Part shown: positions 1-64,000 of the stretch, one piece after another
Numbering within the stretch: the first letter of the stretch is position 1
How the letters are laid out: every line of letters starts with the position of its first letter
Source of the DNA: Lachnospiraceae bacterium
GTDB taxonomy: Bacteria; Bacillota; Clostridia; Lachnospirales; Lachnospiraceae
NCBI GenBank assembly: GCA_022483465.1
Contig: JAKVNF010000001.1
Location: 868,001-932,000 of the forward strand
Length of the DNA stretch: 64,000 nt
Direction of reading: 5' to 3'
Made by a program: the position numbers and the translations under genes
The notes under the pieces: generated by a model
What the model was told of the DNA's origin: nothing
The model's input: only the letters and a program-made list of their open reading frames with translations
Database searches by the model: none

Positions 1-30
1 TAACAAACCCCACTAAAACATTATACCACG

Positions 31-67
31 TGACAATACAGCTCTCAATAAAGGCATTGTATTGTCA
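31..67. promoter_or_regulatory. 10-bp perfect inverted repeat TGACAATACA-N17-TGTATTGTCA upstream of first prophage gene; operator or weak terminator
   Basis: Arms at 31-40 and 58-67 read directly from sequence. Confidence 0.5.
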
Positions 68-280
68 GAAATTTTTGCTCTTGTCAGCTTCACTTTCACA
101 GACGTTCACCCGGTGCACAGAGTGGCTCGAGCGGATGTGATGGTCACAAGTAAATATGTAAGTCCGGCTACGAGCATGGCGGACCAACAGAGCGAGTTTT
201 TTACCCCGTTCCGATGGTACCGCCATGCTTTTTTCATGCCTCCGGTTCTCCTCGGCAACGGGAAGAACAGGAGGTTTTTT

Positions 281-916
281 ATGAAATTACACAAGACCAG
301 GCGGAACCAGCGTGAGACCTACAAGTATTACGACGCAAACGGAAAGCTCGTAATCGAACTGAAACCCGGAGAAAACGATGTAACGGAAGCAGACATCCGC
401 ACTCTTCATCTTCTGGATGACAGTGAAGTCAGAAGCAATCTTAAGTATCTGCACGGGAATCAGAAGGAACAGAAAGCCATGGTCGAGAAATGGAAAAAGG
501 ACTACGTCACATGGTTTGAATCCGCCTATCACCGCATGCCGACTGAAGACGAACTTGCCGTCGCCATGGAAGAAGCTGTACCGAAGAACTGGCTTGGCTC
601 CATTGAAGAGATGATGGGTGACGGCGATGAGGACGGCGTCGGTGACAAGGCAAGATTCCTCTACACCATCGATGAGCACGACAAAAAGCTGCCGGCGGAT
701 ATCGAAAGACTGCACGAAGTCATTGCCACAATGAAGAAAAGCTGGCGGGAAATCTATGAAATGAAATTCATCGAAGGATACAACAACTGTGAAATTGCAG
801 ACAAGCGTGGTGTGTCCGAAAGCGCGATTCGAAAGACTCTGGGCAAAATCACTGAGACGATCAGTAAAGATCCCGTGCTAAGAAAAATGTATAAGAAGGG
901 TGCGAAATCAAACTGA
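281..916 (+). CDS. Sigma-70 region 4-like / HTH phage protein
   Basis: ORF track with start moved to ATG 281 (RBS aggagg); C-terminal HTH-like ...YNNCEIADKRGVSESAIRKTLGKI. Confidence 0.7.
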   Translation: MKLHKTRRNQRETYKYYDANGKLVIELKPGENDVTEADIRTLHLLDDSEVRSNLKYLHGNQKEQKAMVEKWKKDYVTWFESAYHRMPTEDELAVAMEEAVPKNWLGSIEEMMGDGDEDGVGDKARFLYTIDEHDKKLPADIERLHEVIATMKKSWREIYEMKFIEGYNNCEIADKRGVSESAIRKTLGKITETISKDPVLRKMYKKGAKSN

Positions 917-930
917 AAACGAGGACGGAA

Positions 931-968
931 GACCTGAGGAGAACTAACTCTCCCCAGGTCTTTCTTTA
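931..968 (+). terminator. Hairpin GACCTGaGGAGA/TCTCCcCAGGTC followed by T-rich tract
   Basis: Stem-loop plus TTTCTTT between ORFs. Confidence 0.6.
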
Positions 969-986
969 CAGATTAAGGAGGTTTTT

Positions 987-1319
987 ATGGAACACAGCTA
1001 TATGCCCGTGATCTACATCTGCGCTCCTTATGCAGATGATCCGAAAGGCAATACGGAAAAAGCAAAAAAGTATGCCCGGTTTGCAACGGACAGCGGATAC
1101 ATTCCGATCTCGCCCCATCTCCTGCTCTCCTTCATGGATGAAGCAACAGAGCGCAGGAAGGCCATGTTCATGGATCTGGTCCTGCTTGGGAAATGTTCTG
1201 AACTCTGGTATTTCGGAGACCGGATCACTTCCGGCATGGACATTGAACTGGAACGCGCCAGAAAGCGCCGCATGAAGATCAGACACTTCACTGAGGACTG
1301 CCGGGAGGTGACGTTATGA
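987..1319 (+). CDS. DUF4406-like protein
   Basis: VIYICAPYADDPKGNTEKAKKYARFATDSGYIPISPHLL is typical of this family. Confidence 0.7.
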   Translation: MEHSYMPVIYICAPYADDPKGNTEKAKKYARFATDSGYIPISPHLLLSFMDEATERRKAMFMDLVLLGKCSELWYFGDRITSGMDIELERARKRRMKIRHFTEDCREVTL

Positions 1320-3667
1320 GAGATCTTGCCATTGCCTACGGAAATTCCCGTCAGGCAAAAACATGGACCAATAAGACAACGACCTTTGATGACCTGAAGG
1401 CCCGTCTTAAGACTCCCATCCGCACGACTGAGTCGGCCGAGGAATATTCGAAAATGGCCAAGTTAGCCCGCGATGCTGCCAAGGACCACGGCGGCTTTGT
1501 CGGCGGCTCCCTGATCGGCGGACGCAGGAAGATCGACACGGTCGAGAAACGTTCCATGGTGGCTCTGGACGGCGACCGCATTACGCCAGAGTTCCTTGAT
1601 AACTACGAGAATCTCTGCCCGTACACCTCAGTGCTCTACACTACGCACAGTAGCACGCCCGACAACCCAAGAGTCCGTCTGGTCTTCCCTTTGACCCGAG
1701 ATGTGGCTCCGGAGGAATATGTCGCGGTCGCAAGATACCTCGCTCAGTCCCTGAACATTGAGTACTTCGACGAGTGCAGCTATCAGCCTAATCAGCTGAT
1801 GTACTGGCCTTCGTGCCCGTCAAACGGAACGTTCGTCTACAAGGAGACGGACGGCGGATGGCTGGATCCGGATGTGATTCTCTCTGCTCACCCGGAGTGG
1901 CAGGATCCGACACGGCTTCCCACCTCATCGAGGGAGAGCAAGGCCAATACCACCCAGCAGAAAAAGGTGCAGGATCCGCTTACGAAGTCCGGCGTCGTCG
2001 GGCTTTTCAATCGTACCTACTACCCCATTACGAAGGCTCTGGAGACTTTTCTCTCAGATGTATATGAGCCGACGACAAATCCAGAACGCTGGCACTTAAT
2101 CGAATCGAACTCCATGGCAGGCGTCGAGATCAAGGAGGACAAGTTCGTCTACTCCCACCACGCCAAGGATCCCGCCTACTTGCAACTCTGTAATGCTTTC
2201 GACATTGTGCGGATTCACCGCTTCGGCGACCTGGATGAAAAGAAATCCTTCAGCGCGATGTGCGACTTTGCCATGCAGCAGGACGACGTAAAGCTGGCTG
2301 CTTCCGAGGAACGCATGAAGGATGCCCAGTCCGATTTTACCGATGCCGGGGATGAGAACAATGACTGGAAGAAAAAGCTCAAGTACATGTCCCGTTCCAC
2401 GCTTCTCCAGAACACCGTGTACAACCTCAATCTGATTCTGGCCAATGATCCGGATTTCCAGAACTTTGCCTTCAACGAGATGGCAAACCGCATCCAGGTA
2501 ACCGGGCCGCTGCCGTGGGACAGACCCGAAGGAAATGAGTTCTGGAGGGATGCCGATACGGCGCAGCTGAAGTCCATCATCGACATCCGCTATCTGCCCT
2601 TCTCCAGCAGAAACTACGATGTTTCCTTTACAAAGACTGCAGACGACCGCCACTTCCATCCCATCCGCGACTATCTGGACAGTCTGCCAGAGTGGGATGG
2701 GATCGAGCGCGTGGAGGATCTCTTCATCCGCTACCTTCTGGCTGATGATACGGAATATGTCCGGACCGTCACCAGAAAGACCTTCGCCGCTGCGGTCGCA
2801 AGAATCTATGAGCCCGGAACGAAGTTTGACTGTGTGCCTGTTCTGGACGGCGATCAGGGAATCGGAAAATCCTCCATCGTAAAAGATCTCGTGACTTCGG
2901 ACTACTACAGCGAGACGCTCTCCCTCACTGATATGGACGACAAGTCAGGCGCAGAAAAGCTGCAAGGATTCTGGGTCGTCGAGATCGGAGAACTTGCCGG
3001 AATGAAGAAAGCCGACATCGAGAAGGTCAAGGCCTTCCTCTCAACATCCGACGACAAGTACCGTCCTTCTTACGGCAAGGTCGTAGAAAGCCATCCGAGG
3101 CAGTGCGTCATTATTGCGACCGTCAACGGCGAGCGCGGATACTTGCGTGATATCACCGGAAACCGCCGTTTCTGGATCATCAAATGCCATCAGAAAAAGC
3201 AGAGGAAGGCATGGAACTTCGACGAGAACTACCGTGCCCAGTTCTGGGCGGAGGCAAAGCAGATCTGGAAGGCTGGCGAAAAGCTGTACCTCGAGGGTGA
3301 CGTACTGGAAGCCGCCGAGAAAGAGCAGCGCGGCGCTATGGAGGCGGATGAGCGTGTCGGCATGGTCGAGGAGTACCTGAATACCCCTGTTCCCGCCAAC
3401 TGGGACGACATGGACCTTTATGCCAGAAAGAATTTTCTTCAGGGCTCTGAATTCGGAAATCCGGATCATGGGGAACTTCATCTTCGGAACGAAATCTCCA
3501 ATGCGGAAATCTGGTGCGAGTGTTTCAACAAGAACCTGCCGGAACTCAAATCATCCGACAGCTATCTGATTGCTGCCCTCATGACACAGGTCGATGGCTG
3601 GGAACGCACCAATGACAGGAAAAAGCAGGCCTTCTACGGAAGGCAGAGGCTCTATCGCAGGATTTGA
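1316..3667 (+). CDS. VapE-family primase/helicase
   Basis: P-loop DGDQGIGKSSIVKDL and GNRRFWIIKC typical of VapE; starts overlapping upstream stop. Confidence 0.9.
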   Translation: MRDLAIAYGNSRQAKTWTNKTTTFDDLKARLKTPIRTTESAEEYSKMAKLARDAAKDHGGFVGGSLIGGRRKIDTVEKRSMVALDGDRITPEFLDNYENLCPYTSVLYTTHSSTPDNPRVRLVFPLTRDVAPEEYVAVARYLAQSLNIEYFDECSYQPNQLMYWPSCPSNGTFVYKETDGGWLDPDVILSAHPEWQDPTRLPTSSRESKANTTQQKKVQDPLTKSGVVGLFNRTYYPITKALETFLSDVYEPTTNPERWHLIESNSMAGVEIKEDKFVYSHHAKDPAYLQLCNAFDIVRIHRFGDLDEKKSFSAMCDFAMQQDDVKLAASEERMKDAQSDFTDAGDENNDWKKKLKYMSRSTLLQNTVYNLNLILANDPDFQNFAFNEMANRIQVTGPLPWDRPEGNEFWRDADTAQLKSIIDIRYLPFSSRNYDVSFTKTADDRHFHPIRDYLDSLPEWDGIERVEDLFIRYLLADDTEYVRTVTRKTFAAAVARIYEPGTKFDCVPVLDGDQGIGKSSIVKDLVTSDYYSETLSLTDMDDKSGAEKLQGFWVVEIGELAGMKKADIEKVKAFLSTSDDKYRPSYGKVVESHPRQCVIIATVNGERGYLRDITGNRRFWIIKCHQKKQRKAWNFDENYRAQFWAEAKQIWKAGEKLYLEGDVLEAAEKEQRGAMEADERVGMVEEYLNTPVPANWDDMDLYARKNFLQGSEFGNPDHGELHLRNEISNAEIWCECFNKNLPELKSSDSYLIAALMTQVDGWERTNDRKKQAFYGRQRLYRRI

Positions 3668-3669
3668 TT

Positions 3670-3909
3670 GGGACAAGATACGTGGACAGGACAAGATTTC
3701 TATATATATTCGAAATCCTTGTAACAAAAAGGAGTAGGTAATAACAACACACGCGTAAGGGTATATAGGGAGTTCTTGTCCTTTCTGTCCCCTTGTCCAA
3801 AAGAAAAATTGAATCCCCTATGGCATGAAAACAATTGATTTTAGCGGCTTTCCGGACATTTGGCTCCCTATGAAAAGACTCCTTTTCACGGGGACAAGCT
3901 CCGGACAGG
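3670..3909. repeat. Iteron-like cluster of GGACA(A/G)G motifs in both orientations
   Basis: GGACAAG at 3671, 3689, 3892; GGACAGG at 3684, 3903; CTTGTCC at 3775, 3792; CTGTCC at 3785; GGACA at 3854. Confidence 0.55.
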
Positions 3910-3930
3910 CTATGGAAAGGATGATTTTTT

Positions 3931-4452
3931 ATGAAAGAACTTGATGAAAAGTATATCGCCCGATGCCACCGGAAATTAAAAGAATATGGTGCGCCTCTCT
4001 CCGGCTGGTATTGCGTAGAGGTGATCGACATTGCAGATGAAATGGATGACGAGGATGCAACAACCGAATGTGAACTCTGCGGCTGCAAGAAAGTGCGCTA
4101 TATCCATGTGATGCGCCATGACGACTACTTCGATGATTTCCGTGTTGGCTGCATCTGCGCCGGAATCATGGAAGGCGACATTCTTGAGGCCAAGGACCGT
4201 GAGCGCCGCTTCAAGAATCGTCAGAAACGGAAGCTGAACTTTCCGAGACGGAAATGGAGACCGCTCCGGAACGGAAATTACTACCTCAACTATCACGATC
4301 AGGGTGTATTCATCAACAGACTCGGAAACGGCCGGCTTTATGTGCGGTGTGGCAATGATAAAAGCTACCGCTACAAGGGAAGACCTATCGACAACTTCCT
4401 CTCCGCTGCTTATGCCGCCTTTGATCTGGCGGACCCGAAGGAGGCTTTATGA
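3931..4452 (+). CDS. Hypothetical phage protein with CxxC-type cysteines
   Basis: ORF with RBS; ECELCGCKKVRYIHVM...CICAG. Confidence 0.6.
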   Translation: MKELDEKYIARCHRKLKEYGAPLSGWYCVEVIDIADEMDDEDATTECELCGCKKVRYIHVMRHDDYFDDFRVGCICAGIMEGDILEAKDRERRFKNRQKRKLNFPRRKWRPLRNGNYYLNYHDQGVFINRLGNGRLYVRCGNDKSYRYKGRPIDNFLSAAYAAFDLADPKEAL

Positions 4453-4739
4453 GAGAAAAAGATATCGAACAGAAACTGGTGCAGGCAGTCAGTGCTGCCG
4501 GAGGGAAAGCATGGAAATTCACCTCTCCCGGAACGGCAGGTGTGCCAGACCGCATCCTGCTTTTCCCTTCCGGGCGGATGGCCTTTGCTGAACTGAAGGC
4601 ACCGGGCAAACACCTCCGTCCGCTCCAGAAACGGAGAAAGATCCAGCTCGAACACCTTGGCTTTACCGTATTCGTCATTGACGACCCGGAACAGATCGGC
4701 GAGGTCCTCCGGAAGATGGAAGGAGGTACTGGCCATTGA
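4449..4739 (+). CDS. VRR-NUC domain nuclease
   Basis: GGKAWKFTSPGTAGVPDRILLFPSGRMAFAELKAPGK signature. Confidence 0.9.
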   Translation: MREKDIEQKLVQAVSAAGGKAWKFTSPGTAGVPDRILLFPSGRMAFAELKAPGKHLRPLQKRRKIQLEHLGFTVFVIDDPEQIGEVLRKMEGGTGH

Positions 4740-6106
4740 AATTCGTACCGCATGACTACCAGAAATTCGCCATTCAATACATCATCGACCACCCCATTGC
4801 TGCGGTCCTGCTTGATATGGGTCTTGGCAAAACGGCGATCACGCTCACTGCCATCGAAGAGCTGATCCATGACCGCTTCGAAGTGAGATCCGTTCTCGTC
4901 GTAGCGCCTCTTCGGGTAGCCCGGGATACCTGGCCCTCTGAGATTGAAAAGTGGGATCACCTAAAAGACCTCACCTTTACGGTTGCCGTCGGAAGCGAAA
5001 AAGAACGACTGGATGCACTGAAGAAACCCGCCGACATCCATATCATTAACCGCGAGAACGTTCCGTGGCTCATTGAGAAATCAGGCATTCCCTTTGACTA
5101 CGACATGATCGTAATCGACGAGCTCTCCTCTTTCAAAAATCATCAGGCCAAGCGCTTCCGGGCGCTGATGAAGGTCCGTCCGACAATCACACGGATTGTC
5201 GGGCTCACCGGTACCCCTTCCTCCAATGGGCTCATGGACCTGTGGGCCGAGTACCGGATTCTGGATTTTGGAGAGCGGCTCGGAAGATATATTTCCAGAT
5301 ATCGCCTTCAATATTTCCGACCAGACAAGTACAACGGCCCTGTCGTTTACTCTTACAAGCCGCTACCCGGAGCTGAAGAACAGATCTACAACAAGATCTC
5401 CGATATCACGATTTCCATGAAAAGTACCGACTACCTGAAAATGCCGGAACGGATCATGAACGAAGTCAGGGTAAAGCTCGATGAAAAGGAACAGAAGCTC
5501 TACGACACGATGAGAAAGGAACTGACGATTTCCTTAAGGGACAAGGAAATCGATGCCGGGAATGCTGCTGCTCTCTCCGGAAAGCTGATCCAGATGGCGG
5601 ACGGTGCTGTCTATGACAACGACGGCGGAGTCGTGAAGATCCATGACAGGAAGCTCGATGCGCTGGAAGATCTGATCGAAGGCGCTAATGGAAAGCCGGT
5701 GCTGGTGAGCTACTGGTACCGCCATGATCTGGACCGCATCAAAGAGCGCTTCTCTTCAGCAAGAGAACTGAAGAGTCACGAGGACTTTACGGAATGGAAC
5801 AAAGGGCAAATTCCCATCGCCCTGATTCATCCGGCTTCCGCTGGTCACGGCCTCAATCTTCAGTCCGGCGGCAGCACCATCGTATGGTTCACTCTGACCT
5901 GGAGTCTTGAGCTTTACGAACAGATGAACGCCCGCCTCTGGAGACAGGGACAGAAGTCCGAAACCGTGGTCATCCATCACATCATTACCGAGGGCACCAT
6001 CGACGAGAACATCATGAAGGCGCTCCGGACTAAGGACAAGACGCAGTCCGCACTGATTAATGCAGTGAAGGCAAACCTGAAAGGAGATGCGAATGGATCC
6101 TTATGA
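4736..6106 (+). CDS. SNF2/DEAD-like phage helicase
   Basis: Motifs LLDMGLGKTAITLTA, VIDELSSFKN, LTGTPSSNG. Confidence 0.92.
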   Translation: MKFVPHDYQKFAIQYIIDHPIAAVLLDMGLGKTAITLTAIEELIHDRFEVRSVLVVAPLRVARDTWPSEIEKWDHLKDLTFTVAVGSEKERLDALKKPADIHIINRENVPWLIEKSGIPFDYDMIVIDELSSFKNHQAKRFRALMKVRPTITRIVGLTGTPSSNGLMDLWAEYRILDFGERLGRYISRYRLQYFRPDKYNGPVVYSYKPLPGAEEQIYNKISDITISMKSTDYLKMPERIMNEVRVKLDEKEQKLYDTMRKELTISLRDKEIDAGNAAALSGKLIQMADGAVYDNDGGVVKIHDRKLDALEDLIEGANGKPVLVSYWYRHDLDRIKERFSSARELKSHEDFTEWNKGQIPIALIHPASAGHGLNLQSGGSTIVWFTLTWSLELYEQMNARLWRQGQKSETVVIHHIITEGTIDENIMKALRTKDKTQSALINAVKANLKGDANGSL

Positions 6107-6311
6107 AAAACTCGCCAACGCCATCGTCCTTCTGGCAGCGAAGGATTACCGGAGTGCCCTAAAGCGTCTGAAGAAAACTCCGAGGAACCGGGAAGCCAAG
6201 GCTGCTGCCTCTGATCTGGAGCGGTTCTTCCGCTCCGGATGGTATTCGGCTCTTACCTCTGTAGATGGAGAGTACCTGATAGAAAACATAAGAAAGGAGG
6301 TTCTCGAATGA
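6093..6311 (+). CDS. Small hypothetical phage protein
   Basis: ORF in operon overlap context. Confidence 0.55.
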   Translation: MDPYEKLANAIVLLAAKDYRSALKRLKKTPRNREAKAAASDLERFFRSGWYSALTSVDGEYLIENIRKEVLE

Positions 6312-6736
6312 CCCCAGAAGAATATCTCCAGCAGGCATATCGCCTCGACCAGCGCATACGTCTGGACACCGAGGAAGTAAAACGAATCCGGGAGCTGTCC
6401 TGCAGCGTTTCTGCGATCTGCTATGACAAGGAACACGTGCAGGCCTCCCATCCATCGGATGCACCTTTCGTGCAGGCACTGGAACGGTTGGAAGAACTAG
6501 AAGGAAAGATTGCGGATGAACTGAATCTCCTTTCCAAGCTGAAAAAACAGATCGGCGAAATGATCCGTTCCCTTCCTTCCACGGACGAGCAGTTGATTCT
6601 CTCCTACCGCTATCTCTGCGGGATGACCTGGAAAGAGATCGGAACGGAACTTCACATCGACCGGACCACTGCCTGCCGTTGGCATGACAACGCACTCGAT
6701 CACCTGAAGGTACCTGAAAATCCTGTAATGATTTAA
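6308..6736 (+). CDS. DUF1492-like late activator (sigma region 4-like HTH)
   Basis: LILSYRYLCGMTWKEIGTELHIDRTTACRWHDNALDHL; located before HNH/terminase. Confidence 0.7.
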   Translation: MTPEEYLQQAYRLDQRIRLDTEEVKRIRELSCSVSAICYDKEHVQASHPSDAPFVQALERLEELEGKIADELNLLSKLKKQIGEMIRSLPSTDEQLILSYRYLCGMTWKEIGTELHIDRTTACRWHDNALDHLKVPENPVMI

Positions 6737-6738
6737 AA

Positions 6739-6795
6739 GTTGCACGCAATACCACACGTTGCAACAAGACGCACGCCACCCCTGTATGTTATAGT
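6739..6795 (+). promoter_or_regulatory. Candidate late promoter: two GTTGCA direct repeats and extended -10 TGTTATAGT
   Basis: GTTGCA at 6739-6744 and 6758-6763; TATAGT at 6790-6795. Confidence 0.45.
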
Positions 6796-6901
6796 AGAAT
6801 CAGCAAAAATGAATGATACAAAGTCGCGCAGGCGGCTGAACCGAAGCCTCGAAGGAAGATTCCTCCGGGGCTTTTGTTATGCCAGAAAGGAGGCGGCAGG
6901 C

Positions 6902-7273
6902 ATGCCAAGGAAGCCGAAACGTCCCTGCCGGTATCCGGGATGCAGAGATCTCTGTGAGGACGGCGAACAGTACTGCCCCACGCATAAGAGACTGATGGAG
7001 AAGCACTACGATGACTTCACCCGGGGCTATAACGGACACAAGCGTTACGGCAGCCAGTGGAGAAAGATCCGGACACGCTACGTTCATAAGCACCCGCTCT
7101 GCGAGGAGTGCTTAAAGCATGGGCGATTCGTTCCGGTCGAGGAAGTCCACCACATCGTTCCGATCTCCGAGGGAGGAACCAACGACGAGAGCAATCTCAT
7201 GAGTCTTTGCCGGAGCTGTCACGAAAAAATCCACGAGAAACGTGGTGACAGGAAACCGGGAGGGGCGGTCTGA
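6902..7273 (+). CDS. HNH endonuclease
   Basis: CEECLKHGRFVPVEEVHHIVPISEGGTNDESNLMSLCRSCHEKIH. Confidence 0.93.
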   Translation: MPRKPKRPCRYPGCRDLCEDGEQYCPTHKRLMEKHYDDFTRGYNGHKRYGSQWRKIRTRYVHKHPLCEECLKHGRFVPVEEVHHIVPISEGGTNDESNLMSLCRSCHEKIHEKRGDRKPGGAV

Positions 7274-7381
7274 ATCTCTAAAACCAAAAGGCTAAAAGAC
7301 CGCCGGCCCCTCTCGTGTGCGTTTTTTCCGGTTCAAACAGGGGATAAAACCCAGCCGCCTGCAGGAAAGGAAGTGTAACCC

Positions 7382-7963
7382 GTGGCAAAAGACGGAACAT
7401 ACCGTGGCGGCAGGCGAATTAAAGCCGGTGGCAAGCCCACTCCTGCTGCGGAAAAGATAGCAAATGGAAAGCCGGTTCAGATCATGAGAAATGACATTCC
7501 TGATCTGGAGCCGGATGAACTTGAGGCAGTGGATCTTCCGGAGGGAGCTGTGCTCGAAGGCGCAGATATGCCGAAGCCGGATGAATATCTCTCTGCCAAA
7601 CAGAAGAACGGCAAGCCTCTCGGGGCCGACGTTATCTACAAGGAAACCTGGCTCTGGCTGAAGCGCCGCCACTGCGAAAATCTCGTAAACAAGCGTCTCA
7701 TTGAATCCTACGCTCAGAACTTCGCTCGTTACATTCAGTGCGAGGATGCGATCAGTACCTACGGCCTTCTAGGCAAACATCCGACGACCGGCGGTGTTGT
7801 GAGCTCTCCCTTCGTCCAGATGGCCAGCCAGTTTCAGAAGGCTGCCAATCTCATCTGGATGGAAATCTACGACATTGTGAAACAGAACTGCACCGAGGAG
7901 TTTGAGGATGGAAATCCGAATGACACGATGGAGCAGCTTCTTCGTTCAAGGAAAGGACGATAA
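7382..7963 (+). CDS. Phage terminase small subunit (P27-like)
   Basis: Position between HNH and methylase/TerL; ORF content. Confidence 0.75.
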   Translation: MAKDGTYRGGRRIKAGGKPTPAAEKIANGKPVQIMRNDIPDLEPDELEAVDLPEGAVLEGADMPKPDEYLSAKQKNGKPLGADVIYKETWLWLKRRHCENLVNKRLIESYAQNFARYIQCEDAISTYGLLGKHPTTGGVVSSPFVQMASQFQKAANLIWMEIYDIVKQNCTEEFEDGNPNDTMEQLLRSRKGR

Positions 7964-9214
7964 ATGGATACCGTAAAACTCGAGCAGGTACCAATTGATA
8001 AGCTGGTGCCTTATGCAAGGAATGCCAGAACACATTCCAAGGAACAGATCGCACAGCTAAGAGCAAGCCTTCGTGAATTTGGCTTTGTCTCCCCTGCCGT
8101 GATCGACAGTAAATACAACATCCTCGTCGGCCACGGACGTGTGCAGGCAGCACGCGAGGAAGGATATAAGACTATCCCCTGCGTCTTTGCCGAAAACCTG
8201 ACCGACGCTCAGAAGCGTGCCTATATCCTTGCCGACAATCAGCTGGCTCTGAATGCAGGATGGGATGAAGAGATGCTCTCTGTGGAACTGTCCGATTTGA
8301 AAGATGAATCCTTTGATCTGTCACTCCTCGGCTTTGACGAAAAGGATCTGGAAAAGCTGATGGCAGGCCCAGACGATGGCAGCGCACAAGATGATGATTT
8401 TGATCTCTCCGCTGCCCTTGAGAAGGCATCCTTCGTCGAAAAAGGTGATCTCTGGACGGTCGGAAAGCACCGACTGCTCTGCGGCGATGCTACTTCTCCT
8501 GAAGACGTCGAGCGCCTGATGGGAGGCAAGACCGCAAACCTGATCCTTACAGATCCGCCTTACGGAGTTTCCTTCAAAGCATCCGACGGGCTCACGATTG
8601 AAAACGACAGCCTGAAGGGCGATGAATTCTATAAGTTCCTGCTTTCTGCATTTACCAACATGGCCGCTCACCTTGAGAAAGGTGGTGCGGCTTATGTTTT
8701 CCACGCAGATACCGAGGGGCTTAACTTCCGAAAAGCCTTCATTGATGCCGGCTTCCATCTGGCAGGAGTGTGTATCTGGGTAAAAAACTCTCTGGTTCTC
8801 GGTCGTTCCGATTACCAGTGGCAGCATGAACCGATCCTCTACGGCTTCCTTCAGAATGGAAAGCATCCATGGTATTCCGACCGAAAGCAAACGACCATCT
8901 GGAACTTCAATAAGCCGAAGCGTAACAAGGATCACCCGACCAGCAAGCCGCTCGATCTTCTCTCCTACCCGATCAAGAATTCCAGTCAGGAGAACGCCAT
9001 CGTGCTCGATACCTTCGGCGGCTCCGGTTCCACGATGATGGCCTGTGAACAGATGAATCGAATCTGCTACATGTCAGAGCTTGATCCGAAATATGCCTCT
9101 GTGATCCTCCGCCGCTATGTCGAGGATACCGGTGATGCGGATGGTGTGTATGTAGAACGTGGCGGCAAGAAGCTCCCCTATTCCGACCTCGTAAAGGAAG
9201 TCGAAACCACATAA
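7964..9214 (+). CDS. ParB-like nuclease domain fused to DNA methyltransferase
   Basis: N-terminal IDKLVPYARNARTHSKEQIAQLRASLREFG; catalytic LTDPPYG; C-terminal DTFGGSGSTMMACEQMNR. Confidence 0.93.
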   Translation: MDTVKLEQVPIDKLVPYARNARTHSKEQIAQLRASLREFGFVSPAVIDSKYNILVGHGRVQAAREEGYKTIPCVFAENLTDAQKRAYILADNQLALNAGWDEEMLSVELSDLKDESFDLSLLGFDEKDLEKLMAGPDDGSAQDDDFDLSAALEKASFVEKGDLWTVGKHRLLCGDATSPEDVERLMGGKTANLILTDPPYGVSFKASDGLTIENDSLKGDEFYKFLLSAFTNMAAHLEKGGAAYVFHADTEGLNFRKAFIDAGFHLAGVCIWVKNSLVLGRSDYQWQHEPILYGFLQNGKHPWYSDRKQTTIWNFNKPKRNKDHPTSKPLDLLSYPIKNSSQENAIVLDTFGGSGSTMMACEQMNRICYMSELDPKYASVILRRYVEDTGDADGVYVERGGKKLPYSDLVKEVETT

Positions 9215-9260
9215 ACTGCTGCGTTTCTTCGGCTTCTCTTTGGTAGTTATTTCATTTAGA

Positions 9261-9314
9261 TTCTCTTGCTATATTCCGGGCACAGAGTGATGTATGTACT
9301 ACAAAACAAAGGAG
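9261..9314 (+). promoter_or_regulatory. Leader motif copy A: CTTGCTATAT..CCGG..AGAGTGAT.TATGTAC
   Basis: Direct comparison with 10478-10530 and 11382-11435. Confidence 0.6.
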
Positions 9315-9323
9315 GTACATACC

Positions 9324-10034
9324 ATGAAACTTGCATTTAACGTTACCAAGGAAAACAAGAAGGCTTTCGCAAAGGCCATCGGAGAGATCACCGGAGAAAA
9401 AGCAGTCTACCAGTTCACCCCGACCTACGCCTTCCAGATCGGCGACCTGACCGTAAACCGGGATGCAACCCTGACGGCTCCGGACGGAAAGGACCTCGGG
9501 AGCCTGCTCGAAGCCCTAAAAGCTCAGGGGTATGAATTGCTTGAAGCCAAGGGCGCCCCGGAAGCTGAGCCACAGGAAGAAACACCTGCCGCAGACGAGA
9601 AGACGGAAGCAGATGAGAAAGCGCCGGAGCTTACGGTGAGCCTCCCGCTCACAGCCGCAAACGTCGGAACCCTGACGAACATCCTCTCCTCCAAGGGAGA
9701 CCTGATCCGGCACGCCCTCGGGGTCACGGACCTTCGAATCAACGTCACCGAGGACAAGATTGAATTCCCATGGTTTACCCGGGAACTTACCGCCGAGGAA
9801 GCAAAAGCTTACACCACTTTCCTTTCCCTGCTCTGCAAGTTCTCAAAAGAGCTGAAACACGCCAGCAACAGGCCGGTAGAAACGGACAATGAGAAATACG
9901 CCTTCCGCTGCTTCCTTCTCCGCCTCGGCTTTATCGGACCGGAGTACAAGAAAGCAAGAAAGATCCTGCTTCAGAACCTGACCGGAAGCGCAGCCTTCCG
10001 AAACGGAGCTCCGTCAAAGGAGGCAAAGGCATGA
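9324..10034 (+). CDS. Hypothetical phage protein
   Basis: ORF with RBS ggaggtacatacc; downstream of motif A. Confidence 0.65.
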   Translation: MKLAFNVTKENKKAFAKAIGEITGEKAVYQFTPTYAFQIGDLTVNRDATLTAPDGKDLGSLLEALKAQGYELLEAKGAPEAEPQEETPAADEKTEADEKAPELTVSLPLTAANVGTLTNILSSKGDLIRHALGVTDLRINVTEDKIEFPWFTRELTAEEAKAYTTFLSLLCKFSKELKHASNRPVETDNEKYAFRCFLLRLGFIGPEYKKARKILLQNLTGSAAFRNGAPSKEAKA

Positions 10035-10255
10035 GAATGATAAGCGAGACAGCACTCAAGGCTCTGCGGGAGAATTACCCGCAGGGCACACGAATCGAAC
10101 TGGTGCAGATGGATGATATTCAGGCGCCGCCTGCAGGAACCCTCGGAACCGTCATCGGAGTCGATGATACGGGGAGCCTTCTGGTGAACTGGGACAACGG
10201 CTCCGGCCTCAACGTGATCTACGGCGAAGATGTCGTAAGAAAGGTGGCAAGATGA
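10031..10255 (+). CDS. DUF4314-like protein
   Basis: YPQGTRIELVQMDDIQAPPAGTLGTVIGVDDTGSLLVNWDNGSGLNVIYGEDVV. Confidence 0.8.
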   Translation: MRMISETALKALRENYPQGTRIELVQMDDIQAPPAGTLGTVIGVDDTGSLLVNWDNGSGLNVIYGEDVVRKVAR

Positions 10256-10431
10256 TGGATCCGAAAGTAAAGGAACAGATCCTTTCGATCCGCGATACGG
10301 GACTTACGAACATGTTCGATCTTCCGATGGTTCAGCGCCTTGCCTACGAGAGAGGCTACTTCGAGCTGGTCCTCTACCTCGAGGATCACCGCGATGAATA
10401 TGCCCATCTCATCCTGCACGGCGAGGCATAA
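10252..10431 (+). CDS. DUF5049-like small protein
   Basis: Sub-60 aa ORF missed by track: MMDPKVKEQILSIRDTGLTNMFDLPMVQRLAYERGYFELVLYLEDHRDEYAHLILHGEA. Confidence 0.7.
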   Translation: MMDPKVKEQILSIRDTGLTNMFDLPMVQRLAYERGYFELVLYLEDHRDEYAHLILHGEA

Positions 10432-10477
10432 ATTACACAGCTTTTGCCCTCAAATCTTGTGCAAATTATGATCTACA

Positions 10478-10530
10478 TTTCCTTGCTATATCTTCCCGGT
10501 AGAGTGATTAATACACATGCCAAAGGAAAA
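10478..10530 (+). promoter_or_regulatory. Leader motif copy B
   Basis: TTCCTTGCTATATCTTCCCGGTAGAGTGATTAATACACATGCCAAAGGAAAA. Confidence 0.6.
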
Positions 10531-10557
10531 CAAGCACAAAGCAAGGAGGACAAAGCA

Positions 10558-10992
10558 ATGACGAACATTTTCGAAGAAACCTACAACACCATCGCAGAAG
10601 CAAAGAAAGCCTACAAGGAAGCCACCACCGCAGAGGAGCGGGACGCCGCAAGAGAAGCCGGGAAGGAAGCCGAGGACAGGATCGATGCGATGGGCGACAT
10701 CGCCTGGAAGATCTGGAGGGCTTACGAGAAATCAAGAGACAACGAGAACGAGATCCTCGACTTCGACGACATCATCTGGGACCGGGATGTGGAAGCCCTC
10801 ACCGCATGCATGAAGGAGAACGGCATCAAGGCCTTCACCTACTCCTGCAGGGCAACGGATGCAATCGAAACCTTATGGCTTTTTAAAGAGGCAGGCTGCA
10901 CGATCGGCGAGATGGTTGAGGTCAACCTCCGGAAGGACCTCTGGGGCAAAGGATATGAAAAAGGCCACGCCTTCAAGATGATCCTGAATTAA
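10558..10992 (+). CDS. Hypothetical phage protein
   Basis: ORF start at ATG 10558 after AGGAGG; downstream of motif B. Confidence 0.65.
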   Translation: MTNIFEETYNTIAEAKKAYKEATTAEERDAAREAGKEAEDRIDAMGDIAWKIWRAYEKSRDNENEILDFDDIIWDRDVEALTACMKENGIKAFTYSCRATDAIETLWLFKEAGCTIGEMVEVNLRKDLWGKGYEKGHAFKMILN

Positions 10993-11056
10993 GGGAATTG
11001 GGAGGGCCCTGAAGAGGGGCCTTCCAATTCTGGAACACGGAAAGGAGACAAAGACC

Positions 11057-11287
11057 ATGACAAGACAGAAAAAGGAAATCCTGAAGAAGATTGACGAAAT
11101 CGAAACATTTATTGCCGTCGATGATAAGCTTGGATGCGGAATGGCGCCTCCCGGTGCTTACGATTCTCTGTACGAGGAAGAGAACCGGCTCTGGGAAGAA
11201 CTAGCGCACTTAAGCCATTACCCGGATGCCATATCGATGCAGATGGATCCGAGAAGCATCGCCAGAGCGGAGGTGCCATTCAAGTAA
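11057..11287 (+). CDS. Small hypothetical phage protein
   Basis: ORF with RBS aaaggaga. Confidence 0.6.
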   Translation: MTRQKKEILKKIDEIETFIAVDDKLGCGMAPPGAYDSLYEEENRLWEELAHLSHYPDAISMQMDPRSIARAEVPFK

Positions 11288-11381
11288 AAAGAATCGGGAA
11301 CGGAGCCCTTATGAAAGGCCCTGTTCCTCGTACAAATACACACAATTTCTTCCGCTGATCTTTGTCACATATATGCGTTGG

Positions 11382-11435
11382 TTCTCCTTGCTTTATATCC
11401 GGCGCAGAGTGATATATGTACATGCCAAAGGAAAA
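11382..11435 (+). promoter_or_regulatory. Leader motif copy C
   Basis: TTCTCCTTGCTTTATATCCGGCGCAGAGTGATATATGTACATGCCAAAGGAAAA. Confidence 0.6.
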
Positions 11436-11466
11436 GGGCACACAAAAGAAACGGAGGAAAAAGACC

Positions 11467-11694
11467 ATGTGGAAAAAAGGAAGCATTAAGATCGAGAACC
11501 AGACATTCACCTACTGCGCAAAGGTATACGGAGAGCCTAGCGAGGACTACGGCATCGAAGGCGGCAAGATCAGCAAGCTTGAGATTTGCCTCGGAGACTT
11601 CCCGGTCGCAAGATACGACAGAGGCTGGGACATCGAGCCGGAAACAGAAAACGCACAGCTGGCGGTTCTTGCCATCATGAACAACTTCAGATAA
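11467..11694 (+). CDS. Small hypothetical phage protein
   Basis: MWKKGSIKIENQTFTYCAKVYGEPSEDYGIEGGKISKLEICLGDFPVARYDRGWDIEP; downstream of motif C. Confidence 0.6.
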   Translation: MWKKGSIKIENQTFTYCAKVYGEPSEDYGIEGGKISKLEICLGDFPVARYDRGWDIEPETENAQLAVLAIMNNFR

Positions 11695-11799
11695 GAAAGC
11701 ACCGAGAGGGAGCCGCAAGGCTCTTTCTCTCGTACACAAACCACATGGTCTGGATCGCTTCGGCGGTCCTTTTTTGATGCAAGGAAAGGAGGTCGCCTG

Positions 11800-13407
11800 A
11801 TGGCGATGCGAAAACTGAAGAATTACAAGCCGACACGCTTTATGGCGGAGACCTCCCACTACAGCAAGGAGGCTGCAGATTATGCCGTGCTCTTTATCGA
11901 AAGTCTCCGGCATACCAAAGGCAGCTGGTACCGGAAGCCCTTTGATCTGATTGACTGGCAGGAGCAGATCATCCGAGATCTTTTTGGTGTTTTGAAGCCA
12001 AACGGCTATCGCCAGTTCAATACAGCCTACATCGAGATTCCAAAGAAACAAGGAAAGTCCGAGCTTGCCGCGGCGGTCGCTCTGCTTCTCACCTGCGGCG
12101 ATGGGGAAGAGCGTGCAGAAGTCTACGGTTGTGCCGCAGACAGAAATCAGGCCAAGATCGTGTACGACGTGGCCGTTGATATGGTGCGGCTCTGCCCCGC
12201 TCTGGATAAACGAGTGAAGATTCTGGAATCCCAGAAGAAACTCATCTATCTTCCGACGAACAGTACCTATCAGGTGCTCTCTGCAGATGTCGCCAATAAA
12301 CACGGTTTTAATACGAGCGGCGTGATTTTCGATGAGCTTCACACCCAGCCGAATCGGAAATTATACGACGTTATGACAAAAGGATCCGGCGATGCCAGAA
12401 CCCAGCCGCTTTACTTTCTGATCACGACTGCAGGAACGGATACGAATAGCATCTGCTACGAGGTCCACCAGAAGGCACTCGATATTATCGCCGGAAGAAA
12501 GATTGATCCGACCTTCTACCCTGTGATCTACGGCGCAGCGGAATCCGACGACTGGACAGATCCGGAGGTCTGGAAGAAAGCGAATCCGTCGCTTGGCATC
12601 ACGGTCGGCATCGATAAGGTGCAAGATGCCTGCAACTCCGCCAAACAGAATCCCGGCGAAGAGAACGCCTTCCGGCAGCTGAGACTGAACCAATGGGTAA
12701 AACAGGCTGTCCGCTGGATGCCAATGGACAAATGGGACGCCTGTGCCTATCCTGTGGATCCGGATGAGCTGGAGGGCCGTGTCTGCTATGGCGGTCTTGA
12801 CCTTTCGTCCACAACGGATATCACAGCCTTTGTCCTCGTCTTCCCGCCAAGGGATGAGACGGATAAATATGTGGTTCTCCCCTACTTCTGGATTCCGGAG
12901 GACAACGTTGATCTTCGTGTGAGGCGTGATCACGTTCCTTACGACCTCTGGGAGAAGGAAGGCTATCTCGAAACGACCGAAGGCAATGTCATTCATTACG
13001 GATTTATCGAGAAGTTCATCGAGAATCTCGGGAACCGGTTCAATATCCGTGAGATCGCCTTTGACCGCTGGGGAGCTGTCCAGATGGTACAGAACCTCGA
13101 GGGCATGGGCTTTACCGTTGTTCCTTTCGGCCAGGGATTTAAAGATATGTCTCCGCCTACCAAGGAGCTCATGAATCTGGTCCTTGAGAAACGGATTGCC
13201 CACGGCGGGCATCCGGTGCTCCGCTGGATGATGGATAACATCTTCATCCGTCGTGATCCGGCAGGAAACATCAAGGCAGACAAGGAAAAGTCCACAGAGA
13301 AGATCGATGGCGCGGTCGCTATGATCATGGGCCTCGACCGGGCAATCCGGTGCGGCAACGATAGCGGCGAATCCGTCTACGACGACCGCGGCATCCTCTT
13401 TCTCTGA
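11800..13407 (+). CDS. Phage terminase large subunit
   Basis: Walker A-like IEIPKKQGKSELAAAVAL, FDELHTQPNRKLYDVM, GGLDLSSTTDITAFVLVFP. Confidence 0.95.
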   Translation: MAMRKLKNYKPTRFMAETSHYSKEAADYAVLFIESLRHTKGSWYRKPFDLIDWQEQIIRDLFGVLKPNGYRQFNTAYIEIPKKQGKSELAAAVALLLTCGDGEERAEVYGCAADRNQAKIVYDVAVDMVRLCPALDKRVKILESQKKLIYLPTNSTYQVLSADVANKHGFNTSGVIFDELHTQPNRKLYDVMTKGSGDARTQPLYFLITTAGTDTNSICYEVHQKALDIIAGRKIDPTFYPVIYGAAESDDWTDPEVWKKANPSLGITVGIDKVQDACNSAKQNPGEENAFRQLRLNQWVKQAVRWMPMDKWDACAYPVDPDELEGRVCYGGLDLSSTTDITAFVLVFPPRDETDKYVVLPYFWIPEDNVDLRVRRDHVPYDLWEKEGYLETTEGNVIHYGFIEKFIENLGNRFNIREIAFDRWGAVQMVQNLEGMGFTVVPFGQGFKDMSPPTKELMNLVLEKRIAHGGHPVLRWMMDNIFIRRDPAGNIKADKEKSTEKIDGAVAMIMGLDRAIRCGNDSGESVYDDRGILFL

Positions 13408-13424
13408 TCATGCAGGAGGTATGA

Positions 13425-14762
13425 ATGAGCATCTTTTCAAAACTATTTAAATCCAGAGATAAGCCGCAGAACTCCACGAACGGGTCCGGCTATCGCTACT
13501 ACTTCGGCGGCACGACTTCCGGCAATACCGTAACGGAACGATCTGCCATGCAGATCTCAGCAGTCTATGCCTGCGTCCGTGTTCTCTCGGAGGCCATCGC
13601 AAGCCTGCCGCTTCACCTCTATGAATACACAGAGGAAGGCAGCAAGGTGAAAGCTGTGAAACATCCGCTTTACCGGCTTTTACATGATGAGCCGAATCCG
13701 GAAATGACATCGTATATCTTCCGGGAGACTTTGATGACGCATCTGCTCCTCTGGGGCAACGCTTACGCACAGATCATAAGGAACGGACGCGGTGAAGTCG
13801 TAGGGCTATATCCTCTGATGGCAAACCGGATGCGTGTGGACCGTGATGAGAACGGCCACATCTACTATGAGTACCAGATGAATACCTCGGATGCTCCCAC
13901 GATGAAAACCGGAACGGTCCGGCTCTCCCCGGAGGAAGTGCTGCATGTTCCCGGTCTTGGCTTTGACGGCCTTGTCGGTTACTCCCCTATCGCGATGGCG
14001 AAGAACTCCATCGGCATGGCAATGGCAACCGAAGAATACGGCGCGTCCTTCTTTAAGAACGGCGCGAATCCGTCCGGCGTGCTTTCCATGCCCGGGACGG
14101 TAAAGGATCCGGAGAAGATCCGCTCCTCTTGGGAAGCGGGCTTCGGAGGAAGCCACAAGGCCAACAAGGTTGCGATCTTAGAGGAGGGCATGACTTATAC
14201 CCCGATCTCCATCTCGCCCGAACAGGCGCAGTTTCTGGAGACTCGGAAATTCCAGCTGGATGAGATCGCAAGGATCTTCCGGATTCCACCCCACCTCATC
14301 GGTGATCTGGAGCATGCAACCTTCTCAAACATTGAGGAGCAGTCACTGGAATTTGTCACTTATACGCTGGAGCCGTGGCTCGTCCGCTGGGAACAGTCGA
14401 TGCAGCGCTCTCTCCTGCTTCCGCAGGAAAAGGAAAACTACTTCATCCGCTTCAACGTGGACGGCCTGCTTCGAGGAGATTACGGCAGCCGGATGAGCGG
14501 CTACGCCACCGGCATTCAGAACGGCATCTACTCCATCAATGATGTGAGAGAGCTTGAAAACATGGACCTGCTTTCTGATGAGGAAGGCGGCAACCTTCAC
14601 GTCCTGAACGGAAATGTCGTAAAACTCGCTGACGCAGGATCCGCGTATGAGAAGAATACAGAATCAGAAAATAAGGAGGACTCAGATGAATCCACAGAAG
14701 AAGTTCTGGAAATGGGTAAGAAACAAAACGCCCGTACCGGAAAATCCAAGCGAAACAACTGA
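13425..14762 (+). CDS. HK97-family portal protein
   Basis: SAVYACVRVLSEAIASLPLHLYE; FRIPPHLIGDLEHATFSNIEEQSLEFV. Confidence 0.95.
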   Translation: MSIFSKLFKSRDKPQNSTNGSGYRYYFGGTTSGNTVTERSAMQISAVYACVRVLSEAIASLPLHLYEYTEEGSKVKAVKHPLYRLLHDEPNPEMTSYIFRETLMTHLLLWGNAYAQIIRNGRGEVVGLYPLMANRMRVDRDENGHIYYEYQMNTSDAPTMKTGTVRLSPEEVLHVPGLGFDGLVGYSPIAMAKNSIGMAMATEEYGASFFKNGANPSGVLSMPGTVKDPEKIRSSWEAGFGGSHKANKVAILEEGMTYTPISISPEQAQFLETRKFQLDEIARIFRIPPHLIGDLEHATFSNIEEQSLEFVTYTLEPWLVRWEQSMQRSLLLPQEKENYFIRFNVDGLLRGDYGSRMSGYATGIQNGIYSINDVRELENMDLLSDEEGGNLHVLNGNVVKLADAGSAYEKNTESENKEDSDESTEEVLEMGKKQNARTGKSKRNN

Positions 14763-15534
14763 ATCAAGAACCTTGTTCTTAAACGGAACAATCGCTGAAG
14801 AGTCGTGGTTTGACGATGACGTCACCCCGGCTCTTTTTCGTTCCGATCTTGAGAACGGAACCGGCGACATCACCGTCTGGGTAAACAGCCCCGGAGGCGA
14901 CTGCTTCGCGGCAGCTCAGATCTACAACATGCTCCGTGACTACAAGGGAAAGGTCACCGTCAAGGTAGACGGTCTTGCTGCATCGGCAGCGTCCGTCATT
15001 GCAATGGCAGGCGATACGGTTCTCGTCTCTCCTGTCTCGATGATCATGATCCATAACCCGAGCACTGTTGCGATGGGTGACACAGCAGAAATGCAGAAAG
15101 CCATCCAGATGCTCTCCGAGGTGAAGGATTCCATCATCAATGCCTATCAGGCAAAGACCGGTCTTTCGAGAAACAAGCTCTCGAAACTCATGGATGAGGA
15201 GACCTGGATGGATGCCGGCAAGGCTGTGGAGCTTCACTTTGCAGACGGCATGATCGAGCGCGACGAACTCTACGGTACCAAAACAGTACCTGAGCCTGAC
15301 GAAGAGGATGAGCCATCCGAGAGCGATGAGAAACCGGACGAGTCGTCAGAGGAGATTGAAGAGCAGCCTTCCGGCATGCTTTTCTCCCGCTACCAGGTGG
15401 CAGCAGCGATCAATAAGAAACTCTGCGACTACGCAAGGAACCACCCTGCAACCCCGCAGGCCAAAGATACCACTCACTTACACAGGGTCGATGACCTCGA
15501 AAAGAGACTCGATCTCATGAAACAGTTCATCTAA
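14686..15534 (+). CDS. ClpP-like head maturation protease
   Basis: GDITVWVNSPGGDCFAAAQIYNMLRDY...VDGLAASAASVIAMAGD. Confidence 0.94.
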   Translation: MNPQKKFWKWVRNKTPVPENPSETTESRTLFLNGTIAEESWFDDDVTPALFRSDLENGTGDITVWVNSPGGDCFAAAQIYNMLRDYKGKVTVKVDGLAASAASVIAMAGDTVLVSPVSMIMIHNPSTVAMGDTAEMQKAIQMLSEVKDSIINAYQAKTGLSRNKLSKLMDEETWMDAGKAVELHFADGMIERDELYGTKTVPEPDEEDEPSESDEKPDESSEEIEEQPSGMLFSRYQVAAAINKKLCDYARNHPATPQAKDTTHLHRVDDLEKRLDLMKQFI

Positions 15535-15547
15535 GGAGGAAAATATT

Positions 15548-16744
15548 ATGACTTTACAGGAGCTTATGAACAAGAGAGCAAAGGCATGGGAAGCTGCAAA
15601 AGCCTTCCTTGACTCTCACAGAAACACCGACGGACTTCTCTCTCAGGAGGACGGTGAAACCTACGACCGCATGGAGAAGGAAATCACCGACTACACCAAG
15701 GAAATCGACCGTCTGAACAGACAGGCAGCTATTGAGGAGCAGATGGGAAAGCCGACCGCTTCTCCCCTCACTGGAAAGCCGGGAGCCGGCGTAAAGGACG
15801 AGCCGGAGAAAAAAGGCCGTGCTTCTCACGCATACGCCAAGGCAATGATCGCTGCCATGCGTACCGGATTCCACCAGGTATCCGATGTTCTGGAAGAAGG
15901 CAATGACGCGAACGGCGGCTACCTTGTTCCGGAGGAATGGGATTCCCGTCTGATCGACAGACTCGAGGAGGAGAATATCTTCCGCGGACTTGCGACTACC
16001 ATCACCACATCCGGCGAGCACAAGATCAACATTGCTGCGACTAAGCCCGCGGCTGCATGGATTGAGGAAGGTCAGGAGCTCACCTTCGGCGACGCTACTT
16101 TCGACCAGGTGATCCTCGATGCCCACAAACTGCACGTAGCCATCAAGGTAACGGAGGAACTGCTCTACGACAACGCCTTCAATCTTGAGAACTATATCAT
16201 CGATACCTTCGGAAAGGCCATCGGCAATGCCGAGGAGGATGCTTTCTTGAACGGTGACGGCAAGGGCAAGCCGACCGGCATCTTCGCTGAGACCGGTGGC
16301 GGCCAGACTGGTGTGACCATCTCCGGCACTAAGATTACTGCCGATGATGTGATCTCCCTCATCTACGCCCTCAAGCGTCCGTACAGAAAGAATGCCCTTT
16401 TCATTCTGAACGACTCCACTCTTGCAGTTCTCCGCAAGCTCAAGGATTCGAACGGTGCGTACATCTGGCAGCCTTCCTACACTGCCGGTGAGCCGGATCG
16501 TCTCTGCGGATATTCCGTTCTGACCTCTGCTTATGCTCCGGCGCTGGAAGCTGGAAAGCCTGCCATCGCATTCGGCGACTTCTCCTACTACAACATCGGA
16601 GACCGTGGCACTCGTTCCGTTCAGGAACTCCGTGAGCTTTTCGCAGGCAACGGAATGATCGGCTACGTCGCCAAGGAGCGTGTTGACGGCAAGCTCGTTC
16701 TTCCGGAGGCTGTACAGATTCTGAAGGCTGGAGCATCCGCCTGA
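15548..16744 (+). CDS. HK97-family major capsid protein
   Basis: GGYLVPEEWDSRLIDRLEEENIFRGLATTI; AFLNGDGKGKPTGIF. Confidence 0.95.
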   Translation: MTLQELMNKRAKAWEAAKAFLDSHRNTDGLLSQEDGETYDRMEKEITDYTKEIDRLNRQAAIEEQMGKPTASPLTGKPGAGVKDEPEKKGRASHAYAKAMIAAMRTGFHQVSDVLEEGNDANGGYLVPEEWDSRLIDRLEEENIFRGLATTITTSGEHKINIAATKPAAAWIEEGQELTFGDATFDQVILDAHKLHVAIKVTEELLYDNAFNLENYIIDTFGKAIGNAEEDAFLNGDGKGKPTGIFAETGGGQTGVTISGTKITADDVISLIYALKRPYRKNALFILNDSTLAVLRKLKDSNGAYIWQPSYTAGEPDRLCGYSVLTSAYAPALEAGKPAIAFGDFSYYNIGDRGTRSVQELRELFAGNGMIGYVAKERVDGKLVLPEAVQILKAGASA

Positions 16745-16813
16745 CGGATTTCCTCTTAACTAGTAAAGGGGCCGGAGCCAATCACTCCGGTCCATATCAT
16801 TATGGAGGTGCTT

Positions 16814-17083
16814 ATGGTAAAGCTTGAGGACGCCAAGAAATATCTCCGAATTGATTATTCGGATGAAGATGCACTCCTGCAAAGCGAGATCTCCGCAGCA
16901 GAACGTCTGGTAGCTGATGTGCTGAGGAAGGACTCGCTCGACGACAGTGACAGCCCTCTCGTCATGGCTGCTGTTCTCTATGCCCTCGCTTACTTAAATG
17001 AGCACCGGGAGGAAGCAGACCATCACGCACTGATTCTTACCCTCCGCGCCATTCTGTTTGGAGAAAGGAGCCCTGGATTCTGA
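16814..17083 (+). CDS. Head-tail connector (gp6-like)
   Basis: Position and motif LEDAKKYLRIDYSDEDALLQSEISAAE. Confidence 0.85.
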   Translation: MVKLEDAKKYLRIDYSDEDALLQSEISAAERLVADVLRKDSLDDSDSPLVMAAVLYALAYLNEHREEADHHALILTLRAILFGERSPGF

Positions 17084-17415
17084 TGAACATTGCAGGCATG
17101 AACATCCGCATCACGATTCAGAAAAATGAAATCGTGAAGGACAAGTACGGAAACCACACCAATGCGTGGACGGACTTTTTCACCTGCTGGGCAACGCCAG
17201 TTCAAAGCGGCGGCTCAGAGAAACAGGAAGCCGGAACTACGAACAGTACGGAGGCACTTGATTTCACGGTCCGGTATGCGGAATGCCTCGAAGGGCTCGA
17301 CTCCACGAAGCTCAGGATCCGACACGGCGATGATCTCTACAACGTGACGGCGATAGACCCGATGGGATTCCATCACCGAAGTCTGAAATTCCGATGTGAG
17401 AAGGTGAAGCGATGA
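17083..17415 (+). CDS. Phage head closure protein
   Basis: Position; MNIRITIQKNEIVKDKYGNHTNAWTDFFTCWA. Confidence 0.85.
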   Translation: MNIAGMNIRITIQKNEIVKDKYGNHTNAWTDFFTCWATPVQSGGSEKQEAGTTNSTEALDFTVRYAECLEGLDSTKLRIRHGDDLYNVTAIDPMGFHHRSLKFRCEKVKR

Positions 17416-17782
17416 AGATAAAAGCAGACGATCTTGCTGCAACGGTTGAGAAGACACTCTCCGACTACGTGGAGGATGTGAACGATGTTGTAAAGCAGGA
17501 AATCAAGGATGCCGGCAAGGAAGCTGTAAAGGAACTGAAGGAAAAATCACCCAAGCGCAGAGGCAAGTACGCCAAGAGTTGGCGATCCACAGTTCAGAAG
17601 GAAACGGCTGTCGGCGCTGAAGTCGTCGTTCATAACAAGATCTATGGACTCACCCATCTTCTGGAAAAAGGTCATGCCAAGCGTGGCGGAGGTCGCGTTG
17701 ATGGTATCCCGCATATCTCGACCGTGGAGGAAGGCATCACCGGAAAGCTATCCGACGAGATTGAGAAGGAGTTGAAAAGCTG

Positions 17783-17783
<1 letters not shown>
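17412..17783 (+). CDS. HK97 gp10-like tail component
   Basis: SPKRRGKYAKSWRS...YGLTHLLEKGHAKRGGGRV. Confidence 0.88.
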
Positions 17784-18737
<954 letters not shown>

Positions 18738-18752
18738 TAAGGAGGAACGATC

Positions 18753-19127
18753 ATGTATCAGGAGATTTCGCTCCGGCTCAGTGATGGGTCGGAGCAGAAT
18801 TTCCCGTTTCTCGCAACGGGAACAACAGCCTACCGCTTTAAGCAGGTATTCCATCAGGATCTGATGATCCTCTTGAACAAGATGGAAAACAGCGAGGATG
18901 ATCAAACCGATATGACAGTCGGTGACAAACTCGCTTTCATCATGAATGCACAGGCAGAAAAGAAGGATATGAATCATCTGAGCGTAGATGCTTTCCTTAC
19001 CTGGGCAGACCAGTTCGATGGCGCAGAACTCTTCCTTCACATGCAGGAGTTCGTTACTCTCTATCTTGGCTCCAGAAGGACAACCTCAAAGCCAAAAAAA
19101 GAAGTCGCCCAACTGAACGGGAAGTAA
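18753..19127 (+). CDS. Tail assembly chaperone (gpG-like)
   Basis: Immediately upstream of tape measure; contains slippery site near 3' end. Confidence 0.85.
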   Translation: MYQEISLRLSDGSEQNFPFLATGTTAYRFKQVFHQDLMILLNKMENSEDDQTDMTVGDKLAFIMNAQAEKKDMNHLSVDAFLTWADQFDGAELFLHMQEFVTLYLGSRRTTSKPKKEVAQLNGK

Positions 19128-19294
19128 ACACGGCTGTGTTTATGCTGCGTGCCAAACAGCTGGGCTTTTCCTTAGAGGAACTCGACAACGTGGAGGAAGG
19201 ACTCGTGATGGATATGATCATTGAATCCGGAAATGATCTCTGTGATGACGAGTACAGGCAGGTTGCAACGCAGCAGGATTTCGATTCGTTTTAA
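18753..19294 (+). CDS. Frameshifted tail assembly chaperone (gpGT-like), -1 PRF at 19094-19100
   Basis: A_AAA_AAA heptamer in zero frame; -1 frame open to TAA 19292-19294: ..KPKKRSRPTEREVNTAVFMLRAKQLGFSLEELDNVEEGLVMDMIIESGNDLCDDEYRQVATQQDFDSF. Confidence 0.88.
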
Positions 19295-19351
19295 TCAGCA
19301 TCGGTAAAAGCCGGTGCTTTTTTCATGCCGTTTTTCAGGAGGTTATGAGCT

Positions 19352-22003
19352 ATGGCAGATCGTATCAAGGGCATAACGATTGAGCTGGACGGCGATACTA
19401 CCAAGCTCTCCAATGCCCTGAAAGGTGTAAACAAGGAAATCCGTGATACCCAGAGCAATCTGAAGGATGTAAACAAGCTCCTGAAGATGGATCCGGGTAA
19501 TGCCGATCTTCTTGCACAGAAGCAGAAATATCTGACTGACGCCATCGATGCCACGAAGAGGAAGCTTGCTGAGGAGAAGGAAGCCTTAGCTCAGCTCAAG
19601 GCAGGGCCGCAGACCGAGGAGACGCAGAAACAGCAGGAAGCGCTCACCCGGGAGATCGAAGCGACAAAGCAGTCCCTCGAAGGTCTGGAGGACGAATATA
19701 AGAAGTTCGACTCTGTCGCCAGTCAGCAGCTGCAGGTCGCCGGTGACAAGATGAAGGAAGTCGGCGGCAAGATCAATGATGTGGGAGAGGGACTCACCAA
19801 AGGCATCACGGTCCCTGTTGCTGCGGTGGGTGCTGCCTCGGTTGCCGCTTGGAAGGAAGTCGATGAAGCGCTCGATACCGTGACGCAGAAGACAGGCGCA
19901 AGCGGTGCAGCCCTTGAGGACATGCAGAAGCGCGCCAAGTCAATCGCAGAGACGATTCCGACGGACTTTCAGACTGCCGGGGATGCCATTGGCGAAGTAA
20001 ACACCAGGTTTGGTCTGACGGGGGATGCTTTGGAAGACCTCTCTAAGAAGTTTGTGGAGTTCTCGACGTTGAATTCTACCGATGTTTCTACTTCTGTCGA
20101 TAACGTATCTTCCGTCCTCAATGCCTTCGGTCAGTCGTCTGATGATGCCGGGAACCTCCTCGATGCTTTGAATCAGGTCGGACAGGCAACCGGAGTGTCG
20201 ATGGATACGCTCTCGCAGGATCTTTCCAAGAATGCCGCACAGTTCCAGTCGATGGGGCTTTCTGCAGAACAGGCAGCAGGCTTCATGGGTGCCGTCGAGA
20301 TGTCTGGTCTGGATACCTCCACAATGCTCACTGGCCTCACCAAAGCGCAGAAGGTTGCAACGAAGAATGGTCAATCCCTCAGTGATGCATTGAAGGACTT
20401 CTCCAAAACGATGAACAGCAACCAGAGTGACACGGAGAAGCTGCAGGCAGCATACGACCTGTTCGGCTCTCGTGCTGGTGGTGCCATCTATAACGCTGTG
20501 CAGAGTGGTAAGCTCTCCCTCGATGACCTGTCCTCTACTCTCGGAGATTATGCAGGATCCGTAGAGAATACCTTCAACGAAACGCTGGATCCTCTGGATC
20601 AGATGACGGTTGTGATGAACAACCTGAAAGATCTCGGCGCAGAAATCGTCGATGCTTCTGCACCGATGATCACTGAAGCCATGACGCAGATCAAAGACGT
20701 GGTGACCGAACTCAAGGATGCATGGGACGGATTATCCCCGGGCATGCAGGAAGCCATCGTAAAAGCAGCGCTCATCGCTGCCGCTGTCGGCCCAGTCGTT
20801 GTTGGCGTTGGCAAGGTTGTCACCGCTGTGGGTTCCGTCACAAGTGTGGTCGGAAAGCTGGTCGGTTTCCTTTCCACAACGGCAATCCCGGCGATCACAG
20901 CAGTTTCCGTTCCGATTCTTCCGATCATCGCCATCATCGCGGCGGTGGTGGCTGCTGTAGTCGCAGTGATTGAGATCGTGAAGCACTGGGGAGAAATCTC
21001 TGAGTGGTTCGGCGGCGTCTGGTCTACCGTTTGCTCTGGTGTACAGAGCATTGGTGAAGGCCTCGGCGACTTCTTTTCCGGGCTCTGGGATGGAATCCAG
21101 TCTGTGACTGAGACTGTGTGGAATGGGATCAGCGGCTTCTTCACAGGACTCTGGGAAGGGATCAGCACGACAGCTACCACGGTCTTTACTGGCATTTCGG
21201 ATTTTCTCGGAAATACCTGGACGACCATCAGCTCTGTTGCCACCACCACATGGAACGGCATCACGACGACGCTTTCCGGTGTGTGGAACGGAATCAAGAC
21301 GACAGCAGGTACGACCTTTGACAACATCAAGACCACAATCGGTACTGCGTGGGAGACCGTAAAGACGAACACCGGGAATGCATGGGATGCGATTCAGTCA
21401 TCCATCGATCAGCACGGCGGCGGGATCAAGGGCATCATCGGAACGGCTGTGGATGCTTACAAGTCGATCTGGGAGGCGGGCTTTACTACCATCAATAATC
21501 TCACAGGCGGCAAGCTTGGTGATGCGCTTTCTTCCGCACAGGGGAAACTTGGAGCAATACGGAATGCTTTCTCCTCCATGATCGAAAATGCCAAGAGCAT
21601 TGTAAGCGGTGGCCTGAGCAGGATCAGCGGATTCTTTTCCGGCTGCCACCTGGAACTTCCACATATCAAGCTCCCGCACTTCTCGATCAGCGGAAAGCTT
21701 TCCATTGATCCTCCGTCGGTTCCGCACCTGTCGGTCAGCTGGTACCGGAAGGCTATGGATGATGCCTATCTCTTAAACAGCCCGACGATCTTCGGAGCTT
21801 CCGGAGGAAGGCTCCTTGGAGGCGGCGAAGCCGGGCAGGAAGCCGTGGTTGGTACGGATAAACTTGTGGAAATTGTGAAGGGTGCCCTCGCAGGAGTAGG
21901 TGGCGGTGACATCATTATCCCTGTCTACATCGGGCAGGAGAGAATTGATGAGATCGTCGTCCGGGCGACCCAGCGGAGCAACTATCGGTCAGGAGGTCGA
22001 TGA
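19352..22003 (+). CDS. Phage tail tape measure protein
   Basis: Long coiled-coil ORF with repeated TTWNGI/W-rich segment and hydrophobic central region. Confidence 0.95.
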   Translation: MADRIKGITIELDGDTTKLSNALKGVNKEIRDTQSNLKDVNKLLKMDPGNADLLAQKQKYLTDAIDATKRKLAEEKEALAQLKAGPQTEETQKQQEALTREIEATKQSLEGLEDEYKKFDSVASQQLQVAGDKMKEVGGKINDVGEGLTKGITVPVAAVGAASVAAWKEVDEALDTVTQKTGASGAALEDMQKRAKSIAETIPTDFQTAGDAIGEVNTRFGLTGDALEDLSKKFVEFSTLNSTDVSTSVDNVSSVLNAFGQSSDDAGNLLDALNQVGQATGVSMDTLSQDLSKNAAQFQSMGLSAEQAAGFMGAVEMSGLDTSTMLTGLTKAQKVATKNGQSLSDALKDFSKTMNSNQSDTEKLQAAYDLFGSRAGGAIYNAVQSGKLSLDDLSSTLGDYAGSVENTFNETLDPLDQMTVVMNNLKDLGAEIVDASAPMITEAMTQIKDVVTELKDAWDGLSPGMQEAIVKAALIAAAVGPVVVGVGKVVTAVGSVTSVVGKLVGFLSTTAIPAITAVSVPILPIIAIIAAVVAAVVAVIEIVKHWGEISEWFGGVWSTVCSGVQSIGEGLGDFFSGLWDGIQSVTETVWNGISGFFTGLWEGISTTATTVFTGISDFLGNTWTTISSVATTTWNGITTTLSGVWNGIKTTAGTTFDNIKTTIGTAWETVKTNTGNAWDAIQSSIDQHGGGIKGIIGTAVDAYKSIWEAGFTTINNLTGGKLGDALSSAQGKLGAIRNAFSSMIENAKSIVSGGLSRISGFFSGCHLELPHIKLPHFSISGKLSIDPPSVPHLSVSWYRKAMDDAYLLNSPTIFGASGGRLLGGGEAGQEAVVGTDKLVEIVKGALAGVGGGDIIIPVYIGQERIDEIVVRATQRSNYRSGGR

Positions 22004-22006
22004 TGC

Positions 22007-22375
22007 ATGTTAAGTGATTACCCCATCTACTTTGATGACGTAAAGCTCTTCACACCGGAAAGCTGGGAGGAGAGCTACGCTGTCGTTGAGAGTACCAATC
22101 AAACCGAGGCAGGAACGGATCAGGTCATTGTCACCAGGTATGACAAGCTGTCCGTCTCTGCCTCTTTTCCGTGTTCGAGCCGGTGGGCAGCGACCTTTGC
22201 CACGTTCCGGGATAAGGATTCGATACAGGTAAAGCTCTATGATCTGAAGACGCAGGGCTACAAGACAAGAACCATGCGGATGCGGAACTTCAAAACCGGA
22301 CCGGAGAAGCATTCAGAGAAGACGAGAGGAACGAATGGACTCTACACCGTAAGCTTCGATCTGGAAGAGTTCTAA
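22007..22375 (+). CDS. Distal tail-like protein
   Basis: Position after tape measure. Confidence 0.65.
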   Translation: MLSDYPIYFDDVKLFTPESWEESYAVVESTNQTEAGTDQVIVTRYDKLSVSASFPCSSRWAATFATFRDKDSIQVKLYDLKTQGYKTRTMRMRNFKTGPEKHSEKTRGTNGLYTVSFDLEEF

Positions 22376-22390
22376 GAAAGGAGGCGCTTC

Positions 22391-24520
22391 ATGTACGCTG
22401 TAAGTGAACAATACAAGGCCGCCATGAAGCAGCCGGTACAAAGCTTTCGTATGAAGGGAACGATTGGAGCAGTTCCTTTTTGGGATGAAAACATCCTCTC
22501 TGGGTCTTTTTCGATTACGAATCAGTGCTCGGATGAAACAAACGTGGGGATCGGACAGGTTTATATCGGGCAGTTAAAGGCAACTTTTAATGGCCTTCAT
22601 TTAGAGAAGAGAACACTTCTCGGAAAACCGATAACTCCAGTCTGTGGGCTAAAACTTGCGGACGGAAGCTACGAGGACGTGCCGCTTGGTGTGTTTTACA
22701 TTGCCGAAGCAAACTGGACCTTGTCGGGAGTTGAAATCACAGCCTATGACGGAATGGGCCTGTTTGATAAGACGGTTTCACTATCATCTTCACAGGGCAC
22801 CATTTATGATTTTCTGCACCTGGCGTGTAACGCCTGCGGTGTGTTGATGGCGCAGAGCAAGACAGATCTTCAGTTATTCCCAAACGGCAAAGAGAATCTT
22901 GCCGTGTATGAGGACAACGACATAGAAACCTGGCGGGATCTGGTGAGCTGGACCGCTCAGGCAGCGGGTTCCTTTGCCACAATGGATCGAGAGGGAAAGC
23001 TTATCCTTCGACGGTACACAAAGGAACCGGTGGATACGATCGATTCCAGGCATCGCTATACTGGAGCGAAGTTCTCAGATTTTGAGACTCGCTACACGGG
23101 CGTCTCAAGAGTGGATATCTCAACACAGACAACGAAATACTACTGTCTTGATGCGGATGATGGCTTAACCTACAACCTCGGCGCAAACCCTCTGCTCCAG
23201 TATGGCGTTTCCGATACGCTTGAGCAGCAGACCAGGGCTGTCCTTAGTGCGCTTTCTGCAATTGATTACGTGCCAATGGAAGTGTCCATGATCGGTAACC
23301 CAGCCTATGATCTTGGAGACGTACTGGTATTTTCTGATGGGATTGCAGATGGAGACAAGCTCTACTGCATCACAAAGTACGACTGGACATATGGCGGTGA
23401 GTACAAGGTAAAAGGTGTCGGTCAGAACCCGGCACTTGCAAGCGCCAGAAGCAAGGTGGATAAGAACCTCGCGGGGCTTATGAACCGGGTCGATGGAGAT
23501 GCAGTCCACTATTACGATTACCAGAATGCACAGGACATCCACATCGGGGATGGTCAGAGTGGAAAGATCATTGAATTTCATTACGTCACGACAAAAGACA
23601 CCCATGTGGACTTTCATGCAGAGATCATCTATCAGCTCAATACAACAGAATCCATTCTGGAAGGGACCTTTTCCGAACAGGAAGGAATCCTGAAGGTCAG
23701 CTACGAACTAAACGGCGAGTCAATCACAGACTACTATCCTGTGGAGACCGCGTCAGACGGAACGCATCTGCTTCATCTGTTATACACCTGGAACTCTACG
23801 GCAAATATCATCGGATCCTTTCTGGTAAACATCACGATGGAAGGCGGAGAAATTGACATCGGCATGGCGCAGGCGAGGGCATATATTTCCGGTCAGGGAC
23901 TTGTCGGGGATGGTGCCTGGGATGGGACGACCCAAGTGGAGGATACGCTTCCTGCAACGGATCTTCGGGAAGTGCTTCTTGGAGATTTTGAGGATTCTGT
24001 TTCTTCTGTATTCGCGGCAGCAAAAGACTTTGCACTTAACGACCAAATCAGCCATCTCGATGTCGCAGAGGTACTGTTGAGAGCATTCTCAGATGCAATC
24101 GGTCCTATTTTCCGGTTGCATCAGTTCACAGTATCCTACGCAAAGGATGTCATGGCTTATGACAGAGTCACTTATGACGGCGCCGTTTGGAAGAACGCGG
24201 ATGGGGCAAGCCTGGGAACCCTGACCACGCCCGTTTGTGAAGTTTCCGCCATTATGCAGATTACATCCAAGCATTCCGGGGACGATGTCGCATACCTGGT
24301 GTCATTTGATAAAGGAAAAAGCTGGTGGACCTATGCGGATGAGTGGGTGACACCGGATTATACCCAGGATGTGTACGGCATGTTTGAGGGAACAATGCGC
24401 TCGATTACCCCTTCGACGTGGGCGGAAAAATGCACCGGTTCCGTGATGGTGCGCGCGATTTTGACAGAGTCCGCAACCGTTACGGACATTCAGATTTATG
24501 AGGAGGAAATATCGGCATGA
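22391..24520 (+). CDS. Phage tail/baseplate structural protein
   Basis: Position and size. Confidence 0.7.
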   Translation: MYAVSEQYKAAMKQPVQSFRMKGTIGAVPFWDENILSGSFSITNQCSDETNVGIGQVYIGQLKATFNGLHLEKRTLLGKPITPVCGLKLADGSYEDVPLGVFYIAEANWTLSGVEITAYDGMGLFDKTVSLSSSQGTIYDFLHLACNACGVLMAQSKTDLQLFPNGKENLAVYEDNDIETWRDLVSWTAQAAGSFATMDREGKLILRRYTKEPVDTIDSRHRYTGAKFSDFETRYTGVSRVDISTQTTKYYCLDADDGLTYNLGANPLLQYGVSDTLEQQTRAVLSALSAIDYVPMEVSMIGNPAYDLGDVLVFSDGIADGDKLYCITKYDWTYGGEYKVKGVGQNPALASARSKVDKNLAGLMNRVDGDAVHYYDYQNAQDIHIGDGQSGKIIEFHYVTTKDTHVDFHAEIIYQLNTTESILEGTFSEQEGILKVSYELNGESITDYYPVETASDGTHLLHLLYTWNSTANIIGSFLVNITMEGGEIDIGMAQARAYISGQGLVGDGAWDGTTQVEDTLPATDLREVLLGDFEDSVSSVFAAAKDFALNDQISHLDVAEVLLRAFSDAIGPIFRLHQFTVSYAKDVMAYDRVTYDGAVWKNADGASLGTLTTPVCEVSAIMQITSKHSGDDVAYLVSFDKGKSWWTYADEWVTPDYTQDVYGMFEGTMRSITPSTWAEKCTGSVMVRAILTESATVTDIQIYEEEISA

Positions 24521-25977
24521 GAGGGATCACAACGATAGAACTTTTTAATGCAAAGACGGGGAAGCTGGAGAAGAAGGCAGAGGATCATAACCTCGTCACG
24601 GATGCGCTCCGGTACGTGATGAATATCGCGCAGAACTGTGGGGCCAATCTGGATAGCGAGGTGTTTCCGATTGCGACCAATGCCCTCGGCGGCATCCTTC
24701 TTTTTGATGGGACGCTTACGGAGGACATCCGTAACGTACATTTTCCGACAAAGGACGTGCACCTCGTAGGATATGCAGACGGCTCTACAAACACATCGGA
24801 TATCCACAGAGGCTCGTTTAATGCTGCAGAATCGGGACCTGTGGAGAATGGATATAAAAGCGTCTGGGACTTCGGTACGTCACAGGCGAACGGGACGATC
24901 AAAGCGTTGGCACGTACCAGTAATTACGCGGCTTCCAATCCGCTGATCAATTACATGGGCTACTACAGCAGCTCGTCCAATGGAAGCCCTTCCACAGACG
25001 GAAGCTGGTATCCAGTTCGATATGATGGGGAATACCTGTATATGTTTAAAAATGTCAAGGATTCGATTCGGGTATCTCGTGTCCGCAGAGCTATGCTCCA
25101 CCATAACGTGTACGACTTTGCTTCCCGCGTGGAGGATTATGAAGCGGTTACGGAATTTGACACGACGTGCTGTTCTTTCACATATGTATCGAGCAGTTCC
25201 GGAGCAACGAATTCCTATACCTACCGCTGCCGGAACGAGAAGCTGTATTTTGATGGCGGAGACGGATTCCTTTACTGTGTTTACGCGGGATTTGATCCCG
25301 AAAAAGAGCCCGGCCACGTATTCAACTGGTTTACCATCAAGTATTCAGATGGCTCTTACAGCAAATCTGACATCCACACGATGACGATAGCGCCGAGAGT
25401 TTTATGCAATTATGACACGGTATCCGTCTATGACAAAACAAAGAAAATCTATGTGTCGCAATATGTCAGTTACTTCAGCGATCCTTATCAGATCCGGGTT
25501 CGGAATGGCTATCTGTATGTGATTGCGGTAAACCAGAAAGAGGTGCTTAAGGTGAGTCTCAAAAATCCCGTGGATGTCAAAGCAATCCGGGTGATTGAGG
25601 ACGGATCCAGTGACTATATCTACAGTTTTCAGCAGATCACCCCTTATAACGGAGGTGTTCCGCTGAACCTCTATCATTACACCAAGGACGGCTATGAATG
25701 GCGAAACGGTCTGGTGTATGAAGACGGAACTGTATTTCTCCATAACTTTAAAGGCACCCGCCGCGAGTCGGACTGGTCGGATCATTTCCAGGTATGCGGG
25801 GACCATCTGGAGTGTTTTGGCTATTATGACTCGTCCCGGATCTACCGTGGTTATGTTGCCAACTATCTCGGGACGATTGCCAACCTCTCAAGTCCTATCG
25901 AAAAGAATGCCTCACAGACGATGAAGATCACATACACGCTGCTTGATGAGGATAAGACAAAGGAGGCAGGCTCATGA
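24517..25977 (+). CDS. Putative tail fibre/receptor-binding structural protein
   Basis: ATGA overlap with upstream gene; MRGITTIELFNAKTGKLEKKAEDHNLVTDALRYVMN. Confidence 0.55.
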   Translation: MRGITTIELFNAKTGKLEKKAEDHNLVTDALRYVMNIAQNCGANLDSEVFPIATNALGGILLFDGTLTEDIRNVHFPTKDVHLVGYADGSTNTSDIHRGSFNAAESGPVENGYKSVWDFGTSQANGTIKALARTSNYAASNPLINYMGYYSSSSNGSPSTDGSWYPVRYDGEYLYMFKNVKDSIRVSRVRRAMLHHNVYDFASRVEDYEAVTEFDTTCCSFTYVSSSSGATNSYTYRCRNEKLYFDGGDGFLYCVYAGFDPEKEPGHVFNWFTIKYSDGSYSKSDIHTMTIAPRVLCNYDTVSVYDKTKKIYVSQYVSYFSDPYQIRVRNGYLYVIAVNQKEVLKVSLKNPVDVKAIRVIEDGSSDYIYSFQQITPYNGGVPLNLYHYTKDGYEWRNGLVYEDGTVFLHNFKGTRRESDWSDHFQVCGDHLECFGYYDSSRIYRGYVANYLGTIANLSSPIEKNASQTMKITYTLLDEDKTKEAGS

Positions 25978-26825
25978 ATTATTTCCGGATTGCTTACAAG
26001 GGGAAATCTAAAATCCTTAAAAAGTTATGCGAGCTCTCGAACGCTCTCGTTGATGTGGTTTCTTCCTTTGATGCCGACGGGGACGGAGTTGTGGACAATG
26101 CCGCCAAGGTGAACGGACACACGGTAGCCTGCGACGTACCTGAGAATGCGGTCTTTACGGATACCGCCTATGACGATACGGAAATCAAAGCTGCCGTGAA
26201 GAAAAACACCGATGCCATCCAGAAAAATACAGAAGCTCTTGGCGGGCATACCGTAAAATCGGATGTCCCGGAAGGAGCCGTCTTTTCCGATACGACCTAC
26301 ACCTTTGAGCTGAGCGACGGCAAGCTCACCATCCGCTCCTCGGAAGGAACCAAACAGGTGCTGACTCTTCCGACATCCGGATCTGGAGGATCTTCCAGTG
26401 ACGTCATGGAGGTACGCAAGCCCTCCTTCGATCACATCAAGAACGTCGCTGCTGTGACAAAGCTTGCGCTGGATGTGGATGACGGGAGGGGCTTCATTAC
26501 CCATCCCGCAAACAGCGCTGTGCATTTGAAGAGATCCTCAATCACGAAGAGCGATCCGGATATCCGCCTGAAAGTCGTGGAAGTACAGCTTTCGGACGGA
26601 ACCCTGTCAACGGACATGGATACCTATAACGGATTCCGGTTCTATGCCACAACAGGAAAGTGCATCGTAGATAGCGAAGACAACGGAACAACCAGCTACC
26701 CGGATGCGGACCAGATCGGGCATTTCAAGTTTGCCGATGGTGTTGCCAATGATGAGACAACTCTGATGGCTTATAACCAAGCAACGCTTAAGTACAAGTA
26801 CCTGATGGTATATGTGGAGGATTAA
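25974..26825 (+). CDS. Putative tail fibre with two GHTV..DVPE.AVF.DT.Y repeats
   Basis: NGHTVACDVPENAVFTDTAY and GGHTVKSDVPEGAVFSDTTY. Confidence 0.7.
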   Translation: MNYFRIAYKGKSKILKKLCELSNALVDVVSSFDADGDGVVDNAAKVNGHTVACDVPENAVFTDTAYDDTEIKAAVKKNTDAIQKNTEALGGHTVKSDVPEGAVFSDTTYTFELSDGKLTIRSSEGTKQVLTLPTSGSGGSSSDVMEVRKPSFDHIKNVAAVTKLALDVDDGRGFITHPANSAVHLKRSSITKSDPDIRLKVVEVQLSDGTLSTDMDTYNGFRFYATTGKCIVDSEDNGTTSYPDADQIGHFKFADGVANDETTLMAYNQATLKYKYLMVYVED

Positions 26826-26833
26826 GGAAGGAG

Positions 26834-27169
26834 GTGATTCCATTGATCGACTTCATTTTGAAGTATTGGATTCAGGAGTTGTTCGCTCTGGTCATCGCCA
26901 TCATCACATGGCTTTGGCGAGCACTTCTGCGAAGAAAACAGGAAAACGAACAGATCAGAGAAGGAATGATGGCACTGCTGCACGACCGGATTTATCAGGC
27001 CTGCAGCTTTTTTATTGCTCGGGGATACTGCACTCCGGAAGATCGGAGCAATCTTGAGTACCTGTACAAACCATACAAGGCACTTGGCGGCAACGGAACC
27101 GGAGAAACCCTGTACAAAAAGTGTCAGGAACTGCCCCTCTCGGCAGACAGTAAAGAAAAGGAGGAATGA
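26834..27169 (+). CDS. Small membrane phage protein near lysis cassette
   Basis: N-terminal TM segment ELFALVIAIITWLWRALL. Confidence 0.6.
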   Translation: MIPLIDFILKYWIQELFALVIAIITWLWRALLRRKQENEQIREGMMALLHDRIYQACSFFIARGYCTPEDRSNLEYLYKPYKALGGNGTGETLYKKCQELPLSADSKEKEE

Positions 27170-27173
27170 AGCT

Positions 27174-27443
27174 ATGGACTTTGGAATCGCTAGTGTGGCA
27201 GCAATCACGGTGATCGCCTATCTCGTCGGTATCGGCTGCAAGGCGGCTGGCTCCGTGAAGGATGAGCTGATCCCGGTGATCTGCGGTTGCGTCGGTGCCG
27301 TGCTCGGAATCGCCGGGCTGTATCTCATGCCGGACTTCCCAGCCAAGGATATCATCAACGCCCTCGCAGTCGGCATCGTATCCGGTCTTGCAGCAACCGG
27401 TGTAAACCAGATCTACAAGCAGCTGACCAAAACGAATCAGTGA
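27174..27443 (+). CDS. Phage holin
   Basis: Three hydrophobic segments; adjacent to lysin. Confidence 0.8.
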   Translation: MDFGIASVAAITVIAYLVGIGCKAAGSVKDELIPVICGCVGAVLGIAGLYLMPDFPAKDIINALAVGIVSGLAATGVNQIYKQLTKTNQ

Positions 27444-27560
27444 GAGGAGGTGATCCTCATATCTCGGCTGCTCCTTCCGTCAAAGGAGCGCTTCCGGCTC
27501 TTTGGGCTTCAAAACCCAGGGAGCCTTTCTTATTGTCACAAATCTTAAGGAGGTAAGAAC

Positions 27561-28529
27561 ATGAGTGAGTTCAGAGGTATTGACGTCAGCCACTGGCAAG
27601 GAGCCATTGACTGGACAAGAGTCAAAGCAGCCGGTATTCAGTTCGCCATTATCAAGTCTGGCGGATCGGATGACGGATTCTACACAGATCCCAGATGGGA
27701 AGAAAACTACAGAAATGCGAAGGCTAACGGCGTCGCTGTCGGAGCGTATTATTTTGTCGGGCCTGGCTGCACTTCCGCAGCAGACGGAAAGGCAGATGCA
27801 GAACGCTTCCTTGCACAGCTCAAGGGAAAGCAGCTCGAATATCCTGTCTTTATTGATCTGGAAGCCACTGCTCCTTCTGCCAAGGCAGGCGCTACGGAAG
27901 CTGCGATTGCATTCTGCCGAGCACTGGAAGCGGCTGGATATTTTGCAGGGATTTACAGCTCCACCGATTCCGGCTTCCGTGAGAGACTGGATGATTCCAA
28001 GCTCACGCCATTCACACATTGGGTCGCTCAGTATGCTTCCAAATGTACCTATTGCGGGGCTTACGGGATCTGGCAGTATTCTTCCACCGGCTCAGTAAAC
28101 GGCATCAGCGGAAACGTCGATATGGATATTTCCTACATCGACTATCCGTCCACTATTAAGACCGGTGGATTCAACGGGTTTGCAAAGCAGCAGGCTCCTG
28201 CTCCCACTCCGGCACCAGCGCCGGCAAGAAAGAGCGTGGATGAAATCGCGCATGAAGTTCTGAGCGGTTCATGGGGAAACGGAGACGACAGAAAGAACCG
28301 TCTTGCTGCCGCTGGATACAGCTATGACGCTGTTCAGGCCAGAGTAAATGAGCTGATGGGGGCCCATAGCCAGCCGCAGGTGATCTATTACACCGTGCGT
28401 TCCGGTGATACGCTCTCTGCCATTGCAAGGAAGTACGGCACATCTGTCGGCACAATCCAAAAGCTCAATCCTACGCTGATCCGAAATGTGAACCTGATCC
28501 AGGTTGGATGGAAAATTCGTGTGGAATAA
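27561..28529 (+). CDS. GH25 lysozyme with C-terminal LysM
   Basis: [57 protein letters not shown]. Confidence 0.96.
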
Positions 28530-28535
28530 AGAAAT

Positions 28536-28588
28536 GGCCAGAGGACTACTCTTATGAGTGTTATCCTCTGGCCTTATTTTTTTTCTCT
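28536..28588 (+). terminator. Rho-independent terminator after lysin
   Basis: GGCCAGAGGAC...ATCCTCTGGCC then TTATTTTTTTT. Confidence 0.85.
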
Positions 28589-28601
28589 ACAAACTGGAAT
28601 T

Positions 28602-28982
28602 TTATTCTTTGTCGTTCAAAAGCTTATTTACTCTTTCAACTGGAAATCTGTCTTCAATGTCAATTATTTCAAACAAATTTAGGGGTAATTCTTTCTCCCC
28701 AATCAGAGTAAGATATTCATTAACAGCTCTGCGGTCAATCATAATTTTCCCATGACCGGCCCAATGACGATTGCTCTCTCTCTTTTTCAAGCCAGAAATC
28801 CAATATTCATCGCCGTTTTCAATATCTACATAGTTAGAATAACCACCATTATATTTTTGAAAAGCATGGTCATTAAAGTAAATGGTTTTCTTGGTTTTTG
28901 AAGTTTTCACATATCCAATCCATGCTGGACCATCATCAGAATATCCTGTTTTTAGTTCAATATACATTAAATCTTTAATCAT
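28602..28982 (-). CDS. AT-rich hypothetical protein in moron position
   Basis: Opposite strand after lysis cassette, RBS aggagta; MIKDLMYIELKTGYSDDGPAWIGYVKTSKTKKTIYFNDHAFQKYNGGY. Confidence 0.7.
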   Translation of the reverse strand: MIKDLMYIELKTGYSDDGPAWIGYVKTSKTKKTIYFNDHAFQKYNGGYSNYVDIENGDEYWISGLKKRESNRHWAGHGKIMIDRRAVNEYLTLIGEKELPLNLFEIIDIEDRFPVERVNKLLNDKE

Positions 28983-29124
28983 TTATATTACTCCTAAATT
29001 CTAATTTGTTGTTCTCTAATCTGATTCTATACCACTCTGATCTATACCGTTCAATAAATATCTGTTCCTTGCCTGAAGGTATCCTCTTCGAATGCCCGCA
29101 GGCTTTTTTTATTTTTTCTCATTC

Positions 29125-29169
29125 AGGGGTGCGTTTCTCCCCTCCTTTCGAGGACGGAAGACATGAAGG
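29125..29169 (+). repeat. 45-nt near-repeat, copy 1
   Basis: aggggtgcgtttctcccctcctttcgaggacggaagacatgaagg compared with 39334-39378. Confidence 0.7.
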
Positions 29170-29197
29170 GAGAACAACAAAGAATCGAGGTGATGAC

Positions 29198-29419
29198 ATG
29201 AAACTCAGACACAGAATCCGCATCAACGTCACGGACAGCTCCGGACGCAGGACAAAGGTAGTAAGCAGCGGTGTCCGCCACCTTCCGATGAAACTCCTCA
29301 CAGCTCTCTTCGGGGAAAACACGGAAGTACTAATCCTCTCTCCTGGTCAGAGCGTCCAGTCAGTAGAAATCCATGAAATGAAAGGAGGCGAAACAAATGA
29401 CTCAGGAAGAACTGCTTAA
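29198..29419 (+). CDS. Small hypothetical phage protein
   Basis: ATG 29198 after gaggtgatgac. Confidence 0.6.
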   Translation: MKLRHRIRINVTDSSGRRTKVVSSGVRHLPMKLLTALFGENTEVLILSPGQSVQSVEIHEMKGGETNDSGRTA

Positions 29420-29720
29420 GGCAATCGCAGAAGATTTCCGCAGAACAGCCGACCACATTGAAAAGCTCACAGGTGCAGGTGTAGAAAGCCCCGCCGATCC
29501 TAAAGCGGAAACGGCCCCGTCTGCAGAAAACGTACCGGATGAAAAGCCGGTGACACTCGAGGAAGTTCGCACGGTTCTCTCTGCAAAGAGCAGCGAAGGC
29601 TATGGAAGCCAGGTCCGCGATCTCATCCACTCATTCGGTGCAGAGAAGCTCAGCGCGGTCGATCCCTCGCACTACAGGGAAATGCTGAAGAAAGCTGAGG
29701 TGATCGGGAATGCCGGTTAA
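29397..29720 (+). CDS. Small hypothetical phage protein
   Basis: ORF with RBS gaaaggaggcg; overlaps DUF2800 start. Confidence 0.65.
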   Translation: MTQEELLKAIAEDFRRTADHIEKLTGAGVESPADPKAETAPSAENVPDEKPVTLEEVRTVLSAKSSEGYGSQVRDLIHSFGAEKLSAVDPSHYREMLKKAEVIGNAG

Positions 29721-30843
29721 TCACGCAATGCTCTCTCCTTCCAGTGCACACAGGTGGCTTCACTGTACGCCTTCCGCACTGCTCGAGAAATCCTTCAGTG
29801 ATACCAGCTCTCCTGCTTCAGCGGAAGGAACTGCCGCTCATGCCCTTGCTGACCACAAAGTAAAGCGAGCTCTCAAGCGTCGCAGCAAACGTCCGGTGTC
29901 TGATTACAACACAGACGAGATGGAGGAATGCACTGACGATTACCGTGACTTTGTCATGGAGCAGCTTGGCAAGGAAAGACAGACCTGCAGTGATGCTCAG
30001 GCTTACACGGAGATCGAACTTGACCTTTCAGCTTACATTCCGCATGGCTTTGGGACCAGCGACTGCATCATTGTTTCCGATAACAGGATGCATGTCATTG
30101 ATCTGAAGTACGGTCAGGGAGTGCTCGTGGAGTCAGAAGAAAACCCGCAGATGATGCTCTATGCACTCGGCGCACTGGATCTCTTCGGAGATCTGTACAA
30201 CTTCGAGGAAGTATCGCTGACCATCTTCCAGCCGAGACGAGACAATATTTCGACCTGGAACACCACGGTATCACACCTCAGGGAATGGGCAGATGAAGTC
30301 TTAAAACCTAAAGTTGCTCTGGCCAATGAAGGACTCGGCGATTACTGCTCCGGCGACTGGTGCCGCTTTTGCAAAGCAGCAGTCAAGTGCCGTGCAAGAG
30401 CCGAAAAGCAGCTCGCTCTCGCAAAGTACGAATTCCAGAAGCCACCCCTCCTCTCGGATGAAGAGATTGATGAGATCCTTCCCGATCTCGATCCACTGAT
30501 GAAATGGGCTGAAGATCTGATGCAGTATGCCACAGATGAAGCTGCCGAACATGGGAAGAAGTGGAAAACCTACAAACTTGTCGAGGGACGCTCAAAGAGA
30601 AAGTACACAGATGAGCAGGCTGTATCAGAGGCCGCGAAGAATGCCGGCTATACCGACATTTACAGGAGAAGCCTCATCCCCATCACGGAAATGGAACGCC
30701 TGATGGGTAAGAAAACGTTCCATGAAGTTCTTGGCGGACTTGTGATGAAGCCGCCGGGCAAACCGACGCTCGTACCGAGATCGGACGGGCGACCGGAAAT
30801 AATGGCAGATGATGTTCATAACGAATTCAAGGAGGAAATTTAA
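29710..30843 (+). CDS. DUF2800 phage protein (PD-(D/E)XK-like)
   Basis: LSPSSAHRWLHCTPSALLEKSF...EGTAAHALADHKVK; VIDLKYGQGVLVE. Confidence 0.92.
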   Translation: MPVNHAMLSPSSAHRWLHCTPSALLEKSFSDTSSPASAEGTAAHALADHKVKRALKRRSKRPVSDYNTDEMEECTDDYRDFVMEQLGKERQTCSDAQAYTEIELDLSAYIPHGFGTSDCIIVSDNRMHVIDLKYGQGVLVESEENPQMMLYALGALDLFGDLYNFEEVSLTIFQPRRDNISTWNTTVSHLREWADEVLKPKVALANEGLGDYCSGDWCRFCKAAVKCRARAEKQLALAKYEFQKPPLLSDEEIDEILPDLDPLMKWAEDLMQYATDEAAEHGKKWKTYKLVEGRSKRKYTDEQAVSEAAKNAGYTDIYRRSLIPITEMERLMGKKTFHEVLGGLVMKPPGKPTLVPRSDGRPEIMADDVHNEFKEEI

Positions 30844-30846
30844 TTA

Positions 30847-32495
30847 CTCAAACTTCCCACTTGGTCCGACCCTCGAAAAACGTTGAAAATACGCCCAAAA
30901 TTGAGCTTTTTACTATGAGTTTTTCGGCTTCTTGACAATTGAAAAAGCACTCTGTGCCTTCTATAATATGATCATCCACAATCAAAAGAAAGTACAGGTG
31001 CTCACAATGAGTATACATCAAAACAAGCCAATTGCAACTGCTAATTTCGAGGACGAATGTGCGTTTGGAAACGCCATGAAAGAGCTTGGCGTAAGCGCTC
31101 TCCTGAAGGCCTCCAATATCACCAAGGCGAAGGGTGCCTCTGCATATGAGCTCTTTCAGTTTCTTGTAATCCTCGTGTTCCAGAAGTGCAACCTGTATCA
31201 CTTCCTCAACTCCAAGAAGAAGGATACTGCCTATGACGATAACACCTACTACCGCTTCCTGAATGAAGGACGCTACAACTGGAGAAAGTTCATCCTGCTC
31301 CTCTCCGCCAGGATTGCCGCCTATTTCACTACTCTTACCCGCGAGGACAGAGCACGATGCTTCGTGCTCGATGACTCTGTCATCGCCCGTAACCGTTCCA
31401 AAAAGGTGGAGCTGCTCTCCAATGTCTACAATCACGTGATCCACAGAACCGAGAGGGGATTTAATCTCCTTCTTCTTGGGTGGACCGATGGATACAGCTT
31501 CCTTCCGGTCCAGTACATCATGCTTGCTTCGGCCAAGGCTAAGAGCCGCATCTGCGACGTATACGACAAGCACCTGCGTCATAACACCAACGCGTACAAG
31601 AGACGGGTGGATGCAATTACGCAAAAGCCCGTGATTGCACTTCAGTTGCTTCGCTTCGCCATTGACGCTGATATCAAAGCCGAATACGTGCTCATGGATA
31701 CCTGGTTCACGACAGAATCGTTCATCTGCAACATCAAGAACCTCGGCCTTGAGGTGATCGGCATGCTCAAAGATACCAAGCAGCAGTATTGGTACAAAGG
31801 CAGGCTGTATAACCTGAAAGGCCTTGCGAAGACTGCCATCCGTCATTGCCCGCAGGGGAACCTGTTCGGGTCCATTGTTGTCAAAACGAAGTATCAGCAG
31901 CTTCCTGTCAAGCTGGTCTTTGTCCGCAATCGCAACAAGAAGGACGAGTACATCATCCTTCTAACCACTGCGGTGACTCTGCCCGACAGTGAGGTAGTCA
32001 GAATCTATGGCTACAGGTGGGGCATCGAGGTATGCTTCAGGGCATGTAAGTCCCTTCTCAAGCTTGGCAAGGAGTTTCAAGGACTCAGCTACGACGTAAC
32101 CGACAGCACAACTGCACTCGTGCTCACACGATTTCTCATTCTCGAGTATATCCGTCGCAAGAAGAATGATCCCAAGACCATCTGTGAGCTGTTCTTCGTC
32201 TGCTGTGATGACATTCAGGATATTTCCCTGAAGCAGTCGATTGACCGTCTTGCTGCAATGCTGATCGAGGGGGTCAGAACAGGTGATGTCTCCATTCAGA
32301 TCTCCGAAAAGATGCGTAGCGACCTGACGAACTGGTTTTCGACACAGCCTGAGTTTATACAGAACCTGTTCCGCGACTTCCTAAATTTGTTTCTAACAAG
32401 CGATAAAGTTGCATAATGCTGTCAAGTTTCAAAAAATCACCTGTTGAGCAAGAAACCATCGGCTGTTACAGCATTTTTCAAGTGGGAAGTTTGAG
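30847..32495 (+). mobile_element. IS4-like insertion sequence, 17-bp TIR, 7-bp TSD TTAATTA
   Basis: TIR CTCAAACTTCCCACTTG (30847) / CAAGTGGGAAGTTTGAG (ends 32495); TSD 30840-30846 and 32496-32502. Confidence 0.92.
30932..32416 (+). CDS. IS4-family DDE transposase
   Basis: CFVLDDSVIARNRSKK, VLMDTWFTTESFI, YGYRWGIEVCFRACKSLLKLGKEFQGLSY. Confidence 0.88.
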   Translation: MTIEKALCAFYNMIIHNQKKVQVLTMSIHQNKPIATANFEDECAFGNAMKELGVSALLKASNITKAKGASAYELFQFLVILVFQKCNLYHFLNSKKKDTAYDDNTYYRFLNEGRYNWRKFILLLSARIAAYFTTLTREDRARCFVLDDSVIARNRSKKVELLSNVYNHVIHRTERGFNLLLLGWTDGYSFLPVQYIMLASAKAKSRICDVYDKHLRHNTNAYKRRVDAITQKPVIALQLLRFAIDADIKAEYVLMDTWFTTESFICNIKNLGLEVIGMLKDTKQQYWYKGRLYNLKGLAKTAIRHCPQGNLFGSIVVKTKYQQLPVKLVFVRNRNKKDEYIILLTTAVTLPDSEVVRIYGYRWGIEVCFRACKSLLKLGKEFQGLSYDVTDSTTALVLTRFLILEYIRRKKNDPKTICELFFVCCDDIQDISLKQSIDRLAAMLIEGVRTGDVSIQISEKMRSDLTNWFSTQPEFIQNLFRDFLNLFLTSDKVA

Positions 32496-32501
32496 TTAAT
32501 T

Positions 32502-33062
32502 ATGCCTATTAACAATCATTCTACAAAAGTCGTAACCGGTATCGTAAGACTCTCTTATGCAAATGTATGGGAACCGAAGTCCATCAACGGAGGCAAGGAA
32601 AAGTACAGCGTTTCGCTGATCATCCCGAAGTCCGACAAGAAGACCATTGACGCTATCAACAAGGCGGTCGATGCGGCTATCGAGGACGGCGTAAGCAAGT
32701 TCGGCGGCAAGAAGCCGAACAAGGCAGCCATCAAGCTCCCTCTCCGCGACGGTGATATTGAGCGTGATGACGAGGCCTACAAGGACAGCTTCTTCGTCAA
32801 TGCCAACAGCACCACTCCGCCCCAGATCGTTGACGCTCATGTTCAGCCGATTCTAGATCGCAGCGAAGTTTACAGCGGCTGCTATGCGAGGGTATCCGTC
32901 ACTTTCTACGCTTTCAACTCCAATGGAAACAAGGGCGTGGCCTGCGGCCTTGGTAACATTCAGAAGATCAGGGACGGAGAGCCTCTCGGCGGTCATAGCA
33001 GTGCTGCTGATGATTTCTCCGACTTCTCCGACAACAACGGCGATGATGATTTTCTTGGCTAA
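32502..33062 (+). CDS. DUF2815 phage protein
   Basis: TGIVRLSYANVWEPKSINGGKEKYSVSLIIPKSDKKTIDAINKAVDAA. Confidence 0.92.
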   Translation: MPINNHSTKVVTGIVRLSYANVWEPKSINGGKEKYSVSLIIPKSDKKTIDAINKAVDAAIEDGVSKFGGKKPNKAAIKLPLRDGDIERDDEAYKDSFFVNANSTTPPQIVDAHVQPILDRSEVYSGCYARVSVTFYAFNSNGNKGVACGLGNIQKIRDGEPLGGHSSAADDFSDFSDNNGDDDFLG

Positions 33063-33088
33063 TAGCAGAAAGGCAACGATATGAAATC

Positions 33089-33148
33089 CAAATACCTGTG
33101 TTACAATAAAACTGTATCACAAATACCTGTGTTACAATAAAACTGTAT
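33089..33148 (+). repeat. 31-bp tandem direct repeat (2 copies) carrying TGTGTTACAAT
   Basis: caaatacctgtgttacaataaaactgtat at 33089 and 33120. Confidence 0.85.
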
Positions 33149-33172
33149 TGGGAACAAGAAAGGAAGATTCAA

Positions 33173-33814
33173 ATGGCAAATATCATGATCTTAGGCGCAC
33201 ACGGGCAAATTGCAACGTTAGCGCGGCATCAGTTGCTGAAAGAAACCGATCATCACCTGAGTTTGTTTCTACGCAATGCCGGGCGGCTACAAGACGTCAA
33301 TCCGCAACGGGAGACGGTGATTGACGGGGATGTCACCGACACCGCCAAGTTGACCAAGGCGCTTGCTGGCATTGACGTTGTCTATGCCAACCTTGGCAAC
33401 AAGGGAATTGAAGATCAGGCAAAATCCGTCGTGAAAGCGATGGATGCTGCAGGTGTGAGTCGATTGATTTGGATTTCGACGTTGGGAATTTACGATGAAG
33501 TCCCCGGCGCTTTTGGCAAGTGGAATCATCAAATGCTTGATGGTGGTTATCTTGAAACCTACGCCGCAGCCGCCAAAGTCATTGAAAATTCTGACTTAAA
33601 ATATACGATCATTCGGCCAGCTTGGCTTTCCAATAAAAACATTGTCAGTTATGAATTAACGGAAAAAGGCGAGCCATTTAAGGGCACAGAAGTCTCTCGG
33701 CGCAGCATCGCTGACTTCGTCGTCAAGCTGATTAACGATCCAAGCAAACACATCGGTGCTTCACTTGGCGTTGACCAACCTAACACCCAAGGCGATAAGC
33801 CTTCCTTCTATTAA
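33173..33814 (+). CDS. NAD(P)-binding SDR-family oxidoreductase, lactobacillus-like
   Basis: MANIMILGAHGQIATLARHQLL Rossmann start; RBS aaaggaaga. Confidence 0.85.
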   Translation: MANIMILGAHGQIATLARHQLLKETDHHLSLFLRNAGRLQDVNPQRETVIDGDVTDTAKLTKALAGIDVVYANLGNKGIEDQAKSVVKAMDAAGVSRLIWISTLGIYDEVPGAFGKWNHQMLDGGYLETYAAAAKVIENSDLKYTIIRPAWLSNKNIVSYELTEKGEPFKGTEVSRRSIADFVVKLINDPSKHIGASLGVDQPNTQGDKPSFY

Positions 33815-33840
33815 AGTAACCAGTCATCGGCCAAATCAAA

Positions 33841-33886
33841 AAGAGTTTATTTCCGTGTTCATCACTGGGAAATAAACTCTTTTCTG
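33841..33886. terminator. Bidirectional terminator AAGAGTTTATTTCC...GGAAATAAACTCTTTT
   Basis: Long perfect stem downstream of SDR. Confidence 0.85.
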
Positions 33887-33913
33887 TTGCCATGCCCTTT
33901 ACTTGGCTATCAA

Positions 33914-34058
33914 AGTATTATCTTTTTAAGCTCGTCAGGTTCATTGACAGAAGCTTCAAGCAATTCTTGAATATCAATTTGCCAAGGATCAGTAAGCATT
34001 TCATCGATTGGTTTTAATACTTTCTTTTCGTCCAGCTTGATTACTCCTAACATCAAAA
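33914..34058 (-). pseudogene. AT-rich ORF fragment (47 aa)
   Basis: MLGVIKLDEKKVLKPIDEMLTDPWQIDIQELLEASVNEPDELKKIIL. Confidence 0.35.
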
Positions 34059-34065
34059 TAATAAT

Positions 34066-34347
34066 TTCAGTTTAGATACGCAGTTCTTAGACATTCTTGA
34101 TACAGTTCTCTACATCATCTACGCCCTCTTCGGGCTCGGCGGACTGGGACTCACGATCATTATGGTCGTGATTTCCATCCGGAATACAAAGCGCGACGAT
34201 GCGTTTGAGAAGGAACTGCACGACCAGAAGATGAAAAACGAGGCAGCCGCTGCAGAGCGTGACAAGGAATTCGCAGCGGAAAAACAGCAGTGGGACAAGG
34301 AATACCATGAAAGACGCATGGCTGCTCTCGAAGATCTGAAGCACTGA
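34066..34347 (+). pseudogene. 5'-truncated phage small membrane protein
   Basis: Frame open upstream without ATG: LDTQFLDILDTVLYIIYALFGLGGLGLTIIMVVISIRNTKRDDAFEKELHDQKMKNEAAAAERDKE. Confidence 0.5.
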
Positions 34348-34373
34348 CAACTGAATAACGGCAACATATAACG

Positions 34374-34411
34374 GCGGCGGGAGGCAGAATTCCCGCCGCT
34401 TATTTTTTTTT
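34374..34411 (+). terminator. Rho-independent terminator GCGGCGGGA/TCCCGCCGC + T-run
   Basis: 9-bp perfect stem then TTATTTTTTTTT. Confidence 0.85.
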
Positions 34412-34722
34412 GAACCAAATCGCGCGAGCGCGATGCTCCATCAAAGTTATCCCTAAAGCTCACAGCTTTCTCTGTTGGGGATACCATGACAAACTTCAGC
34501 ATAGACAAAAGAGGAAGAAATGATCTTGTCATCTCTTCCTCTTTTCTGTATTCTACAAAAAAAATAACCCACAGATGACCTTGATTGGCGTCGAGCGTTC
34601 ATCCATGGGGCTCTCATAAGCAAGGTGAGTTTATCAAGTCCCTTGCAAATCTGCAAGCCCCATCTTTGTCGGCCGGCCAATCATGAGTTTCATCCCCATA
34701 CCATCATTGCCGGAACGATTTC

Positions 34723-35643
34723 ATGAGATACCTTGATTCCCCGAAATTCAAAACCGAACTGTCCAGGCTGGAAGTATTTCTGTCCCTGATCGACTACCGC
34801 GAGTCTACCATTCAGGGCTATCTGCAGACCGTCTTCGAGTGCTGTGAATGGCTTGAGAGAACCTATCATGTTTCCCTCGATGATGCTGATCTTGAACAGC
34901 TTCAGAGTTTTCTCGTTTATCTCCATAAGCCCATAAGCAAAGGCGGGAGAGAGCTCAAGCCCAGATCTGTCAACGTCTACAACGTCAGCATCCGGCGTTA
35001 TCATGCTTCCGTTGCGCATGCTCCCATCCCTCTGGAAAACCTTCCGCTGATGAAGGTGGATCATACCCTCCCGAAGGTACCGACGCGTCAGGAAGTGCAG
35101 AAGCTGATTATGGGGACGAAAGATCCGAGAAACCGCCTGATTCTCGCCCTCGGCTTTGGCTGTGCGCTCCGTCTGAATGAAGTCCTGTCTCTGCGCTTCG
35201 GTGATATCTCCATCAAAAGAATGCAGATCACAATTCGTGCGGAAGTCAGCAAGAACCGAAATGAAGGGAAGGTCGAACTTCCAAAAGATCTCGCGCGGAT
35301 GCTCTACTTCTACTTCAAAAGATTCCGTCGGGATGCCGGAGAGGGGGACTACCTTTTTCCCGGCAGAGATGCCGCACATCATCTGTCTGACGGAGCAGTG
35401 CAGCGCTTCTTTCAGAAGCGCCTGAAAGAACTCGGATGGGAAAACCGCGGATATCATTTCCATTCCCTCCGACACGCCCATGCGCTTTTCTACTATCAGG
35501 GCGGCGCTGATCTCTTTCAGGTACAGGTCAGACTTCGGCACCGCTCCATTGCTTCCACGATGATCTACGTACAGCTGGATGGTCAGCTTCAGGAGAGAAA
35601 AAACGTTGCAAACCCCTTCGACGGAAACGGCTTCGCGCTCTGA
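34723..35643 (+). CDS. Tyrosine recombinase/integrase
   Basis: GFGCALRLNEVLSLRFGDI; YHFHSLRHAHALFYYQGGADLFQVQVRLRHRSIASTMIYVQ. Confidence 0.92.
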   Translation: MRYLDSPKFKTELSRLEVFLSLIDYRESTIQGYLQTVFECCEWLERTYHVSLDDADLEQLQSFLVYLHKPISKGGRELKPRSVNVYNVSIRRYHASVAHAPIPLENLPLMKVDHTLPKVPTRQEVQKLIMGTKDPRNRLILALGFGCALRLNEVLSLRFGDISIKRMQITIRAEVSKNRNEGKVELPKDLARMLYFYFKRFRRDAGEGDYLFPGRDAAHHLSDGAVQRFFQKRLKELGWENRGYHFHSLRHAHALFYYQGGADLFQVQVRLRHRSIASTMIYVQLDGQLQERKNVANPFDGNGFAL

Positions 35644-37063
35644 AAAAACAAAAAAGATGGTACCCTCGAGCCGGCCAGGCAGAACCTTCCGCCTTCCTGA
35701 CAGTCAGACTGCGATCAGAGTTCGCAGATGCATTACCGGCTTCAGACAGGAAAAAGAGCCTTCAAGATATCGAATCCGCCAGATCTTCCGGAGATTTCTC
35801 CCAGACTATCTGGCAAAGCACGGAAAGGAAATGCCGCCCGAAAAGGTGAAGATTCTCCGTCTCATGGCACAATGCGGCACGGGAGATCTGGGTTATATTG
35901 TCTCCATCTGCCCTGACTGCGGAGAAATTTCGTTTACACCGAGATCCTGCGGCAACTCGAACTGCCCCTGCTGTGGCTTTTTTCGCCGTGAAAAGTGGAT
36001 CGCTGAGCGCAGGTCCGAAGTCATTCACGGGATGTCCTACCATCATCTTGTGTTCACGGTTCCCCACGATCTGAATGAGTTGATCTACAACAATCAGAAG
36101 GCTCTGCTGGATCTTCTGTTTCATTCCGCGCAGGATGCCCTTCTGGAGCTCTGCCTTGAAAGGCACAACATTAAGCCCGGAATCATCATGGTGCTCCACA
36201 CTTTTGGGAGCAGTATGACGCTCCACTACCACCTGCACGTGCTGATCTCCGCAGGCGGACTGACACCGGATGACGCCTCCTTTAAGAAGATCAGGGGCTT
36301 CTTCCTCCCTGTCCAGAAGATATCCGGACGATACCGGAAGCACTTCATGAGAGGACTCAAGCGGCTCTACAGAAAGGGAAAACTATCCTTCAATGGCTCT
36401 GCCGCACCTTATGAGAGTGAGGAGTCATTCCAGAATTTATGCGACGAGTGCTACAAGTGCCTTTGGAATGTCAACCTCAAGAGGTATGGCTCTTATTCTG
36501 AAGAAGACAGAGAACGGGATCCGTCACTTCCGGATGTGGAGGATGTCATAGGTTATTTTGGGCGGTACGCCGACAGAACGGCAATCACATCCTCCCGGAT
36601 CAGGGACGTCTCGGACAGCGGTATCACGTTTGAGTACAAGGACTATCATACCGATGGCTCGTATGACAAGAAGGACATGGTACTCACGCCGGAAGAATTC
36701 ATCCGACGGTTTTCACTTCACATCCTTCCGAAGGGAGTACGCAAGATCCGGATGGCAGGGTATCTTGCCGGGAATGTCCGTAAAAAGAAGCTTGCAAGGA
36801 TCCACGAAATTCTGGGTGATGAATATGTACCGAGTCTGATTCGCGGAATGAAAAGCTGTGAGGTCATGAAGGCCCTTTTTGATAAGGATCCGGCCCGCTG
36901 CTCCAACTGTGGGGCACAGATGCATGCCTTTCTCTTCAGCATGGATAAGACAGCGATCTATCTCAGAGCAATGGGGAAGGTTGAAGGAAGCAGCTATATC
37001 GAAATACCCCGGTATTGCCGGGGACCGGATGGAATGTTGGATGTCTCCCATCCGCGCTTTTAA
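35579..37063 (+). CDS. IS91/IS801-like HUH transposase with N-terminal zinc ribbon
   Basis: CPDCGEISFTPRSCGNSNCPCCG; HUH LHYHLHVLISAGG; Y2 motif VIGYFGRYADRTAITSSRI. Confidence 0.92.
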   Translation: MVSFRREKTLQTPSTETASRSEKTKKMVPSSRPGRTFRLPDSQTAIRVRRCITGFRQEKEPSRYRIRQIFRRFLPDYLAKHGKEMPPEKVKILRLMAQCGTGDLGYIVSICPDCGEISFTPRSCGNSNCPCCGFFRREKWIAERRSEVIHGMSYHHLVFTVPHDLNELIYNNQKALLDLLFHSAQDALLELCLERHNIKPGIIMVLHTFGSSMTLHYHLHVLISAGGLTPDDASFKKIRGFFLPVQKISGRYRKHFMRGLKRLYRKGKLSFNGSAAPYESEESFQNLCDECYKCLWNVNLKRYGSYSEEDRERDPSLPDVEDVIGYFGRYADRTAITSSRIRDVSDSGITFEYKDYHTDGSYDKKDMVLTPEEFIRRFSLHILPKGVRKIRMAGYLAGNVRKKKLARIHEILGDEYVPSLIRGMKSCEVMKALFDKDPARCSNCGAQMHAFLFSMDKTAIYLRAMGKVEGSSYIEIPRYCRGPDGMLDVSHPRF

Positions 37064-37252
37064 TAAAGATTCTTTTCAGGTCATCTGCCCGGATGGCCTA
37101 TTTCTCATGTCACAACGTCTGTAAATCCCACCCGGTCAACGGTTCAGAAGAAGAAAGATGGGTTTCTGAGCCAGGGTATTCAAGCCAAGTCGGATGCTAA
37201 AAATTCCTAACTATTCCCATAGTCTACGCTGAGAGCGATTCGGTTCAAAACA

Positions 37253-37295
37253 AAGGATAGTTGCCGGCCCCCTACGGGAACCGGCAACTATCCTT
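37253..37295. promoter_or_regulatory. 15-bp perfect hairpin upstream of DNA polymerase gene
   Basis: AAGGATAGTTGCCGG / CCGGCAACTATCCTT with 13-nt loop. Confidence 0.7.
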
Positions 37296-37316
37296 CACAA
37301 TTTATGGAGACACATT

Positions 37317-39299
37317 ATGAAATCACTTAGTATCGATCTCGAAACATTCTCAGACGTCGATCTGAACAAGTCTGGTGTGTACCGGTACACGGAAAGTCCG
37401 GCCTTTGAGATTCTTCTCTTCGGATTTGCCAGAGATGATGATCCGGTAACCGTCCTGGATCTGACTGCCGGCGATACCGTTCCTGAAGATGTTCTGGATG
37501 CACTGACAGACGAAACAGTGACAAAGTGGGCATTTAATGCAAGTTTTGAACGGATCTGTCTTTCCGCATATCTTAGAAAATATTACCCGGAGTGCTTTGT
37601 CACCTACAGTATTCCGGAAGACAGCGTCCGAAATTACCTCGACCCGGCATCCTGGCGCTGTTCCATGATCTGGTCTGCCTATCTTGGCCTTCCCCTCTCT
37701 CTGAAAGGCGTCGGCGAGGCATTAGATCTCGAAGAACAGAAAATGGCAGAAGGCAAGGAACTCCTCCGCTACTTCTGCACTCCGTGCAAGCCGACAAAGG
37801 CGAACGGCGGCAGAACAAGGAATCTCCCCTCTGACGCACCGGATAAATGGGAGGTCTTTAAGAAATACAACCGCCGCGATGTCGAGGCGGAAATGTCCAT
37901 CAAAAAGCACCTGCGTAACTTCCCTGTCCCGGAATCAGTCTGGGAGGAATACCACATCGATCAGGAGATTAATGACCGAGGCATTCTTGTAGACCTTGAG
38001 ATGGCAGAACAGGCCATTGCAATTGACAGCCGGTCAAGAGCCTCTCTTACCGAGAAGCTCAAGAAGCTGACCGGTCTTTCCAATCCGAACTCTGTCGTGC
38101 AGATGAAGGACTGGCTGAGTGCCCACGGCCTTAAGACAGATACCCTTGGCAAGAAGGCTGTGGCATCCCTTCTGGAAACTGCTCCGGATGATCTGAAGGA
38201 AGTGTTAAAGCTCCGTCAGCAAATTGCCAAATCCTCTGTAAAGAAGTATCAGGCCATGCAGAACGCTGCCTGTCGGGACCACAGAGCAAGAGGAATGTTC
38301 CAGTTCTATGGGGCAAACCGCAGTGGACGGTTCTCCGGGCGGCTGATTCAGTTACAGAACCTTCCTCAGAACCACATGCCGGATCTGGCGGAGGCAAGAG
38401 CCCTCGTGAAAAGCGGCGACTATGATTCTCTGGATCTTCTCTATGATTCCGTTCCGAATGTTCTGTCCGAACTGATCCGAACTGCTTTTATTCCCCGTCC
38501 CGGTATGAAATTCATTGTCAGTGACTTCTCTTCCATCGAGGCAAGAGTCCTGGCTTATCTGTCCGGTGAACAGCATACGATAGACTCCTTTGCCAAAGGC
38601 GAAGATATCTACTGTGCAACTGCATCAGCCATGTTCCACAAACCTGTGGTCAAGCATGGCATCAACGGTGAGCTCCGCCAGAAAGGTAAGATTGCGACGC
38701 TGGCCTGCGGTTATGGCGGTTCCGTGGGCGCTCTGAAGGCGATGGGTGCCCTTGATATGGGACTCAAGGAAGAAGATCTCCAGCCCATCGTGGACGCTTG
38801 GCGTGCCGCAAACCCGAATATCACGCAGTTTTGGTGGGACGTCGACCGTGCCGTGAAGGAAGTTATCCGGACAAAGGGAACCAGGGAAGTCAGGGGAATC
38901 CGGTTCTTCTACAAAAGCCAGATGCTCTTTATCCATCTTCCTTCCGGCAGAGATCTGGCCTACGTGAAGCCGATGATCCAGCCGAATCAGTATGGCGGCG
39001 AATCCATCACATACATGGGCATCGGATCCACGAAGAAGTGGGAACGCATTGAATCATACGGTCCGAAGATCGTGGAGAACATTACCCAGGCGATCAGCCG
39101 CGACATTCTCTGCTACGCCATGCGGACGCTCTCCCACTGCTTTATCTGCGCTCATGTACACGATGAGCTGATCATCGAATGCGGCATGGACGTATCCGTC
39201 GACGCGGTCTGCAAGCAGATGGGAAGAACCCCTCCGTGGGCACCCGGACTTCTGCTCCGTGCGGACGGCTACGAATGCGAATTTTATAAGAAAGACTGA
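37317..39299 (+). CDS. Phage family A DNA polymerase
   Basis: 3'-5' exo SIDLETFSDVDL; polymerase motifs FIVSDFSSIEARVLAYLSGE and HVHDELIIE. Confidence 0.95.
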   Translation: MKSLSIDLETFSDVDLNKSGVYRYTESPAFEILLFGFARDDDPVTVLDLTAGDTVPEDVLDALTDETVTKWAFNASFERICLSAYLRKYYPECFVTYSIPEDSVRNYLDPASWRCSMIWSAYLGLPLSLKGVGEALDLEEQKMAEGKELLRYFCTPCKPTKANGGRTRNLPSDAPDKWEVFKKYNRRDVEAEMSIKKHLRNFPVPESVWEEYHIDQEINDRGILVDLEMAEQAIAIDSRSRASLTEKLKKLTGLSNPNSVVQMKDWLSAHGLKTDTLGKKAVASLLETAPDDLKEVLKLRQQIAKSSVKKYQAMQNAACRDHRARGMFQFYGANRSGRFSGRLIQLQNLPQNHMPDLAEARALVKSGDYDSLDLLYDSVPNVLSELIRTAFIPRPGMKFIVSDFSSIEARVLAYLSGEQHTIDSFAKGEDIYCATASAMFHKPVVKHGINGELRQKGKIATLACGYGGSVGALKAMGALDMGLKEEDLQPIVDAWRAANPNITQFWWDVDRAVKEVIRTKGTREVRGIRFFYKSQMLFIHLPSGRDLAYVKPMIQPNQYGGESITYMGIGSTKKWERIESYGPKIVENITQAISRDILCYAMRTLSHCFICAHVHDELIIECGMDVSVDAVCKQMGRTPPWAPGLLLRADGYECEFYKKD

Positions 39300-39308
39300 C
39301 GTTTCTGA

Positions 39309-39358
39309 TGGGCAGACGCACTTTTTAATCCGAAGGGGTGCGTTCTGCCCGTCTTTTT
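39309..39358 (+). terminator. Hairpin GGGCAGACGCAC...GTGCGTTCTGCCC then GTCTTTTT
   Basis: Long stem with one bulge and T-tract. Confidence 0.8.
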
Positions 39359-39378
39359 GAGGACGGAAGACATGAAGG
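39334..39378 (+). repeat. 45-nt near-repeat, copy 2
   Basis: aggggtgcgttctgcccgtctttttgaggacggaagacatgaagg. Confidence 0.7.
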
Positions 39379-39390
39379 AGGTGCTCATCC

Positions 39391-39807
39391 ATGACCGATG
39401 AACAGAAAACCCGTATCTTCCGTATGAGAGAACAGGGAATGAGCTATGACGCGATTGCCGAGTCCCTCTCCCTTTCCAAGAATACCGTCAAGTCTTACTG
39501 CCGCCGGAACAACCTTTCCGGACGCAGGAAACAGGAGTCTGATGATGCAAAGCCTGCGGAATTCTGTCCGAACTGCGGAAAGCCCGTCCGGCAGATTCCG
39601 GGAAGAAAACATATCCGGTTCTGCAGCAGTGCCTGCCGTCAGGAATGGTGGAACAGCCATCTGGACCAGGTGAACCGGAAGGCTGTCTACGAATACACAT
39701 GTGCCTACTGTGGTCGACACTTCACCGCCTATGGCAACTCACACCGGAAATACTGCTCCCATGCCTGCTATATCGCAGATCGGTTTGGAGGTGATCCACA
39801 TGAGTAA
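39391..39807 (+). CDS. HTH protein with two zinc-ribbon-like clusters
   Basis: MREQGMSYDAIAESLSLSKNTVKSYCRRNNL; CPNCGKPV...CSSACRQEWW; CAYCGRHF...CSHACY. Confidence 0.82.
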   Translation: MTDEQKTRIFRMREQGMSYDAIAESLSLSKNTVKSYCRRNNLSGRRKQESDDAKPAEFCPNCGKPVRQIPGRKHIRFCSSACRQEWWNSHLDQVNRKAVYEYTCAYCGRHFTAYGNSHRKYCSHACYIADRFGGDPHE

Positions 39808-39970
39808 AAAGGATTTTGAACGTGAAACCGACTACATGCTCTCCATCCAGATCGCCAAAAATCTCCTTGAGAAAGGACTTCTCACCGAGGAAGAATACGC
39901 AGTAATTGATACAAAATTGATTGAGAAATACCAGCCGAAATTCGGCACATTATTCTCGGAAACAACTTGA
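39800..39970 (+). CDS. SHOCT-like small protein upstream of recombinases
   Basis: MSKKDFERETDYMLSIQIAKNLLEKGLLTEEEYAVIDTKLIEKYQPKFGTLFSETT. Confidence 0.75.
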   Translation: MSKKDFERETDYMLSIQIAKNLLEKGLLTEEEYAVIDTKLIEKYQPKFGTLFSETT

Positions 39971-40019
39971 TGTGTGTGGCCTTCAGAGTGATCTATAGAC
40001 ACGGAAAGGAGCTGATTTT

Positions 40020-41762
40020 ATGGGAAAAATCACGAAGATTGAGCCAACTGTAAAGGCTCTTCCGAAAAGGAAAAAAGTCGCAGCTTACGCCCGTGTATCG
40101 ATGGAAACCGAGCGACTGCACCATTCGCTTTCTGCCCAGGTAAGCTACTACTCCGATTTGATTCAAAAGAATCCCGAATGGGAGTACGCCGGTGTGTATG
40201 CCGACGAAGGCATCTCCGGCACATCCACATCGAAACGCCCGGAATTCCAGCGCCTGCTTTCCGACTGCGAAGCCGGTAAGATTGACATCGTTCTAACGAA
40301 GTCCATCAGCCGGTTTGCCCGGAACACGGTCGACCTGCTGGAGACCGTCCGGCACTTAAAGGAGCTGGGCATCGAGGTACGATTCGAGAAGGAGCACATC
40401 AATTCCCTTTCCGGCGATGGCGAGGTTATGCTCACGCTTCTGGCTTCCTTCGCTCAAAGCGAATCGGAAAGCATCTCGACCAACGTGAAATGGGGCATCC
40501 GGAAGCGGATGCAGGCAGGAATTCCATATGCCAACGGTCACATGAACGTCTACGGCTACCGATGGGAAGGCGATGAGCTGGTTATTGTTCCCGAAGAAGC
40601 GGCAGTCGTAAAAAGGATTTACCAGAACTTCCTTGATGGAAAGTCGAGGCTGGAGACCGAGAAGGAATTCGCCGCTGAAGGAATCACAACCCGCGCCGGT
40701 GCACGATGGGTAGATTCCAACCTGAAGGTTGTGCTTTCGAACGTCACCTACACCGGCAACATGCTCTACCAGAAGGAGTACATCACCGACCCGATTACCA
40801 AAAAGGTAAAGAAGAATCACGGCGAGCTTCCCCAATACTATGTGGAGAATACCCACCCGGCCATCATCGACAAAGAGACCTTCGACTATGTGCAGCGTGA
40901 GATGGCCCGTAGAAAAGAACTCGGGTGCTTCGCAAACAAAGCCCTGACGCTCAACTGCTTCTCAACGAAGATCAAGTGCGGCTGCTGCGGCAGAAGTTTT
41001 GTCCGGTCAAAGAAGAAAAACAAGGCAAAGCACAGCAACCTCGGCGAATACGATGTCTTCTGGCTCTGCACAAGCCACAAGAAGAAAAAGCATCCCGGAC
41101 AGGTTGCCTGCACCAGCGGCGTTATCCGGGAGTCGGTTCTCAAGGAAGAAATCGCTAAGGTTCTCAGCCTTCCCGATTTTGACGAAGATGCCTTTACCGC
41201 AAGGGTAAAGCAGATCACCATCCCGGAAACCGGAACGCTCATCTTCGAGTTTATCGACGGCACCACGCTGGAGCACCATTGGCACCGCAACTTCAAAAAG
41301 GATGCCTGGACCAAAGAACTGCGGGAACAGGCATCGGCGTATCGACGGACGCACCCAGCAAACAAGAAGGGAAAGACCTGCTTCACCGCCAAAATCCGCT
41401 GCGAGAAATGCGGCGGCAATTACCGCAGGCAGGCGGTGACGATGGCGGATGGCCATCAGAACAGCTACTGGCACTGCTGCAGCGGCAAGAGCCTTCGGGA
41501 TGATCATCTAAAAGAGCTTACTGCTGAGGTGCTTGGGCTTGAATCTTTCGACGAAGAAGTTTTTCTGAAGCAGATCGACTACATTTCCGTCCGAGACGTC
41601 ACGCATCTCACCTTTCATTTCTACGACGGCCATACTGAAGGACGAGAATACGAATTTCGTAAAGAAGGTGTCAAATGGACCGATGACCGGCGTGTAAAGC
41701 AGACGCAGGCCATCCGTGAAAGCTTCACTCCGGAGCGAAGACAGAAAATGAGTAGGCGTTAG
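40020..41762 (+). CDS. Large serine recombinase 1; 3' end altered by IS1595 insertion
   Basis: AAYARVSMETERLHHSLSAQVSYY; DEGISGTSTSKRPEFQRLL; SISRFARNTVDLLETVR. Confidence 0.95.
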   Translation: MGKITKIEPTVKALPKRKKVAAYARVSMETERLHHSLSAQVSYYSDLIQKNPEWEYAGVYADEGISGTSTSKRPEFQRLLSDCEAGKIDIVLTKSISRFARNTVDLLETVRHLKELGIEVRFEKEHINSLSGDGEVMLTLLASFAQSESESISTNVKWGIRKRMQAGIPYANGHMNVYGYRWEGDELVIVPEEAAVVKRIYQNFLDGKSRLETEKEFAAEGITTRAGARWVDSNLKVVLSNVTYTGNMLYQKEYITDPITKKVKKNHGELPQYYVENTHPAIIDKETFDYVQREMARRKELGCFANKALTLNCFSTKIKCGCCGRSFVRSKKKNKAKHSNLGEYDVFWLCTSHKKKKHPGQVACTSGVIRESVLKEEIAKVLSLPDFDEDAFTARVKQITIPETGTLIFEFIDGTTLEHHWHRNFKKDAWTKELREQASAYRRTHPANKKGKTCFTAKIRCEKCGGNYRRQAVTMADGHQNSYWHCCSGKSLRDDHLKELTAEVLGLESFDEEVFLKQIDYISVRDVTHLTFHFYDGHTEGREYEFRKEGVKWTDDRRVKQTQAIRESFTPERRQKMSRR

Positions 41763-42968
41763 TAAGAAAACGGGTTGATAAGCTCCAAAGCATTTTAGCA
41801 GAAGTATAAAATATGCCGTTTTGTACATTCTGCTGTACAACGGCCTTCTCTAACTTGAACTACAATAGTCTTGCCAGGAGGGCAAGACTATGAGCTGCAT
41901 TGAGCGCATACTGACCGAAGCCAGAGATCTTTCCAGGGACGACCTGATTCTTCTTGTTAACAAGCTCATGGAGGGCTTCTCCCATGAGAGTGCAACCTCT
42001 TCTCCGAAGAAGATGATTGCTCCCCGTTTGGATTGTCCGATCTGCCATTCCAATGCTCATGTTGTTAGGAATGGACACAAACATGGAAAACAGGCATACA
42101 TCTGCAGGCAATGTGGAACGTCATTTGTTACAACGAGCAACACTTTGCTCTCAGGCTCACACTTTGGTACTGAGATCTGGACCAAGGTTCTGGAAGAGAC
42201 GCTCAGGGGGACCTCTCTGGATAAGACGGTCAAGTCACTTGCCAGCCATGGATGCAAGATCAGCCATAGCAGTCTGTTCTTCATGCGGCATAAGATCATG
42301 CTTGCTCTCGAGGACATGCAGGTGGAGCAGCCAGCCACGGTGGAAGATGTCGTGGAAGCGGATGAAACCTACGTTCCGGAGTCCAAAAAAGGTACGAAAT
42401 TTGGCCCTGATGCCAGTCGAAAGCCCCGCAAGCGTGGCACTCCCGCATCCAAACGCGGCCTTTCAGACGAGCAGATCTGTATCTGCACCGCAGTACAGCG
42501 CAAGACTGGCGATCTGATCGTGAAATCCGAGAACCGGGCAAGGCCTTCCAGTGCGGATGTTGTTGATATCTATACTGGTCATGTCCAGAAGGGAACACTT
42601 TTCCTGACGGACGGCATGAATGTGTATCCAAGACTGGGCAAGATCCTGGGAATCACGGTCATGAATGTGAAGAAGGAGTCGGCAAGTTTCTTCAATCTGA
42701 ACACTGTGAACAACCTTCACTCCTTTATCAAGCACCGCTATATCGAATATCGCGGCGTGGCTACCAAGTATTTGAACCGTTACAACCTCGTATTCCGGGC
42801 AGCGTACAGGCAGAGGACCACGATTGGGGAACTTGCGGACGCTCTCTTTGCATCCAGGAATCCCAAGAAGGTACACCATTATGGAGATGTTAAGGAGCTC
42901 AATCTGCTTGCAATTTGATGACTACAAGATGCACTTATTGCTTATCAACCCGTTTTCTTACTAACGCC
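41755..42968 (+). mobile_element. IS1595-like insertion sequence, 29-bp perfect TIR, 8-bp TSD AATGAGTA
   Basis: TIR GGCGTTAGTAAGAAAACGGGTTGATAAGC at 41755-41783 and 42940-42968; TSD 41747-41754 / 42969-42976. Confidence 0.95.
41890..42918 (+). CDS. IS1595-like transposase with zinc ribbon
   Basis: CPICHSNAHVVRNGHKHGKQAYICRQCGTSFV; DDE-type VVEADETYVPESKKG. Confidence 0.88.
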   Translation: MSCIERILTEARDLSRDDLILLVNKLMEGFSHESATSSPKKMIAPRLDCPICHSNAHVVRNGHKHGKQAYICRQCGTSFVTTSNTLLSGSHFGTEIWTKVLEETLRGTSLDKTVKSLASHGCKISHSSLFFMRHKIMLALEDMQVEQPATVEDVVEADETYVPESKKGTKFGPDASRKPRKRGTPASKRGLSDEQICICTAVQRKTGDLIVKSENRARPSSADVVDIYTGHVQKGTLFLTDGMNVYPRLGKILGITVMNVKKESASFFNLNTVNNLHSFIKHRYIEYRGVATKYLNRYNLVFRAAYRQRTTIGELADALFASRNPKKVHHYGDVKELNLLAI

Positions 42969-43007
42969 AATGAGTAAAAAGATGAAGAAAATAAGGAGTG
43001 AGAAATA

Positions 43008-44591
43008 TTGGAACAGCAAAAGAAAGTAACAACGATTCCGGCTTCCATCAGCAAATTTACTGCTGCTCCCATCGATAAGCCAGTCAAAAGGAAGGTTGCC
43101 GGATACGCACGAGTTTCAACGGACCACGACGAGCAGTTCACCAGCTACGAAGCTCAGATCGACTACTACACCAAATACATCCAGTCCCGAGACGACTGGG
43201 AATTCGTCAAGGTCTACACCGATGAAGGAATTTCCGGTACAGGAACGAAAAAGAGAGTCGGCTTCCGCACCATGATCGATGATGCACTGGCCGGGAAAAT
43301 CGACCTGATTGTCACCAAGTCGGTCAGCCGATTCGCCAGAAACACGGTCGACAGCCTTTCCACCATTCGAGAGCTGAAGGATCACGGCGTTGAGTGCTAT
43401 TTTGAGAAGGAAAACATCTGGACCTTCGACGGCAAGGGCGAGCTTCTGATTACCATCATGTCAAGCCTTGCTCAGGAGGAATCCCGATCCATTTCTGAAA
43501 ACTGCACCTGGGGTCAGCGGAAGCGATTCGCCGACGGAAAGGTCAGCGTCCCGTTCAGCAGATTCCTCGGTTACGACAGAGGTCCGAACGGGGAGCTTGT
43601 AGTCAACCCTGAGGAGGCGAAAACCATAAAGGAAATCTACCGCCTCTTTCTGCAAGGTCAGACACCATACGGCATCGCCAAGCAGCTCACCAGCGAAGGC
43701 ATCCTGACGCCAGGAGGCAAAACCAAATGGTCTGTCACTACTGTCAAGGGAATTCTCAAAAACGAGAAGTACAAGGGCGATGCCCTGCTCCAGAAATCCT
43801 ACACCGTCGATTACCTGACAAAGAAAACAAAAACGAACGAAGGCGAGATTCCACAGTACTATGTAGAAGGCGACCACGAGGCTATCATTGAGCCTGCCAT
43901 TTTTGACCAGGTGCAGATTGAACTAGAACGCCGCTGCCCAGGTCGGAACCGGCACAGCGGAGTCCACGACTTTTCCGGTATGATCAAGTGCGGACAATGC
44001 GGCAGCTGGTACGGCTCAAAGGTCTGGCACTCAACCAGCAAGTACCGCAAAATGATCTGGCAATGCAACCACAAATTCGATGGCGATGAAAAATGCACCA
44101 CGCCGCACCTGACGGACGATGAGATCAAGGCTGCCTTCGTAAGCGCCGCAAACAAAGTGCTATCCAACCGGAAGAACGTCATCGAGACCTTCCGATCCAT
44201 CAAAGACACGACCTTCGATACCAGCGCCCTTGAAAAAGAGCAGGATGACCTTACCCTTGAGGTCAACCTTGTTGCCGGGCAGATTCAGGACGGCATTTAC
44301 AAGAATGCCCACGTTGCGCAGGACCAGACCGAATATGAAAAGAGCTACGAGGCCCTCACCGCCCGCTACGAAAAAGCAAAAGCCCGGCTTGACGAAGTCA
44401 CCGCCTCCATTCACGACAAGCGCTCCCGCTGCCAATCCATCGGCTACTACCTCGACCTGCTCGAACAGCAGGACAGTCCGATTCAGAAATACGAAGCCAG
44501 ACTCTGGCACGGCATGGTCGACCACGTGACCGTCTTCTCAAAGGACGACATTCGTTTTACCATGAAGGACGGCACAGAAGTCAAGGCATAA
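43008..44591 (+). CDS. Large serine recombinase 2 (TTG start)
   Basis: VAGYARVSTDHDEQFTSYEAQIDYY; SVSRFARNTVDSLSTIREL; RBS aaggagtg. Confidence 0.95.
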   Translation: MEQQKKVTTIPASISKFTAAPIDKPVKRKVAGYARVSTDHDEQFTSYEAQIDYYTKYIQSRDDWEFVKVYTDEGISGTGTKKRVGFRTMIDDALAGKIDLIVTKSVSRFARNTVDSLSTIRELKDHGVECYFEKENIWTFDGKGELLITIMSSLAQEESRSISENCTWGQRKRFADGKVSVPFSRFLGYDRGPNGELVVNPEEAKTIKEIYRLFLQGQTPYGIAKQLTSEGILTPGGKTKWSVTTVKGILKNEKYKGDALLQKSYTVDYLTKKTKTNEGEIPQYYVEGDHEAIIEPAIFDQVQIELERRCPGRNRHSGVHDFSGMIKCGQCGSWYGSKVWHSTSKYRKMIWQCNHKFDGDEKCTTPHLTDDEIKAAFVSAANKVLSNRKNVIETFRSIKDTTFDTSALEKEQDDLTLEVNLVAGQIQDGIYKNAHVAQDQTEYEKSYEALTARYEKAKARLDEVTASIHDKRSRCQSIGYYLDLLEQQDSPIQKYEARLWHGMVDHVTVFSKDDIRFTMKDGTEVKA

Positions 44592-44593
44592 AG

Positions 44594-44642
44594 AAACTCC
44601 TCGGAACCAGCAGATTGCTGAAACACCGGGGAGTCTCTTGAT
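44594..44642. terminator. Terminator-like hairpin between recombinase 2 and convergent ars operon
   Basis: AACTCCTCGG...ACCGGGGAGTCTCTT. Confidence 0.55.
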
Positions 44643-44660
44643 AGTTCTATAAAGACATAT

Positions 44661-45068
44661 TCATATCCGGAGTGTACTTTCTTTTAATCTCATGATGTTT
44701 TTCTCAATTTCCTGAATGACTTTTAAATATACTTCATCCGCCTGCCCGGTCGGGTCGGGCAGTTCCCAGTCTTCATCAAACGGTCTCCCAATATATGGAC
44801 ATCCACCCAAGCAGCCCATCGAAATGACAATATCCGGCTTGGGGATCTGGTCGATGGTTTTGCTGTACTGATCTTTTTCCATGTCGATTCCATAAAGCTC
44901 TTTCATCAACCGGACGGCATCCGGATTGATGTTTTCTTTTAATGCAGTTCCGGCGGAATAACTTTCGAACACATCAGAAGCATATTTTTTTCCGAGCGCC
45001 TCCGCAATCTGGCTGCGGCAGGAATTATGAACGCAGATAAACGCCACCTTCGGCTTTCTTTTTCCCAT
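44661..45068 (-). CDS. arsC: Arsenate reductase, low-MW phosphatase type
   Basis: KVAFICVHNSCRSQIAEALGKK; VISMGCLGGCPYIGRPFDEDWELPDPTG. Confidence 0.95.
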   Translation of the reverse strand: MGKRKPKVAFICVHNSCRSQIAEALGKKYASDVFESYSAGTALKENINPDAVRLMKELYGIDMEKDQYSKTIDQIPKPDIVISMGCLGGCPYIGRPFDEDWELPDPTGQADEVYLKVIQEIEKNIMRLKESTLRI

Positions 45069-46110
45069 AATTGAACCATCCTTTCGTAGAATTGGCGATC
45101 TTCACAAGCGTCAGCATGACTGGGACTTCTGTCAGGACGCCGACCGTTGTGGCAAGAGCCGCGGGGCTTGTTGTCCCGAACAGTGCGATGGCAACTGCTA
45201 CGGCGAGTTCAAAGAAGTTCGATGCTCCGATCATACCGGCAGGTGCAGCTATATCAAACGGCAGTTTCACAAGTCTTGACGCTCCGTAGGCAATGAAGAA
45301 GATCAGGAAGGTCTGAAGAATCAGAGGGACGGCGATTAGCACGATATGTAGCGGATTCGAGAGAATCATTTCCGCCTGTGAGCTGAAAATGATAACGAGC
45401 GTGAGCAAAAGTCCAATCGTCATTACGTTGTCGAACTTGTGGATGAAAACCTCATCCAGATATTTTTCGCCTTTGCTTTTCGTAATTGTGATACGCGTCA
45501 AAATGCCTGCAGCAAGTGGGATCACAACGAACAGGAAGATGCTGACGAACAGCGTACTGTAAGGGACCGTCACATTGGAAACTCTGAGAAGGAATTTCAC
45601 AATCGGGACGAACGCGATCAGGATGATGAGATCATTTGTCGCTACCTGAACAACCGTATAGGCAGGATTCCCGTGCGTCAGGCTGCTCCAGACGAAGACC
45701 ATCGCCGTACAGGGCGCGGCTCCGAGAAGAACGGCACCGGCCAGATACTGCGTCGCGAGATCCGCCGGGATCAGGCTACGGAAAACCACAAACAGGAAGA
45801 AGTAAACGATCCCGTACATTGTAAACGGCTTGATCAGCCAGTTCGTGATCCATGTAACAAAAAGACCTTTCGGATTCTTTCCGACATTTTTAATACTCTG
45901 GAAATCTACCTTGATCATCATCGGATAGATCATGATCCAGATGAGCACCGCGATCGGAATGGAAATACCCGCGATCTGCAGCTTCCCGAGGAATTCCGAG
46001 ACTGCCGGAATAAAGTGCCCAATCAGCACACCTGCCGCCATGCAGAGCAATACCCAGATCGTAAGATAGCGCTGATAGAAACTGATTGATGCATTTTTTT
46101 CATTATCCAT
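45025..46110 (-). CDS. acr3: ACR3-family arsenite efflux permease
   Basis: GAAPCTAMVFVWSSLTHGNPAYTVVQVATNDLI. Confidence 0.95.
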   Translation of the reverse strand: MDNEKNASISFYQRYLTIWVLLCMAAGVLIGHFIPAVSEFLGKLQIAGISIPIAVLIWIMIYPMMIKVDFQSIKNVGKNPKGLFVTWITNWLIKPFTMYGIVYFFLFVVFRSLIPADLATQYLAGAVLLGAAPCTAMVFVWSSLTHGNPAYTVVQVATNDLIILIAFVPIVKFLLRVSNVTVPYSTLFVSIFLFVVIPLAAGILTRITITKSKGEKYLDEVFIHKFDNVMTIGLLLTLVIIFSSQAEMILSNPLHIVLIAVPLILQTFLIFFIAYGASRLVKLPFDIAAPAGMIGASNFFELAVAVAIALFGTTSPAALATTVGVLTEVPVMLTLVKIANSTKGWFNYGKKKAEGGVYLRS

Positions 46111-46121
46111 TTTACTGCCTC

Positions 46122-47867
46122 CTAAAATAATTCACGGAGTGCTTTCCCTTTGATTTCATCGGGACTCCATCGGACTACGGCAAAGGTTCCATCTGTATGT
46201 TCGGCCACCCGGTTGATCCATGAGATTTCGTGTTCAGCCTTCGCTTCTATAAGAGGATCACTTGTCTGCGCGCCGTAGAAAGAAGAATTGACGATCCACC
46301 ATTTGACGGCAATACCAGAACGTTTCAGATCTTTTTCCAGACGGAGCGCCTCATAAACCGGAGTGGCTTCTGCCAGTGTGACAATGATAACTTCAGCTTC
46401 CGGAGAACGAAGTCTCGGCAGGAGTTTCCGGACAGACTCCGGGATATCAGCCCCCTCAGTACGTTCCACTTCCCGGTGGTAACTCAGGGAAGAATCCAGG
46501 AGAAGCAGCGTGTGTCCCGTCGGAGCAGTATCAATAACCACAGTTTCCTTCTTCGAACTTTCCACGATGTCTGCAAAAGCCCGGAATACAGCGATTTCCT
46601 GCGTGCATGGAGAGCGGAGATCCTCCTCCACATAATCGAGATCTGATTCAGACATACTTTCTCTTGCTTTTGCAAGAACCTCTTCCTGATACGATTTCAA
46701 TTCTTTTTCGGCGTCGATGTAACTCATTCTGATCCGGGCGGACTGGTCAATGACATATTTCAGATGGGCCGCCGGATCCGTTGTTGCAAGATGAACATGT
46801 ACTCCCTTGTCCGCAAGGCCAAGAGCAATGGCTGCCGCGATTGTCGTCTTTCCGACACCGCCCTTTCCCATCGTGAAGATGACTTTCTTTTCTGCCTTAT
46901 AAAGATCATCTATGACATCCTGAAGGCGGTTCAACTTTAAAGAGACGAGCGTTTCCGTCTCAGGCTCGATTTCGTCCTCCTTCAGCAGCGCACGGATGTG
47001 CGCGATGCCTTCCACGTTATAAGCACGAAGCGGAACATAAAATACCTTCATTCCGGCAAGTGCAGGCGGCATTTCAGACAGCGCCTCCTGCTGCTTTCTG
47101 TACATCTCAGCAGACAACTTATCTTCCGAATGAACGTCCAGAAGGCCATTGATAATCAGGATCTGGTTCTGTATTCCCAACTGCCCGAGCTGAACGGATG
47201 CATTGGCTGCTTCTTTTAAAGGCAGGGATTCCGGTCTTGTTACAAGGACAAGTGTAGTAAGACTCTTATCTCCAAGCACTCTCACAGCGTGTTTATAAAT
47301 ATCTTTCTTTGATTCCAGACCGGAAAGCTGACCCAGACAGGATGCGCCTTTTTTATTATCTTCAAGAAATCCGCTCCACGCAGATGGGAGCTGGAGCATC
47401 CGGAGAGTATGGCCCGTGGGTGCTGTATCGAAAATAATATGGTCATACGCCTGATTCAGTTTCCTGTCTGTAAGATAGCCGGAGAAAGCATTAAATGCTG
47501 CGATTTCTACTGTACAGGATCCGGAAAGCTGTTCTTCCATGTTGGCAATGGCGGATTCGGGAAGCTTTTCTCTGTAAGGAGCCACAACACTTTCACGGTA
47601 TTCTGCCGCAGCTTTTTCCGGATCGATATTCACCGCCGTAAGACCCGGGACATCCGGAACTTCGGTCTCATGATTTTCAAGATCGATACCGAATACGTCC
47701 TGCAGATTGGAAGCGGGATCTGTACTGATCAGAAGCACCTTTTTCCCCTGATCTGCAAGGCTGACCGCCACGGCGCATGCAATTGACGTTTTGCCGACAC
47801 CGCCTTTGCCGGTAAAGAAAATGTACTTTGTAAAATTCACTTCATTCAGGCTGAATGGTTTCATCAT
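46122..47867 (-). CDS. arsA: Arsenite-pump ATPase with two ATPase halves
   Basis: Two P-loops FFTGKGGVGKTSIACA and FTMGKGGVGKTTIAAA; two DTAPTGHT motifs. Confidence 0.96.
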   Translation of the reverse strand: MMKPFSLNEVNFTKYIFFTGKGGVGKTSIACAVAVSLADQGKKVLLISTDPASNLQDVFGIDLENHETEVPDVPGLTAVNIDPEKAAAEYRESVVAPYREKLPESAIANMEEQLSGSCTVEIAAFNAFSGYLTDRKLNQAYDHIIFDTAPTGHTLRMLQLPSAWSGFLEDNKKGASCLGQLSGLESKKDIYKHAVRVLGDKSLTTLVLVTRPESLPLKEAANASVQLGQLGIQNQILIINGLLDVHSEDKLSAEMYRKQQEALSEMPPALAGMKVFYVPLRAYNVEGIAHIRALLKEDEIEPETETLVSLKLNRLQDVIDDLYKAEKKVIFTMGKGGVGKTTIAAAIALGLADKGVHVHLATTDPAAHLKYVIDQSARIRMSYIDAEKELKSYQEEVLAKARESMSESDLDYVEEDLRSPCTQEIAVFRAFADIVESSKKETVVIDTAPTGHTLLLLDSSLSYHREVERTEGADIPESVRKLLPRLRSPEAEVIIVTLAEATPVYEALRLEKDLKRSGIAVKWWIVNSSFYGAQTSDPLIEAKAEHEISWINRVAEHTDGTFAVVRWSPDEIKGKALRELF

Positions 47868-47880
47868 GGATCAATCCTCC

Positions 47881-48348
47881 TCAACAGCAGCCTCCGCAGC
47901 AGCACCCGCTCTCCGGTTTCTCCTCTTTGGCTGAATCACCACAGCAGGATTCCCCTGCTGCATCCGAACAACAGGATCCATTCTTGTCTTCATTCTCTTC
48001 TTTAACATCAGATGAAAGCATACTTTCCGGAAGTCCAAGAAGGCTGATCACTTCCTCATTGGAAGGATACCTTCCGGTAATCACAATATCTCCGTCTACA
48101 GTGATGACAGGAAGGCCCTCTGCTCCTTCTGAACGGAGGAATGCACTTACCGGTTCACTTTCCACGAACTTCATCGGAGCACTGCTCAAGTTATAACGTT
48201 CTATGGAAATTCCTTCTTTTTTAAGAGTACTGACGGCAGCTGAAATTCTCAGTAGTTCGGGATCCACGCCCACTCCGCAGACTCCTGTTTCACAGCACAT
48301 CGCCGGTTCATAGATAACCATCTTTTTCATCGTTTTTCTCCTTTTCAA
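47881..48348 (-). CDS. arsD: ArsD metallochaperone/trans-acting repressor
   Basis: VIYEPAMCCETGVCGVGVDPELLRISAAV; Cys-rich tail CCCGGCC. Confidence 0.95.
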   Translation of the reverse strand: MKRRKTMKKMVIYEPAMCCETGVCGVGVDPELLRISAAVSTLKKEGISIERYNLSSAPMKFVESEPVSAFLRSEGAEGLPVITVDGDIVITGRYPSNEEVISLLGLPESMLSSDVKEENEDKNGSCCSDAAGESCCGDSAKEEKPESGCCCGGCC

Positions 48349-48358
48349 GTATAGAAGT

Positions 48359-48380
48359 ATTGAAATAATTCTATGTGTTT
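48359..48380. promoter_or_regulatory. Second ArsR-operator-like site between arsR and arsD
   Basis: attgaaataattctatgtgttt resembles 48753-48774. Confidence 0.6.
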
Positions 48381-48390
48381 GTTAAAATAT

Positions 48391-48415
48391 TCCGATGCCT
48401 TTTAAGGCATCGGGT
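48391..48415 (-). terminator. Hairpin after arsR
   Basis: CCGATGCCTTTTAAGGCATCGG. Confidence 0.65.
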
Positions 48416-48418
48416 TAC

Positions 48419-48739
48419 TTAATCTGCACAGCAATTTTGGTTCTGACAGATACAGTTCTCTTTTTCCGTAAAAATGGATGCAAGAGTTTTCTGAAGCTGA
48501 TCGAGAACATCATTGTTCAGGGAATAATAGATGTTCTTTCCTTCCCTCCGATCATTGACAATCCCGGCATCTACAAGAAGTTTCATGTCATGGGAAAGCG
48601 TCGGCTGTGTAATCTGAAATGCATCAAGGATTCTGCATGCGCACAATTCCCCGCAGGAAAGCATATCTACGATCTTCAGCCTCTTCGGATCAGCAATGAC
48701 TTTTAATAACTTGGCTGCATCTGTATAAACCTTTTCCAT
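48419..48739 (-). CDS. arsR: ArsR-family arsenic-responsive repressor
   Basis: IVDMLSCGELCACRILDAFQITQPTLSHDMKLLVDAGIVNDRREGKNIYYSL. Confidence 0.95.
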   Translation of the reverse strand: MEKVYTDAAKLLKVIADPKRLKIVDMLSCGELCACRILDAFQITQPTLSHDMKLLVDAGIVNDRREGKNIYYSLNNDVLDQLQKTLASIFTEKENCICQNQNCCAD

Positions 48740-48752
48740 CTGTGTTCCTCAC

Positions 48753-48802
48753 ATTGAATTATTTCTATGTGTTATAATATCGCACAGATAGAAGAATGTC
48801 AA
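48753..48802 (-). promoter_or_regulatory. arsR promoter and operator: -35 TTGACA, 17-bp spacer, -10 TATTAT, ACACATAGAAATAATTCAAT
   Basis: Reverse complement of 48797-48802 and 48774-48779; operator at 48753-48774. Confidence 0.8.
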
Positions 48803-48816
48803 TGTGTTTTTTCAAC

Positions 48817-48876
48817 TGCACCCCCTTGGAGGCAAATGCACCCCATCAATGTGCCTTGCACCCCTCGATATCAGGC
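48817..48876. repeat. IS21-like end remnant: three TGCACCCC repeats at exact 20-bp spacing
   Basis: TGCACCCC starts at 48817, 48837, 48857. Confidence 0.55.
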
Positions 48877-48899
48877 AGCTGTAGCTTCGTTAAATTGTA

Positions 48900-49346
48900 T
48901 CAATCTCTGAGTATTGATTTCATATCTCCATGCAGAAACAGAGCCCCTGCTGCGTATGTCCCCTCCGGGATCACAAGGGTGCCGTTTTCCGGGCAGGCAT
49001 CGATGGCGCGCTGAAGGGCTGCCGTGTTGCACCTTACAGCCTCGGGATCTTGTCTGTCTCTCACAAGGCAAAAGTCTGCGGCGCTTATGGTTTCTCCCGG
49101 TGCTTTCGTTGTCATGGCTTCCTCCGCGGATCTCTCCAGGATCCGGCCATTCTCATCCAGTGCCTGTACGAGGGCAAGATACCGCGTTTTTTCCCGGAGC
49201 CCTGTCAGCTTTGCATCCGTGACAGAAACTTCCGCCACGATCACTCCATCCAGAAGGACCCGATAGGCGCTTGCGCCCTCGATCCTGTCCCAGCATAGGA
49301 CCGCGCTCGTTTGGGTAACCGCTTCCTTTGAAATCACAAGCTTCAT
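48900..49346 (-). pseudogene. GH28 polygalacturonase N-terminal fragment
   Basis: FN3-like start then RCNTAALQRAIDACPENGTLVIPEGTYAAGALFLHGDM, then truncated. Confidence 0.8.
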
Positions 49347-49472
49347 TCTCTTCTCTCCTTTTGAACATGAGCTCTCAAAGAGCCCTTTGCGCCTTCAGGA
49401 GAGATTCTTCCTCTCCTGACAGCTGCCGATCCCCTGCCCCCTATTTTCGCGGCAGGAGGTCAGCTTCTCTCC

Positions 49473-50816
49473 TTACACAAGTTTCTTTGTCTTCCACTTC
49501 CCGCTGTAATAGCGAACAACCGGAATCACACAGCCGCAGCTCCAGGAGAGGGGTGTCGCAAGCCAGATCCCGGTGGAGCCGATCCTGGGGGCAAGAAGGT
49601 AGGCAAAAAATATCCTTCCTGCCAGCTCCGAGAGGCCCGCAACCATGCAGGTGTTCACATCCCCCGCCCCGCGGATCACGTTCTGATAGCTCTGCATCAC
49701 GGCACAGACAAGATAGGCGACACCGATGATACTGAGGTACGAAGCGCCCACTTCCGTCGCCTCTGCAGCGGTTACCGGATCCAGGAAGAGTCCCATGATG
49801 GGATAGCGGAAAACGTGCGCCGCCGCGGCGATCACCGCCGCAGAAACGAGCATGATGATGCGGGACTTCCAGAGGCCCTCCCGGATTCTTGCCAGGTTCC
49901 CGGATCCGATGTTCTGTCCCGTGAAGACGCACAGCGCATTGCCGACGGAGAGAATCACCTGGATGGCAAGCTGGTCCACTTTTCCGGCCGCCGTGTAGCC
50001 CGCCATCGTCTGGACCCCGAAGGAATTGATGAGCCTCTGTACAGAGAGATTCCCGATCGAGATCATGCAGCTCTGGAAGGAACTGGGAACAGAGGTCTCA
50101 ATCACCTTCACAACGTGATCCCTCGCGGGGACAAGACCTCTCCCGTACTCCCTCGAGAGTCCGAAGTCCTCCCTCTGCACGGCGATCCGGTGCACGCTGA
50201 CGGCCGCCGCGGCAAACTGGGATACCACGGTCGCCACCGCGGCACCTGCCACCCCCATGGGGAACACGACAACAAGGAGCAGGTCCAGCCCCACGTTCAT
50301 GAACGACGAGACGATAAGGGCGTAAAGCGGCGTCTTCGAGTCGCCGACACTCCGGAGGATCGCCGCTGTTCCGTTGTAGAGCATGGAGGAAGCCGAGAAC
50401 AGCAGGATGATCCGGATATAGGTGAGGGCATAGGGAAGGGCACTCTCCGGGACATTCAGAAGGAGAAGGAGCGGCCTTGCAAAAATCAATCCGATGACAG
50501 AGAGGAGAAGGCACAGAATGCCCATCGTCCACGCCATCGCAAGGATCGTCTCCCGCATCTGTGTCCGATCTCTCTTCCCGTAGCACTGGGAGACGATGAG
50601 GCCGCCGCCATTTGCCATACCAAGCGCAAAGTTAAGAAGGAGGAAGGTTAAAGTCCCCGTGGCGCCCACACCCGCGAGCGCATCGGGCCCCAGAAACCTG
50701 CCCACGATCAGCGTATCCACGAGGTTATAGAGCTGCTGAAAAATGCTCGCAAACAGCATCGGCACCGCAAAGCTCATGATCTGGCGTAGGGGGTTGCCCT
50801 CTGTCATGTCTCTCAT
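49473..50816 (-). CDS. MATE-family efflux transporter
   Basis: MTEGNPLRQIMSFAVPMLFASIFQQLYNLVDTLIVGRFLGPDALAGVGATG. Confidence 0.95.
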   Translation of the reverse strand: MRDMTEGNPLRQIMSFAVPMLFASIFQQLYNLVDTLIVGRFLGPDALAGVGATGTLTFLLLNFALGMANGGGLIVSQCYGKRDRTQMRETILAMAWTMGILCLLLSVIGLIFARPLLLLLNVPESALPYALTYIRIILLFSASSMLYNGTAAILRSVGDSKTPLYALIVSSFMNVGLDLLLVVVFPMGVAGAAVATVVSQFAAAAVSVHRIAVQREDFGLSREYGRGLVPARDHVVKVIETSVPSSFQSCMISIGNLSVQRLINSFGVQTMAGYTAAGKVDQLAIQVILSVGNALCVFTGQNIGSGNLARIREGLWKSRIIMLVSAAVIAAAAHVFRYPIMGLFLDPVTAAEATEVGASYLSIIGVAYLVCAVMQSYQNVIRGAGDVNTCMVAGLSELAGRIFFAYLLAPRIGSTGIWLATPLSWSCGCVIPVVRYYSGKWKTKKLV

Positions 50817-50966
50817 AAGATCTCCCCGGACGGTTTCCCGTCCCATCCTGCTTTGCGCAAGCATACAAAAATACTGCACAGTCTTCTTCCCGTTTTTGGA
50901 AGAAAACTGTGCAGATCCAACATTTCTGCATGCGCCTGATCCCGGGATCTCACTCCCCGCTGTTAT

Positions 50967-51761
50967 TCAGTCTGTCTCCGGCAGCCCAAAGATCCTCTCA
51001 GCATTTTTATGAAAGATATTTTGAAGATCCCTCTCTGCGAGATGCTCCCCATAGACCGCCTGCACATACATGCGGGGATTGCAGATCGGGTAGTCCGTGC
51101 CGAACAGAATCCGCTCCGACCCCACGGCATCCACGAGGAAGCGCAGCATTCCGAACCGGAACAGTCCCGTTCCGGACAGATCCAGATACAGATTCGGATA
51201 CTGCTTCATCCTCTCAACATGGCGGTCTACCTGGGGCCTCTCCCCCGGATGGGCGGCGAGGAACGTAAGCCCCGGATGATCCTCCACCATTCTCGAAAAC
51301 TCATACCCCGTGGAGTGGAAGCTGACAATCATATGGTACTGCTCTGCCGTATCGAGGATCTCCTTCATGGCCTTGCTGTCATAGTCGTACCAGACGTGCA
51401 TGTATGGCACCAGCTCCCCGATCAGGCGTAGGCCGCGCGCCTGCATGGCCTCAATCTCGTCGCAGGATTCCTGGACGAAATCCGGGTGTACATGAAAGCC
51501 CGGTGTGTAAAAACCGTCCAGTTCTTTCGCAAGCCCGCATGCGGTCTCATTGAGCGCATGGATATGCTGCCAGATCTCCGGGTTTTTCCTGTCCACCCCC
51601 TGCATGATTCCGTCGATGACAGAGCCGCAGACATGGGAGATTCCCGCTTCCTCCAGTTCCTCCCGGTACCCAGCGGGGTCTTGGATCATGTACCCGCTGT
51701 AGTTGCCGATGATCTGTGCCGCTTTCCTGTAAAGATGAACATGACTGTCAATGATTTTCAT
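50967..51761 (-). CDS. Amidohydrolase family protein
   Basis: KIIDSHVHLYRKA; VSFHSTGYEF; LAAHPGERPQ; ILFGTDYPI. Confidence 0.9.
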   Translation of the reverse strand: MKIIDSHVHLYRKAAQIIGNYSGYMIQDPAGYREELEEAGISHVCGSVIDGIMQGVDRKNPEIWQHIHALNETACGLAKELDGFYTPGFHVHPDFVQESCDEIEAMQARGLRLIGELVPYMHVWYDYDSKAMKEILDTAEQYHMIVSFHSTGYEFSRMVEDHPGLTFLAAHPGERPQVDRHVERMKQYPNLYLDLSGTGLFRFGMLRFLVDAVGSERILFGTDYPICNPRMYVQAVYGEHLAERDLQNIFHKNAERIFGLPETD

Positions 51762-52031
51762 TTTCCTTTTCTCCCTTCTTCCCCGGTTTCGGATACCCTC
51801 CCTCCCGGCGGGATTTTCCGAAACCGCTGCAAAGGGAAGTGTATTTGAAATCATTTGCGAGATCAAGAACATCTCTGAACCCTCTGAGGCAGCGCGGCAC
51901 CGCGCCGGGAAAGGATCCAGGTTCCTGAAGGAATCTCTGCCGTTCCGACTCTGCCCGCTCTCTCCCTCCGGCTGTTTGCGTCTCCCACCCGCATGTCATA
52001 AGATAATCGATATTCCCCGGAGGTATCTGCC

Positions 52032-52901
52032 ATGCTTTCCACAGAACAGAAGGTTGCTGCGGGATCGGACTACTACGTCCACAGCCCCAGCGTCACTGCA
52101 CATGATCTGCTCTTCTATCCCCTGATCGTCGGCCGCTTTGCCTATGAGCCCGGCTACCACCTTCACCGGACAAGCTTTGGCAGCTTTCTCCTCATGCTGG
52201 TTGAGAGCGGATCGATCTGGGTGCAGAGAGACCGGAAGAAAATCACTGCGCTTACGGGCAGTGCCGTACTGCTTGACTGCTATGCGGTACAGGAATACGG
52301 CTCGGCATCGGGCGCGGAGGTCCTGTGGATTCACTTCGATGGCCCGATGGCGCAGGCCTTCGTGGAGCACATCCTGGCAAACCCCGGCTGCGTCTCCGCC
52401 CCCAGGGACTACGCCCTCATCCGCGATGACATCCAGGCAGTCTACGAGGATTTCCGAAACGGAAGGCCTGCAGAGGAGTGCCTGGAATCCGGGCGTCTCT
52501 ATCATGCACTCCTGTGTCTTCTCTCCATGACGGATGTGCGTGCGGATGCCTCATCCGGTATCCGAAGGGCAATGACCTACATCAGCGAGCACTTTCAGGA
52601 GCCGCTCCGGCTTGACACCCTGGCCCGGACTGCCTGCCTGAGTCCCTGCTACTTTTCCCGCGCCTTCCAGCGCACCACCGGCATGACGCCGCATCAGTAC
52701 GTACTGGAAACCAGGCTTCGGTCTGCGCGCTATCTGCTCTCGTCGACGCAGCGCTCCGTGAAGGAGATCGCTGCGGACACCGGTTTTGCGGATGCGAGCA
52801 GTTTCTGCGCCTTTTTCCGGGCAAGAACAGGCTATACGCCCTCCGCATACCGGAAAAGCCTCCTCGGCATCAGGCCCCAGGGAAAGGATCCCCTGGCATA
52901 A
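52032..52901 (+). CDS. AraC-family transcriptional regulator
   Basis: C-terminal double HTH: YFSRAFQRTTGMTPHQYVLETRLRSARYLLSSTQRSVKEIAADTGFADASSFCAFFRARTGYTPSAYRK. Confidence 0.95.
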   Translation: MLSTEQKVAAGSDYYVHSPSVTAHDLLFYPLIVGRFAYEPGYHLHRTSFGSFLLMLVESGSIWVQRDRKKITALTGSAVLLDCYAVQEYGSASGAEVLWIHFDGPMAQAFVEHILANPGCVSAPRDYALIRDDIQAVYEDFRNGRPAEECLESGRLYHALLCLLSMTDVRADASSGIRRAMTYISEHFQEPLRLDTLARTACLSPCYFSRAFQRTTGMTPHQYVLETRLRSARYLLSSTQRSVKEIAADTGFADASSFCAFFRARTGYTPSAYRKSLLGIRPQGKDPLA

Positions 52902-52985
52902 AAGCGATTCCGGAAACAGGAGAGCTTTTGACGCGCTAAAGAGCAGCCGGGGGGGATCTCCCCCGGCTGCTCCCTTCTGTGATCT

Positions 52986-54432
52986 TCAGATCATCGGAAT
53001 TTCTCTTTGGATCATCCGAAGATAGTCCTTCGCGTTCTGGTGATTCCGGTCTATTGCAAGGACCCTCTCAAACTCCTGTGCTGCTTCCTCTCTCCTGCCA
53101 AGTCCCAGCTTTCCAAGACCCATGAGATACCGGCAGTGGGCGCGGTTCTTCGCATCCAGGTCGGCGTCGAACACGGTCATGTCCGGCATGGAGACCGCGA
53201 AGTAATCCATCACGATGGAATCGCGGATATGCTGCTCCCCGTAGTCAAGGAGCCTGTAAAATCTTGCATTCGCCTCTTTTTGATCCCCGAGTTTCAGTTT
53301 GGCAAGTCCCTGGTAGAGGATCATGTCCGCGGGCTGATCGTAGTAGTACAGCATGCCGGCGGGTTCTGCTGCGCCGAGCGTTGCAAGCTCATAGGCTTGC
53401 CTTGCCTCCTCCTCTTTCTGCTGCCTCTCAAGTGCCAGTCCCAGTGTGTAGTAGATGTCGTTGTTCTTTGTTCCCTCGAGCCGTCCCTCCCCGAGATTTT
53501 CGGGACACAGCAGTGCCATCCTAAGAAGCCTCTCCGCCTCTGCCGCATCGCCATCTTTTAAGGCGGCCTTTGCCAGCTCCCGGAGACAGATCCTGTACTG
53601 CATGGAGATCCTTCCCTCTGCGCCCTCCCAGGTGCGGAACGTGTGCCGCATGATGGCCTCATAGGATTCCTGGTATTTTCCTGCAAGGTTCAGTGCCGTG
53701 ACGTACTCACAGTAGAGATCATCGCGCTCCTTCGTGAGAGTGATGTGTGCCGCAAAGTTATACAGGCGCTCGCTGACATCCACCTGGAGCCTCTGCCAGA
53801 GCTGATCCCTCTCGAGGAAGACGCCCGCATCATCGGGATCCAGCAAAAAGGCCTTCTCCATCTCGCTTCCTGCCCTCTTCCCGTCTCCCCGCTTGTTGAA
53901 GTATGCGATGGCAAGATTCCGCCTCACGGTCGGGAACGTGCCGTCAAGCTTTTCCGAGGTCTCCCAGAGGCTGATTGCGGTGTCGTACTGGAGTTTGTCA
54001 TAGTAGAGGCAGCCGAGGTAGTAATACGCCTTTGCCCCCTCCGGGTTGGCTTCTATGGCAGCGCGGAGCACCGCGATGTCCCCGAGCCTGTTGGGGAAGC
54101 ACAGATACGGGGAATCCCGTTCCGCCTCCTGATACGCAAGGAGCGCCTCCCTCGTCCTTCCGAGCTTCTGCAGGTAATAGCCGGTGCGGTAGAGGACCAT
54201 GGGCTTTGTCCTGTCTGCAAGAGAGAGGACGTGCAGCGCCTCCTCGTAGAACCCGGCCGCCGCGAAATCTCCTGCAGCGAGCAGATAGGTCTCCTGGCAG
54301 CCGCGCATCAGTTTTTGGATCGGCGCCTCGGACTCTCCGGTGAGCGATGCGCGCACAAACATGGAGACATAGTCAAAAGGATCCACCCTCAGGTTCTCCC
54401 GGATCCAGGAATAGGCCTCCTCCTCTCTAGAT
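52986..54432 (-). pseudogene. C-terminal part of DUF5107/TPR protein, severed by IS110 insertion
   Basis: In-frame extension EEEAYSWIRENLRVDPFDYVSMF upstream of annotated ATG; TPR content. Confidence 0.8.
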
Positions 54433-54859
54433 AAATTTGTACATAATCCACAATGAGCCTTAATCTATAGGGGTTTGAGAGTAAGACCTCTGTGAAAAAT
54501 GTATGCTTTAACATTACAACAGTGCATGACTACGGGTGAAATCGGTGTCTCTGGAGGTCCGGACACCTATGATTTCTGTGTTCAGGGTACAAAAAGAAAA
54601 GCATCCTCTTAATTGTCTGACAATAGTGACATTAGCTGTCAGTATAAGAAACGCGTTTCAATCTCCCTGCTTCACCATGGCTGCCAACCTCTCATGTCTA
54701 GCGGAGTCTGCCTTCGGTCCCACCCGGAGGCATCCCAAATTCCTTCGTACAGCCGATCCCATAGTTCGGAGCGCCGCTTATGCTTTCGTTCGGGGTCATA
54801 TGCCCCATGGAGTAAATCCTGCGGCTACGCTCATGCTCTGTTTGTTTGAGAGCACCCCT

Positions 54860-55155
54860 GTAATTCAGTAAATCTCGGAAATCCCGGGGGACGCATCCCT
54901 GGATCCACACTGAAGTACATGGTGCGGTTAATACGTTACAGTTGAGGGGGAGTCATCCTAACGGTGTTGCCTGGTAGATAACCGCCCTGTTGGTCCTTGA
55001 AACTGTCTGCTGTCCGGCTGCGCGTTATGCAGGCATCATACCTGCCGCAGGATCGTGAATGACCTTAGACGGGTCAAAATCAACGCCTTTACGGAGGATT
55101 GCGTGGAAGATCCTCAAAGCCTTGCATGCCACTACTACGCGCGCCTGACGCCGTT
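54860..55155 (-). ncRNA. Candidate IS110-family bridge RNA region downstream of transposase
   Basis: GC-rich noncoding 3' region between transposase stop and internal end-like repeat; by analogy to IS1111-type elements. Confidence 0.35.
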
Positions 55156-56310
55156 TTAGAGGGTTCGTTGTCCGTGTGGTGTATATTTGACCTGTAAGGC
55201 CTTAAATGCACTGTTCCAGGCTATCAGAGACCCCGCAGCTTCATACATGACTCGTCTTAAGGCAGAACGCCCTCGCTTGCTGATGCGATGTTCACCGACC
55301 TTCTTGCAGGATTCGTTGTTAATCGCATTCAGTCCGGCAAGCTTCACCAGCTGCTTGGGATCGCTGAAGCGGTTGACATCGCCCACCTCTGCAATGAATC
55401 CCACAACTGTCTGCATTCCGACTCCGCGTATACTCAACAGCTTGTCGACGTTAGGAAGCCGGCGAACCTGCTCTTCAAGTTTCCTGTCAAGCTCCTCCAG
55501 CCGTTCACTGTTCCTGCGGAAATCCTCAAGAATGTACAGGAAGGCAACTTTTTCAGCGGCGCAATAGTCCAGCCACATGTTTGCTGCAGCGGCCTCCACA
55601 AGCTTTTCAGCCTTTTTCCTGCCGCCGGTGCCCCGCATCTTTTTCGATTTCCACAAGAGCAGAATTCCGTCAACGCCAAGTTCATATACGTCTCGAGGCA
55701 GCGATGCTATTTCCAGGACAGCCAGGCCGCCCTTGGAATCATACTTTGAATAGCAATTCAGGTATTCCGGGAAGTTTCTGCGCAGCCATGCCTGCATACG
55801 GTTCCGGGCCCTCGCCATGTTCTTCACAACGCTTTCCCTGACATTGAACAGGCTGCGGATCTCAGCGTAATCTCCCTGCGGATCATACGGTTCAAAGAAA
55901 CGTCCTTCCCGCACCAGATCCGCAATGACTCGGGGATCCTTCTTGTCGTCCTTGCTTGGGGAGTTATCATCCAGCTCCTTCGATCTATGGACATGGAGTG
56001 TGTTCACCGTAACAATCTTGAAGCCCTTTTTGGTCAGATACTGTTTGAAGCATAGCCAGTACACACCCGTGGGCTCACAGCCGATAATAACCTCCGTAAG
56101 GCCGCTCCTGGCCTGTATCTCCTCAATCCACTTGATGAGGAGCAAAAAGCCTTTTTCGTTGTTGGGGAAGAAGAAAGCCTTTTTGGTGTACTCCTCGCCC
56201 CGCCAGTTCATGGCCCGTGCATAGTTTTTCTCGGAGCCAATGTCAACTCCGATGATCAGATGGTGTTCTGATACTTGATGCAGCTTCTTTGCTCGTGTAG
56301 AATTCTTCAT
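55156..56310 (-). CDS. IS110-family transposase (DEDD + Tnp20)
   Basis: LIIGVDIGSEKNYARAMNWRGEEYTKKAFFFPNNEKGF; LLSIRGVGMQTVVGFIAEVGDVNRFSDPKQLVKLAGLNA. Confidence 0.93.
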   Translation of the reverse strand: MKNSTRAKKLHQVSEHHLIIGVDIGSEKNYARAMNWRGEEYTKKAFFFPNNEKGFLLLIKWIEEIQARSGLTEVIIGCEPTGVYWLCFKQYLTKKGFKIVTVNTLHVHRSKELDDNSPSKDDKKDPRVIADLVREGRFFEPYDPQGDYAEIRSLFNVRESVVKNMARARNRMQAWLRRNFPEYLNCYSKYDSKGGLAVLEIASLPRDVYELGVDGILLLWKSKKMRGTGGRKKAEKLVEAAAANMWLDYCAAEKVAFLYILEDFRRNSERLEELDRKLEEQVRRLPNVDKLLSIRGVGMQTVVGFIAEVGDVNRFSDPKQLVKLAGLNAINNESCKKVGEHRISKRGRSALRRVMYEAAGSLIAWNSAFKALQVKYTPHGQRTL

Positions 56311-56412
56311 AGATGGTCTCCTTACCGTGTGTTGGATTGCGTCTCGATGGACGTCCTCCATGGTAACAGAGGCCATTTTAATTTCCTATTGGCGATTTAC
56401 TGAATTACAGGA

Positions 56413-58269
56413 ATGCTTTCGGCAGAGCCTGGCAAGAAGCGCCGCCTTGAGGCCCCGGGCCCTGACGTTATGCGCGTTGCGGACAAGGCTCCTGTCCGCA
56501 AATTCGAGGGCCTCCTCATAATTTGCCTTCCGCGCGGCAATCAGCGCAAGGCTGTAGAAGCTCATCTCCTGCTCCTCGCTCGTCCAGGCTGCCTTGTAAA
56601 AGGCGTCGTATGCCTCCTCTTCCCTTTCCTGATACAGAAGCGCAAGTCCCAGGTTGTAGAACGGCTCGGAGTCATACGGATTCGGAACATACATGGTCAG
56701 CCTCCGGATGGCAGTCCGAAAGTGCTTCTCCGCCTTTGCAAAGCACCCCCTGCGAAGGAGGAGAAGGCCGTATGCGTTGTTGATGCGCGCATCCCCCGGA
56801 TCGCGCTTCAATCCCTCCAGATAATAGGGATCCGGGCGCCAGGTCGCGTGACGGTACTGCTCGATGCGCTGCGCCGTGATAAAGAGCTCCTCGTTCGTCC
56901 GGATTTCTTCCGGCTGCTTTGCCGCGCTGACGGGCTCTGCGGGCACCGGGATTCCCTGGTCCTTTGGCTGATAGGAGACAAGCTCTTTTCCCGCGCACTC
57001 CGCACAGACGCGGATCTGATAAATATCCGAAATCCGAAGCGGGATTGTCCTTTCATAGACATCCGTCGGAGACAGGCACGTCTCCTCCCGGAAGATCTCC
57101 CTGCCGTTTTCCAGAACACGGATCACGGCGGGATCATACCTCTGCGTCGCATAGACGCAGACATACAGGCCGTTTTCCTTCTGCTCCATGTTCAGTGCCG
57201 CATGGATGGTCGCATTCTTCACGCAGCCGGCTTTCTTGTACGGCATAAAGTACTGCGTAAAGACCTTCTCCTCATAAGGCTTCAGCCAGGAAAAATCCGG
57301 CTGGTTGTCGCAGTACATCCCCGTCATGAGCTCGATGTAAGGGCCATCGGAATCCGTCAGCTGGCGGTCCCACGCCTTTCCGAAGTCCCCGCAGCCCCAG
57401 GTCCACTGCTTCTTTCCGGGGGAGATATGGTGATCCGCGACATGCAGAAGCCCTGCCTCCTTCCCGTAGTCATAGCCGCCAACAAAGTCGTAGTCGGACT
57501 TTGCCGCCATGTAGGATGTGGGGACGGGGATATTTTTGTAGCGGGAGATATCGACCCCCTCGCTGTAATCGTGCTTGTAGTAGATGCCGGTCGCAATCGG
57601 AAAGCGGGATACGGCTCGCTTGCCGTGGTCATAGACACTGTGGACGTCGGGAGGGAACACAGACTGCGTGTTGTCGTTGACAGATACCGCGGGGTTTGCC
57701 CACCAGAGGAATGTCTGCGCAAGCGACGTGCGGTTGTAGAGCTGTCCGCGGACCTCGAGGTAGGCCCTGTCCGGATACACGGTAAATGTCGTGATCTCCT
57801 TTGTCCCGTACATCCGGTCCACGTCGTTCACGAGCACGGACTTGCTGCCGTCGCCGTTGTCGCGCAGGGAATAATCCACCGGGGAGAAGGTCGTAGGGCG
57901 GTGATGCTGCGGCCAGTTGAACTCAATGCCGCCGGAGATCCATGGCCCGCAAAGGCCCACAAGCGCCGGCTTGATGACCTCGTTGTAGTACACAAAGTCA
58001 TAGCCGTTCGTCTTGTCATACGCGCGCTGAATGCGGCCGCCCAGTTCCGGAAGAATCATGATGCGGATGTATTGGTTCTCAAGAAATACCGCTTTCCAGG
58101 CGTGATCTGTCTTCTCTCTGCTGATCTTCTGCGTGGTCGGATAGGGATAGATCTTCCCGGAGCTGCCCTGATAGACCCGCTTCTCCAGAAACATCGGATT
58201 CCTGTCCGGTTCGCCGACCTCATAGGTCGGAATCATGACCTCTTCCTCCCACACCCTTGCTTCTTCCAT
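56413..58269 (-). pseudogene. DUF5107/TPR protein N-terminal part, truncated by IS110
   Basis: Ends ...ALLARLCRKHSCNSVNRQ running into IS; remainder at 52986-54432. Confidence 0.85.
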
Positions 58270-58594
58270 CGTCTTCCCCTCTCTGCCGGTCCGCTCCCGC
58301 GCACCGGCTGCCTCGTTGTTTTTCTGTTAAAAGAAATCTGCAGTTGCTCCGGCTCCCGCCTGATTGCCCACTCCCCTCATGTATGTTTTATCAGATGGAA
58401 TCCCCTCTGTAATTGAGAAACCTTGACCCATTATGTTGAAAAATTGCGCTCATCAGATGAGATCTAATGCCTTTCCAAGAGCGACTCCCTTTTCAGCACG
58501 AAAAAGGGAAGGGCACGAATGTCCTTCCCCCGCATTCCCTCACAAACTATTTCAAAGATCAACCAGTACCCTGATACTGACTCCGCCTGAATTT

Positions 58595-60139
58595 TTATGG
58601 TCTGTCTGGCAAATCCTCTTTTGCCTGGAAGCGAAATACATTCCACGAATATGGCTTCAACACAACCTGCAACACTCCATTTGTCGGATCCTCGAGAGGA
58701 AGGACAGTGGGAATCACCCTGTTTTCATCCTCAAAAGTGTTCACCGCAGAGGGATCTTCGCTGTGAAGTTCCCTTCGCTCAACGCCCTTGATCTGCCCGA
58801 ATCCCCTAAGGATTAAATCCAGCATGCAACATTCTTCCCCATCTGTATTGGCAGCAAAGACAGTCAGCATGCCGGTCTTCGGATCATAGGCTGCCACTGT
58901 CTGGATTGTTATCTGGCTTCCGTAGTGGCCGGTCTCCTTTTTCGGAAAGTTTCCTGCTGCCCGGAGGGCGATGCCGCGGCCAAAATGTGCCGCATCGCAG
59001 AACGGATAAAATGTCGTCTGCCGGATTGCCTTTCCATTTGGATCCGTGCTGATCATCCCGCCCTCATTTACAAGGAGCGACTGGCAGGCGATGCGGATCG
59101 TGTCCGCATTATTCAGTAACGTGCAGAGGATGCCACCGTACACAACTGCATCAAGTGCTGAAAAGCTGGCGTAGCCGTAGTTCTGTGAACCAACCCCAGG
59201 AATTGCCCCGGTTTCCGTGACAACACCCCACTCGTCGAAAGAGAGCTTTACAGTCTTCTCCGAGTGCTTTTCTTCCTTTACGAGGCGTATTGCGCCATTC
59301 ACCGCATCGATATAATTCTGCAGGTCACGAAACAGATAGGGCACATCGGATTCCTCGTTGATGCAGGGATAGGCGAGCTTCTTGTCCGGGCGATAATTGA
59401 GGTACCGATGGATCGAGAGGTAGTCGATGACGTCGTAGCACTCTTCAAGTACGGTACGATCGAAGATACCAAATGGCGCATGCCCTACCTCATTTGTGCA
59501 GCTCCCACAGGCAATAACCTCGGTGTTGGGGTCCTCCCACTTTACAATTTTTGCTGTCTCGCGGCATAGCCTTGCGTACTCCTGTGGTGTATGGGCACAG
59601 ATCTGCCAGGAACCGTCCATTTCATTTCCGAGACACCAGGTTCTTATTCCATAAGGAGATGCATGACCATTTTTTACGCGTTCGTCTGCCCATTTTGTAC
59701 CGGCATTTCCGTTGCAGTACTCGACTTCCTCTCCTGCCTCCATGGGAGTTCCAGTGCCAAGATTTACTGCCATGTAGACTTCCGTACCACAGTCTCTTGC
59801 AAACTGCATGAATTCATCGGTTCCGACCTCATTGGTCTCTGTAACTCCCCATGCAAGATCCTTTTTAACAGGACGCGCATTTCTCGGCCCAATGCCATCC
59901 TTCCAGTCATAGCCGGAAACAAAGTTACCACCAGGATAGCGAAGGCCTGTGATTCCGGCTTCCCGAACAAGTTCCTTGACATCATTTCGAAAGCCAAGCG
60001 CATCCGAATTTTTGTTCATCGGTTCGTATATACCGCCATAGCAGCAGCGTCCAAGATGCTCTACAAAGGATCCAAACAGCCGCGGATCAATCAAGCCGAT
60101 TTCATAGTCTCTGTCATAAATCAGTCGTGCTTTTTTCAT
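58595..60139 (-). CDS. GH51 alpha-L-arabinofuranosidase
   Basis: RYPGGNFVSGYDWKDGIGPRNARP; WCLGNEMDGSWQICAHTPQEYARL. Confidence 0.95.
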   Translation of the reverse strand: MKKARLIYDRDYEIGLIDPRLFGSFVEHLGRCCYGGIYEPMNKNSDALGFRNDVKELVREAGITGLRYPGGNFVSGYDWKDGIGPRNARPVKKDLAWGVTETNEVGTDEFMQFARDCGTEVYMAVNLGTGTPMEAGEEVEYCNGNAGTKWADERVKNGHASPYGIRTWCLGNEMDGSWQICAHTPQEYARLCRETAKIVKWEDPNTEVIACGSCTNEVGHAPFGIFDRTVLEECYDVIDYLSIHRYLNYRPDKKLAYPCINEESDVPYLFRDLQNYIDAVNGAIRLVKEEKHSEKTVKLSFDEWGVVTETGAIPGVGSQNYGYASFSALDAVVYGGILCTLLNNADTIRIACQSLLVNEGGMISTDPNGKAIRQTTFYPFCDAAHFGRGIALRAAGNFPKKETGHYGSQITIQTVAAYDPKTGMLTVFAANTDGEECCMLDLILRGFGQIKGVERRELHSEDPSAVNTFEDENRVIPTVLPLEDPTNGVLQVVLKPYSWNVFRFQAKEDLPDRP

Positions 60140-60149
60140 CTCATGTCCC

Positions 60150-61013
60150 TTATCCCTTGATTCCTGATGTAGCCTGGCCTGCGACGAAATATTTCTGGAA
60201 AAACAGGTACAGAATCAGCATCGGAATCATCGAGACAGCTGCTGCGGTGAAAGCAAGGCTGTAATCATCCGTGCGGTCACCGATGAACATGGCAAGACCA
60301 TTGGAGAGCGTGCGCATATTGGTCTTGCTCGCCACGATCAGCGGCCACAGAAGATCATTCCAGCAATTGTTGATGGAGAGCAGGAAGACGGTAACCATAG
60401 CAGGCTTGATAAGCGGGATCATGATGTGCAGGTAGATACCGAATTCTCCCATGCCGTCGATTCTCGCCGCCTCTTCCAGATCCTTCGGGAGCTGCTCAAA
60501 ATTTGCCCTGCATAGGAAGATCCAGTAGGCAGAGGCAATCTTTGGGATGATAAGGCCCCAATAGGTGTTCAGCCAATGCAGGCTGTAGACTTCGAGGTAG
60601 AGAGGGACCATGATGACCTGAAAGGGGATCATCATCGTCGCAAGGAACAGAATAAAGATTACATTTTTTCCGCGGAAGTTAAACCTTGCAAAGGCATAGG
60701 CAGCAAGGGAATTTACAAACATCGCAGGAATTGTGGTGCCGATTGCATAGATCGAGGTGTTCAGGATCAGCTTCCACATGTCAATCGTAGACTGCACATG
60801 CTTCCAGTTATCTGCAAAGTGGTTGGCAACAGGGAAGAATTTTGGCGGATAGGACAGAACCTCCGCATCACTCTTGAAGGCGCCAAGCATCATCCAGATG
60901 AGCGGTGTGAGAAGCAGAAAAGCAAAAATCAGAAGAATCGCGACTACTATGATGCGGAGTACGAGCTTTTTTCCCGATATCTTCTTTGTATTTACAATAA
61001 CTTTTTCGCTCAT
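60150..61013 (-). CDS. CUT1 carbohydrate ABC permease (MalG-like)
   Basis: EEAARIDGMGEFGIYLHIMIPLIKPAMVTVFLLSINNCWNDLLWPL. Confidence 0.95.
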   Translation of the reverse strand: MSEKVIVNTKKISGKKLVLRIIVVAILLIFAFLLLTPLIWMMLGAFKSDAEVLSYPPKFFPVANHFADNWKHVQSTIDMWKLILNTSIYAIGTTIPAMFVNSLAAYAFARFNFRGKNVIFILFLATMMIPFQVIMVPLYLEVYSLHWLNTYWGLIIPKIASAYWIFLCRANFEQLPKDLEEAARIDGMGEFGIYLHIMIPLIKPAMVTVFLLSINNCWNDLLWPLIVASKTNMRTLSNGLAMFIGDRTDDYSLAFTAAAVSMIPMLILYLFFQKYFVAGQATSGIKG

Positions 61014-61027
61014 TTTTGTTTTTCTCC

Positions 61028-61939
61028 TTAGTCATCCGAGGTCTTGCCCATGATGTAGTACAAAATAATCGTAATCACCATGATGAAGGCAAACAAGATC
61101 TCACTCATGGCTGTTGCATAGCCCATCTTATTCATGGAGTTGAACGCGGTATCATAGATGTAAACGACGATTGTTGTCGTCGATCGGCTCGGTCCTCCGC
61201 CCGTCAGTGTATAGACGATATCAAACATCTGTAGAGAACCGATCAGTCTTGTCATAAGAAGGAACCAGAAAGAAGGCATGATCCCGGGAAGCGTCACATG
61301 GAAAAACTGGGCTATCTTTCCCGCGCCATCAATTGCCGATGCCTCGTAGAGGGAGTCCGGTACGTTCTGAATGGCAGAGACCAGGATAATCGTCGAGATC
61401 CCAAATGTTTTCCAGATGGCAACAAAAACCACCACATACAGAGCGGAGCCCGGATCGTTGAGAAGATTCACGTTTGTGAAGCCAAGGCACTTCAGCCAGT
61501 AGGTAAAGATACCGATGTTGGAGTGAAGAACGAGCTGCCAGGTGACACCGACCACCACGGCCGAGCAGACAACCGGAAGGAAATAGATGCCTCGGATTGT
61601 CTTATTGAATTGTGTGTTCTTTGACAGCATCGCAGAAAGCAGGACACCAATAATCATCTGTAGCGGAACTTCAATCGCCGTGTACTTCAATGAAATTTGG
61701 ATACTTTGCAAAAATCTGCGATCTGAGAATGCACGAATGAAGTTGTCAAATCCCACAAACTTTGCCTGGCTGAGATCTACCCCCATGTTCTGGGTGCTGA
61801 CCCAGAACGAAGCGATAAGCGGGATGATATTGAAGATGATAAGCAGTATCGCCGCGGGTGCAATGAACAGATACGCTGTCCGTTCCAGCTTTTTCTGGAA
61901 CTTTCCACGCGGCCTGGAACTGCTTCTTGCTGCTGCCAT
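61028..61939 (-). CDS. CUT1 carbohydrate ABC permease (MalF-like)
   Basis: YEASAIDGAGKIAQFFHVTLPGIMPSFWFLLMTRLIGSLQMFD. Confidence 0.95.
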   Translation of the reverse strand: MAAARSSSRPRGKFQKKLERTAYLFIAPAAILLIIFNIIPLIASFWVSTQNMGVDLSQAKFVGFDNFIRAFSDRRFLQSIQISLKYTAIEVPLQMIIGVLLSAMLSKNTQFNKTIRGIYFLPVVCSAVVVGVTWQLVLHSNIGIFTYWLKCLGFTNVNLLNDPGSALYVVVFVAIWKTFGISTIILVSAIQNVPDSLYEASAIDGAGKIAQFFHVTLPGIMPSFWFLLMTRLIGSLQMFDIVYTLTGGGPSRSTTTIVVYIYDTAFNSMNKMGYATAMSEILFAFIMVITIILYYIMGKTSDD

Positions 61940-62039
61940 GATTTTCCTCCTGCAAAAAAGGAGAGACGTCTGATGGGTCTCTGACATCTCTCCTTTGCCT
62001 TTGTTATTTCAAGATGCCCTGTTCTCTTCTGGAAAACGC

Positions 62040-63494
62040 TCAATAGTACTCGGAAATATAGCTCTCGAGGTCTTCCTGATAAGGCTCAAAGAAGCTCTGA
62101 ACATCATCATAGGTCGGATTTGTCGGTCCATTGAAGACCCAGTCCTGAACATAATCCGCCTGGCAAGTTGCAACGTCACTCCAGAACAGTGTCCCAGGCG
62201 CTGCAAACATCTGAACCTGTGCAGAATCCGAAGGAGTGAGATCGACAAGAACCTGATTTCCCTGGTAATCAGCGCTCTCAACCGTCGGCGTGTAGGCATT
62301 CAAATAGCACATGGACACAGACCACTCGGTGTTCGGCGTCATGCCGCTATAATCCACCTGCTGTGTCACATCGGAAGCTTCCAGGCCTTCTCCGGTCATC
62401 CACCACTCGATGAACTTCTCTGCTGCTGCCTTTTCCTCATCGGATGCAGAAGAAGTGATATAGAAGCAGTTTACATCGCCAAGCGCCCAGTCATCCTGAT
62501 CGTCTCCAGTGACTGTCGGAACCTTCGCAATGCCATAGTTGATATCGGAAGCATCCAGTGTGCCCTTCAGCCAGCCGCCATTGATCTCAAGTCCAATCTG
62601 GCCTGCAGCCATCATGGAATCAATGTCCTTTTCCTTCGGGTTGTCTCCATTATCATAGAGATTCTTCATCCAGATCATGGCATTGGCAAATGCCTCGTTG
62701 TCGAGAAGGTTTGCCTTGAAGCCGTTCTCCTCATCACCGGTGATGATATAGTCGGTTCCAAATCTCTGAATGGCCGCCTGATTCTGCCCATTGTAGCAGT
62801 AGAACAGGCCGGAGCCGTAGATGGGTTTGTCGGCAGTAGACAGCGCAGTGATCTTCTCAGCTGCTTCTGTCCACTCGTCAAAGGTTGTCGGGATCTCATC
62901 CTCGCCGTACCCCGCCTGCTCAAGAAGGTCTTTGTTGTAGTAGAGCATGTAGGTAGAAATCTGGAACGGAATTCCGTAAAGCTGGTCGTTGTTATAGCAA
63001 AGATTCAGGTACGTATCAGAGAAGTCCTCTTTCTTGAGGGAGGTATTGTCCCAGATATCATCAATCGGGAGCAGATAGCTCGAGTACTTCGTGAAATCAT
63101 TGCTGTTGAGGAGAATGAGGTCTGCCGCTTCACCGGTCGGCATGTTCGTCTGCAGCATGTCGGCAAAGGAGGTGGTCCTTGTCATGTCGATATATACATC
63201 CGACTGGGAAGTGTTGAACTTGTCGACAAGTGCCTGCAGGGTATCGCCATCACCGCCGGTCCAGCTGTTCCAGAAAACAACCTTTGTCGCATTTGGATTA
63301 GAAGGCTCTGCATTTTCTGTTGTACTTTCTGCAGCGGCTTCTGTTTCAGTCTCCGCAGCAGCTTCTGTCGCTGCCGCTGTGCCTGCCGTGGTACTGGAAG
63401 TGCTTCCCGAGGAACCTGAAGAGCTGCTTCCGCATCCGGCAACTGCGCACGCTGCCATTGCCGCTGTGAGTAGTACTACGAGTCTCTTTTTCAT
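62040..63494 (-). CDS. ABC extracellular sugar-binding lipoprotein
   Basis: Lipobox CAVAGCGSSSSG; VVFWNSWTGGDGDTLQALVDKFNTSQSDV. Confidence 0.95.
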   Translation of the reverse strand: MKKRLVVLLTAAMAACAVAGCGSSSSGSSGSTSSTTAGTAAATEAAAETETEAAAESTTENAEPSNPNATKVVFWNSWTGGDGDTLQALVDKFNTSQSDVYIDMTRTTSFADMLQTNMPTGEAADLILLNSNDFTKYSSYLLPIDDIWDNTSLKKEDFSDTYLNLCYNNDQLYGIPFQISTYMLYYNKDLLEQAGYGEDEIPTTFDEWTEAAEKITALSTADKPIYGSGLFYCYNGQNQAAIQRFGTDYIITGDEENGFKANLLDNEAFANAMIWMKNLYDNGDNPKEKDIDSMMAAGQIGLEINGGWLKGTLDASDINYGIAKVPTVTGDDQDDWALGDVNCFYITSSASDEEKAAAEKFIEWWMTGEGLEASDVTQQVDYSGMTPNTEWSVSMCYLNAYTPTVESADYQGNQVLVDLTPSDSAQVQMFAAPGTLFWSDVATCQADYVQDWVFNGPTNPTYDDVQSFFEPYQEDLESYISEYY

Positions 63495-63550
63495 TTTCCT
63501 TCCTTCTTTCTTTGCCGCATCGGTGACGGCAACCCCTGGATTTTGGTTTT

Positions 63551-63618
63551 GAGGATTTGCACTTTGCGTATACGTATCCTCACAATCAAAATTATACATC
63601 TTTGCCAACCTTCCGCAA
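63551..63618 (-). promoter_or_regulatory. Candidate promoter (-10 TATAAT) with palindromic CGTATACG operator for ABC/GH51 operon
   Basis: ATTATA 63591-63596; CGTATACG 63567-63574 downstream of -10. Confidence 0.45.
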
Positions 63619-63794
63619 GATGCAAATTATAATCCTCTCATATTTTGTGCAATATCTCCATATATTACTCGTAGATTTAGATATGTTGCACATTCCCTTG
63701 GATATAAAAAGCGCCCTCGGAATCGGAGATCGCAGATTTCCATCTCCTGCCCGAGAGCGCCTTTGCGCATGATCTTAACAACATGGCAACCGCA

Positions 63795-64000
63795 CTACAG
63801 CGAATTGCCATTTACGATAGTAAAGGGGATATTAATCCTTTCCGGGACATTCTGTCCCTCGCACAGACCGATGATCGTATCCGCAGCGAGTTTTCCGATC
63901 CGGTCTACATTGTTGTCGAGATATGCAAGGCGGATGTTGCTGCTGCTAGCCATCTCCGGCACCTTGTCGAAAGTCATCATCCCGTACTCTCTTCCGGGCT
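63795..64000 (-). CDS. LacI-family regulator C-terminus (runs off window)
   Basis: Frame open to window end; MMTFDKVPEMASSSNIRLAYLDNNVDRIGKLAADTIIGLCEGQNVPERINIPFTIVNGNSL. Confidence 0.75.
   Translation of the reverse strand, partial: PGREYGMMTFDKVPEMASSSNIRLAYLDNNVDRIGKLAADTIIGLCEGQNVPERINIPFTIVNGNSL

Follow-up and report, generated by a model that had tools for sequence, protein, structure and literature searches.

A conserved promoter-like signal in front of accessory genes and the serine-recombinase operon of heliusvirus-type phages and satellite-like elements

The window, i.e., the whole 64-kb stretch of DNA that was analysed, contains a prophage with four copies of a short signal, listed together with their downstream genes in Table 1. 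TerL, capsid, SNF2 helicase, VRR-NUC, polA, DUF2800 and DUF2815 of this element match classified phages, and its portal matches the motif loci discussed below. Judged by these shared genes, the element appears to have the core-gene set of Candidatus Heliusviridae, i.e., TerL, portal, Clp protease, capsid, DNA polymerase I, helicase, nuclease and two DUF genes (PMC9226167). A 482-aa ORF, transposase-like by reading, is found at 30968-32416 and separates the DUF2800 gene from the DUF2815 gene; other phages have the two side by side. The two recombinase genes are split apart by an insertion sequence (41754-42968), which was recently active given its 99.9% identical copy in the satellite-like element L283 (see below). 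Just right of the prophage, reading of the sequence only points to arsenic-resistance-like genes on the minus strand (45025-48739).

Table 1. Signal copies of the window and the genes behind them.
Feature	Positions	Strand	Remarks
Copy 1	9258..9313	+	TTG at 9266 in CTTGCTATA (-35-like), AGAGTGATGTATGTAC from 9284 (-10 region)
Copy 1, predicted transcription start	~9301	+	inferred
Copy 2	10475..10530	+	CTTGCTATA at 10482, AGAGTGATTAATACACATGCC from 10501; predicted start ~10519
Copy 3	11380..11435	+	CTTGCTTTA at 11387, AGAGTGATATATGTACATGCC from 11406; predicted start ~11424
Copy 4	39959..40014	+	CTTGATGTG at 39966, AGAGTGATCTATAGACA from 39985; directly 5' of recombinase operon
Unit 1	9324..10431	+	three genes, behind copy 1
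Unit 1, gene 1	9324-10034	+	amidoligase-related protein, PHROG 2443
Unit 1, gene 2	10031-10255	+	DUF4314
Unit 1, gene 3	10252-10431	+	DUF5049
Unit 2	10558..11287	+	DUF7698 protein (10558-10992), small unknown ORF (11057-11287)
Unit 3	11467..11694	+	DUF7678 protein; terL next, at 11800
Large serine recombinase	40020..41762	+	gene 1 of recombinase operon

Copies 1 to 4 score 39.0, 45.2, 54.1 and 37.4 bits with a weight matrix for which only copies from elsewhere were used, while dinucleotide shuffling of the window (40 shuffles, both strands) gave a best score of -0.3 bits. That is, all four copies are real and far above chance. A threefold motif and a fourth site had been described in an earlier note on this DNA, and all four places are present as claimed. 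The consensus given there holds strictly for copy 3; copy 2 shows 3 differences in the 3' block and copy 1 carries TACTACAAAACAAAGG where the consensus has ACATGCCAAAGGAAAA. The CCGG block, taken for conserved, falls inside a variable spacer and shows no conservation, and the fourth copy, taken for degenerate, counts fully as a copy, given its TTG at -18 and its counterparts in six other phages. Since the proteins downstream of copies 1-3 are unrelated to each other, gene duplication is not the cause of the repetition, as the note had argued.

Further loci were collected with the 17-mer AGAGTGATNTATGTACA, which is found in at least 119 IMG/VR stretches and at least 113 stretches of GTDB genomes. 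The copy set, i.e., the listed loci and the window with at most 3 mismatches to the 17-mer, comprises at least 407 copies. The signal is composed of A/T tracts, CTTG[C/A]TATT, about 10 variable nt and AGAGTGATATATGTACATACCAAAAG, in this order. Among the matches listed, TTG (rarely TGG) is placed exactly 18 nt before AGAG in 387/407 copies, and 372 of these 387 are followed by a Shine-Dalgarno-led ORF (median distance 53 nt from AGAG). Within the profile, the A/T tracts are found at about -46, -34 and -23, i.e., 11 bp apart, and CTTG[C/A]TATT covers positions -19 to -11, followed by the variable spacer and AGAGTGATATATGTACATRCCAAAAG. Position +18 is a purine (A or G) in 97% of the profile copies, T stays below about 6% from +18 to +33 within an A-rich leader, and conservation reaches about +24. 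The TTG block is absent from 12/232 exact 17-mer loci among the matches listed; most of these look like chance matches, e.g., in Vibrio and Flavobacteriaceae, and a few are at a contig end.

Collecting the loci with an exact core pattern biases the profile conservation at positions 0-16. We therefore re-selected copies by the upstream block alone, which corrects the bias in part only and yields, among the matches listed, 124 non-exact copies in which a downstream block can be recognised. Most of them retain AGAG and GAT; positions 8, 12, 13 and 15-17 vary, and the rarer cores AGAGCGAATATAC and TACGGGAATATAC, each one nt shorter, are found among them. A palindromic operator TATGTACATA was dismissed, as it is not retained in unselected copies.

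Judged by its layout, the signal is almost certainly a promoter. CTTG[C/A]TATT (-35-like CTTGCTATT) would form the -35 region, backed by A/T-rich UP-like tracts, and AGAGTGATATATG, or rarer AGAGCGAATATAC or TACGGGAATATAC, would form the -10 region. Given this geometry, transcription is predicted to begin about 18 nt after AGAG at the purine, and the resulting 5' UTR would be short, T-poor and unstructured with a Shine-Dalgarno site. With TTG as -35 region, the UP-element subsites would coincide with the A/T tracts, and +1 would coincide with +18, where the T-poor leader begins. TTGCTAT as -35 region is a more likely reading than the former one, i.e., an extended -10 at TGCTATAT, because the A/T tracts adjoin TTGCTAT upstream and a second near-invariant block follows at -10 distance. 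It also speaks for a promoter that the non-exact copies retain the -10-like block. On the other hand, neither hexamer equals the sigma-A consensus (best -35/-10 spacing 19), no sigma-70-type sites are listed at the copies, no regulator common to all carriers was found, and canonical terminators are rare between the units. The idea of autonomous units with canonical terminators was dropped: hairpins 5' of the copies are mildly enriched over shuffles and a T-run is present in 13/123.

The earlier note had also considered an RNA leader. A structured leader or the site of an RNA-binding protein within the 5' UTR would agree with a signal 30-60 nt upstream of start codons and with the conservation up to about +24. 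We nevertheless deem this highly unlikely, given that for 40 diverse sequences RNAalifold predicts not a single consensus base pair and that there is no Rfam match. Furthermore, the block is mostly 5' of the predicted start, which leaves about 7 conserved nt in the RNA, and the phased A/T tracts upstream, like the fixed spacing, are in line with recognition of the DNA. A leader peptide MYIPKG, prompted by the period-3 variation at +18, +21 and +24, was rejected because the phi1605 and Javan191 copies show ATG-TAA and ATG-TAG. The start-associated sequences (SAS) of cluster K mycobacteriophages are likewise short, repeated, asymmetric, intergenic, of one orientation, placed before differing gene families and rare outside their group; due to their location at gene starts, a role in translation initiation was proposed (PMC3203893). 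In contrast, the signal studied here is bipartite (-35/-10-like) with a median of 53 nt to the start codon, and it neither overlaps nor abuts the ribosome-binding site, i.e., a separate Shine-Dalgarno site follows.

The signal is carried by Candidatus Heliusviridae-type phages, whose hosts belong to Clostridia, Bacilli, Negativicutes and Actinomycetota and which have TerL, portal, Clp protease, capsid, DNA polymerase I, helicase and nuclease in common. The respective paper leaves promoters or motifs unmentioned, while a promoter-like signal is seen here; it names phi1605, a relative, and reports heliusviruses in >90% of the participants of one human cohort (PMC9226167). NatCom_11578 belongs to Ca. 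Heliusvirales by record taxonomy. Among the matches listed, a methyltransferase is encoded upstream of the copies on the same strand in 134/134 cases and TerL downstream in 148/150. The copies are oriented as both genes and always point toward the gene behind them. The ORFs behind the copies fall into about 30 sequence clusters (among the matches listed), with amidoligase-related proteins, DUF7698, DUF7678 and Nmad4 as the commonest products; defence annotation of this cargo by PADLOC gave no convincing match.

We compared the window with phages of Streptococcus (two), Gardnerella, Erysipelothrix, Terrisporobacter and Acutalibacteraceae. In these 358 kb, 19 sites reach at least 20 bits and none scores between 5 and 20 bits. 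All 19 precede accessory units between methyltransferase and TerL or directly precede the serine-recombinase operon. Four variant-core sites and the recombinase copy of NatCom_11578 obey the same rule, such that 7/7 whole or near-whole phages have the recombinase-operon copy, the window's fourth copy counted. No copy was found before TerS, structural, lysis or replication genes of these seven phages. The regular placement before a recombinase gene, along with cassette content that differs between phages, could also suggest a serine-recombinase recombination site for gain and loss of accessory cassettes. This is very improbable in our view: no conserved dyad was seen in the copies, whereas serine-recombinase attachment sites have an imperfect dyad around a central dinucleotide, TATGTACATA varies, and the fixed spacing, the narrow Shine-Dalgarno distance and the constant orientation toward the gene behind fit a promoter.

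Using a sequence-only model, we also scanned the host genome, the family and the phylum. The 4.3-Mb host genome yields 14 copies at E below 1e-3. They are distributed over three prophages, namely that of the window (4 copies), L284 (3) and L285 (1), and over the elements L282 and L283 (3 each). Thus, 14/14 strong copies are inside such phage or satellite-like elements. For the family, 25/150 genomes show matches (E at most 0.01), where most of the weak ones (E above about 1e-3) seem to be chance hits. For the phylum sample, matches are found in 25/199 genomes (E at most 1e-4), and 17/19 examined loci found by the model show the same gene context. The earlier note's claim of a dedicated regulon signal is strongly supported by the hundreds of copies, the fixed geometry and only two kinds of positions.

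Taken by position and company, each copy is probably a promoter of one element-specific class that serves accessory units and the recombinase operon outside the late operon. Such a promoter would drive the separate methyltransferase-terL accessory units and the serine-recombinase operon. As the late operon would not be involved, accessory and recombinase genes could be co-expressed outside the late phase. Judged by the integrase and cargo genes in its company, the promoter would most likely be active upon entry or during lysogeny. Dedicated classes that include an integrase promoter are known from the CII-dependent promoters of lambda (pI, pRE, paQ), which need TTGC-N6-TTGC. The signal shares the TTGC in the -35 region with them; however, it has a single TTGC.

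The copies are shortly upstream of terL. They could be read as the phage late promoter, activated by a DUF1492/ArpU-type regulator (6308-6736), in which case the late operon would simply begin with the accessory genes and terL. Six of six comparison phages encode a DUF1492/PHROG 36 regulator (possibly broken in Javan191), and the window's DUF1492 protein is a late-regulator homologue (PHROG 36). Ltr/RinA/ArpU-dependent late promoters of temperate phages from Gram-positive hosts (e.g., P23 of phi13) are likewise a phage promoter class near terminase genes, but they are single, right behind ltr and 5' of terS, and the published regulators act via about four direct repeats just 3' of their own gene (PMC13123087). 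The signal, in contrast, is multi-copy and 5' of accessory genes and integrase: its copies are behind the methyltransferase or before the recombinase operon, and its conserved profile lacks the four or so imperfect direct repeats 5' of the -10. Gardnerella AB1 and Javan105 instead have direct 10-bp repeats behind their DUF1492 gene, and weaker ones are seen in the window. Moreover, the integrase has a copy while terS and structural genes have none. Since the expected repeats are elsewhere and signal-bearing satellite-like elements have no detectable DUF1492, we demoted DUF1492/Ltr as activator of the signal and regard the late-promoter reading as quite unlikely. The late promoter is most likely behind the DUF1492 gene, which leaves the signal as a separate class. 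For the window, positions 6737-6800 are the probable late promoter, where weak direct repeats (AAGTTGCACGC / AAGACGCACGC) are accompanied by a TATAGT-like -10. At the same place, two comparison phages have clearer repeats of 10 bp (L235:12895-12930, L237:20253-20298).

A possible, though not favoured, alternative is an ordinary constitutive host sigma-A promoter with a weak -35 and an extended -10 (TGnTATATG) but no dedicated factor. Accessory genes and integrase would then be kept on in the lysogen, and the uniformity of the signal would reflect common descent of the cassettes. This agrees with the TG one base ahead of TATATG in the main class, the UP-like A/T tracts, the use of one signal form across very different hosts and the lack of a phage-encoded regulator common to all carriers, satellite-like elements counted. 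However, a consensus sigma-A promoter (TTGACA, 16-18 nt, TATAAT) was not found at the copies, for which TTGCTA-19-TATATG is the best reading; the spacing of 19 and the invariant AGAGTGAT exceed sigma-A needs. Compared to the extended -10 TGnTATAAT, TGATATATG is present in the main class and absent from the variant classes, i.e., TGnTATATG is lost in AGAGCGAATATAC / TACGGGAATATAC with positions unchanged. Common descent of cassettes also fails to explain the uniformity, since unrelated genes and the recombinase operon have the signal in common.

An element-specific promoter may be read by host sigma-A, either alone or together with a factor encoded by the element. We considered three candidate readers, i.e., DUF1492, a sigma-like and an HTH/zinc-ribbon protein, none of which is universal. 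The early sigma-region-4-like proteins (window 62-916 and relatives) belong to different families with no recognised region 2, and none was found in the satellite-like elements. The HTH/zinc-ribbon protein (39391-39807) was not found in several of the comparison phages. Sigma-70 region-4-like proteins of the comparison phages are encoded at L235:1433-2065, L237:9364-9975 and L238:31156-31779; their gene is just before the DUF2800 module, and next to the primase module in the window.

Within the host genome, two related elements (L282, L283, L293 and L295; C1:1548001-1578000 and C1:1597001-1619465) have an accessory block with three copies each. These elements encode a CI-like repressor, an HTH_17 excisionase-like protein, a D5-type primase and an HK97-type capsid; a large serine recombinase is seen in one of the two. 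No methyltransferase homologues are present at the blocks, and no terminase large subunit, portal or tail homologues were found near them. IMG/VR relatives share accessory genes, with recognisable signal copies in L307 and L310 and without them in L308. The latter encodes primase, TerS, amidoligase, DUF4314, DUF7678 and recombinase within less than 10 kb, and L310 encodes capsid and primase with two signal copies and an adjoining GmrSD-type restriction enzyme. By their gene content, L282, L283 and their relatives are likely phage satellites, capsid-encoding in the former two, and L282 and L283 likely have cargo and promoter in common with heliusviruses. The former reading as a phage regulon stands for a phage lineage, and the regulon is wider still because satellite-like elements carry the signal too.

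Altogether, the shared signal suggests that the genes behind it form one regulon. A description of the signal was not found as far as our literature searches reached; multi-copy phage regulon signals themselves are known, and the regulon is unusual. More speculatively, and rather doubtful at present, heliusviruses and capsid- or TerS-encoding satellites may have one regulon in common, where an element-encoded or helper-supplied factor would switch on integrases and accessory genes (superinfection, conversion, anti-competitor) as a separate temporal class and satellites would be plugged into the helper circuit via the same promoter. In practice, the 56-nt signal marks the starts of accessory units and is thus a direct finder of heliusvirus cargo genes, including tiny ORFs of unknown families. 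It also opens a way to probe how integration and cargo expression are linked and, by its presence in satellite-like elements, provides a handle on which satellites exploit heliusviruses. Both L282 and L283 are full of insertion sequences.
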